A DNA stretch of 64,000 bases from Treponema sp. (lineage in GTDB: Bacteria > Spirochaetota > Spirochaetia > Treponematales > Treponemataceae). How positions within the stretch are numbered: position 1 is the first letter of the stretch; the number at the start of each line of letters is the position of its first letter. Location of the stretch: assembly GCA_012520945.1 (NCBI GenBank), contig JAAYNH010000104.1, positions 1 to 64,000 of the forward strand, written 5' to 3'. Made by a program: the position numbers and the translations under genes. Shown here piece after piece: positions 1 to 64,000 of this stretch. Below the pieces are notes generated by a model. That model searched no databases and had not been told where the DNA came from. It saw nothing but the letters and a program-made list of their open reading frames with translations.

Positions 1-1892
1 ATATCCAAACCGAATGCTTTTAATCCGGTATCTTTTGCAGCTGATAAAAATGCTCCATATGCACAACCAATGTCTAATATATTTTTAATTTTTTTATTTT
101 TATCAATATTATAAATATTTTTAAGTCGACGCTTACCTTGAAGTTTTATTGAAGCAAAATCTTCAAGATATGTTTTACCATATTGATTTAAATATTCTCG
201 AAAAAAATAATTTTTTTCATATTTTTTTTCAGCTTGCATATTCCATGAAACATAAAGGATACCGCACTTTTGACAACGTCTAATAGTTTTATTCGGCGTT
301 CTTGAAATAACTTTGTCAGGAAATTCTTTTTTTACACAATGGTCGTTTAATGGACATTTATATTTTGTCCCGGTAGATAATGTATTCAAATACATTGCTA
401 AAATGCTTGAATCATCAAACATTGCCGACAACTGTTCATTTGAAACATAAAGTTTTTTAGAATTTTTAATATTTTGTTTAACAAAAAATTCATTTAAGTT
501 TTTTTTGCCGATAAATGCAAAACCATATTTTTTTGCTAATTTTTTATGCAATTTACTTGTTTCTAATAAAATTACAGCACAACCTGCCGCCACAGCCTCA
601 AAAGCAGTAAAGCCGTAATGTGTCATTACTAAATCATACTTATAAAGTTCTTCTCTTAAATCCGGAATTGGTTTAACTAACTGCGTTACTTGCAAACCGG
701 CTTTTTCGCATGCAAGGGCGGCAATTTTTGATAAAGAAGCCGGATCCTCTCCTCCAAGTGCAATTAACACTGATTTAATCGGTGATTTTTCAGCAGTTTT
801 CAGTTTACGATTTTTTGGGAGCTCAATAAATGCAGGATTTGTGTAATTTGCTTTTCGTGTATTTTTTAATGATGGAATAATATCAAGTAAAAAATCACAA
901 TAATCTGTATATTCACTTCCTTCGTCAATTGCAATTAAAGATGTTTTTTCTGAAAATTTTATAGCTTCTTCTTTTGTTAATTTAAAATAATCCGTAATAT
1001 AAATTGAATATTTATCATTTTTCGGTAAATCATTAATAATTGTTAATTTACTGCCACTTTCTTTAATCAAATCAACAACTTCGCTCATCACATTTTCTTT
1101 TGGAACATAAATATGTGCTCCTGAAATTTTTGCTAAAGCACTACAACGTCTAAAATGTCCTGTACCTCTGCCCTTTTTTACAGACGGAATTAATAACAAA
1201 GGAGTATTTACCATAGGAGAACTTAACGCTTCTATTATATATTTTGCCTCATATGGATTTTCCAAATATGAATATTTATTTTGTAAAAATCTGACAATAC
1301 GCGTTGCTTTCAAATAATCTTCATACGTGTCAACGGTTGTTCTATAAATAGGATATTCATATTTTGCACTAGATGGTTCAAATACAACTTTATATTCATC
1401 TTTATACTGATAAATGGCAGGCCCAACATGTTCCCTTTCTGTCATGTCTGTTATTTTTTCATTTGCTTTTAATAATGCACTTGCTTTAAAAACTTCAATC
1501 CCGGAACCATGCGGCAAACCGGTGAATGTAAAATAATCACAATCATATTTTCTAAAAGCATTTAGGCTTTCAACTGCAGCTTCATAAAATAAAAAAGGAT
1601 TATCTCCTGTTGCTCTTACGACTGTGTCTGCGTTTGTTAATTTAATTACATCACAAAATCTTTGTAAAACATTTTCTTCAGAACCGGCATAAACATTCCA
1701 ACCACAAGCCGAAGCAATAGGTCTCAATTCATTGCTTGAATTTTTATCCGTAGCAAGATAATAATAATCGGCTTCAATCTTTCTCATTGCTTCGAATGTC
1801 CAAGTAATCATCGGCTTGCCATCTAAAGGCAATAATGCTTTTTGAGGTAATCTTGTTGAATTTAATCTGCATTGAATAATTACAACAGTCAT
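1..1892 (-). CDS. SpsF-SpsG-zinc ribbon-methyltransferase fusion protein (3' end outside window)
   Basis: A long minus-strand frame of at least 630 codons is open from the ATG at 1892 to the window edge. Residues about 1-230 resemble SpsF-type cytidylyltransferases (N-terminal QCRLNSTRLPQKAL; later RATGDNP). Residues about 235-490 resemble the SpsG/PseG nucleotide-sugar fold, with GRGTGHFRRC near 240 and LGGEDP and THYGFTAFEA further on. Residues about 500-540 hold two Cys pairs like a zinc ribbon (last pair RRCQKCG). From about 560 a class I SAM methyltransferase begins (motif I ILDIGCAYGAF near 600). The start overlaps the upstream stop as ATGA, so it is probably translationally coupled. 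The family link suggests activation and modification of a surface sugar; the actual sugar is unknown. The fusion is seen directly; the function is inferred. Confidence 0.8.
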   Translation of the reverse strand, partial: MTVVIIQCRLNSTRLPQKALLPLDGKPMITWTFEAMRKIEADYYYLATDKNSSNELRPIASACGWNVYAGSEENVLQRFCDVIKLTNADTVVRATGDNPFLFYEAAVESLNAFRKYDCDYFTFTGLPHGSGIEVFKASALLKANEKITDMTEREHVGPAIYQYKDEYKVVFEPSSAKYEYPIYRTTVDTYEDYLKATRIVRFLQNKYSYLENPYEAKYIIEALSSPMVNTPLLLIPSVKKGRGTGHFRRCSALAKISGAHIYVPKENVMSEVVDLIKESGSKLTIINDLPKNDKYSIYITDYFKLTKEEAIKFSEKTSLIAIDEGSEYTDYCDFLLDIIPSLKNTRKANYTNPAFIELPKNRKLKTAEKSPIKSVLIALGGEDPASLSKIAALACEKAGLQVTQLVKPIPDLREELYKYDLVMTHYGFTAFEAVAAGCAVILLETSKLHKKLAKKYGFAFIGKKNLNEFFVKQNIKNSKKLYVSNEQLSAMFDDSSILAMYLNTLSTGTKYKCPLNDHCVKKEFPDKVISRTPNKTIRRCQKCGILYVSWNMQAEKKYEKNYFFREYLNQYGKTYLEDFASIKLQGKRRLKNIYNIDKNKKIKNILDIGCAYGAFLSAAKDTGLKAFGLD

Positions 1893-2848
1893 TTTTCGGT
1901 CTCCCACATTTTAATAAAAGTTTTTAAATCATATTTATATCTATATTTATTTTTTTGAACCCATTTTCTTGCTTCCTTAAAATCTTGAATGCTTTCAAAA
2001 AAATTTTTTCCTGTTGAAAACGAATATGAAAATATTTTTTTTATGGGAATATATGCATAATCTGTTTTAACACATGGTGCAATATTTTTTAAAAAAAACT
2101 GCAAGTATGATTCATCAACTGTTGAATCTTCTACAGGAATTTTTCCTTGATAATACAAACGAATTGCAGGCATAATTGTGCAAGTCTCACCCCAAAGCCA
2201 AGAACGAAAAAAGAAATCCAAGTTTTGCCAATATTCACTTTTAATAGTATAATCAAATCCGCCACAGCGGATAAATTTTTGAACGTTATATATTCCAATA
2301 AAATCAAATGGATAAAGTGTTTTTGCATTATCATGGAGAGAAACTGAATGACTGAATTGTAATTTCTTTTTTTCAATGTACGCAGATACTTGCAATGGCA
2401 AGGTATGAAAATCCTCTGTCATCAAATGAGGTACTATACATAAATTTTCTTTATTTTTAATATTTTCTAAAATTAACGGACTGATTACATTTTTTGTAAT
2501 TTTTAAATTATCTGAAATAATAAAAACATAATCTGTTACTACTTCATTCATTGCTATATTAATCAACTGACCCTTTGTAGCTTTTTCTTGTGGAATAAAA
2601 AATTTCACCATTGGAAAACGTTTTGCACATTCATCAAGTGTATAATTTTCACCATAATTTTCCATTGAAATTATATTTTTAAAACCTGCATTTATTAAAT
2701 TTTCCAACGCCGGTTCACGAAAATAATTTCCTCCTGAATTTAACAAAATTACAGACATATCAAGTGTAGCATCCGTACTTTCTTCCGTTCCTCCAAAAAC
2801 CGTGCAGTTAATTTGATTTTCATTAAAAATTGAAGGTATAGTATTCAT
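1889..2848 (-). CDS. glycosyltransferase family 2-like protein of a surface glycan operon
   Basis: A 319-residue protein whose N-terminal half follows a GT-A pattern: NIISMENYGENYTLDE, then a central TDYVFIISDNLKI segment where DxD-containing transferases read VxxLDDD. The classical DxD is altered to SDN, so catalytic activity is uncertain. I place the start at the second ATG (2848), because AGGA lies 6 nt upstream of it, whereas the first ATG (2869) has no Shine-Dalgarno. It overlaps the preceding spiro-SPASM gene by 26 bp and the following SpsF-SpsG gene by 4 bp, so the three genes form one transcription unit. No membrane segment is visible, so it should be cytoplasmic. It could be a non-catalytic relative rather than an active transferase. 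Confidence 0.6.
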   Translation of the reverse strand: MNTIPSIFNENQINCTVFGGTEESTDATLDMSVILLNSGGNYFREPALENLINAGFKNIISMENYGENYTLDECAKRFPMVKFFIPQEKATKGQLINIAMNEVVTDYVFIISDNLKITKNVISPLILENIKNKENLCIVPHLMTEDFHTLPLQVSAYIEKKKLQFSHSVSLHDNAKTLYPFDFIGIYNVQKFIRCGGFDYTIKSEYWQNLDFFFRSWLWGETCTIMPAIRLYYQGKIPVEDSTVDESYLQFFLKNIAPCVKTDYAYIPIKKIFSYSFSTGKNFFESIQDFKEARKWVQKNKYRYKYDLKTFIKMWETEK

Positions 2849-4397
2849 CACAATTCCTACATCTTTCATTTTCTTTTACATCGAAAAATATATTTTTTTC
2901 AAAAATATCATTCAAATTTTCACTGAAAGCGTCCCCAATAATTTCACTTTCTACACATTCTTTGCATTTAGTTACCTTTCCATTTGCTAAAATATGCATT
3001 TCTCGACGTAACTGCCAACATGGATTTCTCACAATCGGGCTTAAATCTGCAACTTTTCTATTTGGCAAAAGCCCACAATAATTATCATATTTTTGCACAA
3101 TCAAATTACCGTCATTTTGGCTTTTCCAATATCTGTAAAAACTTTCCAGCTCTTCTTCATTTTCATTCATTCTCATAAACTGTGGATAAACTTTATTGCC
3201 AAAATGTTTTTTCAAAACTTCATAAGCTTCCGTGGCTTTTGCCAGCGTCATTTGTGTTTCATCACAATTTACTTTTTTATACATCTGTTCGGAAACTGCG
3301 TCAAGACATACAAGCCAATAAATTTTTTCCATACTAATGTTTTTTAAGTCCGTTGAGTTTGTTAAATTATTTACTGCTTGTGCTATTTCACTTACCATTT
3401 TATCTGTAATATTTTTTCCAGAGGTTTCAATTAAAACACTTAAATGAGGTTTTGCCAAAACGGTTTTTACAAAATCTACAAATTCTTCATGTTCTGTTGC
3501 TTCACACATATAACTTATATTAATTACAGCTTCTTGAGAATAATCTGCAATTTTTTCAATCAATGTCTTAAAATCTTTTAGCGACATTTTTATATTTGAT
3601 AACTGACTTGAAGTTTCCGGTAAATAAATTGTTTTACGATTTTTTCCAATAATTTGAATATTATAATATGCAGGAAGAATACGCAAACATCTTTCGCTTT
3701 TTTCTGCAATTTTACATATTTCAATCGGATTAATTTCTTGAGCATTTTTTTTATATTCATCAAAAGCTCGCTTACATAAAAGTGCATTATGCTTTGAATT
3801 GCACGCAAAATTAAATCGCAAATATCTGTAATCATGATCGGAAATCAATGTTTCAATATCAAAACTGTTAATATCGGTTTTTAATGTCTCAAAAATTGCC
3901 TGTCGTGTCAACAGTTTATCATAAATATTTTTATCGGAACAAACTGAAAATAAAATATTTGGTAAATCACGACAAAAAATTTCAGGTACTATTCCTGCCG
4001 GATATCCGTCTGCAAAACAATATTCCGAATAATATTTTGTATGCATTTTATACAATTCTTCTGTTAGATTTTTATCATAAAATGGAGAATCTGCAAATGC
4101 ATAAATTATATTGTCAAAACCTTCCGAAACGGATTTTAATTCTAAAAATAATTTTTCAATATTCCAATTTTCGAATTTATCAGTAATAAATTTTAAGTCT
4201 CTAAACTCAATATCGTTAAAACTTTCATTTTTGAGCAATGTTTCGGTTTTTTCATCACAAAAATATACAATTTCACTACAAAAAAATAAAGATTTTGCCC
4301 ATTCAAAACTCATTTTAACGGCACATTTTGAGTCAAATAATTTTTCAAAAGCATATTTACTTAAATTTACGGCATTAAATACAACTATGTTTTTCAT
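2823..4397 (-). CDS. spiro-SPASM family protein
   Basis: About 524 residues. The N-terminal ~150 residues look like a nucleotidyltransferase fold (AFADSPFYDKNL, FADGYPAGIVPEI). The middle (about 230-430) has the spacing of a radical-SAM barrel but no CxxxCxxC cluster motif where one is expected (PAYYNIQIIGKN). The C-terminus is a SPASM-type cysteine region (PCWQLRRE, KCKECVES, ERCRNCDEYY) that could hold a 4Fe-4S cluster. The family is, to my knowledge, restricted to spirochaetes. Position at the head of a glycan operon suggests a role in modifying or activating a sugar, but this is inference. The start at 4397 avoids an unlikely hydrophobic extension; GATAAT lies 7 nt upstream and there is no Shine-Dalgarno. 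Confidence 0.7.
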   Translation of the reverse strand: MKNIVVFNAVNLSKYAFEKLFDSKCAVKMSFEWAKSLFFCSEIVYFCDEKTETLLKNESFNDIEFRDLKFITDKFENWNIEKLFLELKSVSEGFDNIIYAFADSPFYDKNLTEELYKMHTKYYSEYCFADGYPAGIVPEIFCRDLPNILFSVCSDKNIYDKLLTRQAIFETLKTDINSFDIETLISDHDYRYLRFNFACNSKHNALLCKRAFDEYKKNAQEINPIEICKIAEKSERCLRILPAYYNIQIIGKNRKTIYLPETSSQLSNIKMSLKDFKTLIEKIADYSQEAVINISYMCEATEHEEFVDFVKTVLAKPHLSVLIETSGKNITDKMVSEIAQAVNNLTNSTDLKNISMEKIYWLVCLDAVSEQMYKKVNCDETQMTLAKATEAYEVLKKHFGNKVYPQFMRMNENEEELESFYRYWKSQNDGNLIVQKYDNYCGLLPNRKVADLSPIVRNPCWQLRREMHILANGKVTKCKECVESEIIGDAFSENLNDIFEKNIFFDVKENERCRNCDEYYTFNF

Positions 4398-4452
4398 ACT
4401 ATACATTATCGGTTTGAAAATACATAAAATTAAGGAAAACATAAACCTTCAA

Positions 4453-4482
4453 TTACAAAATTTTTTAATTTTATGCTATAAT
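4453..4482 (+). promoter_or_regulatory. xseA promoter, predicted leaderless
   Basis: TATAAT at 4477-4482 ends exactly 6 nt before the xseA ATG (4489), so transcription would start at or next to the start codon. A weak -35 (TTACAA, 4453-4458) lies 18 bp upstream. No Shine-Dalgarno fits between the box and the ATG. Confidence 0.55.
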
Positions 4483-4488
4483 TTGCAT

Positions 4489-5700
4489 ATGGAAAATATC
4501 TTTACTCAAACATTTCAGAACGAAGTTTTTACGGTCACACAATTAACTTTAATCATTAAAGATATGATTGAAGGTAATTTTTCTGTAATAAATTTAGAAG
4601 GCGAAATTTCAAATTATCGACCTGCAAGTTCCGGTCATATATATTTTTCTCTCAAAGATGATAAATCAACTATTTCGGCAGTCATGTTCAAAAATGTAGT
4701 AAGCAAATTAAATTTTATGCCCCATAATGGTAGTTTAGTTCGTGTAAAAGGCAAATTATCCATATATGAAGAACGCGGAATTTATCAAATTATTGTTTCC
4801 TCCATGGAAAATGCCGGCACAGGTGCCATTTTACAAATGTTGGAAATGCGAAAACAACAATTCGCCTCCGAAGGACTGTTCGATTCATCGCGTAAAAAGC
4901 CCATTCCTTTCTTCCCAAGAAAAATTGGTGTTGTTACATCCAGCACAGGAGCTGCCTTACAAGATATTTTACAAATACGCTCCCGACGCAATAATAAAAA
5001 TGATATAATAATTTTTCCGTGTTTAGTACAAGGTACTGAAGCCGGAGTTGCCATAGCAAAGCAAATTCAAGTTGCAAATACATATAATATGTGTGATGTT
5101 TTAATTGTTGGACGCGGTGGTGGTTCTTTGGAAGATTTATTGCCATTTTCTGAAGAATGTGTTGTTCGTGCCATTGCCGCTTCTAATATTCCTGTTATTA
5201 GTGCAGTTGGGCACGAAATTGACTGGGCATTAAGTGACTTTGTTGCCGATATGCGTGCTCCAACTCCATCAGCTGCTGCAGAACTTTGCACACCGCTTTT
5301 GCATGAAATATTTGCGACTATATCCGAAACAAAAAATTCACTTGAACACACAATTATACAAAAGTTAGAAAAGATGCGTTTGCTTGTTAAATCTTTTTCG
5401 GCGGAAAATCTTGAATTACGTTTTCGAAACATTGAACAACCACTTTTGAGTCGCTTTGATGATGCAAAAGAAATTTTACTGCTTGCACTAAAAGATAAAT
5501 CCGCCGAAACGCGAAAACGAATTGAAATTGCAACACTTTCACTTAATATTGGAAATCCTACAAGCATTTTGGCTCGCGGTTACAGTATGGTACGTGATAA
5601 AAATAGCGGAAAAATTATCCGTAGCTCAAAAGACACATCTAGTGGCAGACAAATTGAAATTATTCCTGCAGAAGGAAAAATCACTGCAACTGTAAATTAA
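4489..5700 (+). CDS. xseA: exodeoxyribonuclease VII large subunit
   Basis: 403 residues, the usual length. With XseB it forms a nuclease that degrades single-stranded DNA to oligonucleotides during repair. The N-terminal OB-fold carries GEISNYRPASSGHIYFSLKD. The catalytic domain shows IGVVTSSTGAALQDIL, GRGGGSLEDLLPF and ISAVGHEIDWALSDFVAD, all family hallmarks. A coiled-coil region of about 100 residues follows before the C-terminal LARGYSMV element. The open frame runs upstream to 4111, but MENIFTQT at 4489 is the family start and the frame before it lies antisense to the spiro-SPASM gene. xseB follows after 71 bp and mutL after that, making a small DNA-repair cluster. Confidence 0.95.
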   Translation: MENIFTQTFQNEVFTVTQLTLIIKDMIEGNFSVINLEGEISNYRPASSGHIYFSLKDDKSTISAVMFKNVVSKLNFMPHNGSLVRVKGKLSIYEERGIYQIIVSSMENAGTGAILQMLEMRKQQFASEGLFDSSRKKPIPFFPRKIGVVTSSTGAALQDILQIRSRRNNKNDIIIFPCLVQGTEAGVAIAKQIQVANTYNMCDVLIVGRGGGSLEDLLPFSEECVVRAIAASNIPVISAVGHEIDWALSDFVADMRAPTPSAAAELCTPLLHEIFATISETKNSLEHTIIQKLEKMRLLVKSFSAENLELRFRNIEQPLLSRFDDAKEILLLALKDKSAETRKRIEIATLSLNIGNPTSILARGYSMVRDKNSGKIIRSSKDTSSGRQIEIIPAEGKITATVN

Positions 5701-5771
5701 CGCTTTAAAAAAAAAATTTGTACAAATATAATATACTTGCGAAAAATAGTTTTTAAGATTATTATAATGCT

Positions 5772-6002
5772 ATGGAAAATTTTGAACAAAAATTAATACG
5801 CCTTGAAGAGTTAGGAGATGCAATAAAGAAAAACGATGTATCTCTTGAAGATGCATTAAAAATTTTTGAAGAAGGCATAAAACTTGCTAAAAGCATGGAA
5901 AAAGAGTTAGACAAAATTGAAGGCAAAATTCAAATTTTAATGAATCAACCTATTATGAACGATGATAAGCCTGAACTTTCTCTTTTTTCCAATATTGAAT
6001 AA
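5772..6002 (+). CDS. xseB: exodeoxyribonuclease VII small subunit
   Basis: 76 residues, the typical XseB size. It contains the conserved FEQKLIRLEELGDAIK...LEDALKIFEEGIKLAK helical hairpin that binds the XseA coiled coil. There is no Shine-Dalgarno; overlapping TATTAT and TATAAT boxes (5760-5768) sit 3 to 6 nt before the ATG, so it may have its own leaderless promoter as well as read-through from xseA. The following mutL begins 36 nt downstream with a good ribosome binding site. Confidence 0.93.
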   Translation: MENFEQKLIRLEELGDAIKKNDVSLEDALKIFEEGIKLAKSMEKELDKIEGKIQILMNQPIMNDDKPELSLFSNIE

Positions 6003-6041
6003 TTGTTTGTTATGTATTTTTTTTACTCATAAGGAAAGATG

Positions 6042-7928
6042 ATGAAAAAAGTTGTAATATTATCAGCTGAAGTTGCTAGAAAAATTGCTGCCGGCGAAGT
6101 TATTGACAGACCAAATGCAGTTGTTCGTGAACTTTTGGACAACGCAGTTGATTCCGGTGCAACATCAATTACATGCGAAATTTCAGGTGGTGGCATTGAT
6201 AAAATACGCATAATTGATAACGGTAGTGGCATGACTAAAGATGATTTACAACTGTGTTGCGAACCTCATGCTACAAGCAAAATTTCTACAGAGGCAGATT
6301 TACTTACATTAAATACTTTAGGATTTCGCGGTGAAGCATTGACATCAATTGCCGCTGTTAGCCGCTTAACAATTCAAACTGCTGATTTAGAAAGTGGCTA
6401 TTCGTGGATTTTAGAAAATTCAATCACAGAAAAAAATATTAAACAGGGTAATTTAGCAAAAGGTACAATAGTTGAATCTTGTGGAATTTTTGAAAACTTC
6501 CCTGCCCGCCGACAATTTTTAAAGCGTCCTGCAAGTGAGCTTGCCATGTGTCGCCAAACTTTTATAGAAAAGGCATTACCAAGAAATGACATTGCCTTTA
6601 GGTTTATTGTTGATGATAAAATACGTCATGATTTACCTATAACAAAAAATAAAGCACAACGCGTAGTTGATGCTTTGGAACTTCAAGAAAATGTTGAGCT
6701 ATTTTATGAATTGACAGGAAAGGATGCAGATAATTGGAATTATAGTTTAATAATAGGTGAAAGTGGCGTAAATAGAAAGGACAAAAAAAATATATATATT
6801 TTTGTAAATGGAAGAAAAATTAATGAATATGCTCTTGTACAGGCTATAGAATACGGAGCTGAAGGATTTTTTCCAAACGGCACTCACCCCGTTGCTTGTC
6901 TTTTTTTAAATGTAAAATCAAGTCTTGTCGATTTTAACATTCATCCGGCAAAACGCGAAGCACGATTCAAAGATATCGCACCCATTCATCGCTCAATTTC
7001 TACAGCAGTAAAAACTTTTTTTCGCTCGCATGCTTTAAATGCCTTCCAGCACAATAAAATTTCAGATGAAGAACTTAATTCAAATCAAATTGCACAAAAT
7101 CTTTTTGATGACATAAATGAAAGTTACGGTACAACATTGGCACGAAATATTTTTGCAAAAAAAACAGATAGTTTTGAATATCAAAAAGAAATTCAACAAA
7201 GTCATTTATATGACGAATATGATATCCGTCCATTTTCTAAAAATTATGCCGAAGATAAATCTAGCGACTACACAACTACATCTCAATGGCAAAATGAAAA
7301 TTATGCAAAAAAAACGATTGAAGAAAATTATAATATTGAACAAAATAAAATTTCACATGAGAATTTTGACTCGAATATTCAAGATTATGATTTTGTTTAT
7401 CTAGGAATGACTTTAGGCACTTTTTTATTAGCCGAATATGACAACAAATTATTTGTTATTGATCAACATGCCGCACACGAACGTATTCTTTTTAATGAAT
7501 TAAAAAAAAGTGCCGGTCAAAAACAAAATCTACTTATTCCATATTACTTAGAAACAGAAAGTTCTTCCGATGATGATTATTTAGAAAGTATAAAAGACGA
7601 ATTGAATAAAGCAGGTTTTGAAATTACAAATCAAGGCAAAGGCATTTGGGAAATAGATACAGTTCCTGTAATGTGGCAAGGAAATAAAAAAGATTTAGAA
7701 GATGCAATTTTGAAAAATCGAAAAGCCCCTGAAGAAATATTACGTCATATTTTAGCATTAACAGCTTGTCGTGCAGCACTAAAAGATGGACACGTTCTTG
7801 ACCGCAATGCCGCATGCAAAATTATAGATCAGACACTAAAACTTGATGAACCATATTGTCCGCATGGCCGTCCTGTTTGGATTTTTTTTGATAAATCACA
7901 ACTGTTCGATTTAGTTAAACGAACATAA
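6042..7928 (+). CDS. mutL: DNA mismatch repair protein MutL
   Basis: 628 residues from the second of two adjacent ATGs, which is better spaced (7 nt) from AAGG at 6031 than the first ATG at 6039. The GHKL ATPase domain has ELLDNAVDSGATSI, DNGSGM, ATSKI and GFRGEALTSIAAVS. A low-complexity linker (about 330-455) is followed by the dimerisation/endonuclease domain with DQHAAHE near residue 474, ACRAALKDG, and CPHGRPVW near the C-terminus. These are the metal-site motifs of nicking MutL proteins. The second Glu of DQHA(X)2E(X)4E is Asn here, with a Glu one residue later. It coordinates strand removal after MutS recognises a mismatch. Confidence 0.95.
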   Translation: MKKVVILSAEVARKIAAGEVIDRPNAVVRELLDNAVDSGATSITCEISGGGIDKIRIIDNGSGMTKDDLQLCCEPHATSKISTEADLLTLNTLGFRGEALTSIAAVSRLTIQTADLESGYSWILENSITEKNIKQGNLAKGTIVESCGIFENFPARRQFLKRPASELAMCRQTFIEKALPRNDIAFRFIVDDKIRHDLPITKNKAQRVVDALELQENVELFYELTGKDADNWNYSLIIGESGVNRKDKKNIYIFVNGRKINEYALVQAIEYGAEGFFPNGTHPVACLFLNVKSSLVDFNIHPAKREARFKDIAPIHRSISTAVKTFFRSHALNAFQHNKISDEELNSNQIAQNLFDDINESYGTTLARNIFAKKTDSFEYQKEIQQSHLYDEYDIRPFSKNYAEDKSSDYTTTSQWQNENYAKKTIEENYNIEQNKISHENFDSNIQDYDFVYLGMTLGTFLLAEYDNKLFVIDQHAAHERILFNELKKSAGQKQNLLIPYYLETESSSDDDYLESIKDELNKAGFEITNQGKGIWEIDTVPVMWQGNKKDLEDAILKNRKAPEEILRHILALTACRAALKDGHVLDRNAACKIIDQTLKLDEPYCPHGRPVWIFFDKSQLFDLVKRT

Positions 7929-8003
7929 AAAAATACTTAGCACAAATACTTCGGTATACGATTATCAATTAATGATTCATTGCGAAATTAATGGTTAAGG
8001 GCG

Positions 8004-10022
8004 TTAGGTAGCTTGAAAATGACTAAATTCCATACCAAAGCTGGCACGTCCTTGAGTTGCACTTCTAAGATTTGTTGAAAATCCGAACATTTTTGCCATA
8101 GGTGCTTGTGCATGAATCACTTCAACGGCTGCTTTTGACTCAAGACTTAAAATCATGCCTCCACGTTGAGTTACTAAATTCATTGCATCTCCCACAAAAT
8201 CTTTCGGACACAAAATATCAACATTCATAACAGGCTCTAAAAGTGCAGGATTTGCTTTACGACATGATTCATCAAAAGCAGCAACTGCACAAGCTTCAAA
8301 CGCAAACGTCGAGGATGTCAATTCATCATAATTTATGCCTGTAACGGTAACTGCAATATCGGTACAAGGATATCCATATTGAATGCCTGAACCGAATGAG
8401 TTTGTAATACCATTTTTAATTGCCTCAAAAATTTCCTCAGGAGCACTACTTTTTTTCACAGTGCATGCATACAGATTACCTATATTTGTATTCGGTTCCA
8501 CATGAACGGTAATACCGGCACAATTTTCTTTACCACCAATAACACGACAAAAATTTTCTGTGTGTTCACAAGTAGATGTAATACTTTCTCTATATGTAAC
8601 TTGAGGAGCTCCAACTCGTGCTGCCACCTTAAAATCTTCTTTCATACGCGTAACTAAAACTTCCAAGTGTAACTCACCCATTCCGGAAATAATGAGCTGA
8701 CCTGTTTCGGCATCATCTTTTGATGTAAATGTTGGATCTTCTTTTGATAAGATTTCAATTGTTTCTTTTAGCTTATCACGATCAGATAATGTTTCAGGCT
8801 CAATTGAAACTGAAATAACAGGTTCCGGAAAATGTAAATTTTCCAACAAAACAGGCATGCCTTCACTTCCTAAAGTATCACCGGTTTGTGCTAATTTTAA
8901 ACCGATGATTACAGCAATATCTCCGGCTTGAACATAATCCATCGGCTCACTTTTATTTGAATGCATTCGCAAAATTCTATTCACTCTTTCACGCTTTTTT
9001 TTGCCAACGTTAAAAACTTGTTCTCCCGTTTTTATTTTTCCTGAATACATACGTACATAACAAAGAGAGCCGGCTTCTTTTTCGTACTGAATTTTAAAAA
9101 CCAAACCGCAAGCAACTCCGTCAGGTTTACAAGGAATAGTTATATTTTCTTCTTTTTTTGTATGAAATGCCACTGCCGGCGGAACTTCATCCGGAGACGG
9201 TAAATATTCAACAATTGCATCAATAAGCGGTTGAATAGCTGTATTTTTTCTTGCTGAACCGCATAAAAAAGGAATAAAGTCACGAGCAATTGTTCCGCGA
9301 CGAATTTCTTTTTTGAGCATATCCTCAGAAATTTCTTCACCACTCAAATACAATTCTGCAATTTCATCATTATATCCGGCAATTTCATCTATCATTTTTT
9401 CACGCCATTGTTGAGCTAATGATAATCTGTCGCCGGCAATATCGCATTCAAAAATCGTTTCACCTTCATCATTCGGATCAAAACGATATTCTTTCATACG
9501 AACTAAATCGATTACGCCTTCAAAACTACTTTCTGCACCAATAGGTATTTGAATTGCCAAAGGAGTTGCCTTAAATTTATCTTTAACATTAGACATGGCA
9601 GCAAAAAAATCCGCACCGATTCTGTCCATCTTATTAACAAAACAAATACGAGGAACTTTATATTGATCCGCTTGATTCCATACTGTTTCAGTTTGTGGCT
9701 GCACACCTCCAACAGCACACAAAACAGCTACTGCACCATCTAAAACACGCAAAGAACGTTCAACTTCAGCAGTAAAATCCACGTGGCCGGGAGTGTCAAT
9801 GATATTTATTTGATAATCTTTCCAAAATGTAGTAGTTGCAGCACTTTGAATGGTAATTCCACGCTCTTGCTCTTGAGTCATCCAATCCATAGTGGAAGCA
9901 CCATCGTCAATTTCACCTATTCTGTGGATTTTACCTGAATAATAGAGAATTCTTTCTGTTGTAGTTGTTTTTCCGGCATCGATATGTGCCATAATTCCAA
10001 TATTGCGCATTTTAGAAAGCAT
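8004..10022 (-). CDS. elongation factor G (probably the second spirochaete paralogue)
   Basis: 672 residues, about 20 shorter than typical EF-G because the N-terminus starts directly at MLSKMRNIGIMAHIDAGKTTTTE. G1 (AHIDAGKT), the RGITI switch I, G3 (DTPGH) and G4 (NKMD) are intact, so it should be an active translocation or ribosome-recycling GTPase. Strong Shine-Dalgarno GAGGTGA 3 nt before the ATG. Spirochaetes carry two EF-G types with divided translocation and recycling duties; the short N-terminus and placement away from rpsL/rpsG/tuf suggest the second type, but alignment would be needed to be sure. It lies 40 bp behind a glycosidase gene on the same strand, an unusual partner. Confidence 0.9.
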   Translation of the reverse strand: MLSKMRNIGIMAHIDAGKTTTTERILYYSGKIHRIGEIDDGASTMDWMTQEQERGITIQSAATTTFWKDYQINIIDTPGHVDFTAEVERSLRVLDGAVAVLCAVGGVQPQTETVWNQADQYKVPRICFVNKMDRIGADFFAAMSNVKDKFKATPLAIQIPIGAESSFEGVIDLVRMKEYRFDPNDEGETIFECDIAGDRLSLAQQWREKMIDEIAGYNDEIAELYLSGEEISEDMLKKEIRRGTIARDFIPFLCGSARKNTAIQPLIDAIVEYLPSPDEVPPAVAFHTKKEENITIPCKPDGVACGLVFKIQYEKEAGSLCYVRMYSGKIKTGEQVFNVGKKKRERVNRILRMHSNKSEPMDYVQAGDIAVIIGLKLAQTGDTLGSEGMPVLLENLHFPEPVISVSIEPETLSDRDKLKETIEILSKEDPTFTSKDDAETGQLIISGMGELHLEVLVTRMKEDFKVAARVGAPQVTYRESITSTCEHTENFCRVIGGKENCAGITVHVEPNTNIGNLYACTVKKSSAPEEIFEAIKNGITNSFGSGIQYGYPCTDIAVTVTGINYDELTSSTFAFEACAVAAFDESCRKANPALLEPVMNVDILCPKDFVGDAMNLVTQRGGMILSLESKAAVEVIHAQAPMAKMFGFSTNLRSATQGRASFGMEFSHFQAT

Positions 10023-10062
10023 AATTCACCTCAAGAATTATTATAGTGAAATATGAAGATTT

Positions 10063-11448
10063 TTACAATACAAAATACGGCTTCAAATATTCTTTAGTAT
10101 TTGATACCATTTGATTAAACAAATTACGAGCATTATCTAAAGATAAAGTTGAACAAAGAGGTTGATTTACAAATGCATGAAAAATTTTATCTAAATCACG
10201 TGCTTTTATGCCTTCGTAGGTTGTTTCAATATTTATACAATTGCGCAAAACCAAATTATTCACCTCAGAAGGCAAAGGTCGTGAAACTACAGGTTCAACA
10301 CTATCATTTGTAAAAACACAATTTGTTTCAACTACTGCTCCCAAAGGCAAATCTAACATCTGTCCACGGTTTGGCAAATTTACATTTGACACAATTTTTT
10401 CAAAACCTAAAATTGCTTTCAACAATGCAACACATTCTTCATCGCTTTTTTTAATTGGAAACGCTTTTTTTCCTTCTGACATTTCAATCGTTTCACAAAT
10501 GAGTTCATTCATTTGATTAATACGATAATCTACAGTTGTGCAATTAAACTGCCATTCTTTAACTGTATCCAAATCTTTTAAAAACCATGTATTATTAAAA
10601 AATTCAGCTAAATGTCTGTCTCCAGCTGCAGGAAGTACACCATATTTTCTAAATAAATTGAACTTTAATTTATTTCCATAAGCAAAAGGATTAGTCTTAA
10701 ATGCAAAACGGTCAAAACCTTTTTGTTCAAAATAACCTTCCTCATAATATTTATCAATAAATTTGGGCAAAACTTCAAGTAAATCAATATCTTGATAACG
10801 TGCATGTGTAATCCATGTAAAATGATTAATACCACATGCATCTGTATAAATTTTTTCACGTTCGGCATTAATTCCCAAAATATCACGCAAAGCAATAACT
10901 AATAATTCTTGTGTATGAAAAATTTCATGACAACATCCAAAGGCTTTAATTTTAGGAAAAATATCATACAATGTTTTTGTGCAAATGCTCATCGGATTAG
11001 TTAAATTTAAAACCCAGGCTTGCGGACAATGTTTTTCAATGGCACGAGCAAAATCTTCATAAATTGGAACAGTACGCATTGCACGTAAAATTCCGCCCGG
11101 GCCGACAGTATCGCCAACGGACTGATAAATGCCATATTTTTCCGGAGCATGAACATCACTGCGCATTTGTTCAAAAGTACCCGGCAAAATTGAAATTATA
11201 ACAAATGTAGCTCCGGTTAATGCATCTGCCAATTTTTCAGCAACAATATATTTAAATTTTGCAATACTTTGAGGATTTTTTGCAATCAAATCACCTATTT
11301 TTTTATTTCGCTCAGCTGAAACTTTGTCAATATCATAAAGCCAAACTTCGCCGTCCAAACCTTCGGAAATGGCTAAATCGCTCATAAATGTACGAGCCCA
11401 TTGTTTGCTACCACCACCGATATATGCAATTTTAATTGATTTTTTCAC
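10063..11448 (-). CDS. glycoside hydrolase family 4 (NAD/metal-dependent) protein
   Basis: 461 residues from a GTG at 11448 preceded by AGGTGA with 4-nt spacing; an ATG at 11481 is possible but would overlap the upstream gene and has no ribosome site. GH4 enzymes use NAD and a divalent metal for redox-assisted glycoside cleavage. Seen here: N-terminal Rossmann IAYIGGGSKQWA, ISILPGTFEQMRSDVHAPEKYGI, GPGGILRAMRT, the LNLTNPMSI motif and CCHE supplying metal-binding Cys and His. The CHE form is closer to alpha-galactosidase/alpha-glucuronidase-type members than to 6-phospho-glucosidases. No signal peptide, so it acts on imported substrate. The substrate is not determined. Confidence 0.85.
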   Translation of the reverse strand: MKKSIKIAYIGGGSKQWARTFMSDLAISEGLDGEVWLYDIDKVSAERNKKIGDLIAKNPQSIAKFKYIVAEKLADALTGATFVIISILPGTFEQMRSDVHAPEKYGIYQSVGDTVGPGGILRAMRTVPIYEDFARAIEKHCPQAWVLNLTNPMSICTKTLYDIFPKIKAFGCCHEIFHTQELLVIALRDILGINAEREKIYTDACGINHFTWITHARYQDIDLLEVLPKFIDKYYEEGYFEQKGFDRFAFKTNPFAYGNKLKFNLFRKYGVLPAAGDRHLAEFFNNTWFLKDLDTVKEWQFNCTTVDYRINQMNELICETIEMSEGKKAFPIKKSDEECVALLKAILGFEKIVSNVNLPNRGQMLDLPLGAVVETNCVFTNDSVEPVVSRPLPSEVNNLVLRNCINIETTYEGIKARDLDKIFHAFVNQPLCSTLSLDNARNLFNQMVSNTKEYLKPYFVL

Positions 11449-11464
11449 CGTATCACCTAAAACT

Positions 11465-12553
11465 TTATTTATGTTTTCCATACATACTGAAAGAAGATTC
11501 TATTCTTGCATGTTCAATTATTTCCAAAGATTTATTTATCTTTTTATATAATTTAATTTCTCCATAACCATTACCTCCAGCCAAGAGATAATTGTGTTTT
11601 TTTATTCCTAAAGGATTTTCGTAATTTAGAGGAATCATTTCATCTTTTTTTGAAAAAATTTCAATATCAACAAGTGATTTTTTATTTTGTGCAGTTATGG
11701 ACCAATGAGAAATTCCTTCATTTTCGGTATATTCAAAAGCAACATCATTTTTATTCTTTGTAAAAATATTATTATTAAAAGAATATTCAGAGCCTTCATG
11801 ATTAAATGCTAAAAGAACTTTTTTATTTTTTTCTTTGCCAAAAAAGCCACACGCACTAAAAGCACTAAACATAAGTCTTTTACCTGAAATTTGACTAACT
11901 AAATTACATCCTGAAAGATAAATTAACGGATTAGCAAAATCTTTTCCCCAAATACAATCACTATATCCAAAAAATTTTTGCGGATAAACTACATATTCAT
12001 CTCCGTCCAGCAAAACAGCACCGGCAAATTGTGTTTTTAAACCGGGAACTTGCCAAGACATTTGTGTTTTTTTATTACCTAGAGTTGCACTTTTTTTTAC
12101 ATTAAAATTCAAAATCTTCTGCATTTGTAAATTCCACTTCATTGAACCTGCATCTGACATAAACTCAGGATTATGTGCGTCATCATAATTCATAAAAACA
12201 CTACCTTTTAATTCAGTATCACTCATAATATTATCTTCTATCTGAATTATATTTTTACCGGAATTTATTTTAAGTTTTTTTGTCGCAAAAAACTGATGAA
12301 TTTGTTTCGAATCGGTTCCATAACAACCTGCTTTAATAAGAACATATGACGGCTTCATTAATCTGTCTTTTTTGTCTTTTTGACCGGATAAACCCAAAAC
12401 AAACTCTTGAGGATAAAGGGAAGTATTAACTATAAATAATTCAATAAAAAAAGTCTTGGCTTCACCGTTAGTTTTATTAAAACCTGTAAACATATGTCGC
12501 CATAGTTGAAAACCGTTTTTCTTAACAAAATTTCGGGGCATGCAGTAATCCAT
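11465..12553 (-). CDS. tocopherol-cyclase-like domain protein
   Basis: 362 residues. QLWRHMFTGFNKTNGEAKTF, the central SWQVPGLKTQFAGAVLLDGDEYVVYPQKFFGYSDCIWGKDF and AGGNGYGEIKLY resemble the tocopherol-cyclase/CrtC-like beta-barrel family found in many fermentative bacteria. Bacterial members have no assigned reaction. No signal peptide is visible. The gene ends 16 bp before the GH4 start and is likely co-transcribed with it. Start uncertain: the first ATG (12553) has no Shine-Dalgarno, and a second ATG four codons in is possible. The family assignment comes from recalled motifs and is moderate. Confidence 0.6.
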   Translation of the reverse strand: MDYCMPRNFVKKNGFQLWRHMFTGFNKTNGEAKTFFIELFIVNTSLYPQEFVLGLSGQKDKKDRLMKPSYVLIKAGCYGTDSKQIHQFFATKKLKINSGKNIIQIEDNIMSDTELKGSVFMNYDDAHNPEFMSDAGSMKWNLQMQKILNFNVKKSATLGNKKTQMSWQVPGLKTQFAGAVLLDGDEYVVYPQKFFGYSDCIWGKDFANPLIYLSGCNLVSQISGKRLMFSAFSACGFFGKEKNKKVLLAFNHEGSEYSFNNNIFTKNKNDVAFEYTENEGISHWSITAQNKKSLVDIEIFSKKDEMIPLNYENPLGIKKHNYLLAGGNGYGEIKLYKKINKSLEIIEHARIESSFSMYGKHK

Positions 12554-12620
12554 ATATATATTTTCGGATTATTTTAGCACAAATTTAAGAGAAATCTCAA
12601 AAATTATGTTATTATTTAGA

Positions 12621-12833
12621 CTAAAACGCATTCCTTAAAGATTCGTCAATGACATCTTTTTCTTTTGGAAAATTTGCATCTAAAAATTCAAAACATTCCA
12701 TTGCATAAGACTGAATATGTTCATACCAAATGTTATAAAGTTCATTATCAAGCGAACCCGGGTATGGTGCCCCTTGAACATTGGAAACGAGGCTACGTAA
12801 TTTGTCAGTACATTCTTTCAGTTTTTTATTCAT
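12621..12833 (-). CDS. small conserved-looking protein of unknown function (70 aa)
   Basis: 70 residues, acidic and helical (LKECTDKLRSLVSNVQGAPYP, YAMECFEFLDANFPKEKDVID). I do not recognise it. It begins 7 nt after the stop of the M16 protease and is separated from the following tocopherol-cyclase-like gene by 67 bp. No Shine-Dalgarno; TATAAT overlapping the protease stop codon lies 6 nt before the ATG. Residue composition and codon use match the neighbours, which supports a real gene. Confidence 0.6.
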   Translation of the reverse strand: MNKKLKECTDKLRSLVSNVQGAPYPGSLDNELYNIWYEHIQSYAMECFEFLDANFPKEKDVIDESLRNAF

Positions 12834-12839
12834 AATTTT

Positions 12840-12868
12840 ATTATAAACTTAAATTAATTATTTTTCCA
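12840..12868 (-). promoter_or_regulatory. predicted leaderless promoter of the 70-aa gene
   Basis: On the minus strand TGGAAA (12868-12863), a 17-bp spacer, TATAAT (12845-12840), then 6 nt to the ATG at 12833. The -10 box overlaps the stop codon of the M16 protease gene. Confidence 0.45.
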
Positions 12869-15864
12869 CTGTTTTTTTCAAAATTATTAAAAATAATTGC
12901 ACTTTTTGCGTTTTTAGATTTTTTATTATATAATTTAAAAGCTTCAATTAAATCTTGAGGTTTAGTTTCAAAAAAGTCATTCCATTCCGAAACTCTATCA
13001 TCATATGAAATATCCGACAAACGACGAATAATTTCATTTTTTCCTTCTGTAACAGGACTTAAAGGCATACGCATTCGACCGTATGCTCCGGTTACAGTTT
13101 TTTCAAACTCACTTTGTGAAATTTCAGTTTTACTCATTTCAGACAAAATTTCACAAAAAATATCAAGTGTGGCTACAGGATTCGGATCTCTGTAACTTGT
13201 AAGATTTAAATCTTCATTTACTTCATCAAAAACTGCCCAAGCTCCGTATGCTCCACCGTTCATACGAACCTTTTCCCACAAAACACCGTTCGATAAATAT
13301 CTACACGCAATATTATGTGTTTTATTTGTTAAATGTACATTTTTATCACAAAGAATTGACATATTTGCAAATCCTGATCTAACATTTGTTTCAAACATTT
13401 CAATATTATTATCAATAATTTGATGATTATAATCATTATCTGTTATTTTCAATAATTCGAAAAATCTTTTATCTTCACATTCATAAGGCTTTGCTAAAAC
13501 ATTTTCGTCTTTCACAAAAGGCATTAAAATATTTTCCATATTATCAAGATTTTTCTTTTCTCCAACGGCACAAATCATCATACCGTTTCCTTGTAATTTT
13601 TGAAAAATTTCTTGTAATTTTTGAGAAAGTTCCGTTGCATTCATTTTTGACATTTGTTTGACAAGATTCAATACAGATAATCCGTCCCAAATTTCATCAA
13701 TTGCATTATCACGCGAAAACTTTGCTGCACTTCTCAAACTCACATAATTACTTCCATTTGATGCAAAGGAATTAAAAAATTCATTTTGAAATTCTTTTGA
13801 TAATATTTCAATGCGTTTTTCATCTGAAAAATCTGGAGTTCTTATTGCTTCAAAAAGCATTGGTACAACTTTATCTGCATTTTCTTCTAAAAAACTTACC
13901 TGAAAAACCAACCATTTTCTACCGATTATTTTGTCTTTTTTATACAAAAAATTTGTAAACTTTTCATCGTTTAAATTTAGAGCATTTGTTTTTTTAAGTT
14001 TCGATTTACTTATGGATAAATTTATTTTTGTCGAAAAAAATTTTCCCGTTAATCCTGCAGTGTAACGCATTGCTTCTTCCCAGTTTTTCCCGCCAAAACC
14101 TACATTTGTCATTATGGGTGCATAAAAACTCATAAAAGGAAAATCTTCAGGTGCAATCACATCCACAGGCATATAAATATATAAATTTACAATGCCATTT
14201 GTTGGTTGTTCTGTACACAAAAAAGGAACATTACCAATTTTTTTTTCTTCCAAAGGTATTTTTTTTACATCTTTTGGTAAATCATCAATTTTTAAATAAG
14301 GAATTAAATTTAATTTTTCTTCATTATCCGTCAAATTTTGAAATTCATTAAAATCTTTTATTTGTTTTTTTATTTTATCTTTTGATACCTTTAATGCTTT
14401 TATGATATTTACTTTTTCACATTTTTCATGATTTTTATTTACCTTTTTATCTGCATAAAAAAATATCAAACTACGATTTTTATTTTTTAAAAACAATTTT
14501 TCCAAAGTATCTTGAGCCCATTTTCCATTTGTTTTTTCAAGTTTTTCTTTAATTTTTGCAAAGGCTTCGCGATTAAATAAAATATCCGCCGGATGTTTTC
14601 CCCAAAGCCAACTTCGTAAACATCTACGCATTAAAGTTAAAGCAAAAGGAGCATTTCCTGCTCGTGTAATTTCTCTTTCTGCAAAATCACGTGACATAAT
14701 TGCAGCTTTTAAGTCATCTTCTGAAATACCATTTTTTACTAAATTATCTATCGTATCTAAAACAAGTTGTTCTACCTTTTTAGCATTTTCTTTTTTTACA
14801 CCGCGTAAACCTATCGAAACTATTCCATTGCGTAATTCATTTTCTATGCCGGATGCAGGAGATAAATCGGTACCTAAACCGCTTTTTAAAAGTGCTGCTG
14901 GCAAAGGAGAACCTTCATTACCCATAATTATTTCTGAAAGAAAAACATATTCCATAAAATTTTCTACATTATCACATTTATCCAGTCTCCAATTTACAAC
15001 AACATGATTTTCTGCAGGACTTGGAATTGCAATTTCTTGATAAATAGGTTTTGAAAATTCTTCAAAGGCAACGTCCTCACAAGAGACAATTTTTGCTTTT
15101 TTATTTGCCGTAATTTTTTCTTGAGAATTTTCAAAAGGTTCTAAAAAATTTTCCTGAATAAAATCAAGTTGCTTTTCTGTTGGAATATTTCCATATAAAA
15201 AAAGGCGACAGTTGTTTGGTGCATAATGTGTTTTATGATATTCTATAAATTGTTCGTATGTTAACTCCGGTATAAAATCCGGGTCCCCGCCGGACTGAAA
15301 AGAATAAGCCGTATTTGGCATCAATGACTTTGTTGACGCAGATGAAATAATTCTATTTATACTAGAAAGTGCACCTTTCATTTCATTGTAAACAACACCC
15401 TGAATAATAGGTTTATCTTTTTCATTAAAATCAATTCTATGCCCTTCCTGTAAAAAAATATTTTTTTCAAGTAAAGGAAAAAAAACAGCATCTCCATACA
15501 CTTTAAATAAATTAAAATAATCGGCTTCAACTGTAGAGCTTGCAGGATACACTGTTTTGTCAGGAAATGTCATTGCATTTAAAAATGTATTTACACTTTG
15601 TTTATTTAACTGATTAAAAGGATCTTTTAATGGAAAGTTTTTTGAACCGCATAAAACAGAATGTTCTAAAATATGAGTTACGCCCGTATTATCTTTCGGT
15701 AATGTTTTGAATGCAAAAGAAAAAAGATTTTCACTGTCATCATTAAGCATATGAAAAACTTCTAAACCGGTTTTTTCATGAACTAAATATAAACCAACAG
15801 ATTTATAATTTTCTAACAATGTTTTATCAATAAGTTTGAATCCGCAATAATTATTTTCTATCAT
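12841..15864 (-). CDS. M16C family zinc metalloprotease (presequence-protease-like)
   Basis: 1007 residues, the size of single-chain M16C enzymes (PreP/Cym1/falcilysin). The inverted zinc motif HILEH lies near residue 64 and is followed by CGSKNFPLKDPFNQLNKQ and FLNAMTFPDKTVYPASS, typical for this subfamily. The second half keeps the inactive repeat that closes the chamber. No signal peptide, so it is probably a cytoplasmic peptidase degrading short peptides. The ATG at 15864 lacks a Shine-Dalgarno; TTGAAA, 17 bp, TACATT, 6 nt, ATG fits a leaderless promoter. The 70-aa gene follows 7 nt after its stop. Confidence 0.92.
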   Translation of the reverse strand: MIENNYCGFKLIDKTLLENYKSVGLYLVHEKTGLEVFHMLNDDSENLFSFAFKTLPKDNTGVTHILEHSVLCGSKNFPLKDPFNQLNKQSVNTFLNAMTFPDKTVYPASSTVEADYFNLFKVYGDAVFFPLLEKNIFLQEGHRIDFNEKDKPIIQGVVYNEMKGALSSINRIISSASTKSLMPNTAYSFQSGGDPDFIPELTYEQFIEYHKTHYAPNNCRLFLYGNIPTEKQLDFIQENFLEPFENSQEKITANKKAKIVSCEDVAFEEFSKPIYQEIAIPSPAENHVVVNWRLDKCDNVENFMEYVFLSEIIMGNEGSPLPAALLKSGLGTDLSPASGIENELRNGIVSIGLRGVKKENAKKVEQLVLDTIDNLVKNGISEDDLKAAIMSRDFAEREITRAGNAPFALTLMRRCLRSWLWGKHPADILFNREAFAKIKEKLEKTNGKWAQDTLEKLFLKNKNRSLIFFYADKKVNKNHEKCEKVNIIKALKVSKDKIKKQIKDFNEFQNLTDNEEKLNLIPYLKIDDLPKDVKKIPLEEKKIGNVPFLCTEQPTNGIVNLYIYMPVDVIAPEDFPFMSFYAPIMTNVGFGGKNWEEAMRYTAGLTGKFFSTKINLSISKSKLKKTNALNLNDEKFTNFLYKKDKIIGRKWLVFQVSFLEENADKVVPMLFEAIRTPDFSDEKRIEILSKEFQNEFFNSFASNGSNYVSLRSAAKFSRDNAIDEIWDGLSVLNLVKQMSKMNATELSQKLQEIFQKLQGNGMMICAVGEKKNLDNMENILMPFVKDENVLAKPYECEDKRFFELLKITDNDYNHQIIDNNIEMFETNVRSGFANMSILCDKNVHLTNKTHNIACRYLSNGVLWEKVRMNGGAYGAWAVFDEVNEDLNLTSYRDPNPVATLDIFCEILSEMSKTEISQSEFEKTVTGAYGRMRMPLSPVTEGKNEIIRRLSDISYDDRVSEWNDFFETKPQDLIEAFKLYNKKSKNAKSAIIFNNFEKNSGKIINLSL

Positions 15865-15909
15865 ATTTATAATGTATATAAAATAATAGTATTTTTCAAT
15901 ATTAAATAA

Positions 15910-16719
15910 TTATTCACTAACACCTAAGCCGAACAAAGCAAAATCTCCTTTAACAGGATCATCGGGAAAATAATACGATAATTTTTCTGTGAGTAATATA
16001 GCCGTTTTAAAACACACTGTAGCTGACTGTGGCAAAAGATTCAATTTTTTTGCCTGTTGTAAAACGTGTGTATCCAACGGAATTATTAAATTTTTAGGAG
16101 AATACCATGTCCAAATGCCCAAATCAACAGGAGAATTTTGCCTAACCATCCATCGTAAAAACATATTTGTACGCTTACATGCTGAGTTTTTCCCTTTTGC
16201 CACAATACGTGATTTTGGAAAAGATTGAGAAATAATTTCAGATAAATGTGGCTCATAATTTAATGAAGAATTTTGAAACTGTATTGATATTTCATTATTT
16301 AATTTTTCAGCTTTTTCATATCGATGTTTTATAGCTTGTCCAAAACTACCGTATTTTTTCAAAAGAAAATTTAATTCACTAAATAATATAACCATATCTT
16401 CGTATGAATAAAATCGATAGAATTTCTTTTGTGAGCATTGTTTTTCTTGTGTTATATCATATTCAAAACTTAAATAATCTTCATTTTCAAGCCATTTTGA
16501 AATACTACCTGACTTTACATCTGCAATATGCAAAATTTGAGAAATTTTTGGAATAAATTGTTTTCGATTTCCAAACGAAAGCATTGCTGCAATAAATGCC
16601 GCACATTCGGTATCTTTTATATTTGAGTAATAATGTAAAAATTGACTTGGATCATCATATAAAAATGAGGCAACTTCAAATTTTGTAGCAAGATTATGCA
16701 ATATTGTTTTTAAATGCAT
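15910..16719 (-). CDS. TIGR02757 (DUF2400) family protein
   Basis: 269 residues, the usual family length. Hallmarks are FIAAMLSFGNRKQFIPKI near residue 40, the VDLGIWTWYSPKNLIIPLDTHV block near 195, and C-terminal DPVKGDFALFGLGV. The last resembles the Gly-rich-Asp end of helix-hairpin-helix glycosylases, so a nucleic-acid role is possible but unproven. Start at 16719 by family comparison; no Shine-Dalgarno, with TAATAT/TATAAT 3 to 6 nt upstream. It is 45 bp upstream of the M16 protease gene on the same strand. Confidence 0.8.
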   Translation of the reverse strand: MHLKTILHNLATKFEVASFLYDDPSQFLHYYSNIKDTECAAFIAAMLSFGNRKQFIPKISQILHIADVKSGSISKWLENEDYLSFEYDITQEKQCSQKKFYRFYSYEDMVILFSELNFLLKKYGSFGQAIKHRYEKAEKLNNEISIQFQNSSLNYEPHLSEIISQSFPKSRIVAKGKNSACKRTNMFLRWMVRQNSPVDLGIWTWYSPKNLIIPLDTHVLQQAKKLNLLPQSATVCFKTAILLTEKLSYYFPDDPVKGDFALFGLGVSE

Positions 16720-16772
16720 ATAATTATATTATCAAAAGATATTGGAAAAATCCAGTTTTTATAAAAAATCTA

Positions 16773-16778
16773 TTGACA
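16773..16778 (+). promoter_or_regulatory. candidate -35 box for the potABCD operon
   Basis: A consensus TTGACA lies 60 bp before potA. No good -10 is present at 16-18 bp spacing (best is CATTGT), so the promoter is only partly supported. Confidence 0.3.
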
Positions 16779-16837
16779 CTTAATCATATTTAATTCATTG
16801 TAGGAATTAAATATATTATTTTTCAGAGGATTATACC

Positions 16838-17962
16838 GTGAAGGGATGCACTGTCAAAATTAATAACATTAATAAATCTTTTGGCGATTTTGTTGCCTTA
16901 GATAACGTTGATTTCACCATTAACAAAGGTGAATTCTTTTCCTTATTAGGACCTTCTGGATGTGGGAAAACTACTTTACTTCGAATTATTGCGGGCTTTG
17001 AGTTTCCTGACAAAGGCACTGTTTTGTTTAATGATTTAAATGTAATTCCTCTAAGTGCCAATAAGCGTCCGTCAAATACAGTTTTTCAAACATATGCACT
17101 TTTTCCACATTTGTCTGTTTTTGAAAATATTGCTTTTCCATTAAAAATAAAAAAAATTCCAAAAAATCAAATTGAAGAAAAAGTTATGGAATATGTTCGT
17201 CTTGTACAATTGGAAGGTCACGAACATAAAAAACCGAATCAACTTTCAGGAGGGCAAAAACAACGTGTTGCTATTGCTCGTGCTTTAATAAATGAACCTG
17301 AAGTTTTATTACTTGATGAACCTCTTTCTGCTTTGGATGCTAAATTACGCCAAAATTTGTTAGTTGAATTAGATACATTGCATGATAAAATCGGTATTAC
17401 TTTTATTTATGTTACTCATGACCAATCCGAAGCTCTTTCCGTTTCCGATCGCATTGCAATTATGAATAAAGGCAAAGTTTTACAAATTGGCACACCTTTT
17501 GAAATTTATGAAAGCCCTGCCACCGAATTTGTTGCAAAATTTATTGGAGAAACAAACCTTTTTGATGCTAAAGTCGCAGAATGTATTCCTTATAACGATG
17601 ATTATATGTGCACATTAAATGTACCGGAACTTCATACTTCCATTAAAGTTACCGATTATGAACAAACAAAAATCGGTCAAGATGTTTGTTTTACCGTACG
17701 CCCTGAAAAAATTCGTATTTCACTGGAAGAACCGAATTCGACAAAAAGCAATTTAAATATATTCAAAGGTATTGTTGAAGAACCGGTATATTCCGGCTTT
17801 CAGTCAAAATTTTACGTTAGACTAGATAACGGAACGCTCATCAAAGTTTTTAAACAACATACAAATTATCTTGATGACGGACCTGAAATTGCATGGAAAG
17901 ATAAAGTCTACATTTCTTGGAGTGCTAATGACGGTTATATCGTTGAGGATATAAATCAATGA
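16838..17962 (+). CDS. potA: spermidine/putrescine ABC transporter ATP-binding protein
   Basis: 374 residues starting at GTG 16838, 9 nt after AGAGG. It energises polyamine import through PotB/PotC. Walker A LLGPSGCGKTTLLR, Q-loop FQTYALFPHLSVFEN, signature LSGGQKQRVAIARAL, Walker B VLLLDEPLSALD and the switch His in THDQSEAL are all present. The C-terminal TOBE regulatory domain spans about 240-370. The stop overlaps the potB start by 4 bp (ATGA). The order potA-potB-potC-potD is standard and matches treponemal pot operons. Confidence 0.96.
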   Translation: MKGCTVKINNINKSFGDFVALDNVDFTINKGEFFSLLGPSGCGKTTLLRIIAGFEFPDKGTVLFNDLNVIPLSANKRPSNTVFQTYALFPHLSVFENIAFPLKIKKIPKNQIEEKVMEYVRLVQLEGHEHKKPNQLSGGQKQRVAIARALINEPEVLLLDEPLSALDAKLRQNLLVELDTLHDKIGITFIYVTHDQSEALSVSDRIAIMNKGKVLQIGTPFEIYESPATEFVAKFIGETNLFDAKVAECIPYNDDYMCTLNVPELHTSIKVTDYEQTKIGQDVCFTVRPEKIRISLEEPNSTKSNLNIFKGIVEEPVYSGFQSKFYVRLDNGTLIKVFKQHTNYLDDGPEIAWKDKVYISWSANDGYIVEDINQ

Positions 17963-18951
17963 ACGAAAAAAATAATTTTCAAAATGCTAAGAAAGCAGAA
18001 AATGATATTAAAAGAGAACAAAAAGCTCAAATGTTACTGAAAAAATCTATGGACCCTGTAAATCGCTCAAAAGCCGGATTAAAAAATTTCGGCGGTATTT
18101 ATTCTTGGCCCATGGGCATTTGGTTTACTTTGTTTTTTGTTGTGCCATTGCTAATAATTTTTATTTACAGTTTTTTGAAAAAAGGTCTTTACGGCGGTGT
18201 TGAATGGGAACTTTCCTTCAACGCATACAAGCAAATGTTTAATCCGAACTATGCTATTGTATTAGCTCGTACTCTGTGGATTTCATTTATTTCCACATTA
18301 ATTACGATTGCACTTGCTCTTCCTTGCGGTTATGCAATGGCACGCAGCCGTTACCAAACTCTACTTTTGTTCTTAGTTATCATACCATTTTGGACAAACT
18401 CTTTGATTCGTATTTTTGCTTGGATGAGTGTTTTAGGTAATGACGGAGTTATTACGCAGATTGTAAATTATATTGCAAACATTTTTGGTTTTAACAACGC
18501 AAATATTAAACTTTTATATAATAAACAAGCTGTTGTTCTTGTATCCGTTTATATGTATTTACCGTACGCAATTTTACCTATTTTTACTGCAATTGACCGC
18601 TTTGATTTTTCTCTTTTAGAAGCTGCAAGAGATTTAGGTGCAACTAAACCTCAATCTATGATAAAAGTACTTGTGCCTTCAATTAGAAGTGGCATTATTA
18701 CATCTATTATTTTTACATTCATACCGATTTTTGGTGCATATACGGTTCCGCTTTTAGTTGGTGGAAAAGATTCATATATGATAGGTAATATAATTGTTGA
18801 TCAAGTAAATAAAACACGAAACTGGCCTTTGGCTGCAAGTTTTAGTGTAGTTATTACAATTATCAGTACGGCAGGCGTTTTATGGATGATGAATTCAACC
18901 AAAAAAGACATAGAAATGAAAACTACTAAAAATGACGGGGAGGTAAAATAA
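17959..18951 (+). CDS. potB: spermidine/putrescine ABC transporter permease PotB
   Basis: 330 residues with about six membrane helices and a charged ~45-residue cytoplasmic N-terminal extension (ENDIKREQKAQMLLKKSMD) that is longer than usual for PotB. The EAA loop contacting PotA reads SLLEAARDLGATKPQSMIKVLVPSI. It starts in an ATGA overlap with potA and ends 2 nt before potC. It forms the inner-membrane channel together with PotC. Confidence 0.94.
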   Translation: MNEKNNFQNAKKAENDIKREQKAQMLLKKSMDPVNRSKAGLKNFGGIYSWPMGIWFTLFFVVPLLIIFIYSFLKKGLYGGVEWELSFNAYKQMFNPNYAIVLARTLWISFISTLITIALALPCGYAMARSRYQTLLLFLVIIPFWTNSLIRIFAWMSVLGNDGVITQIVNYIANIFGFNNANIKLLYNKQAVVLVSVYMYLPYAILPIFTAIDRFDFSLLEAARDLGATKPQSMIKVLVPSIRSGIITSIIFTFIPIFGAYTVPLLVGGKDSYMIGNIIVDQVNKTRNWPLAASFSVVITIISTAGVLWMMNSTKKDIEMKTTKNDGEVK

Positions 18952-18953
18952 TA

Positions 18954-19826
18954 ATGACAAAAAATCCTTTTCGCATATTAATTACGCGTATAAATACAAA
19001 AAGACCTACAAATGAACCTGCCCGTCACGCTCGTCGTGCTCTTAAGCATAAACCTTTTTCATTTTCAAATTTGATTATGATGATTACTTTTGCTTTTTTA
19101 TTTTTACCTTTATTAGTAATTATTATTTATTCATTTAATGAAAGCAAAAGTAGTGATTTTACAGGTTTTTCAATGATTTGGTACAAAAAACTGTTCTTTG
19201 ACTCACCAAATTTATGGGCTGCACTTTTGAATAGTTTTATCATTGCACTTTCTTCTTCTGCTGTTGCTACAGTTTTAGGAACATTGGCGGCACTTGGCAT
19301 AAGTTGGTATAAATTCAAAGGCAAGCTTTATATTCAGGCAATCAGTTTTTTACCGATGATTTTACCGGAAGTAATAGTAGGTGTTTCCACTTTAATTTTT
19401 TTCAGCGGAATAAATGTGCCTCTCGGTTTATTTACAATTTTTGCCGCACACACAACATTTTGCTTGCCTTTTGTTTTTTTAATGGTAACCGCTCGCATTG
19501 ATGAATTTGATTTTTCAATTATTGAAGCAGCTCATGACTTGGGAGCTACAGATGTACAAACTATGTTCAAAGTTATACTGCCTGCAATTATGCCGGGTGT
19601 ACTTTCCGGCTTCATGATGAGTTTAACACTTTCATTAGAAGATTTTATAATTACATTTTTTGTTTCAGGACCGGGCTCAACAACATTGCCACTGTACGTA
19701 TATTCAATGATTCGCTTTGGTGTTTCCCCTGTAATCAATGCTTTATCTTTTATAATGATTTTAGGCACATGTATCGTTGCATTCAGTTTACGAAGATTTT
19801 TAAAAGTTATCGCCGCAAGCAAATAA
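18954..19826 (+). CDS. potC: spermidine/putrescine ABC transporter permease PotC
   Basis: 290 residues, six predicted membrane helices after a basic ~35-residue N-terminus. The EAA loop is SIIEAAHDLGATDVQTMFKVILPAIMPG, as expected of PotC. A Shine-Dalgarno (GAGG) overlaps the end of potB. potD follows after 54 bp with its own ribosome site. Confidence 0.94.
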   Translation: MTKNPFRILITRINTKRPTNEPARHARRALKHKPFSFSNLIMMITFAFLFLPLLVIIIYSFNESKSSDFTGFSMIWYKKLFFDSPNLWAALLNSFIIALSSSAVATVLGTLAALGISWYKFKGKLYIQAISFLPMILPEVIVGVSTLIFFSGINVPLGLFTIFAAHTTFCLPFVFLMVTARIDEFDFSIIEAAHDLGATDVQTMFKVILPAIMPGVLSGFMMSLTLSLEDFIITFFVSGPGSTTLPLYVYSMIRFGVSPVINALSFIMILGTCIVAFSLRRFLKVIAASK

Positions 19827-19880
19827 TTACTTAAAATTACCAAATTATAATTTGGAAAAATATTTTATTAGGAGAAATAA

Positions 19881-20915
19881 ATGAAAAAAATGACATTGTT
19901 AACAACTGTTGCTTTGTGTATTTTATCACTCGTTAGTTGCAAAAAAAACGATGGAAAAACACTTTATTTTTTCAATTGGACCTATTACACTCCCGACAGT
20001 GTGATTAGGGATTTTGAACAAGAATTCGGCGTAACCGTAAAACTTGACAATTATGCTTCAAACGAAGAAATGTTTGCAAAGCTAAAAGCCGGAGCTACAG
20101 GTTATGACCTTGTTGTACCTTCTCAAGATTATGTTTCAATCATGATTAAAGAGGGAATGTTCAGAGAAATTGACCATTCAAAATTGACAAATAAAGGTAA
20201 TATTTCCGATGCAATTTTAGCAAAAGCAACTTATGATCCGGAAATGAAATTTTCAGTACCGTATTATATGGGTGCCGCCGGTATAGCTGTAAACAAATCT
20301 AAAGTTACGGAATTTGAACGCAGTTGGAGTATTTTTGGAGACAAAACATTCAACCAACGCATGTGTATGTTGGATGATATGAGAGAAGTTATCGGTGATG
20401 CATTAGCATATTTAGGCAAAAGTGTAAACTCTTTGAACACAGATGATTTAGCTGCGGCACAAAATCTCATTATCAATGAATGGAAACCTAACTTGGTAAA
20501 ATTTGACGCTGAAGGTTTTGGAAAATCATTTGCTGCCGGAGATTTTTGGATTGTTCAAGGATATGCTGAAGTTGTTTATGCAGAAGTTCCTGAAGAAAAA
20601 TGGCATGATATTGAGTTTTTTATTCCACAAGAAGGTGGTCCTTGTTACATAGACTCATTGTGTATCTTAAAAGATGCAAAAAACTATGACTTGGCAATGG
20701 AATTTATTAACTATATCCATCGTCCGGAAGTTTATGCAAAATTTTTAGATTATTTCCATTTTCCTCCATTTGTAAATACGAAAGCTGCTGAATTTATGGA
20801 AAAAAAGCCACACTATACAGCTGATCAAATGGCAAATTGTGAAGTAAAAGAAGATTTAGGCAGTGGCTTAGAAAAATATGACGAACTTTGGCAAAAAATT
20901 CGTTTCACTGAATAA
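19881..20915 (+). CDS. potD: polyamine-binding lipoprotein PotD
   Basis: 344 residues. The signal peptide ends in the lipobox LSLVSC (Cys about 20), so this is a membrane-anchored periplasmic lipoprotein, as in other treponemes. FFNWTYYTPDSVIRDFEQEFG is the PotD signature. Acidic and aromatic residues that clamp the polyamine amines are spread through SQDYVS, DFWIVQGYAEVVY and GGPCYIDSLCILKDA. Strong AGGAGA 7 nt before the ATG. A clear intrinsic terminator follows, so this is the last operon gene. Confidence 0.95.
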   Translation: MKKMTLLTTVALCILSLVSCKKNDGKTLYFFNWTYYTPDSVIRDFEQEFGVTVKLDNYASNEEMFAKLKAGATGYDLVVPSQDYVSIMIKEGMFREIDHSKLTNKGNISDAILAKATYDPEMKFSVPYYMGAAGIAVNKSKVTEFERSWSIFGDKTFNQRMCMLDDMREVIGDALAYLGKSVNSLNTDDLAAAQNLIINEWKPNLVKFDAEGFGKSFAAGDFWIVQGYAEVVYAEVPEEKWHDIEFFIPQEGGPCYIDSLCILKDAKNYDLAMEFINYIHRPEVYAKFLDYFHFPPFVNTKAAEFMEKKPHYTADQMANCEVKEDLGSGLEKYDELWQKIRFTE

Positions 20916-20944
20916 TTAAGTAAAAATTAATTTTTAAAATTCTA

Positions 20945-20999
20945 GGACACTTAAAAATAACACAAAAAAAATTTGTGTAAAAAAATAAGTGTCCTTTTT
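20945..20999 (+). terminator. intrinsic terminator of potABCD
   Basis: GGACACTTA (20945-20953) pairs perfectly with TAAGTGTCC (20986-20994). Nested inside is ACACAAA/TTTGTGT (20960-20966 with 20972-20978). The stem is followed directly by TTTTTT. Confidence 0.9.
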
Positions 21000-21084
21000 A
21001 TATTTTAAAAAAAACTATATTTTACCTATCTAATTTAATTAAACTCAAACTTTTTTTTTCCGATACTTGATAAGTGAGGTTGTC

Positions 21085-22308
21085 ATGAAAAAGTTAACTG
21101 TTATAATTTTGATAATATTTTTTTACACTACACTTTTTGCTGAAGTATTTAAATTTCAATTTAATGAAAGTGATGCATACAGAATTTTATCAACCGTTCA
21201 TGAAGATGTTTATCTAAATGGTAAACTTTCTCATAAAGCTGAAATTATCAATCGAATTTCAGTTGAAGTAAAAGAAAAAAATGTTGATGGCAGTGCTTTA
21301 CATAGTGCAAGATTTATGACAACTGAAAGAGCTAGTCGTACATCTAGCGGAGAACCTTTTAGCTGGAGCGATGAATATTTTAGCATGTTTAACAGAAGTC
21401 CAAACGGCTTTTATGAAATTGATGATGAATATTTTATGCCGGTTGTTAGAAACGTTCCTATTTTTTTAAATGAAGATATAAAAATTGGGCAAAAGTGGAA
21501 AGCAAGCGGATATGAAGTTCATGACCTTCGTCGTAGCTTTGGAATTGATACTCCTTTTAAAGTTCCTTTTGAAGCAGACTATACTTATGCTGGTACCGTA
21601 CAAAATGATAAAGGCGACACTTTGCACATTATCAAAGTAAAATATACATTAAATTACGAAAGTCCTAAATTAGATAAAAATTATTCGGGAAAAAGTTTTG
21701 AAGAACAAGATGTACCTCAATATACTTTAGGATATTCCGACCAAACAATTTATTGGGATAACAAGCGTGGTATGATTAATAATTATAATGAACATTTTCG
21801 TATTGTTATCGAAACACGATTCGGTAATGTTTTAGAATTCAAAGGTACGGCAGGCAGTGAAATTACAGAACGTAATAAATTAACGGATGAAACTTTGAAT
21901 GAAGTAAAAGATCAAATTGCACAACTGGATATCCAAAATACTGAAGTAAAATCTGATGATACAGGTATTACAATTAGTTTGGAAAATATTCAATTTATGG
22001 CTGACAGTGAAATTTTACTTGACAGCGAAAAAATAAAATTACAAAAAATTGCACTCATATTAAAAAATTTTCCAAACAATGATTTACTCATTTCAGGACA
22101 CACTGCCCTAGCCGGCACCTTTAATGCAAGACAACAATTATCCAAAGCAAGAGCTATTAGTGTTGCACAATATTTAATCGACTTGGGTGTGAAAGATGAA
22201 TACCATATTTTTACACAAGGATTCGGTGCAGAAAAACCTGTTGCTTCAAATGATACACCGGAAAATATGGCTAGGAATCGTCGCGTTGAAATAAAAATTA
22301 TGAAATAA
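21085..22308 (+). CDS. OmpA-family outer-membrane/periplasmic protein
   Basis: 407 residues from the ATG at 21085, which has GTGAGG 5 nt upstream; the longer frame from 21067 lacks a ribosome site. A signal peptide (LTVIILIIFFYTTLFAE) is followed by a ~270-residue beta-rich domain of unknown role and a C-terminal OmpA peptidoglycan-binding domain (about 295-407: FMADSEILLDSEKIKLQKIA, GHTALAG, QQLSKARAISVAQYL, GFGAEKPVASN, NRRVEIKI). It probably links the cell envelope to peptidoglycan. It is flanked by the potD terminator and the hppA leader, so it is likely monocistronic. Confidence 0.88.
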   Translation: MKKLTVIILIIFFYTTLFAEVFKFQFNESDAYRILSTVHEDVYLNGKLSHKAEIINRISVEVKEKNVDGSALHSARFMTTERASRTSSGEPFSWSDEYFSMFNRSPNGFYEIDDEYFMPVVRNVPIFLNEDIKIGQKWKASGYEVHDLRRSFGIDTPFKVPFEADYTYAGTVQNDKGDTLHIIKVKYTLNYESPKLDKNYSGKSFEEQDVPQYTLGYSDQTIYWDNKRGMINNYNEHFRIVIETRFGNVLEFKGTAGSEITERNKLTDETLNEVKDQIAQLDIQNTEVKSDDTGITISLENIQFMADSEILLDSEKIKLQKIALILKNFPNNDLLISGHTALAGTFNARQQLSKARAISVAQYLIDLGVKDEYHIFTQGFGAEKPVASNDTPENMARNRRVEIKIMK

Positions 22309-22348
22309 TTTTTTGACTTTATATTGAAACATCGTTCCATTTTTATAA

Positions 22349-22380
22349 TTGACAACCTCTTAAAGCATATGATAGTATAA
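22349..22380 (+). promoter_or_regulatory. promoter of the hppA leader RNA
   Basis: Consensus -35 TTGACA at 22349-22354. The -10 is ambiguous between GATAGT (22371, spacing 16) and TAGTAT (22373, spacing 18). Transcription would start near 22383. Confidence 0.5.
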
Positions 22381-22382
22381 AG

Positions 22383-22532
22383 TAATCGAAGTTGTAGGTG
22401 GAGTCTGTCATAAAACACTAAGCAGAAGTAATTGTGTTTTATTAATTTTGATTGCTTGAAAAAAGTAATTTATTAAAGCAAGTGACAAAACTCTTTTGAT
22501 GGCTCATCAATTTATGTTTTGTCTTTTTTTTT
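22383..22532 (+). ncRNA. structured leader RNA upstream of hppA (candidate riboswitch/attenuator)
   Basis: This fills most of a 314-bp gene-free gap. Hairpin 1: ATAAAACAC (22410-22418) with GTGTTTTAT (22434-22442), 9 perfect pairs. Hairpin 2: TTGCTT (22452-22457) with AAGCAA (22476-22481). A long-range closing stem joins GAGT (22401-22404) and GTCA (22407-22410) to TGAC (22483-22486) and ACTC (22490-22493). The terminator 5' arm (22484-22491) overlaps that 3' strand, so closing stem and terminator are mutually exclusive. A further stem-loop (GGC-A-AAGAA...TTCTT-A-GCC, about 22555-22577) lies between the terminator and the hppA ribosome site. I cannot match it to a known riboswitch class. It could instead be a free small RNA. 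Confidence 0.55.
22484..22532 (+). terminator. intrinsic terminator inside the hppA leader
   Basis: GACAAAAC (22484-22491) pairs with GTTTTGTC (22516-22523). Inside is TTGATG (22496-22501)/CATCAA (22505-22510) with loop GCT. A run of nine T follows (22524-22532). It lies 90 bp before the hppA start. Confidence 0.8.
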
Positions 22533-22622
22533 ATTTTACAATTTTTATGCAAGTGGCAAAGAATACATTCTTAGCCCTTCCACATTTTCGATAATTCATT
22601 GCGCTTCAGAATGGAGGAAAAA

Positions 22623-24710
22623 ATGGAGCAACAATTAAAACTATTCTATGGGCTATCGGTATTGGTAGCTGCCTTGGCTTTTGCATTCGCTTTTTACTTG
22701 TATCTTTGGGTAAAAAGACAAAAGAGTGTAAATAAAAAAATTATTGAAGTTGCTACTTTAATTAGAGAAGGTGCAAATACTTTCATGGCTCGTGAATATA
22801 AAATCCTTGCGATTTTTTCGCTTACTGTTGCAGCTATTATTTTTATTCTTTTACCGCATCCTATTTGGAAAGGTAATATATTAACAAATCTTACAATGGC
22901 AATTTCATATCTTTGTGGTACAATCCTTTCAGCATTAGCAGGAAAAATCGGTATTTTAGTTGCAAGTCTTTCAAACGCTCGTTGTGCCGAAGCTGCACAA
23001 GATGGAATTAAACCTGCATTTATGATTGGTTTCCGTGGTGGAGCCGTTATGGGCTTGATTGTTGTTGGTTGTTCTCTTTTTGGTGTTGCTACTGTTTTAT
23101 GGCTTGTTAATGATGCTACAATTCTTCTAGGTTTCAGCTTCGGTGCATCTTCTTTGGCACTTTTTGCTAAAGCCGGTGGTGGTATTTTTACAAAAACTGC
23201 AGACATTGCTGCTGACTTAACCGGAAAAGTTGAATTGGGTATTGCTGAAGACGATCCGCGTAACCCTGCAGTAATTGCAGATAATGTTGGTGATAACGTT
23301 GGTGACGTTGCAGGAATGGGTGCAGACTTATTTGATTCAAACGTTGCAGCTATGGCATCTGCCCTAGTTATTGCACAAAGCTTAGCAGGTGGAATATTTG
23401 ACAATGTTTCTATGGTTTTCTGTTATGCACTTTTAGGTTTGTTTGCTTCGATAATTGGAATTGCTACTGCTCGTATCGGTAAAAATGGTAACCCAACCAA
23501 AGCATTAAACTCTTCAACATATGTAACAACCATTATATTCATGGCATTAACCGCATTGGCTACATACTTTTTTGAAGGTTTTTCATGGCGCATTTGGGGT
23601 GCATCCTCAACAGGTTTATTAGTTGGAATTATTATTGGCCTTACCACAGACTATTTTACAGATGACTCAAAACCTATCGTTAAAAAAGTTGCACGTGCTT
23701 CCAAATCAGGACCTGCATTTACGATTTTATCCGGTGTTTCATATGGTTTTATTAGTGCTATACCTGCTATGATCGGAATTGCCGTTTCTGCATTAATTGC
23801 TTTTAAAATTTGCGAACCAATGGGACCAGGTTATGCTATTTTTGGTATTAGTATGGCTGCTGTTGGAATGCTTTCAATCGTTGGTATGATTATTTCAAAC
23901 GATGCTTACGGACCGATTGTTGATAATGCAAGAGGTTTGGCAGAAATGGGTAATCTAGGCGAAGAAACGATTAAAGTTGCAGATGAATTAGATAGCGCCG
24001 GAAACACAGTAAAAGCCGTAACAAAAGGTTTTTCAATTGGTGCGGCCGGCTTGACTGTAATTTCTCTTTTAGGTGCGTTTATGTCAGAAGTAAACAGTGC
24101 ATTGGCAGCTATTGGCAAAGAATTGATAAAAGGCTTTGACATTATGGATCCAACAGTATTTTTTGGTACATTAACAGGTGCTGCAATTCCTGCTCTTTTT
24201 AGTGCTATGCTTATTCTTGGTGTAGATAAAAACGCACAACGTATGGTTAAAGAAATCCACAGACAATTTAACACAATCAAAGGCTTAAAAGAAGGTGTTG
24301 AAGGTGTAAAACCTGAATATGGAAAATGTATTGATATTGCTACAACAGGTGCATTAAGAGAACTTATTCCTGCAGGTCTTATGACAATCATTGCAACAGT
24401 TGCAGTTGGTCTCATTGGCGGGCCAAAAGCTGTTGGAGGGTTTTTGCTTGGTAACATTGTTAGTGGTTTGCTTTTAGCACTCTTTATGTCAAATGCCGGT
24501 GGCCTTTGGGATAACTCCAAAAAATATATCGAAAGTGGCAATGAAGGCGGAAAAGGTTCTGATGCACACAAAGCTGCTGTTATTGGAGACACTGTTGGTG
24601 ATCCATTTAAAGATACTGCAGGTCCGTCAATTAATACACAAATTACCGTTGTTTCATTAGTTGCTTCTTTACTTTCAACAATTTTTGTAACATTCAGTAT
24701 TTTTGGTTGA
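22623..24710 (+). CDS. hppA: membrane-bound proton-translocating pyrophosphatase
   Basis: 695 residues from ATG 22623, 5 nt after GGAGG (earlier in-frame ATGs lack spacing). It hydrolyses cytoplasmic PPi and pumps ions across the inner membrane through about 16 helices. Catalytic motifs: DNVGDNVGDVAGMGADLFDS near residue 225, DAYGPIVDNARGLAEM, and C-terminal GDTVGDPFKDTAGPS. The GNTVKAVTKG segment has Lys where K+-dependent enzymes have Ala, which by family rules marks a K+-independent H+ pump. Preceded by the structured leader with a terminator, so expression is probably attenuated. Followed by its own terminator. Confidence 0.95.
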   Translation: MEQQLKLFYGLSVLVAALAFAFAFYLYLWVKRQKSVNKKIIEVATLIREGANTFMAREYKILAIFSLTVAAIIFILLPHPIWKGNILTNLTMAISYLCGTILSALAGKIGILVASLSNARCAEAAQDGIKPAFMIGFRGGAVMGLIVVGCSLFGVATVLWLVNDATILLGFSFGASSLALFAKAGGGIFTKTADIAADLTGKVELGIAEDDPRNPAVIADNVGDNVGDVAGMGADLFDSNVAAMASALVIAQSLAGGIFDNVSMVFCYALLGLFASIIGIATARIGKNGNPTKALNSSTYVTTIIFMALTALATYFFEGFSWRIWGASSTGLLVGIIIGLTTDYFTDDSKPIVKKVARASKSGPAFTILSGVSYGFISAIPAMIGIAVSALIAFKICEPMGPGYAIFGISMAAVGMLSIVGMIISNDAYGPIVDNARGLAEMGNLGEETIKVADELDSAGNTVKAVTKGFSIGAAGLTVISLLGAFMSEVNSALAAIGKELIKGFDIMDPTVFFGTLTGAAIPALFSAMLILGVDKNAQRMVKEIHRQFNTIKGLKEGVEGVKPEYGKCIDIATTGALRELIPAGLMTIIATVAVGLIGGPKAVGGFLLGNIVSGLLLALFMSNAGGLWDNSKKYIESGNEGGKGSDAHKAAVIGDTVGDPFKDTAGPSINTQITVVSLVASLLSTIFVTFSIFG

Positions 24711-24735
24711 TAATTAATTAGTAAAATAAAATATT

Positions 24736-24779
24736 CCCAATGTTGCAATTATATTTTTTGTAACATTGGGATTTTTTTT
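24736..24779 (+). terminator. intrinsic terminator of hppA
   Basis: CCCAATGTT (24736-24744) pairs with AACATTGGG (24762-24770), extended by CAA/TTG after one wobble. Eight T follow at 24772-24779. Confidence 0.9.
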
Positions 24780-24884
24780 AAACTTATCCCCCTTTTTCTT
24801 ATCTAAATTATATTATTATATAAAACGCAATATTCAAAAAAAAAATTAAAATAATAATCAACTTATAAAAACAGAGGTATTACA

Positions 24885-26372
24885 ATGATTGAAAAAGATA
24901 TAGTTTTAGAGAAAGCAAAAACAAATTTTAATATTGATTATCTTTATCCTTGGCAACGACTAGTTATAGCAAATATTTTGGATGCCGATAAATATGAAAA
25001 AACTGAATTTGACGAAGATGGAGCCGACCGTGGTAAACAAATTGTACTTTTACCTACAGGGGCTGGCAAAAGTTTATGCTTTCTTATTCCTGCTCTTTTA
25101 CTTTCCGGTCCAACTTTAATTATTTATCCTCTCTTAGCTTTAATGACCGATCAAGAAAGAAGAATGCAAGAAGCCGGTATTAATAGTGTAACTTTTCGTG
25201 GGGGACAATCTAGTCAAGAAAGAATAGATAATTTAAGCAAAATACATACCGGTGCAAAAGTTATTTTAGCTAATCCTGAAGTTTTACAAAATGAAGAACT
25301 TATAAATCAATTAAAACAAATTAAAATTTCTCATATCGCAATTGATGAAGCACATTGTGTTTCAGAATGGGGAGACAGTTTCCGACCTTTTTATTTAACG
25401 CTAGGAAACATTATTGAAAAACTGAATGTAAAATTAATAACGGCTTTTACAGCAACTGCATCACAAACTGTCTTAAATAGAATTTCAGAAATTTTATTCA
25501 AAGGAAAATCACATATTGTTCAAGGTGATACAGACAGAGAAAATATTAAATATAGTGTTATTCGTTCGGAAGCAAAAAACAATTGTGTATTAACACAAGT
25601 TATAAAAGCACAAAAACCGTTAATTGTGTTTTGCCCAACACGTAAAATCACTGAAGAAGTTTCAATCATTTTAAAAGAACATTATAAAATGGTTGAACCA
25701 AAAAAAGATTTAGTACGTTTTTATCATGCAGGAATGGAAAAGAAAGAAAAAGATATTGTTGAAAAATGGTTCTATCCACATGATGAGGGTATTTTAGTTG
25801 CAACATGTGCTTTTGGTATGGGCGTTGACAAAAAAAATATTAGAAGTGTAATTCATTATACTGCACCCATGACAGTCGAAAGTTTTGTTCAAGAAGCAGG
25901 TCGTGCAGGTAGAGACGGAAAAGAAAGTTTTTCAATTGTTATTTGGTCACAAGAGGATTCTCAAAAACGCAAAAATTTTTTAAAAGGAAGTAGAGAAAAT
26001 GTCATGTATGAGTTTGCAGAAAGTAAAAAATGCAGAAGAGAAATATTACTTGAGGCTTTAGGAGCAAAAGAAGAATCAATATGTTCCGGTTGTGATATTT
26101 GTAATAACAGTGCAAAACATTATGCTGAAGATGCAAATATGGTTTTTAAATTTATAAAATGGAATCGTCGTATGTATAAATCAGACGAAACTATTCAAAT
26201 TTTGCACCAAAAAGCAAATAAAAAAACTATTGAGCAGTTTGGTGCAAAACTATGGACACATGGCGACTTTCAGGAAATCATAACCGTACTTCTAAAAACA
26301 AAAAAATTAAAAGTATGTAAGTTTCCATGGAAAGACACTTTAAGTATTAATTATTCTACAAAATATACTTAG
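24885..26372 (+). CDS. recQ: RecQ-like ATP-dependent DNA helicase
   Basis: 495 residues. SF2 motifs: LLPTGAGKSLCF (I), DEAH in IAIDEAHCVSEWG (II), TAFTATA (III), VATCAFGMGVDK (V), QEAGRAGRDG (VI). A RecQ zinc-binding domain follows, with Cys in KKCRREILLEALG and SICSGCDIC. The C-terminus is short and has no HRDC domain. It unwinds recombination and replication intermediates in a 3'-5' direction. SD AGAGG 8 nt before the ATG. The last 17 bp overlap the end of hslU tail to tail, and no terminator is visible between them. Confidence 0.9.
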   Translation: MIEKDIVLEKAKTNFNIDYLYPWQRLVIANILDADKYEKTEFDEDGADRGKQIVLLPTGAGKSLCFLIPALLLSGPTLIIYPLLALMTDQERRMQEAGINSVTFRGGQSSQERIDNLSKIHTGAKVILANPEVLQNEELINQLKQIKISHIAIDEAHCVSEWGDSFRPFYLTLGNIIEKLNVKLITAFTATASQTVLNRISEILFKGKSHIVQGDTDRENIKYSVIRSEAKNNCVLTQVIKAQKPLIVFCPTRKITEEVSIILKEHYKMVEPKKDLVRFYHAGMEKKEKDIVEKWFYPHDEGILVATCAFGMGVDKKNIRSVIHYTAPMTVESFVQEAGRAGRDGKESFSIVIWSQEDSQKRKNFLKGSRENVMYEFAESKKCRREILLEALGAKEESICSGCDICNNSAKHYAEDANMVFKFIKWNRRMYKSDETIQILHQKANKKTIEQFGAKLWTHGDFQEIITVLLKTKKLKVCKFPWKDTLSINYSTKYT

Positions 26373-27894
26373 ATAAATCCTGATTTTGTGCAATATCTTT
26401 TAATTTTTCATCAACATATTTTGCTGTAATATTTATTGTTTCTCCGGCATATTCGTCCGCTTCAAAGGAAAGATCTTCCAATAAAGCCTCCATAATTGTA
26501 TGCAATCGTCGTGCACCGATATTTTCTACATTACGATTCACTTCAGCAGCCAAATTACTCATACGTTCAATTGCGTCATCATCAAAATTAATTGTTACAT
26601 TTTCTGTAGCAAGCAATTCTTTATATTGGCGAGTTAATGCATTTTTAGGTTCAGTAAGAATACGTTTGAAGTCAGCGGCATTTAATGAGTCTAATTCAAC
26701 GCGCAAAGGAAAACGTCCTTGTAATTCAGGAATCAAGTCTGAAGGTTTAGATAAATTAAAGGCTCCGGCAGCAATAAACAAAATATGAGTTGTGTCTACA
26801 ATTCCGTGCTTAGTATTTACAGTTGAACCTTCAACAATTGGTAAAATATCGCGTTGAACACCACTTCTTGAAACATCGGCTCCACGACTTTCAGTTACTG
26901 CAATTTTGTCAATTTCATCAATAAAAATAATTCCCATTTGCTCAACTCTTCTTTTCGCCTCTTCTGAAACACTATCAACATCTAACAAATTTTCTAGTTG
27001 TTCAGCAAGTAAAATTTCACGAGCTTGTGCTATTGTAACTTTTTTCTTTTTTCGTTTTGGTCCTTGAAGTGCAGAGGTTAAATCTTGCATTGCATCTTCA
27101 ATTTGATCAAATCCTCCAAAGTTACTAAAAATCATAGGACCTCCACGACTTTGCGAAGAAACCATAATTTCAACTTCCCTGTCTTCAATTTTACCTTCAC
27201 GAAGCCAAACACGAAATTTTTCACGAGTAGATTTTGTGAGTTCTTCGTCTTTTTGAATTTCTTCTTTTTTAGCTTGGGTTTTTTCAATGTTTTTTTCTTC
27301 TTGATTATCTTTTACTTTCGTTTCTTTTTTTAAGGTAATAGGAATATCAATGATACCACCATTTATTGTCATTGCATCACCTGGAATTCCAAAAAGCGGT
27401 GTCATTTTAGGTGTACCAAATTCCGCAGAATAATCTTTGTCCTTTTTTACGTCCTTTTTACTTCCCGGTACTAAAAGTTCAAGTAATTCATCTTCAACAA
27501 TTTTTTGAGCTTGCTCTTTTAATTTTTCTTGAGTTTCAGCCTTAACTATATTGAAACCTACAATCATTAAATCACGAATCATACTTTCAACATCGCGACC
27601 AACATAACCTACTTCCGTATATTTAGTTGCTTCAACCTTTAAAAAAGGTGCACCGCAAAGTTTTGCCAAACGACGAGCAATTTCAGTTTTTCCAACACCT
27701 GTAGGTCCTATCATTAAAATATTTTTCGGTGCAATTTCCTCGCGAATATCTTCAGGTAATTTTAAGCGACGTGTTCTATTACGCAACGCAATTGCAACAG
27801 ATTTTTTTGCAGACTTCTGTCCAATGATATATGTATCAAGTTTTTCAACAATTTGTTTCGGTGTCAACTCTTCAAGAACAACATTATTTTCCAT
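26356..27894 (-). CDS. hslU: HslU ATPase subunit of the HslVU protease
   Basis: 512 residues, 40-70 longer than usual. N-terminal LTPKQIVEKLDTYIIGQKSAKKSVAIALRNR, Walker A GPTGVGKTEIARRLA, Walker B FIDEIDKIAV, and C-terminal sensor 2 GARRLHTIMEALLEDLSF. The intermediate domain contains an extra Lys/Glu-rich stretch (about 190-230) that accounts for the length. It unfolds substrates and feeds them to HslV. It sits 3 bp after hslV and is the end of the minus-strand supercluster. Confidence 0.96.
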   Translation of the reverse strand: MENNVVLEELTPKQIVEKLDTYIIGQKSAKKSVAIALRNRTRRLKLPEDIREEIAPKNILMIGPTGVGKTEIARRLAKLCGAPFLKVEATKYTEVGYVGRDVESMIRDLMIVGFNIVKAETQEKLKEQAQKIVEDELLELLVPGSKKDVKKDKDYSAEFGTPKMTPLFGIPGDAMTINGGIIDIPITLKKETKVKDNQEEKNIEKTQAKKEEIQKDEELTKSTREKFRVWLREGKIEDREVEIMVSSQSRGGPMIFSNFGGFDQIEDAMQDLTSALQGPKRKKKKVTIAQAREILLAEQLENLLDVDSVSEEAKRRVEQMGIIFIDEIDKIAVTESRGADVSRSGVQRDILPIVEGSTVNTKHGIVDTTHILFIAAGAFNLSKPSDLIPELQGRFPLRVELDSLNAADFKRILTEPKNALTRQYKELLATENVTINFDDDAIERMSNLAAEVNRNVENIGARRLHTIMEALLEDLSFEADEYAGETINITAKYVDEKLKDIAQNQDLSKYIL

Positions 27895-27897
27895 AAA

Positions 27898-28437
27898 TTA
27901 AATTTCCTCCACAATAATATTACCGTTAGTATATATACAAATATCACCGGCAATTTTTAAACTTTTTTGTGCAATTTCGCTAGCACTTAAATCTGAACTT
28001 TCCATATAAGCTAATGCTGCTGCATATGCATAATTTCCACCGGAACCAATTGCAAGTACATCATTTTCCGGTTCAATTACGTCACCTGTACCAGAAATGA
28101 GTAAAATCTTTTCAGCATTAGCAACTAATAATAATGCTTCTAAATTTCTAAGTGCTTTATCGGTACGCCACATTTTTGCCAACTCAACAGCAGCACGTGT
28201 AATGTCGCCATTATATTCAGAAATTTTCATTTCAAATTTATCAAACAAATTAAAAGCGTCTGCTGTTGCACCGGCGAATCCTGTAATAACTTTTCCATCA
28301 TACATTCGGCGTACCTTGCGAGCATTGCCTTTCATTACTGTATTTCCCATTGTAACTTGTCCGTCGCCGGCCATAGCTACTTTTCCATTTTTCTTCACAG
28401 CAATTACAGTAGTACTGCGAATTTTTTCATAATCCAT
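27898..28437 (-). CDS. hslV: HslV protease subunit
   Basis: 179 residues from ATG 28437 with GGGG 5 nt upstream; the longer frame to 28491 has no ribosome site and runs into the upstream xer gene. The catalytic N-terminal Thr is in STTVIAV, preceded by an 8-residue propeptide (MDYEKIRS) that must be removed. Further hallmarks: [32 protein letters not shown] and [12 protein letters not shown]. It forms the proteolytic double ring capped by HslU. Confidence 0.95.
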
Positions 28438-28474
28438 ATTTACCCCAATTTTATATTTATAAGTATATACAATA

Positions 28475-29395
28475 TTACTCACCACTACCATGTGGATGAG
28501 AACGATTATACATTTTTATTAACTGTTCCGTTGTTACATGAGTATATCTTTGTGTTGTTGAAATACTCGCGTGTCCCAATAATTCTTGTACAATTCTCAC
28601 ATCAGCTCCATTAGATAAAAGACTCGTTGCAAAAGTATGTCTAAAAGCATGAGGCGTAACAGGCTTATTTGTACCCTCTACAGAAGAATATCTAGCAATA
28701 ATATAACGAATACCATGTGCAGTAAGTGCCTTTCCTTTTTGATTCAGAAAAACTTGATGCACTATTTTATCTTGCACTACAACTGCTTTTCTAACAAGTA
28801 AATATTTTTTCAAAGCATTCACAGCATTATCTGAAAAAAATACACGTCTATCCTTATTGCCTTTCCCGCGAATTTTTGCAGATGTATAATCTGCAGAAAA
28901 ATCTGTCATCTTCAAAGAAGCCATTTCTGAAACACGACATCCAGATGAATACATCATTTCAAAAAGTGCACTATCTCTTTCTTGCCATAAAATTTCATTT
29001 TTTTCAGGCTCATCACACATTGCATTTACTTCAGTCTGAGTCATAAAAGCAGGAACTTTTTGAGGCACTTTTACGTTTTTCAAACCTAGTGCAACATTAA
29101 CATCAATATATCCAAGACGATGTGCATATAAAAAAAGACTTCGCACAGCAGATATAAATCTATTTATACTTGTTGCAGCCTTTTTAGCTTTTGATAACTT
29201 TGAAATACAAGAACGCAAATCTTGCAAAGATATATCTTTAATAAATATACTATCATTAAAAAAAGAAGTCAAAGTCTTTAAATCATTTTCATATGCAATT
29301 ACGGAATTTTTTGACAAATTTCTTACACTTTCTTGCCAAATGATAAATTCTTCAGAAATATCGATAAGTGTTTTAGCATTATATGAACTATTCAT
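28475..29395 (-). CDS. xerC: tyrosine recombinase, XerC/XerD family (first copy)
   Basis: 306 residues from ATG 29395, inside the end of topA (8-bp overlap); the frame further upstream is antisense-like noise within topA. The core-binding domain ([27 protein letters not shown]) is followed by the catalytic domain with Arg in [39 protein letters not shown] (Tyr nucleophile). It resolves chromosome dimers at dif with a partner recombinase; the second copy is 4 kb away in the same cluster. The C/D labels are by position and are tentative. Confidence 0.88.
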
Positions 29396-31574
29396 TGCCT
29401 TCTTCAATATTAAAAGCACTAAGAACCTCTTCTCCTGCTGTATGTAAATAATTACATTCAGGATTAATACAAGATTTATAAGTGCCATTTTTTTTATCAT
29501 ATTTTTCAACCAAAAATTGACCACATTCTGGACAGTTTTGATTTATCGGTTTAAAATGACTAATAAAATCACATTCCGGATATTTTGTACAACCATAAAA
29601 TTCTTTGCCCTTCCCTTTTGTTTTACGAGCAACAATTTCACCGTCACAATTAGGTCTAGGACAAGGAGCTAATGGAATAGAGCGTGTGTTATGGCATTCT
29701 GGAAAACCACTACAAGCTAAAAAATATCCAAAGCGACCCAATTTTTTCATCATCATTTTGCCACATTTTTCACATATCTTATCTGTAGGTTCATCCATTG
29801 TTCCTTTTACACTTTCCAATGAAGCCATTACTTCATCAACACGATTGCGAAATGGAAAATAAAAATCGCTCATCATTTTAGTCCATTCAAATTTATCTTC
29901 TTCCACTTCATCAAGTTTTTTTTCAATTTCAACGGTAAAATTTTCGTTTACTACATCAGGAAAACTTTCCGTTAAAATATCATTAATCATTCGACCAAGT
30001 AAAGTAGGAACTAACTGTTTATTATTACGATTAACATAATATCTGTCCAAAAGAACACTAATAATTGGAGCATATGTTGAAGGACGTCCTATTCCTTTTT
30101 CTTCAAGCATTTTTACAATTGAAGCATCCGTAAAACGTGCAGGTCCTGAGGTAAAATGTTGTTCAGGATAAAATTTTAATACTTCTAGTTTTTCATCCTT
30201 TTTTAAACTTGGTAATTTTCCACTTGTATCTTCTTTAGAAGTTAAAGTTTTCATTACTTTATAAAAACCTTTTTCAACTACCTTTGTTGCGGCAATTCTA
30301 AAAATTGCATCTCCTGTACGAATATCAACGCTTGTTGTTTGACTCTTTGCATTTATCATTTGACTGGAAACAAATGCCTCCCAAATAATCGTATAAAGAC
30401 GTTGTTGGTCACGTGTTAAAAATTCTTTAACATATTCAGGAGTATAAATTACATACGTCGGACGAATGGCTTCATGAGCATCTTGAGCACTTTTACCAAC
30501 TGAATATACAATTTGTTTTTCAGGTAATTCTGCAGGATAATTTTCTTCAATCCACAGTCTAACTTCATCAAGTGCACTTTGTGCAATGCGTACACTGTCC
30601 GTTCGCATATATGTAATTAAACCAACGCGACTAGAACCAATATTTACACCTTCATAAAGTTGCTGAGCAATTTGCATTGTTTTTCGTGAAGTAAAGCCCA
30701 GTTTGTTTGCAGCAGCTTGTTGTAATTTAGAAGTTGTAAAAGGAGCCTTAGGTTTTATGGATTTTTCAGTTACACGTAAATCATCGACAATACACTCAAG
30801 ATTTTGAATTTCATCAATAATTTTTTGAACTTCGGCTTCATTTTTTAATTCAGGTTTTTTATCTTGATAAGAAACTAATTGAGCAGTAAACTTAGATTTT
30901 CCTTTAACAAAATCAGCATCCAAACTCCAATATTCTTCGGGAATAAATTTTTCAACTTCTTCTTCTCTTTCACAAATCATTCTCAATGCAACAGATTGAA
31001 CACGTCCTGCAGACAAACCGTTTTTTACTTTTTTCCATAAAAGTGGAGATAAATTATATCCTACAAGTCTGTCTAAAACACGTCGTGCTTTTTGTGCATT
31101 AACTTTACTTTCCTCAATTATGCCAGGATTTTTCACAGCTTCATTAATTGCTTGAGGTGTAATTTCATTAAAAACAATTCGTTTTATTGGAGCATTTGTT
31201 TTTTGAGACAATGCATTTTTTAAATGCCAGGCAATGGCTTCACCTTCGCGATCATTATCACTTGCTAAAAGCACTTCATCAGATTTTTTTGCATCTTTTT
31301 GAAGATCTTTTAAAATCTTTGCTCTTCCGCGAACAGTAATATATTCAGGCTGAAAATTATTTTCAACATCGACTGCAAGACGCGACTTAGGTAAATCAAT
31401 CAAATGTCCCATGGACGCTTTAACTGTATAACCTGTCCCTAAATATTTTTCAATTGTAGAAGCTTTTGCAGGAGATTCCACAATTACTAAAATCTTTTTT
31501 TTTGTAGTTTTTGGCTTTGTGTTTTTCACAGTTTTTTTTGTTTTAGTTGCCTTTGTAATTTTTGCATCACCCAT
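29388..31574 (-). CDS. topA: DNA topoisomerase I (type IA)
   Basis: 728 residues. A Lys/Thr-rich N-terminal tail of about 25 residues precedes KKILVIVESPAKASTIEKYLG (Toprim). Acidic residues are in ASDNDREGEAIAWHL. The catalytic Tyr is in GLITYMRTDSVRIA near residue 320. Three C-terminal four-Cys zinc ribbons are visible (CEKCGKMM...CSGFPEC, CPRPNCDG...CTKYPEC, CPECGQFL...CINPEC). It relaxes negative supercoils. AAGGA lies 9 nt before the ATG. Translationally coupled to the following xer gene. Confidence 0.96.
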   Translation of the reverse strand: MGDAKITKATKTKKTVKNTKPKTTKKKILVIVESPAKASTIEKYLGTGYTVKASMGHLIDLPKSRLAVDVENNFQPEYITVRGRAKILKDLQKDAKKSDEVLLASDNDREGEAIAWHLKNALSQKTNAPIKRIVFNEITPQAINEAVKNPGIIEESKVNAQKARRVLDRLVGYNLSPLLWKKVKNGLSAGRVQSVALRMICEREEEVEKFIPEEYWSLDADFVKGKSKFTAQLVSYQDKKPELKNEAEVQKIIDEIQNLECIVDDLRVTEKSIKPKAPFTTSKLQQAAANKLGFTSRKTMQIAQQLYEGVNIGSSRVGLITYMRTDSVRIAQSALDEVRLWIEENYPAELPEKQIVYSVGKSAQDAHEAIRPTYVIYTPEYVKEFLTRDQQRLYTIIWEAFVSSQMINAKSQTTSVDIRTGDAIFRIAATKVVEKGFYKVMKTLTSKEDTSGKLPSLKKDEKLEVLKFYPEQHFTSGPARFTDASIVKMLEEKGIGRPSTYAPIISVLLDRYYVNRNNKQLVPTLLGRMINDILTESFPDVVNENFTVEIEKKLDEVEEDKFEWTKMMSDFYFPFRNRVDEVMASLESVKGTMDEPTDKICEKCGKMMMKKLGRFGYFLACSGFPECHNTRSIPLAPCPRPNCDGEIVARKTKGKGKEFYGCTKYPECDFISHFKPINQNCPECGQFLVEKYDKKNGTYKSCINPECNYLHTAGEEVLSAFNIEEGNE

Positions 31575-31586
31575 TAGAAAAAATCC

Positions 31587-32552
31587 TTATCCAATATATT
31601 GTATAACATCTTGTGCATTTTCTACAATCAATGCACCGTCGTTAATATAATTTGAGCAAGACCAACCTGCTTTTTTTTCAGTCTTCTTTGCATTAATATT
31701 TTTGCCTAATTCACTTTCATCAAATTCTTTAGCAACTGCATGAAACATTAAATCTCTATTTTGTTCTATACAATCATTAGCTGTTATTAATGCTCCACTT
31801 CTTGCAGGTGCTTCCACAACAACTGTTCCACGACTAAGACCTGAAATAATTCTGTTACGTGCAGGAAAATGCCATGGTAAAGATACTTCTCCGGGTGCAT
31901 ATTCGCTAACTAAAGCTCCGCCATTTTGAATAATTAACGATGCTAAACGTTTATTCACCGATGGATACAAATTGTCAAGGCCGCTTGCTAAAACTGCAAC
32001 TGTTTTTCCACCGCTAACAGCAAGTGCTCCTTTATGTGCATACGTATCTATTCCAATTGCCATTCCTGAAATAACTGTTTTGCCATTTTCAGCTAATTCT
32101 TTTGCCAAACAATATGCAGCCTCCATTCCACCTCTTGTTGGACGCCTAGTACCCACCATAGCAACACAATCAGCCGTTAAACAATCCAAACTGCCTCTAA
32201 AAAATAACATATATGGTGGCTCATAAATTTCAGATAAAAGTGCAGGATAATCATGTTCTCCAAATTTAACAAAATTTATATTATATGCTTTTAACAATGC
32301 TAAAGAACGATTACCATAATTAATATATTCTTCACCTAACCATTTTGCTTTTGAAATAACTCTACCAATTAAAAAGCAAACATCATCTATAGACATTAAA
32401 CCAAGTGCAGCCACATTGTCAAGTTTATCTTCCATTAATTTCTTCTCTTTTGCAGTTAAAAACGAAATATTTGCTAAAGCAAGCATCAATGGTAGCTTTT
32501 CACCGTATTTATTTATTTTTTCCAATAAATCAGTTTGTTGTAAACTGTGCAT
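31587..32552 (-). CDS. dprA: DNA-processing protein DprA/Smf
   Basis: 321 residues. The Rossmann-like DprA core shows VGTRRPTRGG, SGMAIGIDTYAHKGAL, GKTVAVLASGLDNLYP, GGALVSEYAPG, WHFPARNRIISGLS and VVEAPARSGALITAN. It loads RecA on incoming single-stranded DNA in transformable bacteria; here it may serve recombination generally. The ATG lies 6 nt after AAGGTGG, inside the last codons of the TPR lipoprotein gene (23-bp overlap). Confidence 0.94.
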   Translation of the reverse strand: MHSLQQTDLLEKINKYGEKLPLMLALANISFLTAKEKKLMEDKLDNVAALGLMSIDDVCFLIGRVISKAKWLGEEYINYGNRSLALLKAYNINFVKFGEHDYPALLSEIYEPPYMLFFRGSLDCLTADCVAMVGTRRPTRGGMEAAYCLAKELAENGKTVISGMAIGIDTYAHKGALAVSGGKTVAVLASGLDNLYPSVNKRLASLIIQNGGALVSEYAPGEVSLPWHFPARNRIISGLSRGTVVVEAPARSGALITANDCIEQNRDLMFHAVAKEFDESELGKNINAKKTEKKAGWSCSNYINDGALIVENAQDVIQYIG

Positions 32553-33252
32553 CTAAAACCACCTTTTTATTTGCTCTTGCTTCAGCTTTTTTCTCCTCAG
32601 AAGTGGAAAGTCTTTCAATTTTATCATACAAATCCACGGCACCGTCAAAATTACCATTTTCATAATAAGCACGAGCAAGCACAAACATTGCATCTGTATG
32701 TTTTGTATCAATAGTCAAAAGTTTTTGCAAATATGGAATAGCCTTAAAAGATTCATTAAATTCAAAAACATATAAAATTGAAAGGCCATATAATGCACGC
32801 ACATAAGTATTTTCTAATTCGATTGCACGTAAATATGATTTTTCAGCCAAATTTAAATATTGTATGCTTTTTGCATCGTCTCCTGTTGCATCAAAATCCA
32901 ACGACGCTTTGCTCATAAAACCTGCACATAATCCAACGTAATAAAATAAATTTTGATTTGCCGGATATATAGCAACGGCCTTTTGAAATGCCTCTAAAGC
33001 CTTTCCATACATTCCTTCATCCATATAGTGAGTACCTAAAATTTTATACCAAATACCCACCTGACTTTCGCTAGATATAATATCAATTATACGCAATTCA
33101 TACTTTTTAATTGCATCTTCCAATTCTTCAATTGTAGTTGGTGAAGAAACTCCCGTTTCCATAACTTGCATACGTTTTGCAGTTTTTGTTAAATTTGCAT
33201 TACAACTAAAAAACAAAAAGCCAATCAACAATAAATAAATAATTTTTTTCAT
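32530..33252 (-). CDS. TPR-repeat lipoprotein
   Basis: 240 residues. Lipobox LFFSC at about 13-17 makes it a membrane-anchored lipoprotein. At least three tetratricopeptide repeats are visible (IWYKILGTHYMDEGMYGKAL, SYLRAIELENTYVRALYGLS, AMFVLARAYYENGNFDGAV). It probably acts as a periplasmic scaffold; its place between xerD and dprA in the division cluster is suggestive but its partner is unknown. Its last codons hold the dprA ribosome site. Confidence 0.85.
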   Translation of the reverse strand: MKKIIYLLLIGFLFFSCNANLTKTAKRMQVMETGVSSPTTIEELEDAIKKYELRIIDIISSESQVGIWYKILGTHYMDEGMYGKALEAFQKAVAIYPANQNLFYYVGLCAGFMSKASLDFDATGDDAKSIQYLNLAEKSYLRAIELENTYVRALYGLSILYVFEFNESFKAIPYLQKLLTIDTKHTDAMFVLARAYYENGNFDGAVDLYDKIERLSTSEEKKAEARANKKVVLDAQFTTN

Positions 33253-33368
33253 TAAAATACTCCAATAAAAATAAAACTTAATAATAATCCTTTTTAATAA
33301 TGTTAAATAAAATTTACGTCTTTATCAAGAAACCAAATCACTTCTTGCACATTTTTTTACTTATTTTT

Positions 33369-34265
33369 TTATTTTGGAAAAAAATCTCTGTGATAATCAC
33401 GCAGTTGTTCATCATCCACATGAGTATAAATTTGTGTTGTTGCTAAATCACTATGCCCAAGCAATTCCTGTACACTTCTTAAATCTGCACCACCGGCAAG
33501 TAAATGAGTGGCAAAAGAATGGCGTAAAGTATGCACCTTTGCATCAATGCCTGTTTGAGCCTCCAATTCTTTAAATCGTTTCCAAATGCCTTTTCGGGAA
33601 ATGGGTTTCCCTGCATAATTTACAAAAAGTGTAGCAACCATTTTATGACCAACAAGCTGAGGTCTTCCTTCATCAAGCCATTTTTTTAACCAAAAAAAAG
33701 CATCATCACCAAAAGGTACAACTCGTTCTTTGTCTCCTTTACCATGAACCCATAAAAGTCGCTCAGACAAATGTACATTTTGCAAAAGTAAATCGGAAAC
33801 TTCACTAATACGAAGTCCACATGAATATACTAATTCAAATAAAGCTCTATCGCGCAAACCTAATGGCGTAGAAATATCGATGGAACTTAATAAAAAATCT
33901 ACTTGCTCTACAGTTAAAACAGACGGAATACGTCTATTTGATTTTGGCCGTTCCAATAATAATGCAATATTTTCTTTCCAAATACCTTGTTGCGTTAAAA
34001 ATGTACCAAAACTACGCAATGCAGAAATATCCTTTGCCATGGTTAAAGAATCTAAACCCTGTGTTTTGCGTTCCACTAAATAATATAATAAATCTTGTAC
34101 TGTAAGAGAAGAAATTTTTTTATTCTGCTTTTTACACCAGACAAGCAAAAACCGTATACTCGTTTCATAAGTTTGTGCCGTTAAAACACCTTTTCTGTCA
34201 ACGGTAATAAGTTCATCGTAGAATTGAGAAAGCAGATTTTGTGAAGATTTTTCAAAATCATTCAA
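33369..34265 (-). CDS. xerD: tyrosine recombinase, XerC/XerD family (second copy)
   Basis: 298 residues, standard length. Catalytic residues: Arg in SCGLRISEVSDL, Lys in HGKGDKERVV, HTLRHSFATHLL, LGHSDLATTQIYTHV. It lies 23 bp behind ftsZ, so dimer resolution is co-expressed with division. The two Xer proteins differ throughout the N-terminal domain, consistent with a heterotetrameric XerCD pair rather than a recent duplication. A 116-bp gap follows, holding only weak promoter-like sequence for the TPR gene. Confidence 0.9.
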   Translation of the reverse strand: MNDFEKSSQNLLSQFYDELITVDRKGVLTAQTYETSIRFLLVWCKKQNKKISSLTVQDLLYYLVERKTQGLDSLTMAKDISALRSFGTFLTQQGIWKENIALLLERPKSNRRIPSVLTVEQVDFLLSSIDISTPLGLRDRALFELVYSCGLRISEVSDLLLQNVHLSERLLWVHGKGDKERVVPFGDDAFFWLKKWLDEGRPQLVGHKMVATLFVNYAGKPISRKGIWKRFKELEAQTGIDAKVHTLRHSFATHLLAGGADLRSVQELLGHSDLATTQIYTHVDDEQLRDYHRDFFPK

Positions 34266-34288
34266 TAAAAATGCCTCCGCAGATAAAA

Positions 34289-35509
34289 TTAATCAACATT
34301 TCCCGTCAAATTAATGGGACGACGCTCCTGTGCGGCTTTACGTAAACAAGCAGGTGTTTCTAAATAACTTTCATCAGAATGTATATTTCTTGCAGAAAGA
34401 CCTGTTTTAACAGAAGTTGATTTTCCCGAACGCATTTTTTCCCATTCTTGAGAACTAACAAAACCACCATTATCTTCAAAAGGAGAAACTTTAGATTTAT
34501 CAAAAACAGAAGCGTCTATTTGAGTGTCATTATTTTTTGTTGATGAATGATTAAAACCCGTTGCTATTACCGTTACGGAAACAAAATCTCCCATTGATTC
34601 TTCAATTATCTGTCCATTAATTATGTGAACATTTTCATCTGCAGTTGCACGAATTATATTTATTATTTCTGCAGTTTCTGTAATTGAAAGATTTTCACCG
34701 CTTTTAATATTTACAAGAATATTTTTTGCACCGGCAATATCTGAATCTTCCAACATAGGATTACTTATTGCTTTACTTGCAGCTTCAACAGCACGATTAT
34801 CTCCACTGGAAGTACCAACACCAAGAATTGCATCTCCTTTTCCTTCCATAGTCGTTCTAACGTCTGCAAAATCAATATTAATTTCACCTTGATTTGTTAT
34901 AAGGTCGGAAATACCTTGTACTCCTTGACGCAAAACATCATCTGCAACCAAAAAAGCTTGTTTTACAGGAGTTTTTTTATCAACAATTTTTAACAGATGT
35001 TCATTAGGAATAACAATTAATGTATCAACATTTTCATGAAGTTTTTTTATGCCTTCTTCTGCAAGTTTTTCTTTAACCTTTCCTTCAAAATTAAATGGCT
35101 TGGTAACAACACCAACAGTTAATGAACCTTGTTCTTTTGCAATTCGAGCAATAACAGGAGCAGCTCCCGTCCCTGTTCCGCCACCCATTCCGGCAGTAAC
35201 AAAAACCATATCCGCACCTTTAATTATATTTGCAATTGTATCTTTATCTTCTTCTGCTGCTTTTTCACCTATTTCAGGTTTGCCACCGGCACCCAAACCT
35301 CCGGTAAGTTTACTACCAATTGGAATTTTTACAGGTGCCTTTGAACTGTTTAATGCTTGCAAATCCGTATTTGCAACGACAAAATCAACATCTTTAATGC
35401 CGGCATCAATCATGCGATTTACAGCATTAGAACCACCGCCACCCACACCGATAACTTTTATAATTGTAGGTCCGGCTTTGTGCTCTCCAACAATAGAAAA
35501 ATCTAACAT
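34289..35509 (-). CDS. ftsZ: cell division protein FtsZ
   Basis: 406 residues. The tubulin signature [19 protein letters not shown] and [14 protein letters not shown] bind GTP. It polymerises into the division ring. The usual C-terminal peptide for FtsA binding appears as LETPACLRK, but 15 further residues (ending INLTGNVD) follow it, so the conserved peptide is not at the very end. Strong GGGAGGAG 3 nt before the ATG. A separate promoter in the ftsA-ftsZ gap probably gives extra expression. Confidence 0.97.
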
Positions 35510-35543
35510 TTTCTCCTCCCACCACAGAACAAAACTTGATTTT

Positions 35544-35573
35544 ATTTTATCTTATTTTATGCAAAATTATCAA
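35544..35573 (-). promoter_or_regulatory. candidate ftsZ promoter
   Basis: On the minus strand TTGATA (35573-35568), an 18-bp spacer, TAAAAT (35549-35544), in the 83-bp gap between ftsA and ftsZ. It would give a leader of about 28 nt containing the strong ftsZ ribosome site. Confidence 0.5.
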
Positions 35574-35592
35574 TAGTAAATGATAAATATAA

Positions 35593-36843
35593 CTAGAAAA
35601 ATTCCTTAAAAAATGTAATTACAGAATTTTTCAAATTTCCTTTTATTTTTTTATGCTTATTATCATTGGAAGTAGCACCATATTTTAATTTAATGTCATC
35701 GGCAGTAGAAGATACTAATCCTATCACAGTAGCAAAAGTAGGTTTTTTATAAATATCAACTTGTCCACCAAGGTTTAAGGGAGTTCCCACTCTAACACAA
35801 GAAGTATCAAAAACTTTTCCGGCAAGCTCAGTTGCTCCTTCCATTAAAGCACCGCCTCCCGTCAAAATAATATTGCCGGACAACTGTTTTAATTTTGTTT
35901 GCTGAGCAATTTTTTCACGAATCATATTAAAAATTTCTTCCATACGCGGTTCAATTATTTGACAAATTTCATTTCTTGAAATTACTTCAGGAGGTCTGCC
36001 ACCAACACCGGGAATTATCACTTCTTCATATTCATCAAGTAATTCTTCAAAACAACAACCATATTTTAACTTTATATTTTCTGCAGTTTCAATTGATATT
36101 CCGCGCACTTTAGAAATATCAGTTGTCACCATTATTCCACCTACAGGAATTGAAGTTGCATAAATTGGTGCTCCTCCAATTAAAACCAAAATGTCAGTTG
36201 AACCGCCACCTAAATCTATCAAAATTGAACCTAACTCACGTTCTTCCTGTGTTACCACAGAAATGGATTGTGCCAATGTTTTCGATTTAATTCCTTGAAC
36301 AGAATAACCTGCTCTTTCAATGCATTTATTAAAATTCATTGCTGATGAAGAAACAGCTGTCATAATATGTGCTTCAACTTCCAAACGAACACCGATCATA
36401 TTTATGGGATCTTTTATACCGGTTTGACCGTCAACGATATAAGATTGTGGAATAATATGAAGAATTTCTTTTCCCGTTGGAAAATTAATTGCTCGTGCCG
36501 CTTCAATTACTCGATGAACATCTTCTTTTTTTATTTCATGATTATTTTTACCCTTTGCAGTAACTCCAACAATACCTTTTGAATTAATACTCTCAACTTG
36601 ATTCCCGCCAATTCCGGTTACAACAGCACTAACTTCGCGACCTGCCATCATTTCCGCTTGTTCAATTGCTTGTGTAACTGAACGCATAGTTGCATCGATA
36701 TTAACAATAACTCCACTTCTTAAGCCCGTTGAAGAACATTCGCCCACACCCAAAACTTGCAAAACATTTTCATCGTCAAATTCTGCAATAACTGCACGAA
36801 CATTACTTGTGCCAATATCAAGACCAACTATCATTTCGTTCAA
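35593..36843 (-). CDS. ftsA: cell division protein FtsA
   Basis: 416 residues. An actin-like ATPase that tethers FtsZ to the membrane. GLDIGTSNVRAVIAE (phosphate 1), LIDLGGGSTDILV (phosphate 2) and ILTGGGALMEGATELA (adenosine) are present. The C-terminal NSVITFFKEFF is an amphipathic membrane-targeting helix. The start appears to be TTG at 36843: GGAGG is 7 nt upstream, whereas the first ATG (36834) is 16 nt away. Confidence 0.95.
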   Translation of the reverse strand: MNEMIVGLDIGTSNVRAVIAEFDDENVLQVLGVGECSSTGLRSGVIVNIDATMRSVTQAIEQAEMMAGREVSAVVTGIGGNQVESINSKGIVGVTAKGKNNHEIKKEDVHRVIEAARAINFPTGKEILHIIPQSYIVDGQTGIKDPINMIGVRLEVEAHIMTAVSSSAMNFNKCIERAGYSVQGIKSKTLAQSISVVTQEERELGSILIDLGGGSTDILVLIGGAPIYATSIPVGGIMVTTDISKVRGISIETAENIKLKYGCCFEELLDEYEEVIIPGVGGRPPEVISRNEICQIIEPRMEEIFNMIREKIAQQTKLKQLSGNIILTGGGALMEGATELAGKVFDTSCVRVGTPLNLGGQVDIYKKPTFATVIGLVSSTADDIKLKYGATSNDNKHKKIKGNLKNSVITFFKEFF

Positions 36844-36863
36844 AATATATCCTCCAAAAAATC

Positions 36864-37679
36864 TTACAAAACAGTTTTGTAAGAAACAGAACCATAACGC
36901 AAATCTACTTCCTTAACATTTTCTTCCAGCTTATCAATAACATCTAAAACAATCATCATATATTGTAATGACTCCAAGCTTAAATTTCTATCCGTTAAAA
37001 CACGTGTGTGATATTGAACAGGATAAACCATTAAATCATAATTATCATATTCTTTTGGAATCACACGAATTTCTGAAATTACAGAAAAATAACTTGGATT
37101 TGACTTCTGAATTGTAGCAATTTGTTCAGCAATTGGGCGAAGTTTTCTATGCAAACGTGTTCCTTCAATTTTCCCGTCAAAAGCTAAACCGGTAATTAAA
37201 GGAATATTTTCATTTGGAATTCTTTCGTCCATAGAGAATAATACACCATTTTTATCAATTTGAACAGATACTGTTTTATCATCAATAGAAACTAATGTTG
37301 CAGCAACAGGAATTCTTTCATAAATTTGTACAAAAACTTTATCCGGAAAACGTTTTTCAACAATAACAGATTCTATTGAATAATTTTGACTTAAATTCAT
37401 AACAACATTTTCTGTATTAAAATTTATCCAAGGTTGTTCAATCTCTGTGCCACACATTGAGCGTAGTTGAGTTTCGGTAAAATTTGTTTGACCCGTAAAA
37501 AAAATGTCAACACTTGAATATAACGGCATAAAAATCAAATATACAACTACTTCAACAACTAAAATTATTGCAAAAATAAATACTAAGATTTTTAATGCTT
37601 TTAATTTAATATCGCTTTTTTTTGCATAATTTTTGTCTTCAACTAATATGCCTGCTGTATACATTGCTGTTTCACTCAT
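36864..37679 (-). CDS. ftsQ: cell division protein FtsQ/DivIB
   Basis: 271 residues. Short cytoplasmic tail, one membrane helix (ALKILVFIFAIILVVEVVVYLIF split by charged flanks, about 27-50), then a POTRA domain (DIFFTGQTNFTETQLRSM, VEKRFPDKVFVQIYERIPVA) and a beta domain. It connects FtsL and the septal synthase complex. ATGA overlap with ftsW. Sequence similarity across FtsQ is low, so the call rests on topology, POTRA pattern and position. Confidence 0.88.
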   Translation of the reverse strand: MSETAMYTAGILVEDKNYAKKSDIKLKALKILVFIFAIILVVEVVVYLIFMPLYSSVDIFFTGQTNFTETQLRSMCGTEIEQPWINFNTENVVMNLSQNYSIESVIVEKRFPDKVFVQIYERIPVAATLVSIDDKTVSVQIDKNGVLFSMDERIPNENIPLITGLAFDGKIEGTRLHRKLRPIAEQIATIQKSNPSYFSVISEIRVIPKEYDNYDLMVYPVQYHTRVLTDRNLSLESLQYMMIVLDVIDKLEENVKEVDLRYGSVSYKTVL

Positions 37680-38821
37680 GAGCCTACCTCATTTCTTATT
37701 TTATTATCAGTTTTAATTATATTAATTAACAAGCCACACATAATTAATGTAGTAACTAAAGATGAACCACCTGAAGAAAAAAACGGCAATGGAATTCCTG
37801 TAGAAGGCAGTGCTCCACAAACAACACCGCAATTTAATAATGATTGAAAAACTATGCTCACAATTAAACCAAAAGCTGTCATTCCACAAAATTTATCAAC
37901 ACAATTAATTGCCATTTTAAATCCTTTAAAAGCAAAATATGCTAAAAGAGCAAAATATATCAAAACACCTACAAAACCCATTGCTTCAGCCCACCCGGCA
38001 AAAATAAAATCTGCCTGTACTTCCGGAATTGTTGAAACACTGCGTAATGTACTATTAATTCCCTTTCCCCAAAAACCTCCGGCAGAAATTGCCTTACATG
38101 CGGCATTTACTTGATAATTTAATCCATGCAAATCATACGAACGATTAAAAAAGCCAATTATTCTATTTACACGATATTGTTCTGTAAATATAAACAAAAT
38201 AATAATAGGAAAAATAAAAACAAAAAAACTAACAAACCAACGTAATTTAACACCAAAAACATAAAACATTATCAATGCAATAACAATACAAAAAAAAGCA
38301 GTTGAAAAATCATCTTGTGCAAAAATAATTAAAACAAAAACAAAAAGCATCATAGCTGCATTTGCAACAGGAACGGAACCATCTTCTCGTTCCTTTGAAA
38401 AAATATTTGCCAAAAACAAAACTAAAACCGGTTTTACAAACTCTGAAGGCTGTAAACGCCCTAAAAGTGGCATTTTTATCCAACGGCGAGCACCATTTAA
38501 AGTTAATCCAATTCCCGGAACAAAAGTTAACAAACATAAAAACATTGTACTAAAAACAATAATCGGTAACATTTTTTTTATCACTGAAATTTTAATAAAC
38601 ATAACAATGAGCATAAAAACAAAGCCAATCATTGCATATATAAGTTGCCTTTTAATAAAATACAAACTGTCGCCTTTAATTCTAAATGCGGTTTCTGCGG
38701 AGGCAATATATAAAGTAACCAAACCAAGACCTAAAAGTAAAACAACAGAAACTAAAATTCCATTATCTTTATTTGAGTTTTTTATAATTGGTTTTTGAGC
38801 AAAAACAGTTGATACACTCAC
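37676..38821 (-). CDS. ftsW: SEDS peptidoglycan polymerase FtsW
   Basis: 381 residues with about ten membrane helices. SEDS signatures: GARRWIKMPLLGRLQPSEFVK, the catalytic-Asp segment VSTIPEVQADFIFAGWAEAMGF, and PSTGIPLPFFSSGGSSL. It polymerises lipid II at the septum with a class B PBP encoded elsewhere. ATGA overlaps link it to murF upstream and ftsQ downstream. Confidence 0.95.
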   Translation of the reverse strand: MSVSTVFAQKPIIKNSNKDNGILVSVVLLLGLGLVTLYIASAETAFRIKGDSLYFIKRQLIYAMIGFVFMLIVMFIKISVIKKMLPIIVFSTMFLCLLTFVPGIGLTLNGARRWIKMPLLGRLQPSEFVKPVLVLFLANIFSKEREDGSVPVANAAMMLFVFVLIIFAQDDFSTAFFCIVIALIMFYVFGVKLRWFVSFFVFIFPIIILFIFTEQYRVNRIIGFFNRSYDLHGLNYQVNAACKAISAGGFWGKGINSTLRSVSTIPEVQADFIFAGWAEAMGFVGVLIYFALLAYFAFKGFKMAINCVDKFCGMTAFGLIVSIVFQSLLNCGVVCGALPSTGIPLPFFSSGGSSLVTTLIMCGLLINIIKTDNKIRNEVGS

Positions 38822-40281
38822 AACTCTTCTCCCGTTTTTAACATTGCTTCCAGCATATTTACAATTCTTTCCAAAGCTAAGCCACGTGAACCTTTTAGTA
38901 AAACCATATCAGAGCGTTTTAAATTTTTTTTCAAAAACAATGCTATATTTTCTATTACATTATCGTCAGCTTTTTCATAATAAAAAATTTCAATTGATTT
39001 ATTTTCATTTTTTAAATATTTTTTTATAACTTTTACAGCATCTTTCATTTCTTTACCGACAAAAATATTACAAATTCCTTTAGAAACATTTTTGCTTGCA
39101 TTAGCAACTAATTCACCCACTTTTTCATGTTCTTTTTTTGAAACATTTCCTAATTCAAGCATATCACCAAGAATAAAATATTTTTTTCCTTCAATATCTA
39201 CTCCACTACAAAAATTTAATGACGCAGCCATTGAATCAGGATTAGCATTATAACAATCTAAAATTAAAGTACAACCTTTTATATTTGCAAAATTTCTTAT
39301 AATCTGTGCACGACCAAATAAAACTTTTACTTTTTCCAATCCTTGAGCAATTTTTTCAGATGATATTCCCAACTCTTTTGCCAAAGCAACAACGCCTAAA
39401 GCATTTAAAAAATTATATTTTCCATATAACTTAAAATTTACAGCATTGTTATCAATAAAAAATCTGGTACCTTCCAAACCTCTATCTTGTACATCACTAA
39501 TACAGCTCATACTAGGACTATAATATTTAATTTTTCCTTTTAATCCTTTTGCCAAAAACTTTGCATAGTCATCATTTTTATTCACAAAAAGCACACATTC
39601 ATCTGTAAAATAGTTACAAGCACTCTTCTTTTCAATCGCAATATTATCACGACTACCCAAAATACCAATATGAGCCGTTCCAATATTTGTAATCAAAACA
39701 TATTTTGGTCGAAGTACATTTGCAAGCTCAGCCATCTCACCTGCACGATTCATACCCATCTCAAAAATTCCAAACTTATGTTCCGCCCTTATCTTAAAGA
39801 CACTAAGTGGCAAGCCTGTTTCAGAATTTAAATTTCCTTCATTTGCTATAACATTTCCAACTTCTTTAAAAACGCTTAGTGCAATTTCTTTTGTTGTAGT
39901 TTTACCACTGGAACCGGTAATTCCGATTTTTATTAAATTGGGAAACTTTTGTACATACTTTGCAGCTATAGCCTGTAATGCAAATAAAGTATTTTCAACA
40001 CCAATTATCCACACATTTGAGCCGGACAATGTAGCAATTTCTTTTCCATTACTTTCCACCCAAGAAATTGCTACAAAAACTGCCACAGCTCCATTTTTAA
40101 TTGCCTGATGTATATAAATGTGTCCATCTTGTACCTCTCCCACCAATGGTACAAAAAGACAGTCTTTTTCAACATTGCGCGAATCTGTTGCCACAGAAAA
40201 AAATGCAAAATCTGTTTCACCTTTACAAACAATTTTTCCATTAACTGCTTCAAGCACTTCTGTTAAAGTCAACAAACTCAT
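38818..40281 (-). CDS. murF: UDP-MurNAc-tripeptide:D-Ala-D-Ala ligase MurF
   Basis: 487 residues. It adds D-Ala-D-Ala to the muramyl tripeptide in the cytoplasm. N-terminal uridine-binding domain (FFSVATDSRNVEKDCLFVPL), P-loop GITGSSGKTTTKEI, ANEGNLNSETGLPLSVF and LDCYNANPDSMAASL are Mur-ligase hallmarks with MurF-type spacing. ATGA overlaps with ftsL (upstream) and ftsW (downstream). The other mur genes usual in dcw clusters (murE, murD, murC, murG, mraY) are absent here. Confidence 0.95.
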   Translation of the reverse strand: MSLLTLTEVLEAVNGKIVCKGETDFAFFSVATDSRNVEKDCLFVPLVGEVQDGHIYIHQAIKNGAVAVFVAISWVESNGKEIATLSGSNVWIIGVENTLFALQAIAAKYVQKFPNLIKIGITGSSGKTTTKEIALSVFKEVGNVIANEGNLNSETGLPLSVFKIRAEHKFGIFEMGMNRAGEMAELANVLRPKYVLITNIGTAHIGILGSRDNIAIEKKSACNYFTDECVLFVNKNDDYAKFLAKGLKGKIKYYSPSMSCISDVQDRGLEGTRFFIDNNAVNFKLYGKYNFLNALGVVALAKELGISSEKIAQGLEKVKVLFGRAQIIRNFANIKGCTLILDCYNANPDSMAASLNFCSGVDIEGKKYFILGDMLELGNVSKKEHEKVGELVANASKNVSKGICNIFVGKEMKDAVKVIKKYLKNENKSIEIFYYEKADDNVIENIALFLKKNLKRSDMVLLKGSRGLALERIVNMLEAMLKTGEEL

Positions 40282-40568
40282 TTTTTTCCTCCTGTTACTT
40301 CAACACGAATTATTTCACTTGAATCTGCTTTTCGCATTCCCAATTCTTCTGTGGCAATTTTTTCAATACGTTCTGAACTTGAAAGTAAATTAATTTCAGA
40401 AATTAACTGATTATTTTTTTCAATTAAATCTGCTTGTTGTATCTCAAGCTTACGAATTTCATCTTCAAGTTTTGCATAACGTTTTGACTGAAAACCTTGA
40501 AAAATTAAAAGGGAAGGAATACCCAAAGCGAGAATAATTAAAGCAATTGTTTTCAATACATTTTTCAT
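40278..40568 (-). CDS. ftsL: cell division protein FtsL
   Basis: 96 residues: one N-terminal membrane helix (IALIILALGIPSLLIFQGF), a leucine-rich coiled coil (KLEDEIRKLEIQQADLIEKN) and the IATEELGMRKA motif typical of FtsL. It forms a complex with FtsQ and FtsB and licenses FtsW. Position between rsmH and murF supports the name. No ftsI follows it, unlike most dcw clusters. Confidence 0.88.
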   Translation of the reverse strand: MKNVLKTIALIILALGIPSLLIFQGFQSKRYAKLEDEIRKLEIQQADLIEKNNQLISEINLLSSSERIEKIATEELGMRKADSSEIIRVEVTGGKK

Positions 40569-40594
40569 AAAACTCTTAAATCCACAAAATTATA

Positions 40595-41548
40595 TTATTT
40601 TTTCCTAATCACACGCAACTTTGCACTACGAGAAGGAGAATTTTCTTCAACTTCTTTAGCTGAAGGCAAAACCGGCTTTCTTGTCAAAAGTTCGGCACGT
40701 GGCTTTCCTCCACATTGACAAACCGCTACTTCAGGCGGACAAATACATTTCTTTGCTAAATCCCTAAAATAGTTTTTCACAATTCTATCTTCACCGGAAT
40801 GAAATGTTATAACACCCATTTTGCCACCATTTTCCAACACTAAAAATGCATCTTTCAATGCTTTTTCTATACGTTCCGTCTCAGAATTTACCGCAATTCT
40901 TATCGCTTGAAAACTTTTTGTTGCCGGATGAATTGCCCCATGACGATACTGAGACGGAACAGCATCATATATCACATCCGCCAATACTTTTGAAGAAACT
41001 ATCTTGCTAGCTTTTCTTGCCTCAACAATTGCCTTTGCAATTCGCCTGCTATATCGCTCTTCACTATAATTAAAAAATAAATCTGCCAAATCCTTTTCTT
41101 TAAATGTATTTACCAGCTCTTCAGCACTTATTATAGAATCGGGATTCAATCTCATATCCAATTTTTCATCTAATCTAAAAGAAAAACCTCTTTCACTTTC
41201 TTCATAATGAAAAACTGAAATACCCAAATCAAACAAAATTAAATGTGGTTTTTCAGAATCAGAAGAAAAATTGGCATAAAAATCATTGAACCAACCACGA
41301 AAAAAACTCATTCGCCTACCAAAACATTCAAGTCTTATCTTTGCTTTTTCCTGAATTTTAGGATCTGCATCCAAACCTAAAATTCTTAAAGTCTCAAACT
41401 TTTGTAAAAAAGCTTCAGAATGTCCGCCTTCACCCAATGTAGAATCAATCATGAATGCATTCTTTTCATAAATCTCACCAACAGGAGAAAGATAATCTAA
41501 ACATTCATTTAACAAAACCGGTTTATGAACAATATTCAATACATTCAT
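40595..41548 (-). CDS. rsmH: 16S rRNA (cytosine-1402-N4)-methyltransferase RsmH
   Basis: 317 residues. HKPVLLNECLDYL, MIDSTLGEGGHSEAFLQ (SAM motif), LFDLGISVFHYEESERGFSFRLDEKLDMRLN and ITFHSGEDRIVKNYF are diagnostic. It methylates C1402 in the ribosomal P site. The start codon lies directly after the mraZ stop, so it is coupled to mraZ. Confidence 0.96.
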   Translation of the reverse strand: MNVLNIVHKPVLLNECLDYLSPVGEIYEKNAFMIDSTLGEGGHSEAFLQKFETLRILGLDADPKIQEKAKIRLECFGRRMSFFRGWFNDFYANFSSDSEKPHLILFDLGISVFHYEESERGFSFRLDEKLDMRLNPDSIISAEELVNTFKEKDLADLFFNYSEERYSRRIAKAIVEARKASKIVSSKVLADVIYDAVPSQYRHGAIHPATKSFQAIRIAVNSETERIEKALKDAFLVLENGGKMGVITFHSGEDRIVKNYFRDLAKKCICPPEVAVCQCGGKPRAELLTRKPVLPSAKEVEENSPSRSAKLRVIRKK

Positions 41549-41992
41549 CTACAAACAAATTTCACTCAATTTTTCTGTAGCTTCCCTAAAAGAAAGCTGT
41601 GTTTCATCAAGATATGCAGCATATTTTGCAGCATCCCACAATTCAATATATTTATTAATTCCAAGAATAACACAATCCTTTGAAAGATTTGCATATTCTC
41701 TTAAACTTTGGGGAATAGAAATGCGTCCCGATTTGTCAAACTCAACTTCTTGTGCAGGAGCAATTAAATGTCTTAGAACAAGACGCGAACCGGGATTAAA
41801 AGGTGAAGCATTTTGCATTAATTTATCGCTAAAATTTTTCCATTCTTCCGGAGTATAAAGCCATAAACAACCGTCCAAGCCCTGAGTAATCATGAGAACA
41901 TTTTCTGTTAATTCAGAACGTAACTTTGAAGGAAACATAATTCTACCTTTTTCATCCAAAGTGTTCTTATACTCACCCGTTAGCTTTTCCAT
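41549..41992 (-). CDS. mraZ: transcriptional regulator MraZ
   Basis: 147 residues from ATG 41992, the family length; an open frame extends to 42067 but runs through the operator repeats and promoter. Two SpoVT/AbrB-like halves carry DEKGRIMFPSKLRSEL and DKSGRISIPQSLREYA (the DxxGRxxxP motif twice). It binds repeats ahead of its own gene and controls the dcw operon; such repeats are visible here. No classical ribosome site other than the GTGG repeats themselves. Confidence 0.95.
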   Translation of the reverse strand: MEKLTGEYKNTLDEKGRIMFPSKLRSELTENVLMITQGLDGCLWLYTPEEWKNFSDKLMQNASPFNPGSRLVLRHLIAPAQEVEFDKSGRISIPQSLREYANLSKDCVILGINKYIELWDAAKYAAYLDETQLSFREATEKLSEICL

Positions 41993-42027
41993 ACCACTAC
42001 TTACCACTTTTCTCCACTCTTTCCCAC
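41988..42027 (-). promoter_or_regulatory. MraZ operator: four tandem decamers
   Basis: On the minus strand, four head-to-tail 10-mers: GTGGGAAAGA, GTGGAGAAAA, GTGGTAAGTA, GTGGTATGGA. Each TGG core is separated by exactly 10 bp, matching the known MraZ arrangement of short repeats with 5-nt spacers. They cover the transcript start to the mraZ ATG. Confidence 0.85.
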
Positions 42028-42036
42028 CTATATTAT

Positions 42037-42064
42037 ATTTTAACCTAAAAATTTGTAATGTCAA
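42037..42064 (-). promoter_or_regulatory. mraZ/dcw promoter
   Basis: On the minus strand TTGACA (42064-42059), 16-bp spacer, TAAAAT (42042-42037). A second TATAAT overlaps it (42037-42032). Start predicted near 42030, immediately before the MraZ repeats. Confidence 0.7.
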
Positions 42065-42125
42065 CAAAAAAAATGCCGAAAATGTTACAAATTGGTTTTT
42101 TTTCTACCATATAGGTATACAAACA

Positions 42126-42131
42126 TATAGT
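42126..42131 (+). promoter_or_regulatory. -10 box of a predicted leaderless transcript
   Basis: TATAGT ends 6 nt before the ATG at 42138, with only AAAAGA between. No clear -35. It diverges from the mraZ promoter about 60 bp away. Confidence 0.4.
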
Positions 42132-42137
42132 AAAAGA

Positions 42138-42830
42138 ATGATAAATACATTTAACGAAAGTAATTTACATAACAAACTTAAAAACTTATACGCACAAAAA
42201 TTTTCAGGAAAAACCGAACAAAAAATTGAAAATTATATTTGCGATATTGTGTGTAAAAATGGAAATATTATTGAAATTCAAACGGAAAATTTTTCAAACA
42301 TATTAATAAAATTAATAAAATTACTAAAAAATCATAAATTAACAGTTGTTTTTCCTTTATCAAGCAAAAAAACAATTAAAAAAATTAATGCATTTGGCAA
42401 CATTATCGAAAAAAGAATAAGTCCCAAAAAACAAAATATTTATTCAATTTTTGACCAAATAATGAGAATATATCCCGTTTTACTTGATAAAAACTTCACA
42501 TTAGAAGTTTTAATTTCAGAAATTACAGAAACCAGACTTATAACAGAAGAACCTGTACAATTAAAAAATAAAAGTCGTCGATTTAAAAAAAATTTTATAA
42601 AAATCGACAAAACCTTAGATACAATCATTGAAAAATATGTTTTTAAGAATAAAGAAAATTATTTACAACTTTTACCAAAAGAATTATGTGAAGTTTTTTC
42701 AACAAAAGACTTATTCAAACAATGCGGTAAAAAAAATGCTTATAAATTAATGTGGGTTTATAAAAAATTGGAACTGCTTGAATTTGTAAAAAAAGAAGGT
42801 AACACAAATTTTTATAAAATATCTAAATAA
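42138..42830 (+). CDS. unknown protein with possible PD-(D/E)XK-like N-terminal fold
   Basis: 230 residues, very Lys/Asn-rich. NESNLHNKLKNLYA, then YICDIVCKNGNIIEIQTENFSNILIKLIKLL. The D...EIQ pattern followed by a helix is what a PD-(D/E)XK nuclease core with E-x-Q looks like. The C-terminal ~70 residues (STKDLFKQCGKKNAYKLMWVYKKLELLEFVKKEGNTNFYKI) look like a winged helix. I do not recognise a named family and no catalytic function is claimed. It is divergent from mraZ and convergent with the flaA-like genes, so it stands alone between two regulated loci. Confidence 0.6.
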   Translation: MINTFNESNLHNKLKNLYAQKFSGKTEQKIENYICDIVCKNGNIIEIQTENFSNILIKLIKLLKNHKLTVVFPLSSKKTIKKINAFGNIIEKRISPKKQNIYSIFDQIMRIYPVLLDKNFTLEVLISEITETRLITEEPVQLKNKSRRFKKNFIKIDKTLDTIIEKYVFKNKENYLQLLPKELCEVFSTKDLFKQCGKKNAYKLMWVYKKLELLEFVKKEGNTNFYKISK

Positions 42831-42841
42831 AGCAAGCAAAC

Positions 42842-42887
42842 AAAAAAAAAGAGCTTTTAGGCATAAAGCCTCAAAGCTCCTTTTTTT
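42842..42887. terminator. bidirectional intrinsic terminator
   Basis: GAGCTTT (42851-42857) and AGGC (42859-42862) pair with GCCT (42868-42871) and AAAGCTC (42873-42879), one T/C mismatch. Nine A precede and seven T follow, so it serves both the convergent plus-strand gene and the flaA operon. Confidence 0.88.
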
Positions 42888-42901
42888 ACAAAAATATAAT
42901 A

Positions 42902-43630
42902 TTACCAGTTATCATTCATGTCGTCTTCATCACGGTTTTCAATGTCATACAAATCAGTAACAGCACGCATATCATCAAAATAAATATAATAAGAACCACG
43001 TGCGTCCATAGGATTACAGTCAACACGGAAACCTATAATGCGTAGACCAGGCCTATCTCCATGATATGCACTTGTTTGAATAATACCATGTTCTCCATCC
43101 GGAGAAGGAGGAACTGCAACAGTCATTTTTTTCCAACCTGAAAACTGAAGCTCACCCATATAAAGCTCAAAGTTATTACCAAAATAATCTTGAACAAGCA
43201 AGTTTAATTTATGAGGTTTGTTACGTCCTACTACCCAAATTGAAACGGTTTTTGTAATACCTTCAATTGGAATAGGTCGAGCGGATGTAATATAAAAAGA
43301 GTTAACACCACGACGGAAAAACTGAGCTTTAACACCTAAAACTTTAACATCAGGAGCATTTGTTTTTTCTGTTTCTGCCAAAGGTTCTTTTGCACTTGGA
43401 CCACCGTCGAAAAGACGTGCAGTAATAACTCCGTCATCTGGAGAAATACGAGCATTCCAAGAACCTTCTCTTTCAAACATTTCAACTGAAACTTCACGTA
43501 AAGCCAAGCGAGCAGAATCCGCTCCAATAATATTCGGATCAGGATCCGAAGCACTTGTATAATATTGATCTTGTGCATAAATCATCGTTGCACAAAAAAT
43601 AATCATTAATGCTAAAATAATTTTTTTCAT
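42902..43630 (-). CDS. FlaA-family periplasmic flagellar sheath-like protein (second gene)
   Basis: 242 residues with a signal peptide (ILALMIIFCATMIYAQ). FlaA-like beta-sandwich features: VLGVKAQFFRRGVNSFYI, KTVSIWVVGRNKPHKLNLLVQDYFG, LQFSGWKKMTVAVP and RIIGFRVDCNPMDARGSYYIYFDDMRAVTD. The C-terminus is strongly acidic. FlaA proteins coat or bind the FlaB core of the periplasmic flagellum. It overlaps the preceding flaA-like gene by ATGA. It is more likely a FlaA homologue than the major sheath FlaA1. Confidence 0.85.
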   Translation of the reverse strand: MKKIILALMIIFCATMIYAQDQYYTSASDPDPNIIGADSARLALREVSVEMFEREGSWNARISPDDGVITARLFDGGPSAKEPLAETEKTNAPDVKVLGVKAQFFRRGVNSFYITSARPIPIEGITKTVSIWVVGRNKPHKLNLLVQDYFGNNFELYMGELQFSGWKKMTVAVPPSPDGEHGIIQTSAYHGDRPGLRIIGFRVDCNPMDARGSYYIYFDDMRAVTDLYDIENRDEDDMNDNW

Positions 43631-44406
43631 TTTGCATCAACCTCCTTAGTTGAAGAATATCCTGAATCTGAATCACCAAAATCAACTGCCTTTAACTCAT
43701 AACCGTCAAAAATATTGTTAAGAGTATGTGCGGTAAATTTAAGTTGATCAAAGAAAATTGAAAAATTGTCCACATATTCGTTAGGATCCGTACGAACTCG
43801 GAAACCTACAAAAGAAAGATTTTGCGGAGCAGTGCGAAGACGTGATTGTTGACGAATTGATGAAGGAATATTAATGACTATATTTCTCCAACCGTTAAAA
43901 TTCAACGGTGTAGCACGAAGTACATGCACACGACCATCTGAATCGCGAATCATTGCTTCAAGAACATATGCATAGTTCGCACCCCAAACCCAAAGATCCA
44001 TTTGTTTTACAAGACCGCTAAGCGGAATTTCAAAACTTGATTGTTCACCATCGTCACCTTCGGCAACAGGCAAAATTTCAAACCAATTGTCCCCTTTTCG
44101 GTCAAAAGCAACTTGAACACCATATACTTTAGGTTCAGCATCTTCTGCTTGCAAAGGACGAAGAGAATTCGGCACGCCGTTAAAATAACCGGCTTTTGGG
44201 AAACCATCGGCAATAAAACGACTTGTTCTAAGGGCCCATGTCCAATTATAAGTTTTTCCATGGAACTGATAATTTTGTTCCCCTTCAGTATCAAAATTGT
44301 CCAACATCAATGTTTCAACGCTTTTTGTACTTGGTTGTGCAAAAACAGGTGCACAAAACAAAGCAAATAGCATAAAAATCATTAAGACTAAAACGCCATG
44401 TTTCAT
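43627..44406 (-). CDS. FlaA-family periplasmic flagellar sheath-like protein (first gene)
   Basis: 259 residues from ATG 44406, preceded by AAAGGAG at 5 nt. Signal peptide MKHGVLVLMIFMLFALFCAPVFAQ. FlaA-like core: KVYGVQVAFDRKGDNWFEILP, LVKQMDLWVWGANYAYVLEAMIRDSDGR, LNFNGWRNIVINIP and LSFVGFRVRTDPNEYVDNFSIFFDQLKFTAH. Secreted to the periplasm. The pair next to fba matches, from memory, the treponemal flaA-flaA-fba arrangement. A consensus sigma-70 promoter lies upstream, not a sigma-28 one. Confidence 0.87.
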   Translation of the reverse strand: MKHGVLVLMIFMLFALFCAPVFAQPSTKSVETLMLDNFDTEGEQNYQFHGKTYNWTWALRTSRFIADGFPKAGYFNGVPNSLRPLQAEDAEPKVYGVQVAFDRKGDNWFEILPVAEGDDGEQSSFEIPLSGLVKQMDLWVWGANYAYVLEAMIRDSDGRVHVLRATPLNFNGWRNIVINIPSSIRQQSRLRTAPQNLSFVGFRVRTDPNEYVDNFSIFFDQLKFTAHTLNNIFDGYELKAVDFGDSDSGYSSTKEVDAK

Positions 44407-44464
44407 TAAAAACTCCTTTAATTCATTAACGACACAATAATGCATTTACTAAAGTATCAATTAA

Positions 44465-44493
44465 ATTATAATTCGTCAATCATTTTTTGTCAA
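44465..44493 (-). promoter_or_regulatory. flaA operon promoter, perfect sigma-70 consensus
   Basis: On the minus strand TTGACA (44493-44488), exactly 17 bp, TATAAT (44470-44465). Start predicted near 44458, giving a leader of about 50 nt with a good ribosome site. Confidence 0.85.
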
Positions 44494-44546
44494 ACTGTTT
44501 AAATTTATTTTACGAAAATTATACATATTTATTACAAACTTTTCAA

Positions 44547-44575
44547 TTGAAATAGTTTAAATATCGATGTATAAT
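44547..44575 (+). promoter_or_regulatory. fba promoter
   Basis: TTGAAA (44547-44552), 17-bp spacer, TATAAT (44570-44575). Start predicted near 44582, 34 nt before the ATG. Divergent from the flaA promoter. Confidence 0.8.
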
Positions 44576-44615
44576 TCTAGCAATAACTTTAAACTAATTA
44601 AAGAGGAGTTTTTAT

Positions 44616-45611
44616 ATGATAAGTTACAAAGATTTAGGTCTTGTAAACACAAAAGAAATGTTTGCAAAGGCCATGAAAGGCGGTTACGCAGTTCCGGCAT
44701 ACAACTTCAATAACATGGAACAATTACAAGCTATTATCCAGGCATGCGTTGAAACAAAAAGTCCCGTAATTTTACAAGTTTCTGCAGGAGCACGCAAATA
44801 TGCAAACCAAACATTGTTGCGCTATATGGCACAAGGTGCCGTTGAATATGCAAAAGAATTAGGTTGTGCAAAACCGCAAATTGCACTTCACCTGGACCAC
44901 GGCAACTCTTTTGAACTTTGTAAAGACTGCATCGACATGGGATTTTCTTCGGTAATGATTGACGGCTCTTCACTTTCATTCGATGAAAATGTTGCTCTAA
45001 CAAAAAAAGTTGTTGAATATGCACACAAATACGATGTTACAGTTGAAGGCGAGCTTGGTGTACTTGCCGGAGTTGAAGACGATGTTGTTGCAGAAGAAAG
45101 CCACTATACAAAACCTGAAGAAGTTGAAGAATTTGTATCGCGAACGGGCGTTGATTCATTAGCTATCTCCATTGGAACATCACACGGAAGATCCAAATTC
45201 AAACCTGAACAATGCACACGCAATGCAGACGGCATCCTCATTCCACCACCACTTGCTTTTAACATATTAAAAGAAATAGAAAAAAACCTACCGGGCTTTC
45301 CAATCGTTTTACACGGCTCTTCAAGCGTTCCACGAAAATACGTAGAAATTATTGAAAAATACGGTGGTAAACTTCCTGACTCAATTGGGATACCGGAAGA
45401 ACAACTTCGTCAAGCTGCAAAATCCGCCGTTTGCAAAATAAATATAGACTCAGACGGTCGCTTAGCCATGACAGCGGCAGTACGCCAAACATTAGCCGAA
45501 AACCCGGGCGAATTTGACCCGCGTAAATATTTAGGACCGGCACGCGATGAACTAAAAAAAATGTATGCAGAAAAAAATATCAACGTTTTAGGTTCTGCAG
45601 GCAAGATTTAA
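44616..45611 (+). CDS. fba: class II fructose-bisphosphate aldolase
   Basis: 331 residues. Cleaves fructose-1,6-bisphosphate in glycolysis using zinc. AVPAYNFNNMEQLQAI, LHLDHGNSFELCKDCIDMGFSSVMIDGS (zinc His and catalytic Asp), EGELGVLAGVED, AISIGTSHGRSKF and VLHGSSSVP (zinc His and phosphate loop) are diagnostic. Strong AGAGGAG 7 nt before the ATG. Codons are noticeably richer in G/C-ending forms than in neighbouring genes, as expected for a highly expressed gene. No T-rich terminator follows; a GC-rich hairpin element begins 10 bp downstream. Confidence 0.97.
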   Translation: MISYKDLGLVNTKEMFAKAMKGGYAVPAYNFNNMEQLQAIIQACVETKSPVILQVSAGARKYANQTLLRYMAQGAVEYAKELGCAKPQIALHLDHGNSFELCKDCIDMGFSSVMIDGSSLSFDENVALTKKVVEYAHKYDVTVEGELGVLAGVEDDVVAEESHYTKPEEVEEFVSRTGVDSLAISIGTSHGRSKFKPEQCTRNADGILIPPPLAFNILKEIEKNLPGFPIVLHGSSSVPRKYVEIIEKYGGKLPDSIGIPEEQLRQAAKSAVCKINIDSDGRLAMTAAVRQTLAENPGEFDPRKYLGPARDELKKMYAEKNINVLGSAGKI

Positions 45612-45620
45612 GATTAATAT

Positions 45621-45713
45621 GGGCGCAAAATCCGGCTTTTCGGGGTTCGCTCACGCTCATTCCCCACGAGTAAAACTCGTGGGTGAACTGAACGCCCCTA
45701 CAATCCGGTGCGC
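45621..45713. repeat. GC-rich fold-back element (REP/MITE-like?)
   Basis: About 90 bp at well over 50% G+C in a 30% background. The central hairpin CCCACGAGT (45663-45671), loop AAA, ACTCGTGGG (45675-45683) is perfect. Outer arms pair partly: GGGCG (45621-45625) with CGCCC (45693-45697), and CGGGGTTC with GAACGCCCC. No T tract, so not an ordinary terminator. Only one copy is in the window. Confidence 0.5.
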
Positions 45714-46777
45714 ACAATCTACAAAATTTTTAGCATATTAAGAAATAGTTAAATCAACTTGTCCGGAAAAAGTCCAATAAATGGTATTATCTTATGTCGT
45801 AAAAATACGCAACTGCACTATAATGAAATAATTTCCGGCAATTAATCCTGAAACAGTCGGTTCAGTTTCGTCAAAATCCTTACTTACCACAACTTCATTT
45901 TGATCTGCAGTACAAATTTTCCACGCCTTTTTAGTTTCTATATCCTCAGGGAGCGTCGTTATAATATTTCCATCACCATATTTAATAGTATAATTAAAAC
46001 TAACGGAATTAGTCTCGGTATCAAAAGAAATATCGAAAAAATCAACACTAATATTATTCAACAAAGTAAAAGCAAAACCCGGTCCCGGTAACGCAATATT
46101 ACCTTCTGTAGTCAAAACGGGAACAACTAAAACTGTGTCAACTATATTTGCATAAATAACATTATTACTGTTATCAACAATTTTTAGTGCTATTTTATAT
46201 TTACCTACACCACAATTTACTTCATATATTAATGTACCACTTTCATCACATGATGTATCAGCTGTCAACGTTGAAAAATCAACAGCTGTACTTATATTAT
46301 AAGTGTTAACAAAGTATTTATAGCTTGTATTTTTAGGCATATTTGTAAAAGTATATTTAATTTTTCCTGTTGCACCATCTTAAAAAATCACTTTCCATTA
46401 AATTAAAGGTAGAATTTGTAGGAACAGTATTTGTCAAATCAACTTGAATTGTTTTAGTAAGTACACTATAAGAAATACCTTCATCAACTAACTTTGCAGT
46501 TAGAGTTAGTTCCTATTTTGCCACAAGTAATTCTTTTTCAAAAAAATTATCTGTAATAGATATAGTCTCTTCAGTAATTTTATAATAGGAATAATTAGTA
46601 TCTTCAACTCCATTTTCGTCTATGACATAACCTGATAAATAATATGTAAAATTTGCAGTTGAATAATCAGGAAAAGCTCTACTTAATGAGTTTGGAAAAA
46701 CAACATTTAAAGAAACAATTAAAAATTTAGGTTTTTCAAAATTCGCATTTATAGAATCCATTTCGCAAGCAAAAAAC

Positions 46778-46790
46778 AAAAAAAAAAAAA
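46778..46790. repeat. A13 homopolymer beside the GGDEF-PilZ promoter
   Basis: Thirteen A on the plus strand, 4 bp upstream of the -35 box at 46795. Read on the other strand it is T13 within the signal-peptide region of the decayed lipoprotein gene. Long enough to slip during replication. Confidence 0.9.
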
Positions 46791-46794
46791 GTAC

Positions 46795-46823
46795 TTGCAA
46801 TTGCAAGAAAACAAATCTATAAT
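46795..46823 (+). promoter_or_regulatory. promoter of the GGDEF-PilZ gene
   Basis: TTGCAA (46795-46800), 17-bp spacer, TATAAT (46818-46823). Start predicted near 46830, about 31 nt before the ATG at 46861. The A13 tract directly upstream could act as an UP-like element. Confidence 0.65.
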
Positions 46824-46860
46824 GTACCAAGAAAAAGTTATAAGGATATTTTTAAAAGTT

Positions 46861-47985
46861 ATGAAAAATGAAAAAAATACAAAACTTTTAAAACAAGTTT
46901 TAGAATTAATTGGCAACACACATTCATCTGTTTGTAATGTGTTTCCCGGATCTAAATTAAATTTTTCTTCATTATTGGAAAATTATGTACATTTTGATTT
47001 TTCGGAAGAAGAAGCGGAAAATCATTGGAAAAATATTATTGAGCGTTACCAAAAATTAAAAGAAAAACTTGGCAATGAAGCAAATGCACATCTGGCGATT
47101 GTAGATTATTTTACTAATTTTTCAAAACAAACACTTGACCAACCTATGCTCATTGAAGTACACGTTTTTAGGCAAACTGAGCAAGCAGCTATGATTGACA
47201 GCTTAACGGGATTATTTAATCGGCGTTATATGGACATAATATTAAAAAAAGAATTTAATCGCTGTACAAGATACGATAAAAATCTATCAATCTGCATTAT
47301 CGACATTGACGATTTTAAAAAAGTAAATGATACTTTCGGTCATCAATTCGGAGATGACGTTTTACAGGAATTAGCAAATGCTTTAAAAAATGTTTTACGT
47401 GAAGAAGACATTGTTTGTCGCTATGGTGGAGAAGAATTTTTACTTATTTTACCTGAAACGGATAATAACGGTGCTTTTATTCTCTGTGAACGCATTCGAA
47501 AAAACATTTCTACCATTTATCCTTTTAAGGAAAAGAAAATTACTTTTTCTGCCGGAATTGCATCTTTTCCTGCTTGCGTTGGAGATCCGCAAACTTTAAT
47601 TCGCTGTGCAGACCGTGCTTTGTATGAAGCAAAACTCTCAGGCAAAAATAAAACTGCATATGCACCGGAAGAAAGAAGAAAATTTAACCGCTTTCCTCAA
47701 GAATGGAAACTTGATATGTATGTTAAAAATCCGCGAAACTTAATTACCGGCATAAAAACAAAAAATGTTTCATTTGGAGGTTTGCATTTTGAATGTAATG
47801 AAAACTATCCTGTGGACACAAATTTATTTTTGCACTTTATAAATCCTGCGGATTCAAATAAAATAATTGAAGTAAAAGCTAGAATTACTTGGGCAAAAAA
47901 ACTCGGTGAAATAAAATTCAACTATGGTGTAACTTTTATAAATTTGCCTGAAGTACTAAAAGAAGCATTTTCAACAGAAATATAA
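46861..47985 (+). CDS. diguanylate cyclase with C-terminal PilZ domain
   Basis: 374 residues from ATG 46861; AAGGA lies 14 nt upstream, so the start is not certain (46822 is the alternative). Residues about 1-125 are a helical region without a known domain. The GGDEF domain (about 125-285) is intact: DSLTGLFNRRYMD, DIDDFKKVNDTFGHQFGDDVL, YGGEEFLLILPE, with an inhibitory I-site RxxD (REED) five residues before GGEEF. The PilZ domain (about 290-374) has RxxxR (RKFNR) and NxSxxG (NVSFGG), the c-di-GMP-binding motifs. So it should make c-di-GMP and also bind it. It converges on rpmB. Confidence 0.9.
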   Translation: MKNEKNTKLLKQVLELIGNTHSSVCNVFPGSKLNFSSLLENYVHFDFSEEEAENHWKNIIERYQKLKEKLGNEANAHLAIVDYFTNFSKQTLDQPMLIEVHVFRQTEQAAMIDSLTGLFNRRYMDIILKKEFNRCTRYDKNLSICIIDIDDFKKVNDTFGHQFGDDVLQELANALKNVLREEDIVCRYGGEEFLLILPETDNNGAFILCERIRKNISTIYPFKEKKITFSAGIASFPACVGDPQTLIRCADRALYEAKLSGKNKTAYAPEERRKFNRFPQEWKLDMYVKNPRNLITGIKTKNVSFGGLHFECNENYPVDTNLFLHFINPADSNKIIEVKARITWAKKLGEIKFNYGVTFINLPEVLKEAFSTEI

Positions 47986-47988
47986 TAA

Positions 47989-48023
47989 AAAAAAAGCTTG
48001 AACATATTGTCCAAGCTTTTTTT
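47989..48023. terminator. bidirectional intrinsic terminator
   Basis: GCTTGAACA (47996-48004) pairs with TGTCCAAGC (48008-48016), one A/C mismatch, loop TAT, flanked by an A-run and a T-run on either side. It separates the convergent GGDEF-PilZ gene and rpmB. Confidence 0.9.
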
Positions 48024-48043
48024 ATAAGTAAATGTTATGAAAA

Positions 48044-48235
48044 TCACACTTTTTTTACAATATAACCACTACGTAAACATCGTGTACAAATTTTCACGGT
48101 CGCCGTTGTTCCGCCTATTTCCGTCTTTACCTTAATAATGTTTGGTTTCCATGTGCGACGAGTATGATTATATGCTTTACTAACTTTATTTCCGCTCATT
48201 GGTCCTTTTTCACAAATTTCACATCTTCTTGACAT
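48044..48235 (-). CDS. rpmB: 50S ribosomal protein L28
   Basis: 63 residues from ATG 48235, with AGGTGGTG 5 nt upstream; the open frame to 48319 is spurious. MSRRCEICEKGPMSGNKVSKAYNHTRRTW and VKICTRCLRSGYI give the L28 fold with two CxxC pairs, the zinc-binding (C+) form. Confidence 0.96.
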   Translation of the reverse strand: MSRRCEICEKGPMSGNKVSKAYNHTRRTWKPNIIKVKTEIGGTTATVKICTRCLRSGYIVKKV

Positions 48236-48272
48236 ATTTACACCACCTATAAATGTTTTTAACAAAAAATAC

Positions 48273-48300
48273 TTTATAATACGTTCCAACAATTTATCAA
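48273..48300 (-). promoter_or_regulatory. rpmB promoter
   Basis: On the minus strand TTGATA (48300-48295), 16-bp spacer, TATAAA (48278-48273), about 30 nt before the rpmB start. Confidence 0.5.
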
Positions 48301-48351
48301 AATATTTAATATTTGTCAATAATACAAAATATTTTCGTATTTTTATTAGGC

Positions 48352-48380
48352 TTGTAATAATAAAATATAAATGATATAAA
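48352..48380 (+). promoter_or_regulatory. prs promoter
   Basis: TTGTAA (48352-48357), 17-bp spacer, TATAAA (48375-48380), about 25 nt before the prs start. Confidence 0.55.
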
Positions 48381-48411
48381 TATAAATAATAACATTATCG
48401 AGGTTTTTTTA

Positions 48412-49653
48412 ATGGCATATTCAGAACCAACCAATCTTGCTGTTGTTGCTTGTCCGGGCGGGGAAATTTTTGCAAAAGAAGTAATTGAACACTTGTTACG
48501 TATGTACAAACATCGTTTCAAATTAAAGCAAAATGCAATTTCAAATCGCTATAATCTTGATAAAAACGAAATTATCAAAAAACTGAATTTCTACAATGAT
48601 ATGGAAACTTCAGATTTATTAACAAAAGGTCCCATAGATAAATACCGTTCTCCTAAATTTCTTGTAAATACTGAATTTACGTACTTTATGAATGGCGAAT
48701 TTAAAACAGAAGTAAAAGAATGTATTCGTGGCAAAGACGTTTATATCTTTCAAGATGTTGAAAATCATCAAATTCTTTCTCTAAACGATGGTAAAAACAA
48801 AGTTTCGCTCTCGGTCAATGATCACTTAATTTCTCTTTTAGTTACTATTGATTCCGTTCGCCAAGCAGGAGCTTCAGAAATCACTTTAGTTTTACCTGTT
48901 TATCCTTATAGCAGGCAACACAAGAAAAAAGGACGCGAAGGTTTAACTGCAAGCATGTTAGGTCATATTTACGAAAACCTCGGAGTAAAAAGAATAATTA
49001 CACTTGATATTCACTCACGAGAAATTGAAAACACTTTTGCAAGTGCAAACATTGAAAATCTTCATGCCAGCTACCAAATTATTCGTGAGCTTTCCCAGTT
49101 AGTGGATTTATCTGAAAATGGCGACGATATGGTCGTTGTTGCACCTGACACAGGAGCTGTTGACAGAAATAAATTTTATGCAACGGGATTAAAAAAGCCA
49201 CTTGCCATGATTTACAAAGAAAGGGATTATTCTGTCATTACGCAAAATGCAAAAGATACAAATATTAAAGCAGTTAAGTTACTTGGAGACGTTCATGGCA
49301 AAGTTGCTTTTTTAGCCGACGATATGCTTGGAACGGGCGGAACGTTACTTAAAGCTATGGAATTTTTAAAAGAAGAAGGTGCAACAAAAGTAATTGCAGC
49401 TATCTCTTTACCTTTTTTTACAGGAAATGCAATTGAACAATTTAATGAAGCCTATAAAAAAGGTTATTTTTACAGAATCATTGGTACAAATGCTGTTTAT
49501 CATGAAGAACTTTTAAAATGTGAATGGTATATTAAAACAAATGTTTCAGGACTTTTTGCAAATGTTATCGCACGTATTCATTACAATCAATCTTTAAGTG
49601 ACTTACTTGACAATCGTAGCATAATTGAAAAATTAGTAAAAAAAGATAAATGA
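48412..49653 (+). CDS. prs: ribose-phosphate pyrophosphokinase (long form)
   Basis: 413 residues, about 100 more than classical PRPP synthetase. It transfers pyrophosphate from ATP to ribose-5-phosphate. LVLPVYPYSRQHKKKGREGLTASM is the flexible ATP/R5P loop, TLDIHSREIENTF the metal His region, and FLADDMLGTGGTLLKAMEFL the PRPP loop. The extra residues are an N-terminal segment (about 20-75) and a C-terminal tail with NVSGLFANVIARIHYNQSLSDLLDN. GAGG 8 nt before the ATG. The FGGY kinase gene begins within its stop codon. Confidence 0.92.
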   Translation: MAYSEPTNLAVVACPGGEIFAKEVIEHLLRMYKHRFKLKQNAISNRYNLDKNEIIKKLNFYNDMETSDLLTKGPIDKYRSPKFLVNTEFTYFMNGEFKTEVKECIRGKDVYIFQDVENHQILSLNDGKNKVSLSVNDHLISLLVTIDSVRQAGASEITLVLPVYPYSRQHKKKGREGLTASMLGHIYENLGVKRIITLDIHSREIENTFASANIENLHASYQIIRELSQLVDLSENGDDMVVVAPDTGAVDRNKFYATGLKKPLAMIYKERDYSVITQNAKDTNIKAVKLLGDVHGKVAFLADDMLGTGGTLLKAMEFLKEEGATKVIAAISLPFFTGNAIEQFNEAYKKGYFYRIIGTNAVYHEELLKCEWYIKTNVSGLFANVIARIHYNQSLSDLLDNRSIIEKLVKKDK

Positions 49654-50861
49654 GACGTACTATTCTATGTTGTGATATAGGAACGTCCTCTTTTAAAGTT
49701 GCTCTTATTGATGAAAATGCACAAATAGTTTGTTATAAAAAGATTTATTATAACACTTCAGAAAAAAACTTATGGTTTAACTGTTTAGCAAAAATATGTT
49801 CTGAAATTTTTTATCAAATTGATAATTGTGAACTTGTCGCCATTGGAATTTCCGGTAACGGTCCCACGCTTGTTTCTGATGAAAAAGTTTATCTATGGAA
49901 TAAAACACAAAATTTCAAAAAATATAAAGGTAACTCCATTTTTTTACCAAAACTTTTAAGCATTAGACATGAAAATGCTCAAATTTGGGAAGATACAAAA
50001 ACTTTTTTTTGTGGGCCGGAGTTTTTATGTTGGCAGCTTACGGGAAATAAAATTACAAGCATTCCGGAAGAAAGATTTAAATCTTCTTACTGGACAGAAA
50101 AAGATTTAATTAAATTCAAAATAGACAAATCAAAGCTACCACAATTTAATTTATTTACAAATAGTGTAGGAAAATTACAAAAAAAAACACAGAACGAACT
50201 AAATATTCCAAACTCGTGTATTCCCACAAACGGAATCGATGTTTTTTGTACAGGAAGTGACTTTGTTGCTTTACTTATTGGCACTAATACGCTTTTTCCG
50301 GGCAACGCCTGCAACAGAACCGGCACAAGTGAAGGGATTAATTTATGCACTAAAATTCCATTAAAATCCTTATCTATTCGTACTCTTCCGTCCATAAATT
50401 CAAAATATTTTAATGCAAGCATTTTAATTGATGAATGCGGTGCTAAACTTGCTTCATATAAAAATACAGCTTTTAAAAATATTTCTTTTGAAAATGCAAT
50501 AAAAAAAATCTTTGAAAATCCCAAAAGCAAAGGTTTTAAACTGTTGGAAGAAATGGCTTTTACAGTGAAAAATAAAATTAAAATTTTACAAAAGCATGCA
50601 AAAAAAGCCGGAATACAAGAAATTGAAAATTTAATAATTTCAGGAAATCAAAGCTCAATTCCCGAATTTTTACAACTAAAAGCCAATATAATTGGTATTC
50701 CACTTGAAACCACTACTTGCACCGATGCAGAACTCATGGGAAATTTTATAGTTGCATCTACAGGACTAAATCATTTTAACACAATTGAAGAAGCTGCAAG
50801 TTTTTGTGTACAAACAAAAGATATATTCGAACCAACAAAAAAATATAAAAAATTATTATAA
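49650..50861 (+). CDS. FGGY-family carbohydrate kinase
   Basis: 403 residues, shorter than the usual 490-520. ATPase-core elements: LCCDIGTSSFKVALIDENAQIV (phosphate 1), AIGISGNGPTLVSDE, a central GIDVFCTGSDFVALLIGTNTLFPGNACNRTGTSEGINLC and C-terminal LIISGNQSSIPEFLQLKANIIG with TTCTDAELMGNFIVAS. Nearest to xylulokinase-like members; the substrate cannot be read from sequence. Coupled to prs by an ATGA overlap, which hints at pentose metabolism feeding ribose-5-phosphate. Confidence 0.8.
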   Translation: MRRTILCCDIGTSSFKVALIDENAQIVCYKKIYYNTSEKNLWFNCLAKICSEIFYQIDNCELVAIGISGNGPTLVSDEKVYLWNKTQNFKKYKGNSIFLPKLLSIRHENAQIWEDTKTFFCGPEFLCWQLTGNKITSIPEERFKSSYWTEKDLIKFKIDKSKLPQFNLFTNSVGKLQKKTQNELNIPNSCIPTNGIDVFCTGSDFVALLIGTNTLFPGNACNRTGTSEGINLCTKIPLKSLSIRTLPSINSKYFNASILIDECGAKLASYKNTAFKNISFENAIKKIFENPKSKGFKLLEEMAFTVKNKIKILQKHAKKAGIQEIENLIISGNQSSIPEFLQLKANIIGIPLETTTCTDAELMGNFIVASTGLNHFNTIEEAASFCVQTKDIFEPTKKYKKLL

Positions 50862-50918
50862 ATAAAATAAAAAAAATTGTATGTGATTTTTATAATTGTG
50901 TGTTATAATTTATTGGGT

Positions 50919-51767
50919 ATGAAAATTCAAAAACTTAACGGTCCATTAGAATTTGAAAACGATGGAGACTTATCATTTTTTACGGTTGGCGTTGGCAGTG
51001 CTTTTTCAAAAGCACATTTTCAAAATAATATTCTCGTAATAAAAGGTAAAGATCATATTTTGATTGATTGTGGAACATTATGTCCATATGCGTTTCATAA
51101 TTATAAAAGCAATATAACAAAAGTAAAAAACTTTCTTATAACTCATTCTCATGCCGACCATATTGGTGGATTGGAAGAAGTGGCACTTATGGGAAGATAT
51201 GTTTCAAAAATGAAGCCAAACATGGTTATAACGAATAATTATAAACGAATTCTTTGGCAACAATCTTTGCGCGGAGGCAATTCTTACGGAGAAATGTCTT
51301 CTACAGGAAATTATTTAACTTTTGATGATTATTTTAAGCAAATTATTCCTAAACAGATTTGTAGAAAACCTCGCCCATTATATGAAGTTAATTGTGGTAA
51401 CATAAATCTAAAAATTTTTCGAACCAAACATATTCCTGAACAAGGCGAAAGTTGGCGGAAATCTTTTTATTCATTAGGTGTTTTAGTTGATGAAAGAATT
51501 CTTTTTCCAAGTGATACAAGATTTGATAAAGAAATGCTTTATTGGATGCTAGAAAAATTTCCTAAAATAGAGTATATTTTTCATGATTGTCAATTTTTTA
51601 CAGGCGGTGTTCATGCATCCTATGATGAACTGAAAACTTTACCTGAAGATATACGTAAAAAAATTATTTTGTGTCACATTAGCGACAATTATGTTAATTA
51701 TGATGCAAAAGCAGACGGTTTTTACGGTTTTGCAAAACAAGGCTGTTATTATAACTTTGACAAATAA
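50919..51767 (+). CDS. metallo-beta-lactamase-fold hydrolase
   Basis: 282 residues from ATG 50919; upstream open frame is not supported. Zinc motif THSHADHIGGLEE near residue 80, later HDCQFFTGGVHASYDEL and LCHISDN supply other ligands. RNase Z-like proportions, but no exosite is evident, so substrate is unknown. An extended -10 (TGTTATAAT) lies 9 nt before the ATG, giving a leader of about 3 nt and no Shine-Dalgarno. Separated by 57 bp from the FGGY gene. Confidence 0.85.
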   Translation: MKIQKLNGPLEFENDGDLSFFTVGVGSAFSKAHFQNNILVIKGKDHILIDCGTLCPYAFHNYKSNITKVKNFLITHSHADHIGGLEEVALMGRYVSKMKPNMVITNNYKRILWQQSLRGGNSYGEMSSTGNYLTFDDYFKQIIPKQICRKPRPLYEVNCGNINLKIFRTKHIPEQGESWRKSFYSLGVLVDERILFPSDTRFDKEMLYWMLEKFPKIEYIFHDCQFFTGGVHASYDELKTLPEDIRKKIILCHISDNYVNYDAKADGFYGFAKQGCYYNFDK

Positions 51768-51809
51768 AATTTTAATGAAAAAGTATTAAAAATAAAAACA
51801 GGGGAAATA

Positions 51810-52457
51810 ATGGTTTTTGACAGAAAAAAATATAAAACAGATGCAAAATTACAATTAAAAGGAAACGTTGGAAAATTTTTACCCGTTGTTTTAATTACCT
51901 TTATATTGATAATTATTTTAAACTTTATTGAATTAATTGCAAAAGATGTAAATTATATTTATCTATTAACATTCATAGTTATAGTTATGATTTCTTCTAT
52001 ACTAAAAATTGCAAATATATATTATTTTTTACAAGTCGTAAAAAATAATAATATTAAGTTTGATAATTTTCTTGACGGTATGAATCTTTGGCTTAAAGGC
52101 ATTTTAAGTACTTTATGGCAATCTTTATGGATTACTATTTGGAGTTTCTTTTTTATTATTCCCGGCATTATCAAATCCATTGCCTACTCACAAATGGACC
52201 TTATTATTGCAGATAATCCTAATATTTCAGTACCAAAAGCTATGAAGCTAAGCATGGCAATGACAAAAGGCTATAAAAGCGAATTATTTATTTTAAGTTT
52301 GAGCTTTTTAGGCTGGTTTATTTTAGGAACATTAACTTGTGGAATAGCATTTGTTTGGATTTATCCATATATTCAGTTAACGTACACAAATACATATTTT
52401 GCACTAAAACGTAATGCACTTACAACTGGTATTTTACAAACACATGATTTTAATTAA
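51810..52457 (+). CDS. DUF975 family membrane protein
   Basis: 215 residues, about five membrane helices. KKYKTDAKLQLKGNVGKFLP, IIPGIIKSIAYSQMDLIIADNP, KAMKLSMAMTKGYKSELF and IYPYIQLTYTNTYFALK are DUF975 hallmarks. The function of the family is unknown. GGGGAA 5 nt before the ATG. sppA follows after 12 bp, so they are likely co-expressed and both act in the inner membrane. Confidence 0.85.
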   Translation: MVFDRKKYKTDAKLQLKGNVGKFLPVVLITFILIIILNFIELIAKDVNYIYLLTFIVIVMISSILKIANIYYFLQVVKNNNIKFDNFLDGMNLWLKGILSTLWQSLWITIWSFFFIIPGIIKSIAYSQMDLIIADNPNISVPKAMKLSMAMTKGYKSELFILSLSFLGWFILGTLTCGIAFVWIYPYIQLTYTNTYFALKRNALTTGILQTHDFN

Positions 52458-52469
52458 ACAGGAGTTATT

Positions 52470-53480
52470 ATGAAAAAAAACCGAACCGGTCTCCTTATAT
52501 TTTTAATTTTGCTTATTCTTCTTATAATTACCGGTGTTTTATTTTTGCTAAACTTTGACAAAACACAAAATTCTCCTAAAATTGATTTAAGAATTAACTC
52601 CTCCCCTTTTCAATTTAGTTTTTCAAAAGATAGTTCCATGACACCAACTTTTTCAGAATATATTGCCATTTTGTATATTGAAGGAACCATAACTGAAAAA
52701 ACAAAAACATATGACCACAAAAAATTTATTCAGACAGTAAAAAATTTACAAACAGACACAAAAAATGTCGGCATAATGCTTTTTATTGATTCTCCGGGAG
52801 GCACGGTCTATCATTCCGACGAAATATATTTAACTTTGAAAAATTATTCAAAAACAAATAAACCCGTTTGGGCATATTTAGGCTCCATGGCGGCTTCCGG
52901 CGGTTATTACATTGCTTGTGCAGCAGATAAAATCATTGCAAACAGAAACTGCTTAACCGGCTCCATAGGTGTTATTGCAGGACAGTCTGTTGATATAACC
53001 GGTTTCTTAGAAAAACATGGCATAAAAATGACAACCATTACCGCCGGAAAAAACAAAAATATGCTGAACATTGACAGTCCTGTGACAGATGAGCAAAAAG
53101 CCATTATGCAGTCTATTGCCGATGAAGCATATGAGCAATTTACAGGTATCATTGCGGCAAGTCGCGGTTTAACAATAGCACAAACAAAAAAACTTGCCGA
53201 CGGACGTATTTTTACAGCAAATCAAGCTTTGAAAAACAAACTAATTGATGCAACTGACAGCTTTGAAAATACGATAGATAAATTTACCGAAGAATTATCC
53301 GAAAATTTATCTAAAAAAGTAAAAGTTAAGCATATTGAAAACAAGTCAAAAAACAACATTGCAGATTTTTTCATGGAAAAAATACAAAATATTATACCCA
53401 AAAATGAACTTGAAAATGTAGTGAATATGTTTGCATTACCGGATAATCTCGATTTTCCTGCATATTACTATGCAAAATAA
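52470..53480 (+). CDS. sppA: signal peptide peptidase SppA
   Basis: 336 residues, the short (36K) form. One N-terminal membrane helix (LLIFLILLILLIITGVLFLLNF), then the S49 protease domain: LFIDSPGGTVYHSDEI, GSMAASGGYYIACAADKIIAN with the nucleophile Ser, GSIGVIAGQ, and ITAGKNKNMLNID with the probable catalytic Lys. It degrades cleaved signal peptides. CAGGAG 7 nt before the ATG. It ends directly against the convergent regulator gene with no gap and no obvious terminator. Confidence 0.94.
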   Translation: MKKNRTGLLIFLILLILLIITGVLFLLNFDKTQNSPKIDLRINSSPFQFSFSKDSSMTPTFSEYIAILYIEGTITEKTKTYDHKKFIQTVKNLQTDTKNVGIMLFIDSPGGTVYHSDEIYLTLKNYSKTNKPVWAYLGSMAASGGYYIACAADKIIANRNCLTGSIGVIAGQSVDITGFLEKHGIKMTTITAGKNKNMLNIDSPVTDEQKAIMQSIADEAYEQFTGIIAASRGLTIAQTKKLADGRIFTANQALKNKLIDATDSFENTIDKFTEELSENLSKKVKVKHIENKSKNNIADFFMEKIQNIIPKNELENVVNMFALPDNLDFPAYYYAK

Positions 53481-54086
53481 TTAAATGGAAAGATGTTTTT
53501 TGAATGTCGTTGCTATTTCTAATAGATTCAAAGGTTTTTTAAAAAATTCCGCAGCACCCATTTCTTTTAGTTGTTTTTCAATATTACCATTTTCTAAAGC
53601 AGTAATTACAAAAACAACAGGTTTGCCGAATTCTTCAGTTGTGTAAATGCGTCGACAAATGTCAAAACCGTCAACGCCCGGCAAATCCAAATCAAGAAAA
53701 ACACAATTTGTTTTTTTATTTGCTAACTGAGCACCTGCATCAAAGCCATTAAAAGCTTGAACAATTTCTAAATTATCAAATTCGCGTTCTAAATATTTTG
53801 ATAAAACAGTATTTAATCCAATGTCGTCATCTACAATTAAAACATTTATATTTTTATCTAAGTTTTTTGTATACATTTCAAGAATTTCAGCAGGAATTCG
53901 CATTTTGCGAGATTTCATAAAATCAACTAAATCATCTAAATAAACACGATATTGACCACCGGGAGTGCAAAATGCTGTTAAATATCCGTTACGAATCCAA
54001 TTAATTGCTGTTTGATTTACAACCCCACAAATATTTGCAACTTCCAATGCAGAATATACTATTGTTTTATTTGACTCTTTTGCCAT
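53481..54086 (-). CDS. response regulator with N-terminal excisionase/MerR-like HTH
   Basis: 201 residues. Residues about 8-60 form a winged HTH of the MerR/excisionase type (SALEVANICGVVNQTAINWIRNGYLTAFCTPGGQYRVYLDDLVDFM). Residues about 80-200 are a receiver domain: acidic pair VDDD, phospho-Asp in VFLDLDLPGVDGFD, Thr in VITAL and Lys in FFKKPL. The order (DNA-binding domain first, receiver last) is the reverse of usual response regulators. No histidine kinase is adjacent. AGAGG 5 nt before the ATG. The upstream inverted repeat may be its own operator. Confidence 0.88.
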   Translation of the reverse strand: MAKESNKTIVYSALEVANICGVVNQTAINWIRNGYLTAFCTPGGQYRVYLDDLVDFMKSRKMRIPAEILEMYTKNLDKNINVLIVDDDIGLNTVLSKYLEREFDNLEIVQAFNGFDAGAQLANKKTNCVFLDLDLPGVDGFDICRRIYTTEEFGKPVVFVITALENGNIEKQLKEMGAAEFFKKPLNLLEIATTFKKHLSI

Positions 54087-54114
54087 ACTTTCCTCTTTTT
54101 ATTTAATACATAAC

Positions 54115-54152
54115 AAGTCTATACTATTTTTAGACTTTTGTAAAAGACTTTT
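54115..54152. promoter_or_regulatory. candidate operator of the HTH-receiver gene
   Basis: AAGTCTA (54115-54121), 9-bp spacer, TAGACTT (54131-54137), a perfect 7-bp inverted repeat. A third half-site AGACTTTT lies at 54145-54152. It covers the likely promoter region 30-65 bp before the gene. Confidence 0.5.
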
Positions 54153-54806
54153 TCATTTTATCGTATTTTTTATTATTTTATAATCAAATCCTAAATTCAT
54201 CAATTTTTTAACAATTTTTACATCATCATATCCAAGATTTTTACACTTGCACAATGCTTTTTCAAAAATTATATTTTCATCAATATTTTCAAAATAATTA
54301 TCAATAGCTTTTTGTGCAACATTTTTATTAATGCCCCTAGAACATAATTCAGCAAAAAGTTTAATTTTTCCTTCTGTATGTCTAATCATTCTATTTTGAA
54401 TCCATGCTTGTGCAAAACGGCTATCATCGAGAAATCGCTCTTCTTCAAGAACATCTAAAACTTGTTCTATAATTTCTTTTTTAAAACCTTTTTTATAAAG
54501 TTTTACTGTCAAACCTTTTCTGCATTGTTCTGCCCTATTCAAATAATTCATGGCAAAATGCTCAACAACATAGCAATACGCAGAATGCATCAGTTCTTCA
54601 AGTCTTGCACCTGAAAAAACAGAACCAATAAATAAATCATCTTCATTTAAAAAATTAAAATATCGTTCGGAGATAAAAAAAGAAGGTCCCGACAAAAACT
54701 GCAATTTACTACAGAATGCACTGACCTTCTTTTTCTCAATAAGTTCAAGTTTAGTTTTTTCAAGAGGTGTGCTTGCACAAAAATCTTGTTGCAAAGACAA
54801 ATCCAT
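54153..54806 (-). CDS. recX: recombination regulator RecX
   Basis: 217 residues from ATG 54806; a TTG at 54812 has slightly better spacing to AGG and is an alternative. The C-terminal ~140 residues are RecX-like three-helix repeats: CRKGLTVKLYKKGFKKEIIEQVLDVLEEERFLDDSRFAQAWIQNRMIRH. RecX proteins modulate RecA filaments. It lies 21 bp after rpsI on the same strand. Confidence 0.87.
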   Translation of the reverse strand: MDLSLQQDFCASTPLEKTKLELIEKKKVSAFCSKLQFLSGPSFFISERYFNFLNEDDLFIGSVFSGARLEELMHSAYCYVVEHFAMNYLNRAEQCRKGLTVKLYKKGFKKEIIEQVLDVLEEERFLDDSRFAQAWIQNRMIRHTEGKIKLFAELCSRGINKNVAQKAIDNYFENIDENIIFEKALCKCKNLGYDDVKIVKKLMNLGFDYKIIKNTIK

Positions 54807-54827
54807 AAACAAATCGAACCTGAAAAA

Positions 54828-55220
54828 TTAACGTTTGCTGAACTGAAATTTTCTACGAGCACCACGTTGACCAAATTTCTTACGTTCAACCATACGTGAG
54901 TCACGTGAAAGATAATTATTTGCTTTAAGTGCTGCATGGTTATCTTGATCAACTTGAATTAAAGCACGTGAAATTCCATGTAAACAAGCACCGGCTTGGC
55001 CATTAAGTCCGCCACCGGTAACATTGATAACAATATCAAATTTATTTTCGTTGCCGGTAACCATTAGAGGTTGCGTAACAACTTGAATTTGTTCTGCAGT
55101 TGCAAAGTATTCATTAACATCTTTGCCATTTACGGTGATTTTTCCCGAACCTTCACGAACAAAAACACGAGCAGTAGCTGTCTTTCGTCTACCTGTTCCA
55201 ATACCAATATTTTTTACCAC
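54828..55220 (-). CDS. rpsI: 30S ribosomal protein S9
   Basis: 130 residues. GTGRRKTATARVFVREGSGKITVNGK, GGGLNGQAGACLHGISRALI and the C-terminal GQRGARRKFQFSKR tail that reaches the P-site tRNA are diagnostic. It follows rplM by 13 bp, the universal gene pair. Confidence 0.97.
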   Translation of the reverse strand: MVKNIGIGTGRRKTATARVFVREGSGKITVNGKDVNEYFATAEQIQVVTQPLMVTGNENKFDIVINVTGGGLNGQAGACLHGISRALIQVDQDNHAALKANNYLSRDSRMVERKKFGQRGARRKFQFSKR

Positions 55221-55233
55221 AATAAACTCCTAA

Positions 55234-55662
55234 TTAAACTTCCAACGGTTGAGGGTTCTGTGCAGCGTGCGGATGTTCGCTACCGGCGTAAATTTTTACG
55301 TTCTTTAACAATTTGCTACCTAGACGTCCATTTGGAAGCATACCTTTAATTGCAAGTTGAAGTGGCTTTTCAGGATGTTTTTCAGCCAATTTTGCATAAT
55401 TATGAGCTTTTAAACCGCCAACAAAACCTGTATGTTTGTAATACATTTTATCTTCAACTTTATTACCTGTCACAGCGATTTTATCAACGTTAATTATAAC
55501 AATAAAATCACCCATTTCTTGATTAGGTGTAAATGAAGATTTGTGCTTTCCACGAAGCATAAAAGCTACTTTGGATGCAACACGACCGAGCGACTTATCT
55601 GATGCATCAATAACATACCAGTTACGAACCGCTTCGCTTTCTTTTAAATAAATAGTTTTCAT
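55234..55662 (-). CDS. rplM: 50S ribosomal protein L13
   Basis: 142 residues. WYVIDASDKSLGRVASKVAFMLRGKHKSSFTPNQEMGDFIVIINVDKIAVTGNK and the GMLPNGRLGSKLLKNVKIYAGSEHPHAAQNP end are typical. It heads the rplM-rpsI-recX operon and is preceded by a structured leader. Confidence 0.97.
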   Translation of the reverse strand: MKTIYLKESEAVRNWYVIDASDKSLGRVASKVAFMLRGKHKSSFTPNQEMGDFIVIINVDKIAVTGNKVEDKMYYKHTGFVGGLKAHNYAKLAEKHPEKPLQLAIKGMLPNGRLGSKLLKNVKIYAGSEHPHAAQNPQPLEV

Positions 55663-55689
55663 GTATAAACCTTGTACTATAAACTTTTT

Positions 55690-55783
55690 GGGATTATTAC
55701 ACTAGCATCCGGTAATATCCCTACTAAAAGGTGAGCAAACCTTTAGTATGTGCCCATGATAAAACACTTAGGCTATTAGTATA
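55690..55783 (-). promoter_or_regulatory. rplM leader with two hairpins and upstream TATACT box
   Basis: A -10-like TATACT (minus 55783-55778) precedes about 115 nt of leader. Hairpin A joins CCTTTAGT (55740-55747) and ACTAAAAGG (55723-55731). Hairpin B joins GTAATATCCC (55712-55721) and GGGATTATTAC (55690-55700) with one bulge. No -35 was clear. L13 leaders that bind the protein are known in Firmicutes; whether this one is equivalent is inference. Confidence 0.45.
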
Positions 55784-55813
55784 CGGGATTTAAATATATC
55801 ATTTTTAGATAAT

Positions 55814-56035
55814 TTATTCAAGAGCTTTACTTGCTTCTTCTTCTCTTTTTGCTTCCTGTTTATCTTTTAAATCAGCAATACCTACAAATAAAGCAACTAA
55901 ACCAATCAATGCTGACAAAACAGGTGCAGCCCCTTTTAAAAACATAATAACTTCAGCAGACCAATTAAGACAGCAAGGCAAAAGCGCAAAAACAGTAAAT
56001 CCAATAAGAATAAAACCAACTATTATTGAAACCAT
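55814..56035 (-). CDS. small inner-membrane protein (73 aa)
   Basis: Two predicted membrane helices (VSIIVGFILIGFTVFALLP and VLSALIGLVALFVGIADL) and a charged cytoplasmic tail rich in Lys/Glu. GGAGG 4 nt before the ATG strongly supports expression. No family recognised. Confidence 0.7.
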   Translation of the reverse strand: MVSIIVGFILIGFTVFALLPCCLNWSAEVIMFLKGAAPVLSALIGLVALFVGIADLKDKQEAKREEEASKALE

Positions 56036-56145
56036 TTTTCCTCCACTTTATAAAAAACTAAGTAATTGTAGCATATTTTTTTTGACTTGTAAACTTTTAA
56101 TTTTTGATTTATAATTTTAAAAAATATATAGAATAAGGAAGTGCT

Positions 56146-56784
56146 ATGAAAATTGCTTTAATTAATGAAAACAGTCAAGCTGCAAAAAACGAACTAATTT
56201 TTAACACTTTGAAAAAAGTTGTTGAACCGATGGGACACACAGTTGTAAATTATGGAATGTATGGCTCAGATGACCGTGCAAGTCTCACATATGTTCAAAA
56301 CGGAATTTTAGCTGCAACTTTGCTTAATTCCGGTGCTGCGGATTTTGTGATTACCGGCTGTGGAACAGGTGAAGGTGCAATGCTTGCTCTTAACTCATTT
56401 CCAGGAGTTTTATGCGGTCTCATTATTGACCCAGCGGATGCATGGATGTTCAGTCAAATTAATGCCGGTAATTCAATTTCATTGCCTTTTGCAAAAGGTT
56501 TTGGTTGGGGAAGCGAAATTACATTAGAATATATTTTTGAAAAATTATTTAAAGACGAACCAATGGGTGGTTATCCAAGGGAACGCGTTGAACCGGAAAA
56601 ACGAAATAAATTAATTTTAGACGATGTAAAAAAAGTAACACACAAAGATATGGTAACTATTTTAGAAAATCTTGACCGCGATTTAGTAAAAGGTGCATTT
56701 GCCGGTAGTAAATTTAAGGAATTATTTTTTGCAGATTGCAAATGCGAAAAAATTGCAACCGTAGTGAAAAAAATTATTGGATAA
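56146..56784 (+). CDS. RpiB/LacA/LacB family sugar-phosphate isomerase-like protein
   Basis: 212 residues, longer than RpiB (about 150). FVITGCGTGEGAMLALNSFPGVLCGLIIDPADAWM carries the family loop with the catalytic Cys region (GCGTGEG). The N-terminus (KIALINENSQAAKNELIFNTLK) is altered compared with RpiB, where an Asp-His pair is usual, and a ~65-residue C-terminal extension is added. It may isomerise a pentose or hexose phosphate; substrate unknown. AAGGAAG 5 nt before the ATG. Confidence 0.8.
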   Translation: MKIALINENSQAAKNELIFNTLKKVVEPMGHTVVNYGMYGSDDRASLTYVQNGILAATLLNSGAADFVITGCGTGEGAMLALNSFPGVLCGLIIDPADAWMFSQINAGNSISLPFAKGFGWGSEITLEYIFEKLFKDEPMGGYPRERVEPEKRNKLILDDVKKVTHKDMVTILENLDRDLVKGAFAGSKFKELFFADCKCEKIATVVKKIIG

Positions 56785-56799
56785 TTTAACAAACAAGGG

Positions 56800-56838
56800 A
56801 AAAAGCACTTGCAAATTTTAATTTGTAGGTGCTTTTTT
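56800..56838. terminator. intrinsic terminator between RpiB-like and EAL genes
   Basis: AAAAAGCAC (56800-56808) pairs with GTGCTTTTT (56829-56837), with a second inner stem CAAATT/AATTTG. T-rich on both sides. It overlaps the last codons and stop of the minus-strand EAL gene (stop at 56818). Confidence 0.8.
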
Positions 56839-59800
56839 TTCTATAAAATTTGTCACATCAAATAGTGAAGCAAGAAACATATATCTACCTCCACTACTTG
56901 CAATCATTTGAATTCTTATATGTAAAGTAAGACCATCTCTGTCTTTTTCAGGAATTTTCCACCGTACAAAAGCATCTTCTTCTTTACCTGTCTCTATTGC
57001 ATTTTTTATCATTTCAAAAAAAACATCATAATCGTCCGGTATCACAATTTTTTTTATGTACATGCGAATTGACTCAAATTCTTCTTGAGAAATGCCTATT
57101 TCTTCATAAAATTTATCATTTGCACGTAAAACTTCAACGTTACCATCTTGAAACTCAAATAAACAAAATGCATTAATAAAATTATTAAATATTTTTGATG
57201 CCGGTGCATCAGGGTTCCAAAGTTCATCAATTGAAAATGCAATATTTTTATTCATAACTTTACTTTTAATACTATGAGTAGATTTTTCTTTCATTCGTTC
57301 AAATTCGTCCAAAGGAATCGGTGGTGAATATAAATATCCTTGAACATAAAAACAACCTATTGATTTTAGGTAATCAGCCTGAGCTAACGTTTCAACTCCT
57401 TCAGCAATAACAGGTAAGTTTAACCATTTTGCCATACGAACAACACTATTTAAAATATTACCGCCACGAGCTGCATTTTCTGAACCAGATAGAAATTTCA
57501 AGTCAAGTTTTAAAATATCAACAGGAACATCTTTTAAGGTGTTAAGAGATGAATAACCTGAACCAAAGTCATCCATTTCTACGGAAAAATGCATTTGTTG
57601 TAAAAGTTTTACAGTTTCAATAAGTTGCTTTGGATTTTCAACGTATACAGATTCGGTAATTTCGAGCCGTAAATATTTTATAGGAATTTGATATTTTTTA
57701 ACCAATGCAAGCAAAATATCAGGAAGTCGCGGATTATAAATGTCACGGCGAGAAATATTTACTGAAATAGGTATCAATTCAATATCGCGCTCACGCCAGC
57801 TTTTCAATATTTGACAAACAAGTTCCCAAACATATTCATCTAACTTTGAAATAAAGCCGTTTTCTTCAAAAACAGGTATAAATTGTGCAGGCGAAATAAG
57901 TCCTAAAATCGGATGTTTCCAACGTACTAAAGCCTCAGCACCAATTAATTCACCACTTAAATGATTATATTGAGGTTGTAAATATACTATAAACTCATGA
58001 TTGAGTAACGCTTTATTCATTTCATTAATAATTTTTTGCTCACTAACTAACTGATCGCGTAATTTTGAATCATAATAAGCATAGCGTTGTAAATAATTAC
58101 CTTTAATTGTGCGTAAAGCAAGTCGTGCTCTATCACACATTAAATTTACATTAATTTCGGTTTCATCAATAATATAAAGTCCCAAATAAGCAATAATTTT
58201 AAAATCATGGGTAAAGTCGTTCAAATAAGAATCAAACTGTTGATTCCATAGTTTAAAATCCGTGTCGTTTTTGGGAAAACAACAAACAAAATGATCTGCT
58301 TCCAAATAACCGTGCGTAGCATTATTATTAAAATTTTCTTTCATATGCCTTGCAATATAACGTAATAATGCATCACCCGTTTCAACACCGAATTGATCAT
58401 TAATGATTTTAAATCTTTCAATATCCGTAACCATTATTACATATTTGGTACCTTTGTTTTTATCTAACATTTTACGTGTTTCTCTAAAAAACTTAGATTT
58501 ATTCCACAAACCTGTAAGTAAATCATGATTAGCTCGATATTCCAACTTAATATTTTGTTTTTTTTCCATTGAGTTTTTAATTGACAAAACAACAATAAAA
58601 ATTAAACACAAAACAATAATAACACCTAAAACAAAAATTGCAACTTGAACCGCATTTATGTAAGCAAAACTTCTATAATCTGCAATATCTATTACATTTG
58701 TATGCTGAGCAACAATATCGGAAATCTCTCCACTGGAAATATTAAAAATCACCTTTTCCAATATTGAAAACAATACCGGATTTGCGGGTTTAAAAATACC
58801 AAGACAAATTTTTTGGTCAATATCTGTAATAGTATTAAATTTTAATGAACGATATGGTTTTTGTCTTAAAAAATAATCCGCTTCAAACATATTCGTCAAT
58901 GTATAATCATTTTCTTCTCTTATTAAAGAAGTAATACAACCTTCGAACGTAGAAAAAAATCGAACCGAATTTGAATCTATTCTTTTTAAAACTTTATTCG
59001 GCACAGGAGCCATTTCAGTCATAGCAACTCTTTCTGCTTTAAATGCTAACGGTCGCAAAATTTCAATCATGGGCACAGATAAAAAAAATTGCGTTTGAGC
59101 AATATTATATCTCTTTGACCAAATGCTATCGTAAACGGAGGCAATTATTACATTTTCTCCTTCGTATTTGTTGTGAATATAATCGGAAAATAAATGCATT
59201 TTTTCAGAGTCATAATATACAAAAGTAAATTTTAAACCGGAAAGGTCTTCAATTTTGTTCATTACATCACGTATAATCCCCGCAAAATCCCCATTCTCAT
59301 TTTTATATTCCATTGGTGGACGATAAAAATAAATCATTACAATTTCAGGATTTGAATTTATAAATTGTAATTCATCTTTTGAAAATAATTGTTTATCAAA
59401 ACTTTGAAAATATTTTTCAGTTAAATATCTTTCTAAACTAGAATTATAACGTTTAATTCTAACAATAACACTGTCAAGCTTGCTAAGTAAATTTATATTT
59501 TGAGGTAAAACAGCAAATTGAATATACAAAGAAGGCAAATCGGCAACAACATTTAGATTCAAAGATGGATCATTGTAATTCATAATGATTAAATCAAGTT
59601 CATTATTATTTAATGCTTGCAAAAGTTTATCTTGATTCGGATAGATTATGAATCGACAGTTTAAATTCATTTCTTGTGCAAAGTCTTTCAATTTATCTTC
59701 TGAAACTGAATATGTCAAATAACCGACTTTTTTTTCGTTTAATAATGAATAGTCTCCATATGTAAAACGAAAATCATCGTTACGGCATAATATCATAACA

Positions 59801-60156
59801 GGCTGCTGTCCCACATGAAATGAGCTGAATATTGATTTATTTGCTCTTTCTTTTGTATAAGGTAAACCACACATAATTTCAAAGTCGCCGGATAAAAAAC
59901 GTTCATAGCATTCATCAAAATTATCATAGTGAATATATTCATAATGCCAATTTGTGTGGTTTGAAACAGCTTCAAGATATTCATAATAAAATCCTGAAAA
60001 CTGTGAATCGCTTTTACGTTCGAAAAGATTTACAGAATCATAAAATCCAATACGTACGGTACTAATTTCTGCAAATACAAAGAAATAAGAAGCAAAAAAA
60101 ACGATAAGAGAAAATATATATTTTGATCGTTTTATGATATTACAAACCTTCCTCAT
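56818..60156 (-). CDS. periplasmic-sensor c-di-GMP phosphodiesterase (SBP-SBP-TM-GGDEF-EAL-PAS)
   Basis: 1112 residues. Signal/TM start (YIFSLIVFFASYFFVFAE), two tandem solute-binding-protein family 3-like domains (about 35-255 and 265-495), one TM helix (about 505-530), a GGDEF domain (about 550-700), an EAL domain (about 715-965) and a C-terminal PAS-like domain (about 1000-1105). The GGDEF motif is degenerate (LEADHF), so no cyclase activity. The EAL motifs are intact: EALVRWKHP, SVNISRRDI, RLEITESVYVE, MDDFGSGYSSL, ILKLDLKFL, VIAEGVET. So it should hydrolyse c-di-GMP in response to a periplasmic ligand, perhaps an amino acid. No Shine-Dalgarno; AATAAT 6 nt before the ATG. Confidence 0.9.
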   Translation of the reverse strand: MRKVCNIIKRSKYIFSLIVFFASYFFVFAEISTVRIGFYDSVNLFERKSDSQFSGFYYEYLEAVSNHTNWHYEYIHYDNFDECYERFLSGDFEIMCGLPYTKERANKSIFSSFHVGQQPVMILCRNDDFRFTYGDYSLLNEKKVGYLTYSVSEDKLKDFAQEMNLNCRFIIYPNQDKLLQALNNNELDLIIMNYNDPSLNLNVVADLPSLYIQFAVLPQNINLLSKLDSVIVRIKRYNSSLERYLTEKYFQSFDKQLFSKDELQFINSNPEIVMIYFYRPPMEYKNENGDFAGIIRDVMNKIEDLSGLKFTFVYYDSEKMHLFSDYIHNKYEGENVIIASVYDSIWSKRYNIAQTQFFLSVPMIEILRPLAFKAERVAMTEMAPVPNKVLKRIDSNSVRFFSTFEGCITSLIREENDYTLTNMFEADYFLRQKPYRSLKFNTITDIDQKICLGIFKPANPVLFSILEKVIFNISSGEISDIVAQHTNVIDIADYRSFAYINAVQVAIFVLGVIIVLCLIFIVVLSIKNSMEKKQNIKLEYRANHDLLTGLWNKSKFFRETRKMLDKNKGTKYVIMVTDIERFKIINDQFGVETGDALLRYIARHMKENFNNNATHGYLEADHFVCCFPKNDTDFKLWNQQFDSYLNDFTHDFKIIAYLGLYIIDETEINVNLMCDRARLALRTIKGNYLQRYAYYDSKLRDQLVSEQKIINEMNKALLNHEFIVYLQPQYNHLSGELIGAEALVRWKHPILGLISPAQFIPVFEENGFISKLDEYVWELVCQILKSWRERDIELIPISVNISRRDIYNPRLPDILLALVKKYQIPIKYLRLEITESVYVENPKQLIETVKLLQQMHFSVEMDDFGSGYSSLNTLKDVPVDILKLDLKFLSGSENAARGGNILNSVVRMAKWLNLPVIAEGVETLAQADYLKSIGCFYVQGYLYSPPIPLDEFERMKEKSTHSIKSKVMNKNIAFSIDELWNPDAPASKIFNNFINAFCLFEFQDGNVEVLRANDKFYEEIGISQEEFESIRMYIKKIVIPDDYDVFFEMIKNAIETGKEEDAFVRWKIPEKDRDGLTLHIRIQMIASSGGRYMFLASLFDVTNFIEKKAPTN

Positions 60157-60225
60157 AATAGTATTATTATAAAACCATCTTTAAAAAAAATCAAATTTAT
60201 TCTTTAAAAAAAATCAATTTTCGTG

Positions 60226-60231
60226 TATTAT
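60226..60231 (+). promoter_or_regulatory. plsC -10 box, predicted leaderless
   Basis: TATTAT ends 6 nt before the ATG at 60238. A weak TTTAAA lies 17 bp upstream. No Shine-Dalgarno. Confidence 0.45.
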
Positions 60232-60237
60232 ATTTCT

Positions 60238-60948
60238 ATGATTAAAACATTACATATTTTTTTTAAGATTGTAGGTGAAACTCTTGTCACAAATAAAAAA
60301 ACAAAACAAGCAAAAAAAATTTTATCAAGCGGTAATTCACAAGAAGCTAATCAATTTATTGGAAATGAAGTTATGTCTTGGGCAAAAAAAAGTTTTGAGG
60401 CAACAGGTAGTACAATTGAGATTACGGGTGAAGAAAACGTACCCAAAGACGGTTCTTGTGTTTTTATTTGCAATCATCAAAGTATGCTAGATATATTAGT
60501 TCTTTTAGGATATGTTGACAAACCTAAAGGCTTTGTAGCAAAAATTGAAATTATGAAAGTTCCAATAGTTGCAAAATGGATGAAATATATGCAATGCATT
60601 TTTTTACACAGAAAAAATCCACGACAATCTGTTGAAGCTATGAAAAATGCTATTGAAAATGTAAAAAAAGGCCAGTCGATGGTAATTTTTCCTGAAGGCA
60701 CACGCACAAAAGACGGTAATGTACATGAATTTAAAAGCGGAAGTTTTAAATTAGCTTTTCAAGCAAACGCTCCTATTGTTCCTGTAACAATTAACGGAAC
60801 AAGGGCTATTTTTGAAGAAAAAAAACGCATACGTCCAAGTCATGTAAAGCTTACAATTCACAAAGCGGTGCCAACAAAAGATTTAACAAAAGAAGAAAAA
60901 CAAAATCTTCCTGAACAAATTCGTCAAATAATTGTGGCGGCTTTGTAA
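60238..60948 (+). CDS. plsC: 1-acyl-sn-glycerol-3-phosphate acyltransferase
   Basis: 236 residues from ATG 60238 (a GTG at 60223 is in frame but overlaps the -10 box). Catalytic NHQSMLD (NHx4D) near residue 80, substrate motif FPEGTRTKDG near 150, and VPVTINGTRAIFEE. It makes phosphatidic acid at the inner membrane. The N-terminal helix (IKTLHIFFKIVGETLV) is amphipathic. It diverges from the EAL gene and converges on larC, with only a weak hairpin in between. Confidence 0.93.
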   Translation: MIKTLHIFFKIVGETLVTNKKTKQAKKILSSGNSQEANQFIGNEVMSWAKKSFEATGSTIEITGEENVPKDGSCVFICNHQSMLDILVLLGYVDKPKGFVAKIEIMKVPIVAKWMKYMQCIFLHRKNPRQSVEAMKNAIENVKKGQSMVIFPEGTRTKDGNVHEFKSGSFKLAFQANAPIVPVTINGTRAIFEEKKRIRPSHVKLTIHKAVPTKDLTKEEKQNLPEQIRQIIVAAL

Positions 60949-60973
60949 AAAGCAAAAAAATTGCTAAAAATAA

Positions 60974-62227
60974 TCAAACTAAAGACTCATAAATTTTTTT
61001 AATTGGTAATCCGTGTTTTTGTGCTAGTTTTTTTGCACTTTCATATTCAGCTGAAATTTGCTCTTTGCCATCGGGCAAAATTGAAACTTTTACTTCTATT
61101 TCACCAAAATTTGTTTGCTTTTTTGCTTTTTTCCGATGCAAAATTATGCGTTTTTCATTTCTATAACGAATACCTAGACTTCCTGTTTCTTCAAAAATAA
61201 TAGAAGAAAATTTATTTATTTGTGTGTCATCATCTGAAGTTAATTCTTTTTGAGCTATTATGGTAAGTTTTGTACCTGGTCGATTTTTTTTCATTTGAAT
61301 AGGCGAAAAAAACACATCAAGCGCACCTGCAGAAAATAATCTTTCCATAGTATAAGCTAAAATTTCAGGTGATGTATTATCTATATTTGTTTCCATTACA
61401 ATTACTGAATCTTTTTGCGTTATATGATTTACCTTGTATAATTTTTCTATGTCTTTTTGTTCATTAGTTCCAAAAAAAATACGCAAAACATTAGGCACGC
61501 TAAAATCTTTTGTGCCGGCACCATAACCTATGGCAATTACGTTCATTTGAGGACGTTTGCCAAAACTTTCAGAAAGCTCGGCAATTATGGCAGCACCTGT
61601 TGGGGTGACCATTTCCGTAGGAATATCTAGCTGTTTTGTGGGAACTCTACGTTCTGCAAAAATCTGTGCGGTTGCAGGCACAGGAACAGGGATGGTGCCG
61701 TGTTGACTCTCAACAAAACCAAATCCGTCATTAACAACAGAACAATATATTTTTTCAGGTGCAATTTTATCAATCAAAATAGCAGTGCCCACAATATCAA
61801 TTATTGAGTCAACCGCTCCTACCTCATGAAAATGCACTTCATCTAAAGATTTACCATGAACTTTTGATTCAGCACGTGCTACTCTTAAAAAAATATTTTG
61901 TGCAAGTTTTTTTGCTCCATCGCTAATCTGTGCATCTTCGATAAGCTGACGAATTTCTTTATATGAATTGTGATGATGTACATGGTTATCATGCTTATGA
62001 TCGTGGTCGTGCTTATCATCAATATGACAATGAACATCAACATAACAAGAACCTATGTAATTTTTTTCAGTACGCGTAATTTTTAAATGCCAACCTGAAA
62101 TTCCTAATTTATTTAATTCATCTATTAAATATTTTTCGTTTGCACCGTCAACATTTAAATCTAACAATGCCCCTAAAAACATATTACCACTGGCACCGGA
62201 AAAACAATCTAAATATAAAATATTCAT
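60974..62227 (-). CDS. larC: nickel-insertion protein LarC (nickel-pincer nucleotide synthesis)
   Basis: 417 residues in one uninterrupted frame; in Lactiplantibacillus larC is split and joined by programmed frameshifting. YLDCFSGASGNMFLGALLDL and LDEVHFHEVGAVDSIIDIVGTAIL are LarC hallmarks. A His/Asp-rich loop (about 65-90, HCHIDDKHDHDHKHDNHVHH) probably binds nickel. LarC inserts Ni into the pincer cofactor in a CTP-dependent step. TATAAT ends 6 nt before the ATG, without a ribosome site. Confidence 0.93.
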   Translation of the reverse strand: MNILYLDCFSGASGNMFLGALLDLNVDGANEKYLIDELNKLGISGWHLKITRTEKNYIGSCYVDVHCHIDDKHDHDHKHDNHVHHHNSYKEIRQLIEDAQISDGAKKLAQNIFLRVARAESKVHGKSLDEVHFHEVGAVDSIIDIVGTAILIDKIAPEKIYCSVVNDGFGFVESQHGTIPVPVPATAQIFAERRVPTKQLDIPTEMVTPTGAAIIAELSESFGKRPQMNVIAIGYGAGTKDFSVPNVLRIFFGTNEQKDIEKLYKVNHITQKDSVIVMETNIDNTSPEILAYTMERLFSAGALDVFFSPIQMKKNRPGTKLTIIAQKELTSDDDTQINKFSSIIFEETGSLGIRYRNEKRIILHRKKAKKQTNFGEIEVKVSILPDGKEQISAEYESAKKLAQKHGLPIKKIYESLV

Positions 62228-62233
62228 GAAGTA

Positions 62234-62239
62234 ATTATA
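62234..62239 (-). promoter_or_regulatory. larC -10 box, predicted leaderless
   Basis: TATAAT on the minus strand (62239-62234), TACTTC, then ATG 62227. No convincing -35. It lies in the 78-bp gap between larB and larC. Confidence 0.45.
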
Positions 62240-62305
62240 TCATAATTTCAATAATTAAACATGATAAAAGATAATTTAAGTATATGGATTTTAATATAAA
62301 AAGAT

Positions 62306-63049
62306 TTATTTTCTTTTTAAAATTCTTTTTGCTAAATATGCGGCACCAAATCCGTTATCAATATTTACAACAGCAAGTCCGCTCGCACAAGAATTAAGCA
62401 TACCTAACAATGCAGATAAACCGCCAAAACTTGAGCCATACCCCACAGAAGTAGGCACAGCAATGACCGGTACATCAACAAGACCGCCAACAACACTCGG
62501 TAAAGCACCTTCCATACCCGCAATAACGATAATGCAAGACGCATTTTGAATAATATCGATTTTACTTAAAAGTCTGTGAATTCCTGCAACACCTACATCG
62601 TTAAGAGTTTCAACATTTAGCCCTAAAAAATTTGCAGTAATTTGTGCTTCTTCAGCAATTGGTATATCACTTGTACCTGCACTGATAATGAGTAATTTTT
62701 CTTTAATTTTTTCAATCTCTTCATTAATAATTGTAATGGTACGCGAAGCAGAATAATATTTTGCATTTGAATAGACTTGTTTAATAACTTGAAATTTTTC
62801 ATCATTACAACGTGAAGCCAAAATATTTTTTGCACCTTTTTCGATCATTTTTTTAATTATGCCTAAAATTTGTTGTGCATTTTTCCCTTCTCCATAGATA
62901 ATTTCACTATTACCCGTGCGCAATTCCCTATTATGATCTATACAAGCATAACCTATGTCTTCAAGCGGCGGTCGTGACAATAATTTTTCACTTTCTTCAA
63001 TATTTATAAGGCCGTTTTTATAATTTTCAAGAATTTGCTTAATATCCAA
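62306..63049 (-). CDS. larB: pyridinium-3,5-biscarboxylic acid mononucleotide synthase LarB
   Basis: 247 residues. LarB carboxylates nicotinic acid adenine dinucleotide and cleaves it, the first step in the nickel-pincer pathway. C-terminal PurE-like region: ISAGTSDIPIAEEAQITANFLG, DVGVAGIHRLL, VIAGMEGALPSVVGGLVDVPVIAVPTSVGYGSSFGGLSALLGMLNSCA. N-terminal LEDIGYACIDHNRELRTGNSEIIYGEGK is also typical. It starts 11 bp after larE. Confidence 0.94.
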   Translation of the reverse strand: MDIKQILENYKNGLINIEESEKLLSRPPLEDIGYACIDHNRELRTGNSEIIYGEGKNAQQILGIIKKMIEKGAKNILASRCNDEKFQVIKQVYSNAKYYSASRTITIINEEIEKIKEKLLIISAGTSDIPIAEEAQITANFLGLNVETLNDVGVAGIHRLLSKIDIIQNASCIIVIAGMEGALPSVVGGLVDVPVIAVPTSVGYGSSFGGLSALLGMLNSCASGLAVVNIDNGFGAAYLAKRILKRK

Positions 63050-63060
63050 AATATAACTTC

Positions 63061-63987
63061 CTAAAATTTATTATCCATGCTACCGGAAATAAATCCGTTT
63101 TTTTCTATTGCTATATATTTTACACCCATAGGAGACAAAATGTCAAAAAGTTTTTTATATAATTTTGTATTATTAAAATTTTCATTGCTAAAATGATGTA
63201 CAAAATCTTTTGACACTTCAATTTTCGCTATTTTTAAATCATGTATGCGACATCTTATTTGAATTTCATTTTCGGTTATTTGTTTTTCTTTATTTTTAAT
63301 AAATTTTAAAATATGTTTTTCTGCTTTTTCAATCATTTTAAAATACTTTGGCAATAGTTTTGTCTCATATGAAAAACGTGTTGCATAACAAGAATTACTC
63401 GCTTTACAAAAATTTTCAATATGTAATTTTTTTGCTAAATATAAAACATCAGTTTTTGAAAAATTACATATTAAAAACGGACTTTTTATGTCTAGTTCTG
63501 TCAAAACTTTTTGTCCCGGTCTAAAAATGTTGCTAGAAAAATCACTTGTGTTACTGCCATCAAAAATAACAAAAGATTTATATTCGAATAACTGCGAATC
63601 ATTTTTTAAACTATATAAAGATTTTTTTAAAAATTGTTTTGCATAATTTAATATTTGTGTAAACATATTTTTTTTACAAGCATAACAGCGCAATTTTGTA
63701 TTATTAGAAAAATCAGGAAGAGAAAAAATATCATGACTTATAGCTTGAAAATGAACAGCGAATTTTTTTGCAATTTTTTTGGAAGCAACTAATGTTTTTT
63801 TACTGTTCATAATTCCGGAAGCAAAAACTGCAACAACTTTTTTAGGCCCAAGAATATCTACACAAAATTTTAATAATGTAACAGAATCTGTGCCACCTGA
63901 AAAAGCAATAAAAACAACTTTTTCTTTTGCTAAATCTAAAATATGGCTTTTTAATTTTTCAACTTTACTTTCAAATGATTCATTCAT
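63061..63987 (-). CDS. larE: ATP-dependent sulfur transferase LarE
   Basis: 308 residues. PP-loop AFSGGTDSVTLLKF activates the cofactor carboxylates with ATP, then sulfur is inserted. The sulfur-donor Cys corresponds to NSCYATRFSYE near residue 205. It also has a CxxC in KLRCYACKKNMF near 115. These three Cys match LarE proteins that bind a 4Fe-4S cluster, rather than the L. plantarum type that sacrifices a single Cys. First gene of larE-larB-larC. No larA racemase is in the window. The ATG has only 13 bases of upstream sequence. Confidence 0.92.
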   Translation of the reverse strand: MNESFESKVEKLKSHILDLAKEKVVFIAFSGGTDSVTLLKFCVDILGPKKVVAVFASGIMNSKKTLVASKKIAKKFAVHFQAISHDIFSLPDFSNNTKLRCYACKKNMFTQILNYAKQFLKKSLYSLKNDSQLFEYKSFVIFDGSNTSDFSSNIFRPGQKVLTELDIKSPFLICNFSKTDVLYLAKKLHIENFCKASNSCYATRFSYETKLLPKYFKMIEKAEKHILKFIKNKEKQITENEIQIRCRIHDLKIAKIEVSKDFVHHFSNENFNNTKLYKKLFDILSPMGVKYIAIEKNGFISGSMDNKF

Positions 63988-64000
63988 TTTATTTTACTCA

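Follow-up and report, generated by a model that had tools for sequence, protein, structure and literature searches.

The DNA ahead of hppA, a membrane pyrophosphatase gene in the stretch of 64,000 nucleotides analyzed here (the window), raises the question of whether this gene is controlled by a regulatory RNA in its 5' leader. A first-pass annotation had proposed a candidate new riboswitch or attenuator in front of the gene, a proposal that gains support from abundant compensatory changes among relatives and from the absence of a match in Rfam. We suggest, with a probability of roughly 75%, that the element forms the 5' leader of hppA and belongs to a new class of riboswitch-like RNAs acting through transcription termination. 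The whole conserved cis-regulatory RNA covers 22384-22532 and consists of a helix (P1), a 5' bulge, a second helix (P2), and then a terminator. The features of the locus are as follows.

22349..22378, + strand: sigma-70-type promoter, with TTGACA at 22349-22354 and a -10 box that is either GATAGT (22371-22376) or TAGTAT (22373-22378)
22384..22394, + strand: 5' strand of P1, AAUCGAAGUUG, at or near the predicted transcript start
22395..22409, + strand: conserved 5' bulge, UAGGUGGAGUCUGUC, the invariant core, with one nucleotide more than the consensus
22401..22410, + strand: antiterminator strand, GAGUCUGUCA, mostly within the bulge
22410..22418, + strand: 5' strand of P2, AUAAAACAC, pairing with 22434-22442
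22434..22442, + strand: 3' strand of P2, GUGUUUUAU
22443..22453, + strand: 3' strand of P1, UAAUUUUGAUU
22483..22493, + strand: antiterminator partner, UGACAAAACUC, which overlaps the terminator stem on its 5' side
22484..22532, + strand: intrinsic terminator, with stem 22484-22491/22516-22523, inner stem 22496-22501/22505-22510, and nine T at 22524-22532
22623..24710, + strand: hppA, membrane pyrophosphatase, with start codon ATG at 22623, Shine-Dalgarno sequence GGAGG at 22613-22617, and a Pfam H_PPase match

Several of these parts were described correctly from the window alone. TTGACA and the terminator with its nine T are where they had been placed, as is a long-range stem formed by 22401-22404 with 22490-22493 (GAGU/ACUC) and 22406-22410 with 22483-22487 (UGUCA/UGACA). 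The remainder of the earlier scheme requires revision. It had two hairpins within the long-range stem; both are in the sequence but the second (about 22453-22470) is unconserved in the family, and the scheme overlooked the main helix P1, which pairs 22384-22394 with 22443-22453 (11 bp, closing pair G-U) and, together with P2, frames the conserved bulge. Likewise, a stem-loop reported before hppA is present (22555-22576) but is no feature of the family. The proposal that only one structure forms at a time holds in that the long-range stem excludes the terminator, but that stem is compatible with an intact P1, as a pseudoknot.

The leader of the window (22383-22535, 153 nt) folds slightly better than shuffled sequences (z -1.3), its terminator hairpin has a computed energy of -13.5 kcal/mol, and the duplex of the bulge with the downstream stretch is unexceptional (p about 0.4). 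By itself, the window sequence is unremarkable, and evidence beyond chance rests on relatives. The modest z is what one would expect if an ordinary terminator served the upstream OmpA-family gene, which ends at 22308, and hppA had a constitutive promoter, with the folding being incidental. A promoter-like site between ompA and the terminator speaks against this arrangement, and so do the relatives described below. Farther upstream of the OmpA-family gene (16838-20915) is a polyamine-type ABC transporter operon encoding an ATPase, two permeases, and a binding protein.

The sequence GGUGGAGUCUGUCAU is also found upstream of seven clostridial hppA genes, where it is located between GGAAUAAG and UUUAUUCC and followed by a terminator. 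A covariance model (R1) seeded with these seven leaders (alignment A3), and excluding the window, has an architecture of P1 (7 bp), a 15-nt unpaired 5' strand, P2 (8 bp), and a variable loop; it recovers the element in the window at 22388-22449 (E=6e-6). Whole-genome searches were positive for 13 of the 298 genomes covered in the family to which one clostridial host belongs, for 26 of 394 at the level of its order, and for five of 391 at the level of its class, where one match was false. Searches at the family and order levels around another genome, G993, covered four genomes. The first-pass annotation had expected relatives in other low-GC treponemes; they were found in Clostridia instead.

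The family has 45 non-redundant members (alignment A7). Its bulge has the 15-nt consensus GYGGUGGAGUCUGUC and is almost invariant: GGUGGAGUCUGUCA is nearly unchanged across the 45 sequences, as is GGUGGAGUCUGUC together with the A that follows it, while helices and loop vary. Compensatory changes, which had been named as a check, are plentiful in related leaders. Across the 45 members, 93% of cells are paired, two-sided changes occur at 13 of 15 pairs, and the covariation score is 0.49; shuffles score 0.22±0.01, and sliding the helix yields no more than 0.15. These figures lean toward the structure, to which the alignment had been fitted. One member (L168) has a wholly different P1 (CCGGCAA/UUGCCGG) with pairing intact. 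In nearly all of the 45 members, a TTGAC/TATAAT-type promoter ends about 7-13 nt before P1. Because the promoter sits about 10 nt upstream, P1 is the extreme 5' end of the predicted transcript. The family consequently presents a conserved, structured 5'-leader domain with covariation, as expected of a transcriptional riboswitch, and, as is also typical of riboswitches, a promoter directly upstream and functionally related genes downstream.

Homology contradicts the reading of the window as a terminator of ompA, since the structure is common to clostridial hppA leaders and covaries; relatives precede hppA and other transport genes and do not trail ompA. We regard that reading as very improbable. 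Only slightly more credible is a free-standing, trans-acting small RNA that ends at 22532 and is expressed independently of hppA. A short transcript of this kind would be complete, given the promoter, the structured body, and the terminator. Yet members are directly upstream of, and codirectional with, transport genes, and cis control is what one expects of an RNA whose capacity to pair instead with the 5' arm of the terminator is conserved. Both alternatives had been raised in the first-pass annotation, and both are disfavored.

Some matches to the model were rejected or deviate from the family. A match in the genome of the window (L166 on contig C49, E 0.19) has the letters of P1 only, lacks a bulge, and is apparently coding sequence. 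Another (L169 in genome G1219, E 2.5e-4) is antisense within an NAD-synthase-like gene. The bulge is absent or lost in the matches L107 and L054. The latter and L042 are both upstream of hppA, start with GGAAUAAGYGG, have lost the remainder of the bulge, and look like decaying leaders. A 17-base pattern in 24 viral contigs is not surrounded by P1 and P2 and was judged to be chance.

Across the family, the 5' arm of the terminator is usually GRCAGR...CUY, which complements GAG-UCUGUC in the bulge; letters of the bulge frequently recur in the 3' arm (e.g., GUCUGUC in L168). Of 44 members, 39 have a perfect complement of UCUGUC (G-U pairs allowed) in the 130 nt that follow, versus 17.7±3.1 expected from dinucleotide shuffles; in 36 of these 39, it is 8-45 nt ahead of a T-run. 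Enrichment is slight or absent for most of the other six-letter words in the bulge. The 5' arms of family terminators pair with the bulge at a mean of -10.6 kcal/mol, compared to -6.5 for 227 other terminators of the same loci, a comparison in which automatic finders missed or misplaced some plain terminators and relatedness makes the p-value too small. Duplex energy between bulge and downstream sequence reaches p<0.05 in three of 44 loci (combined p 8e-6); because this test is weak per locus, the word-complement test is preferred. A strand of the conserved domain is thus predicted to compete with the terminator, as in the expression platform of a transcriptional riboswitch. Some members (the L158-L161 group) have no clear complement in the terminator arm. 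The gap from the end of P1/P2 to the terminator varies between about 10 and 110 nt. In the window, the pairing of bulge to arm is weaker, with GACAAA in place of GACAGA. When the leader in the window is folded under constraint, aptamer plus terminator reaches -29.3 kcal/mol and the antiterminator -24.8 kcal/mol (a difference of about 4.5); because the fold with the terminator is lower in energy, the off state is predicted to be favored at equilibrium without ligand.

These patterns suggest how the leader may act. Its transcript would begin at or beside P1, and P1 and P2 would stack around the 15-nt conserved bulge, the presumed sensor pocket. The strand GAGUCUGUC of the bulge resembles the 3' arm of the terminator, and both are predicted to compete for the 5' arm. 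When free, the bulge would capture the 5' arm of the terminator and hppA would be transcribed; when occupied, the terminator would form and transcription would stop, such that the ligand turns expression off. The opposite sign is also conceivable: a ligand could stabilize the pseudoknot of bulge and arm with P1 intact and turn expression on. We consider control by ligand-OFF likelier because the gap between aptamer and arm varies in length.

The main competing explanation is a protein-dependent attenuator, in which an RNA-binding protein on the bulge chooses between antiterminator and terminator and no small ligand is involved. The expression platform is neutral between this and a riboswitch, and a long invariant bulge sequence framed by variable, covarying helices suits a protein site equally well. 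On the other hand, members are single or number up to three per genome, precede unrelated transport operons, and are found in different genera, and no recurrent regulator gene was seen beside them. Nor does the hairpin overlap the terminator, unlike in sites of the LicT/SacT type. We therefore consider a protein attenuator improbable, though distinctly less so than a terminator of ompA or a small RNA, and retain the riboswitch-like leader as the preferred reading. For it, we infer direct binding of a ligand, the identity of that ligand, and the sign of control.

Genes downstream of the element were assigned for about 41 members. About 25 members precede hppA, a share that may be enriched because hppA leaders seeded the first model, and about eight precede a PiT phosphate transporter gene, some of these with a DUF47/PhoU-like partner. 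TrkH follows three members and, in one further case, a PiT remnant. Single members precede the MnhE-F-G part of the Mrp Na+/H+ antiporter, a Na+/Pi cotransporter (Na_Pi_cotrans), and OadB, the membrane subunit of the Na+-pumping oxaloacetate decarboxylase (L168). The three copies in one genome (G286) are before hppA, TrkH, and PiT, respectively. Pyruvate kinase, behind L147, and an LPG-synthase-like membrane protein, behind L140, fit poorly with an ion ligand, and for a few further members the downstream gene is undecided or interrupted. The controlled genes have membrane ion transport in common, and phosphate (Pi) and pyrophosphate (PPi) account for a large share.

Individual loci show additional arrangements. 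Two copies on contig C26 of genome G360 (L132 and L139) are 2.6 kb apart, one before TrkH and one before hppA. An inserted ORF resembling a transposase, apparently of the IS200 type, separates the RNA from the PiT gene in L127 and L128 (1501-1552 and downstream). In L142, L143, and L144, the RNA is succeeded first by a degraded PiT gene and next by TrkH; because the degraded PiT stands between, TrkH may be under control of the RNA secondarily. In L154 and L156, a helix-turn-helix gene of transposase-OrfA-like type follows the RNA, and a gene resembling RidA is upstream in the opposite direction. No clear target gene is evident in L150.

The RNA probably senses the level of an ion or of phosphate. 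Our best guess ranks an alkali cation first (Na+, or K+) and phosphate or pyrophosphate second. An alkali cation, and Na+ foremost, is suggested by the cation-moving function of almost every regulated gene (hppA, PiT, the Na+/Pi symporter, TrkH, Mrp, and OadB); Na+ or another alkali ion explains about 39 of the 41 assigned genes, and phosphate or PPi about 34 of 41. The enzyme of the window carries Lys 12.46 and Thr 12.49, a signature of K+-independent, H+-pumping membrane pyrophosphatases (PMC10897367, PMC9408878), and for this reason is not itself predicted to be a Na+ pump (PMC10897367). GNTVKAVT or GNTVKAIT, the motif that holds these two residues, is present in this enzyme and in the clostridial HppA inspected.

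Sensing of Pi or PPi would operate by the same mechanism and overlaps with the preferred explanation; high Pi would stop expression of hppA and PiT. It draws on the fact that most members precede PPi or Pi genes (hppA, PiT, and the one Na+/Pi cotransporter), and the logic of an OFF switch fits Pi uptake. However, TrkH, the Mrp antiporter, and OadB have no role in phosphate, and seeding with hppA may have inflated the hppA share. The prior is also low because a survey in 2022 found phosphorus homeostasis to be without a known riboswitch and none commonly linked to phosphate transporters (PMC9971707), a finding with which the association of the new RNA with phosphate transporters contrasts. We consider Pi or PPi an unlikely ligand, albeit a stronger contender than a protein. 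It is somewhat less doubtful, and still tentative, that this is a new class sensing Pi, PPi, or K+ that coordinates PPi hydrolysis, phosphate uptake, and cation transport in gut Clostridia and was once passed to a spirochaete.

Distribution points to how the element reached the window. Among 145 genomes of Treponemataceae, the element is in that of the window only, and when treponeme genomes were searched for the DNA of the leader, poly-T and terminator fragments were all that matched. Treponemal homologs of hppA are at most 49% identical to that of the window and none has such a leader. The closest HppA proteins (82-84% identical) are instead from gut Clostridia (Candidatus Merdivicinus, Gallacutalibacter, Paralachnospira, and others). 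The GC content of hppA is 38%, versus 31-34% for neighboring genes, and HslU, encoded a few kb downstream, has relatives throughout Treponemataceae (63-68% identity in the best full-length matches). Given its clostridial relatives, its higher GC content, and the nearby HslU of Treponemataceae type, hppA is best viewed as an acquired gene in a spirochaete chromosome, most likely gained horizontally from Clostridia. The leader appears to have arrived together with hppA in a treponeme-like spirochaete, and the donor of both was probably an Oscillospiraceae-like clostridium. This would show a riboswitch moving between phyla along with the gene it controls. Other uncultured Spirochaetales (L058, L059, L063, L065, L070, and L103) have an hppA 76-78% identical to that of the window without the leader. 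There seems to have been more than one entry of hppA into spirochaetes, or else a loss of the leader.

The leader fits none of the known classes compared here, and the first-pass annotation likewise had been unable to match it to the conserved core of a riboswitch class. No family of Rfam 15 reached its gathering cut-off anywhere in the window or in the seven clostridial relatives, and a permissive search (E<=10) gave chance-level matches only, none of them plausible. The literature yielded no matching Na+-II, K+, phosphate, pyrophosphate, or hppA riboswitch, nor the core sequence, with the proviso that a description in subscription journals may have been missed. On these searches, the leader family is previously unlisted. 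Its signature is very clear, its platform of alternating pairs strong, and its gene set coherent, and the ligand of this RNA regulator is therefore directly testable.

Comparisons with characterized systems place the new RNA further. The c-di-AMP (ydaO) riboswitch switches off K+ transporter genes in Firmicutes; its fold is far larger than that of the new RNA, and there is no Rfam match to it. Antiterminator sites of the LicT/SacT type resemble the new RNA in having a conserved hairpin upstream of a terminator, but such sites overlap the terminator stem and usually adjoin the gene of the antiterminator protein. The hairpin of the new RNA does not overlap the 5' strand of the terminator, and hence it is not a LicT-like site; no antiterminator protein gene was noticed among ORFs near members, in loci spanning about 1.5-3 kb on each side. 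Like the new RNA, the fluoride (crcB) riboswitch, which controls transcription, shares the 5' arm of the terminator with an alternative pairing. It differs in its conserved core and gene set, again with no Rfam match, and is occasionally near phosphate transporters (PMC9971707). The nqrA-II motif is likewise a candidate leader before a Na+-pump gene, but by its description has four stem-loops and is from Pasteurellaceae (PMC11109978).

The Na+-I riboswitch (DUF1646 motif, RF03071 "Sodium") is associated with ion-transporter genes, including those for oxaloacetate decarboxylase and ATP-synthase components (PMC9337991), and resembles the new RNA in this association and in being a small leader (about 50-55 nt). 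Its model matched neither the window nor the members tested and was absent from 20 of 20 genomes carrying the new RNA, while the control, Lactococcus lactis, matched. Moreover, Na+-I has its conserved nucleotides at the base of P1 and in the loop of P2 (PMC9337991), whereas those of the new RNA are in the 5' bulge between P1 and P2, and its P2 loop is variable. The new RNA is not a Na+-I riboswitch; if its ligand is Na+ or K+, it would constitute a second Na+ class or the first K+ class.
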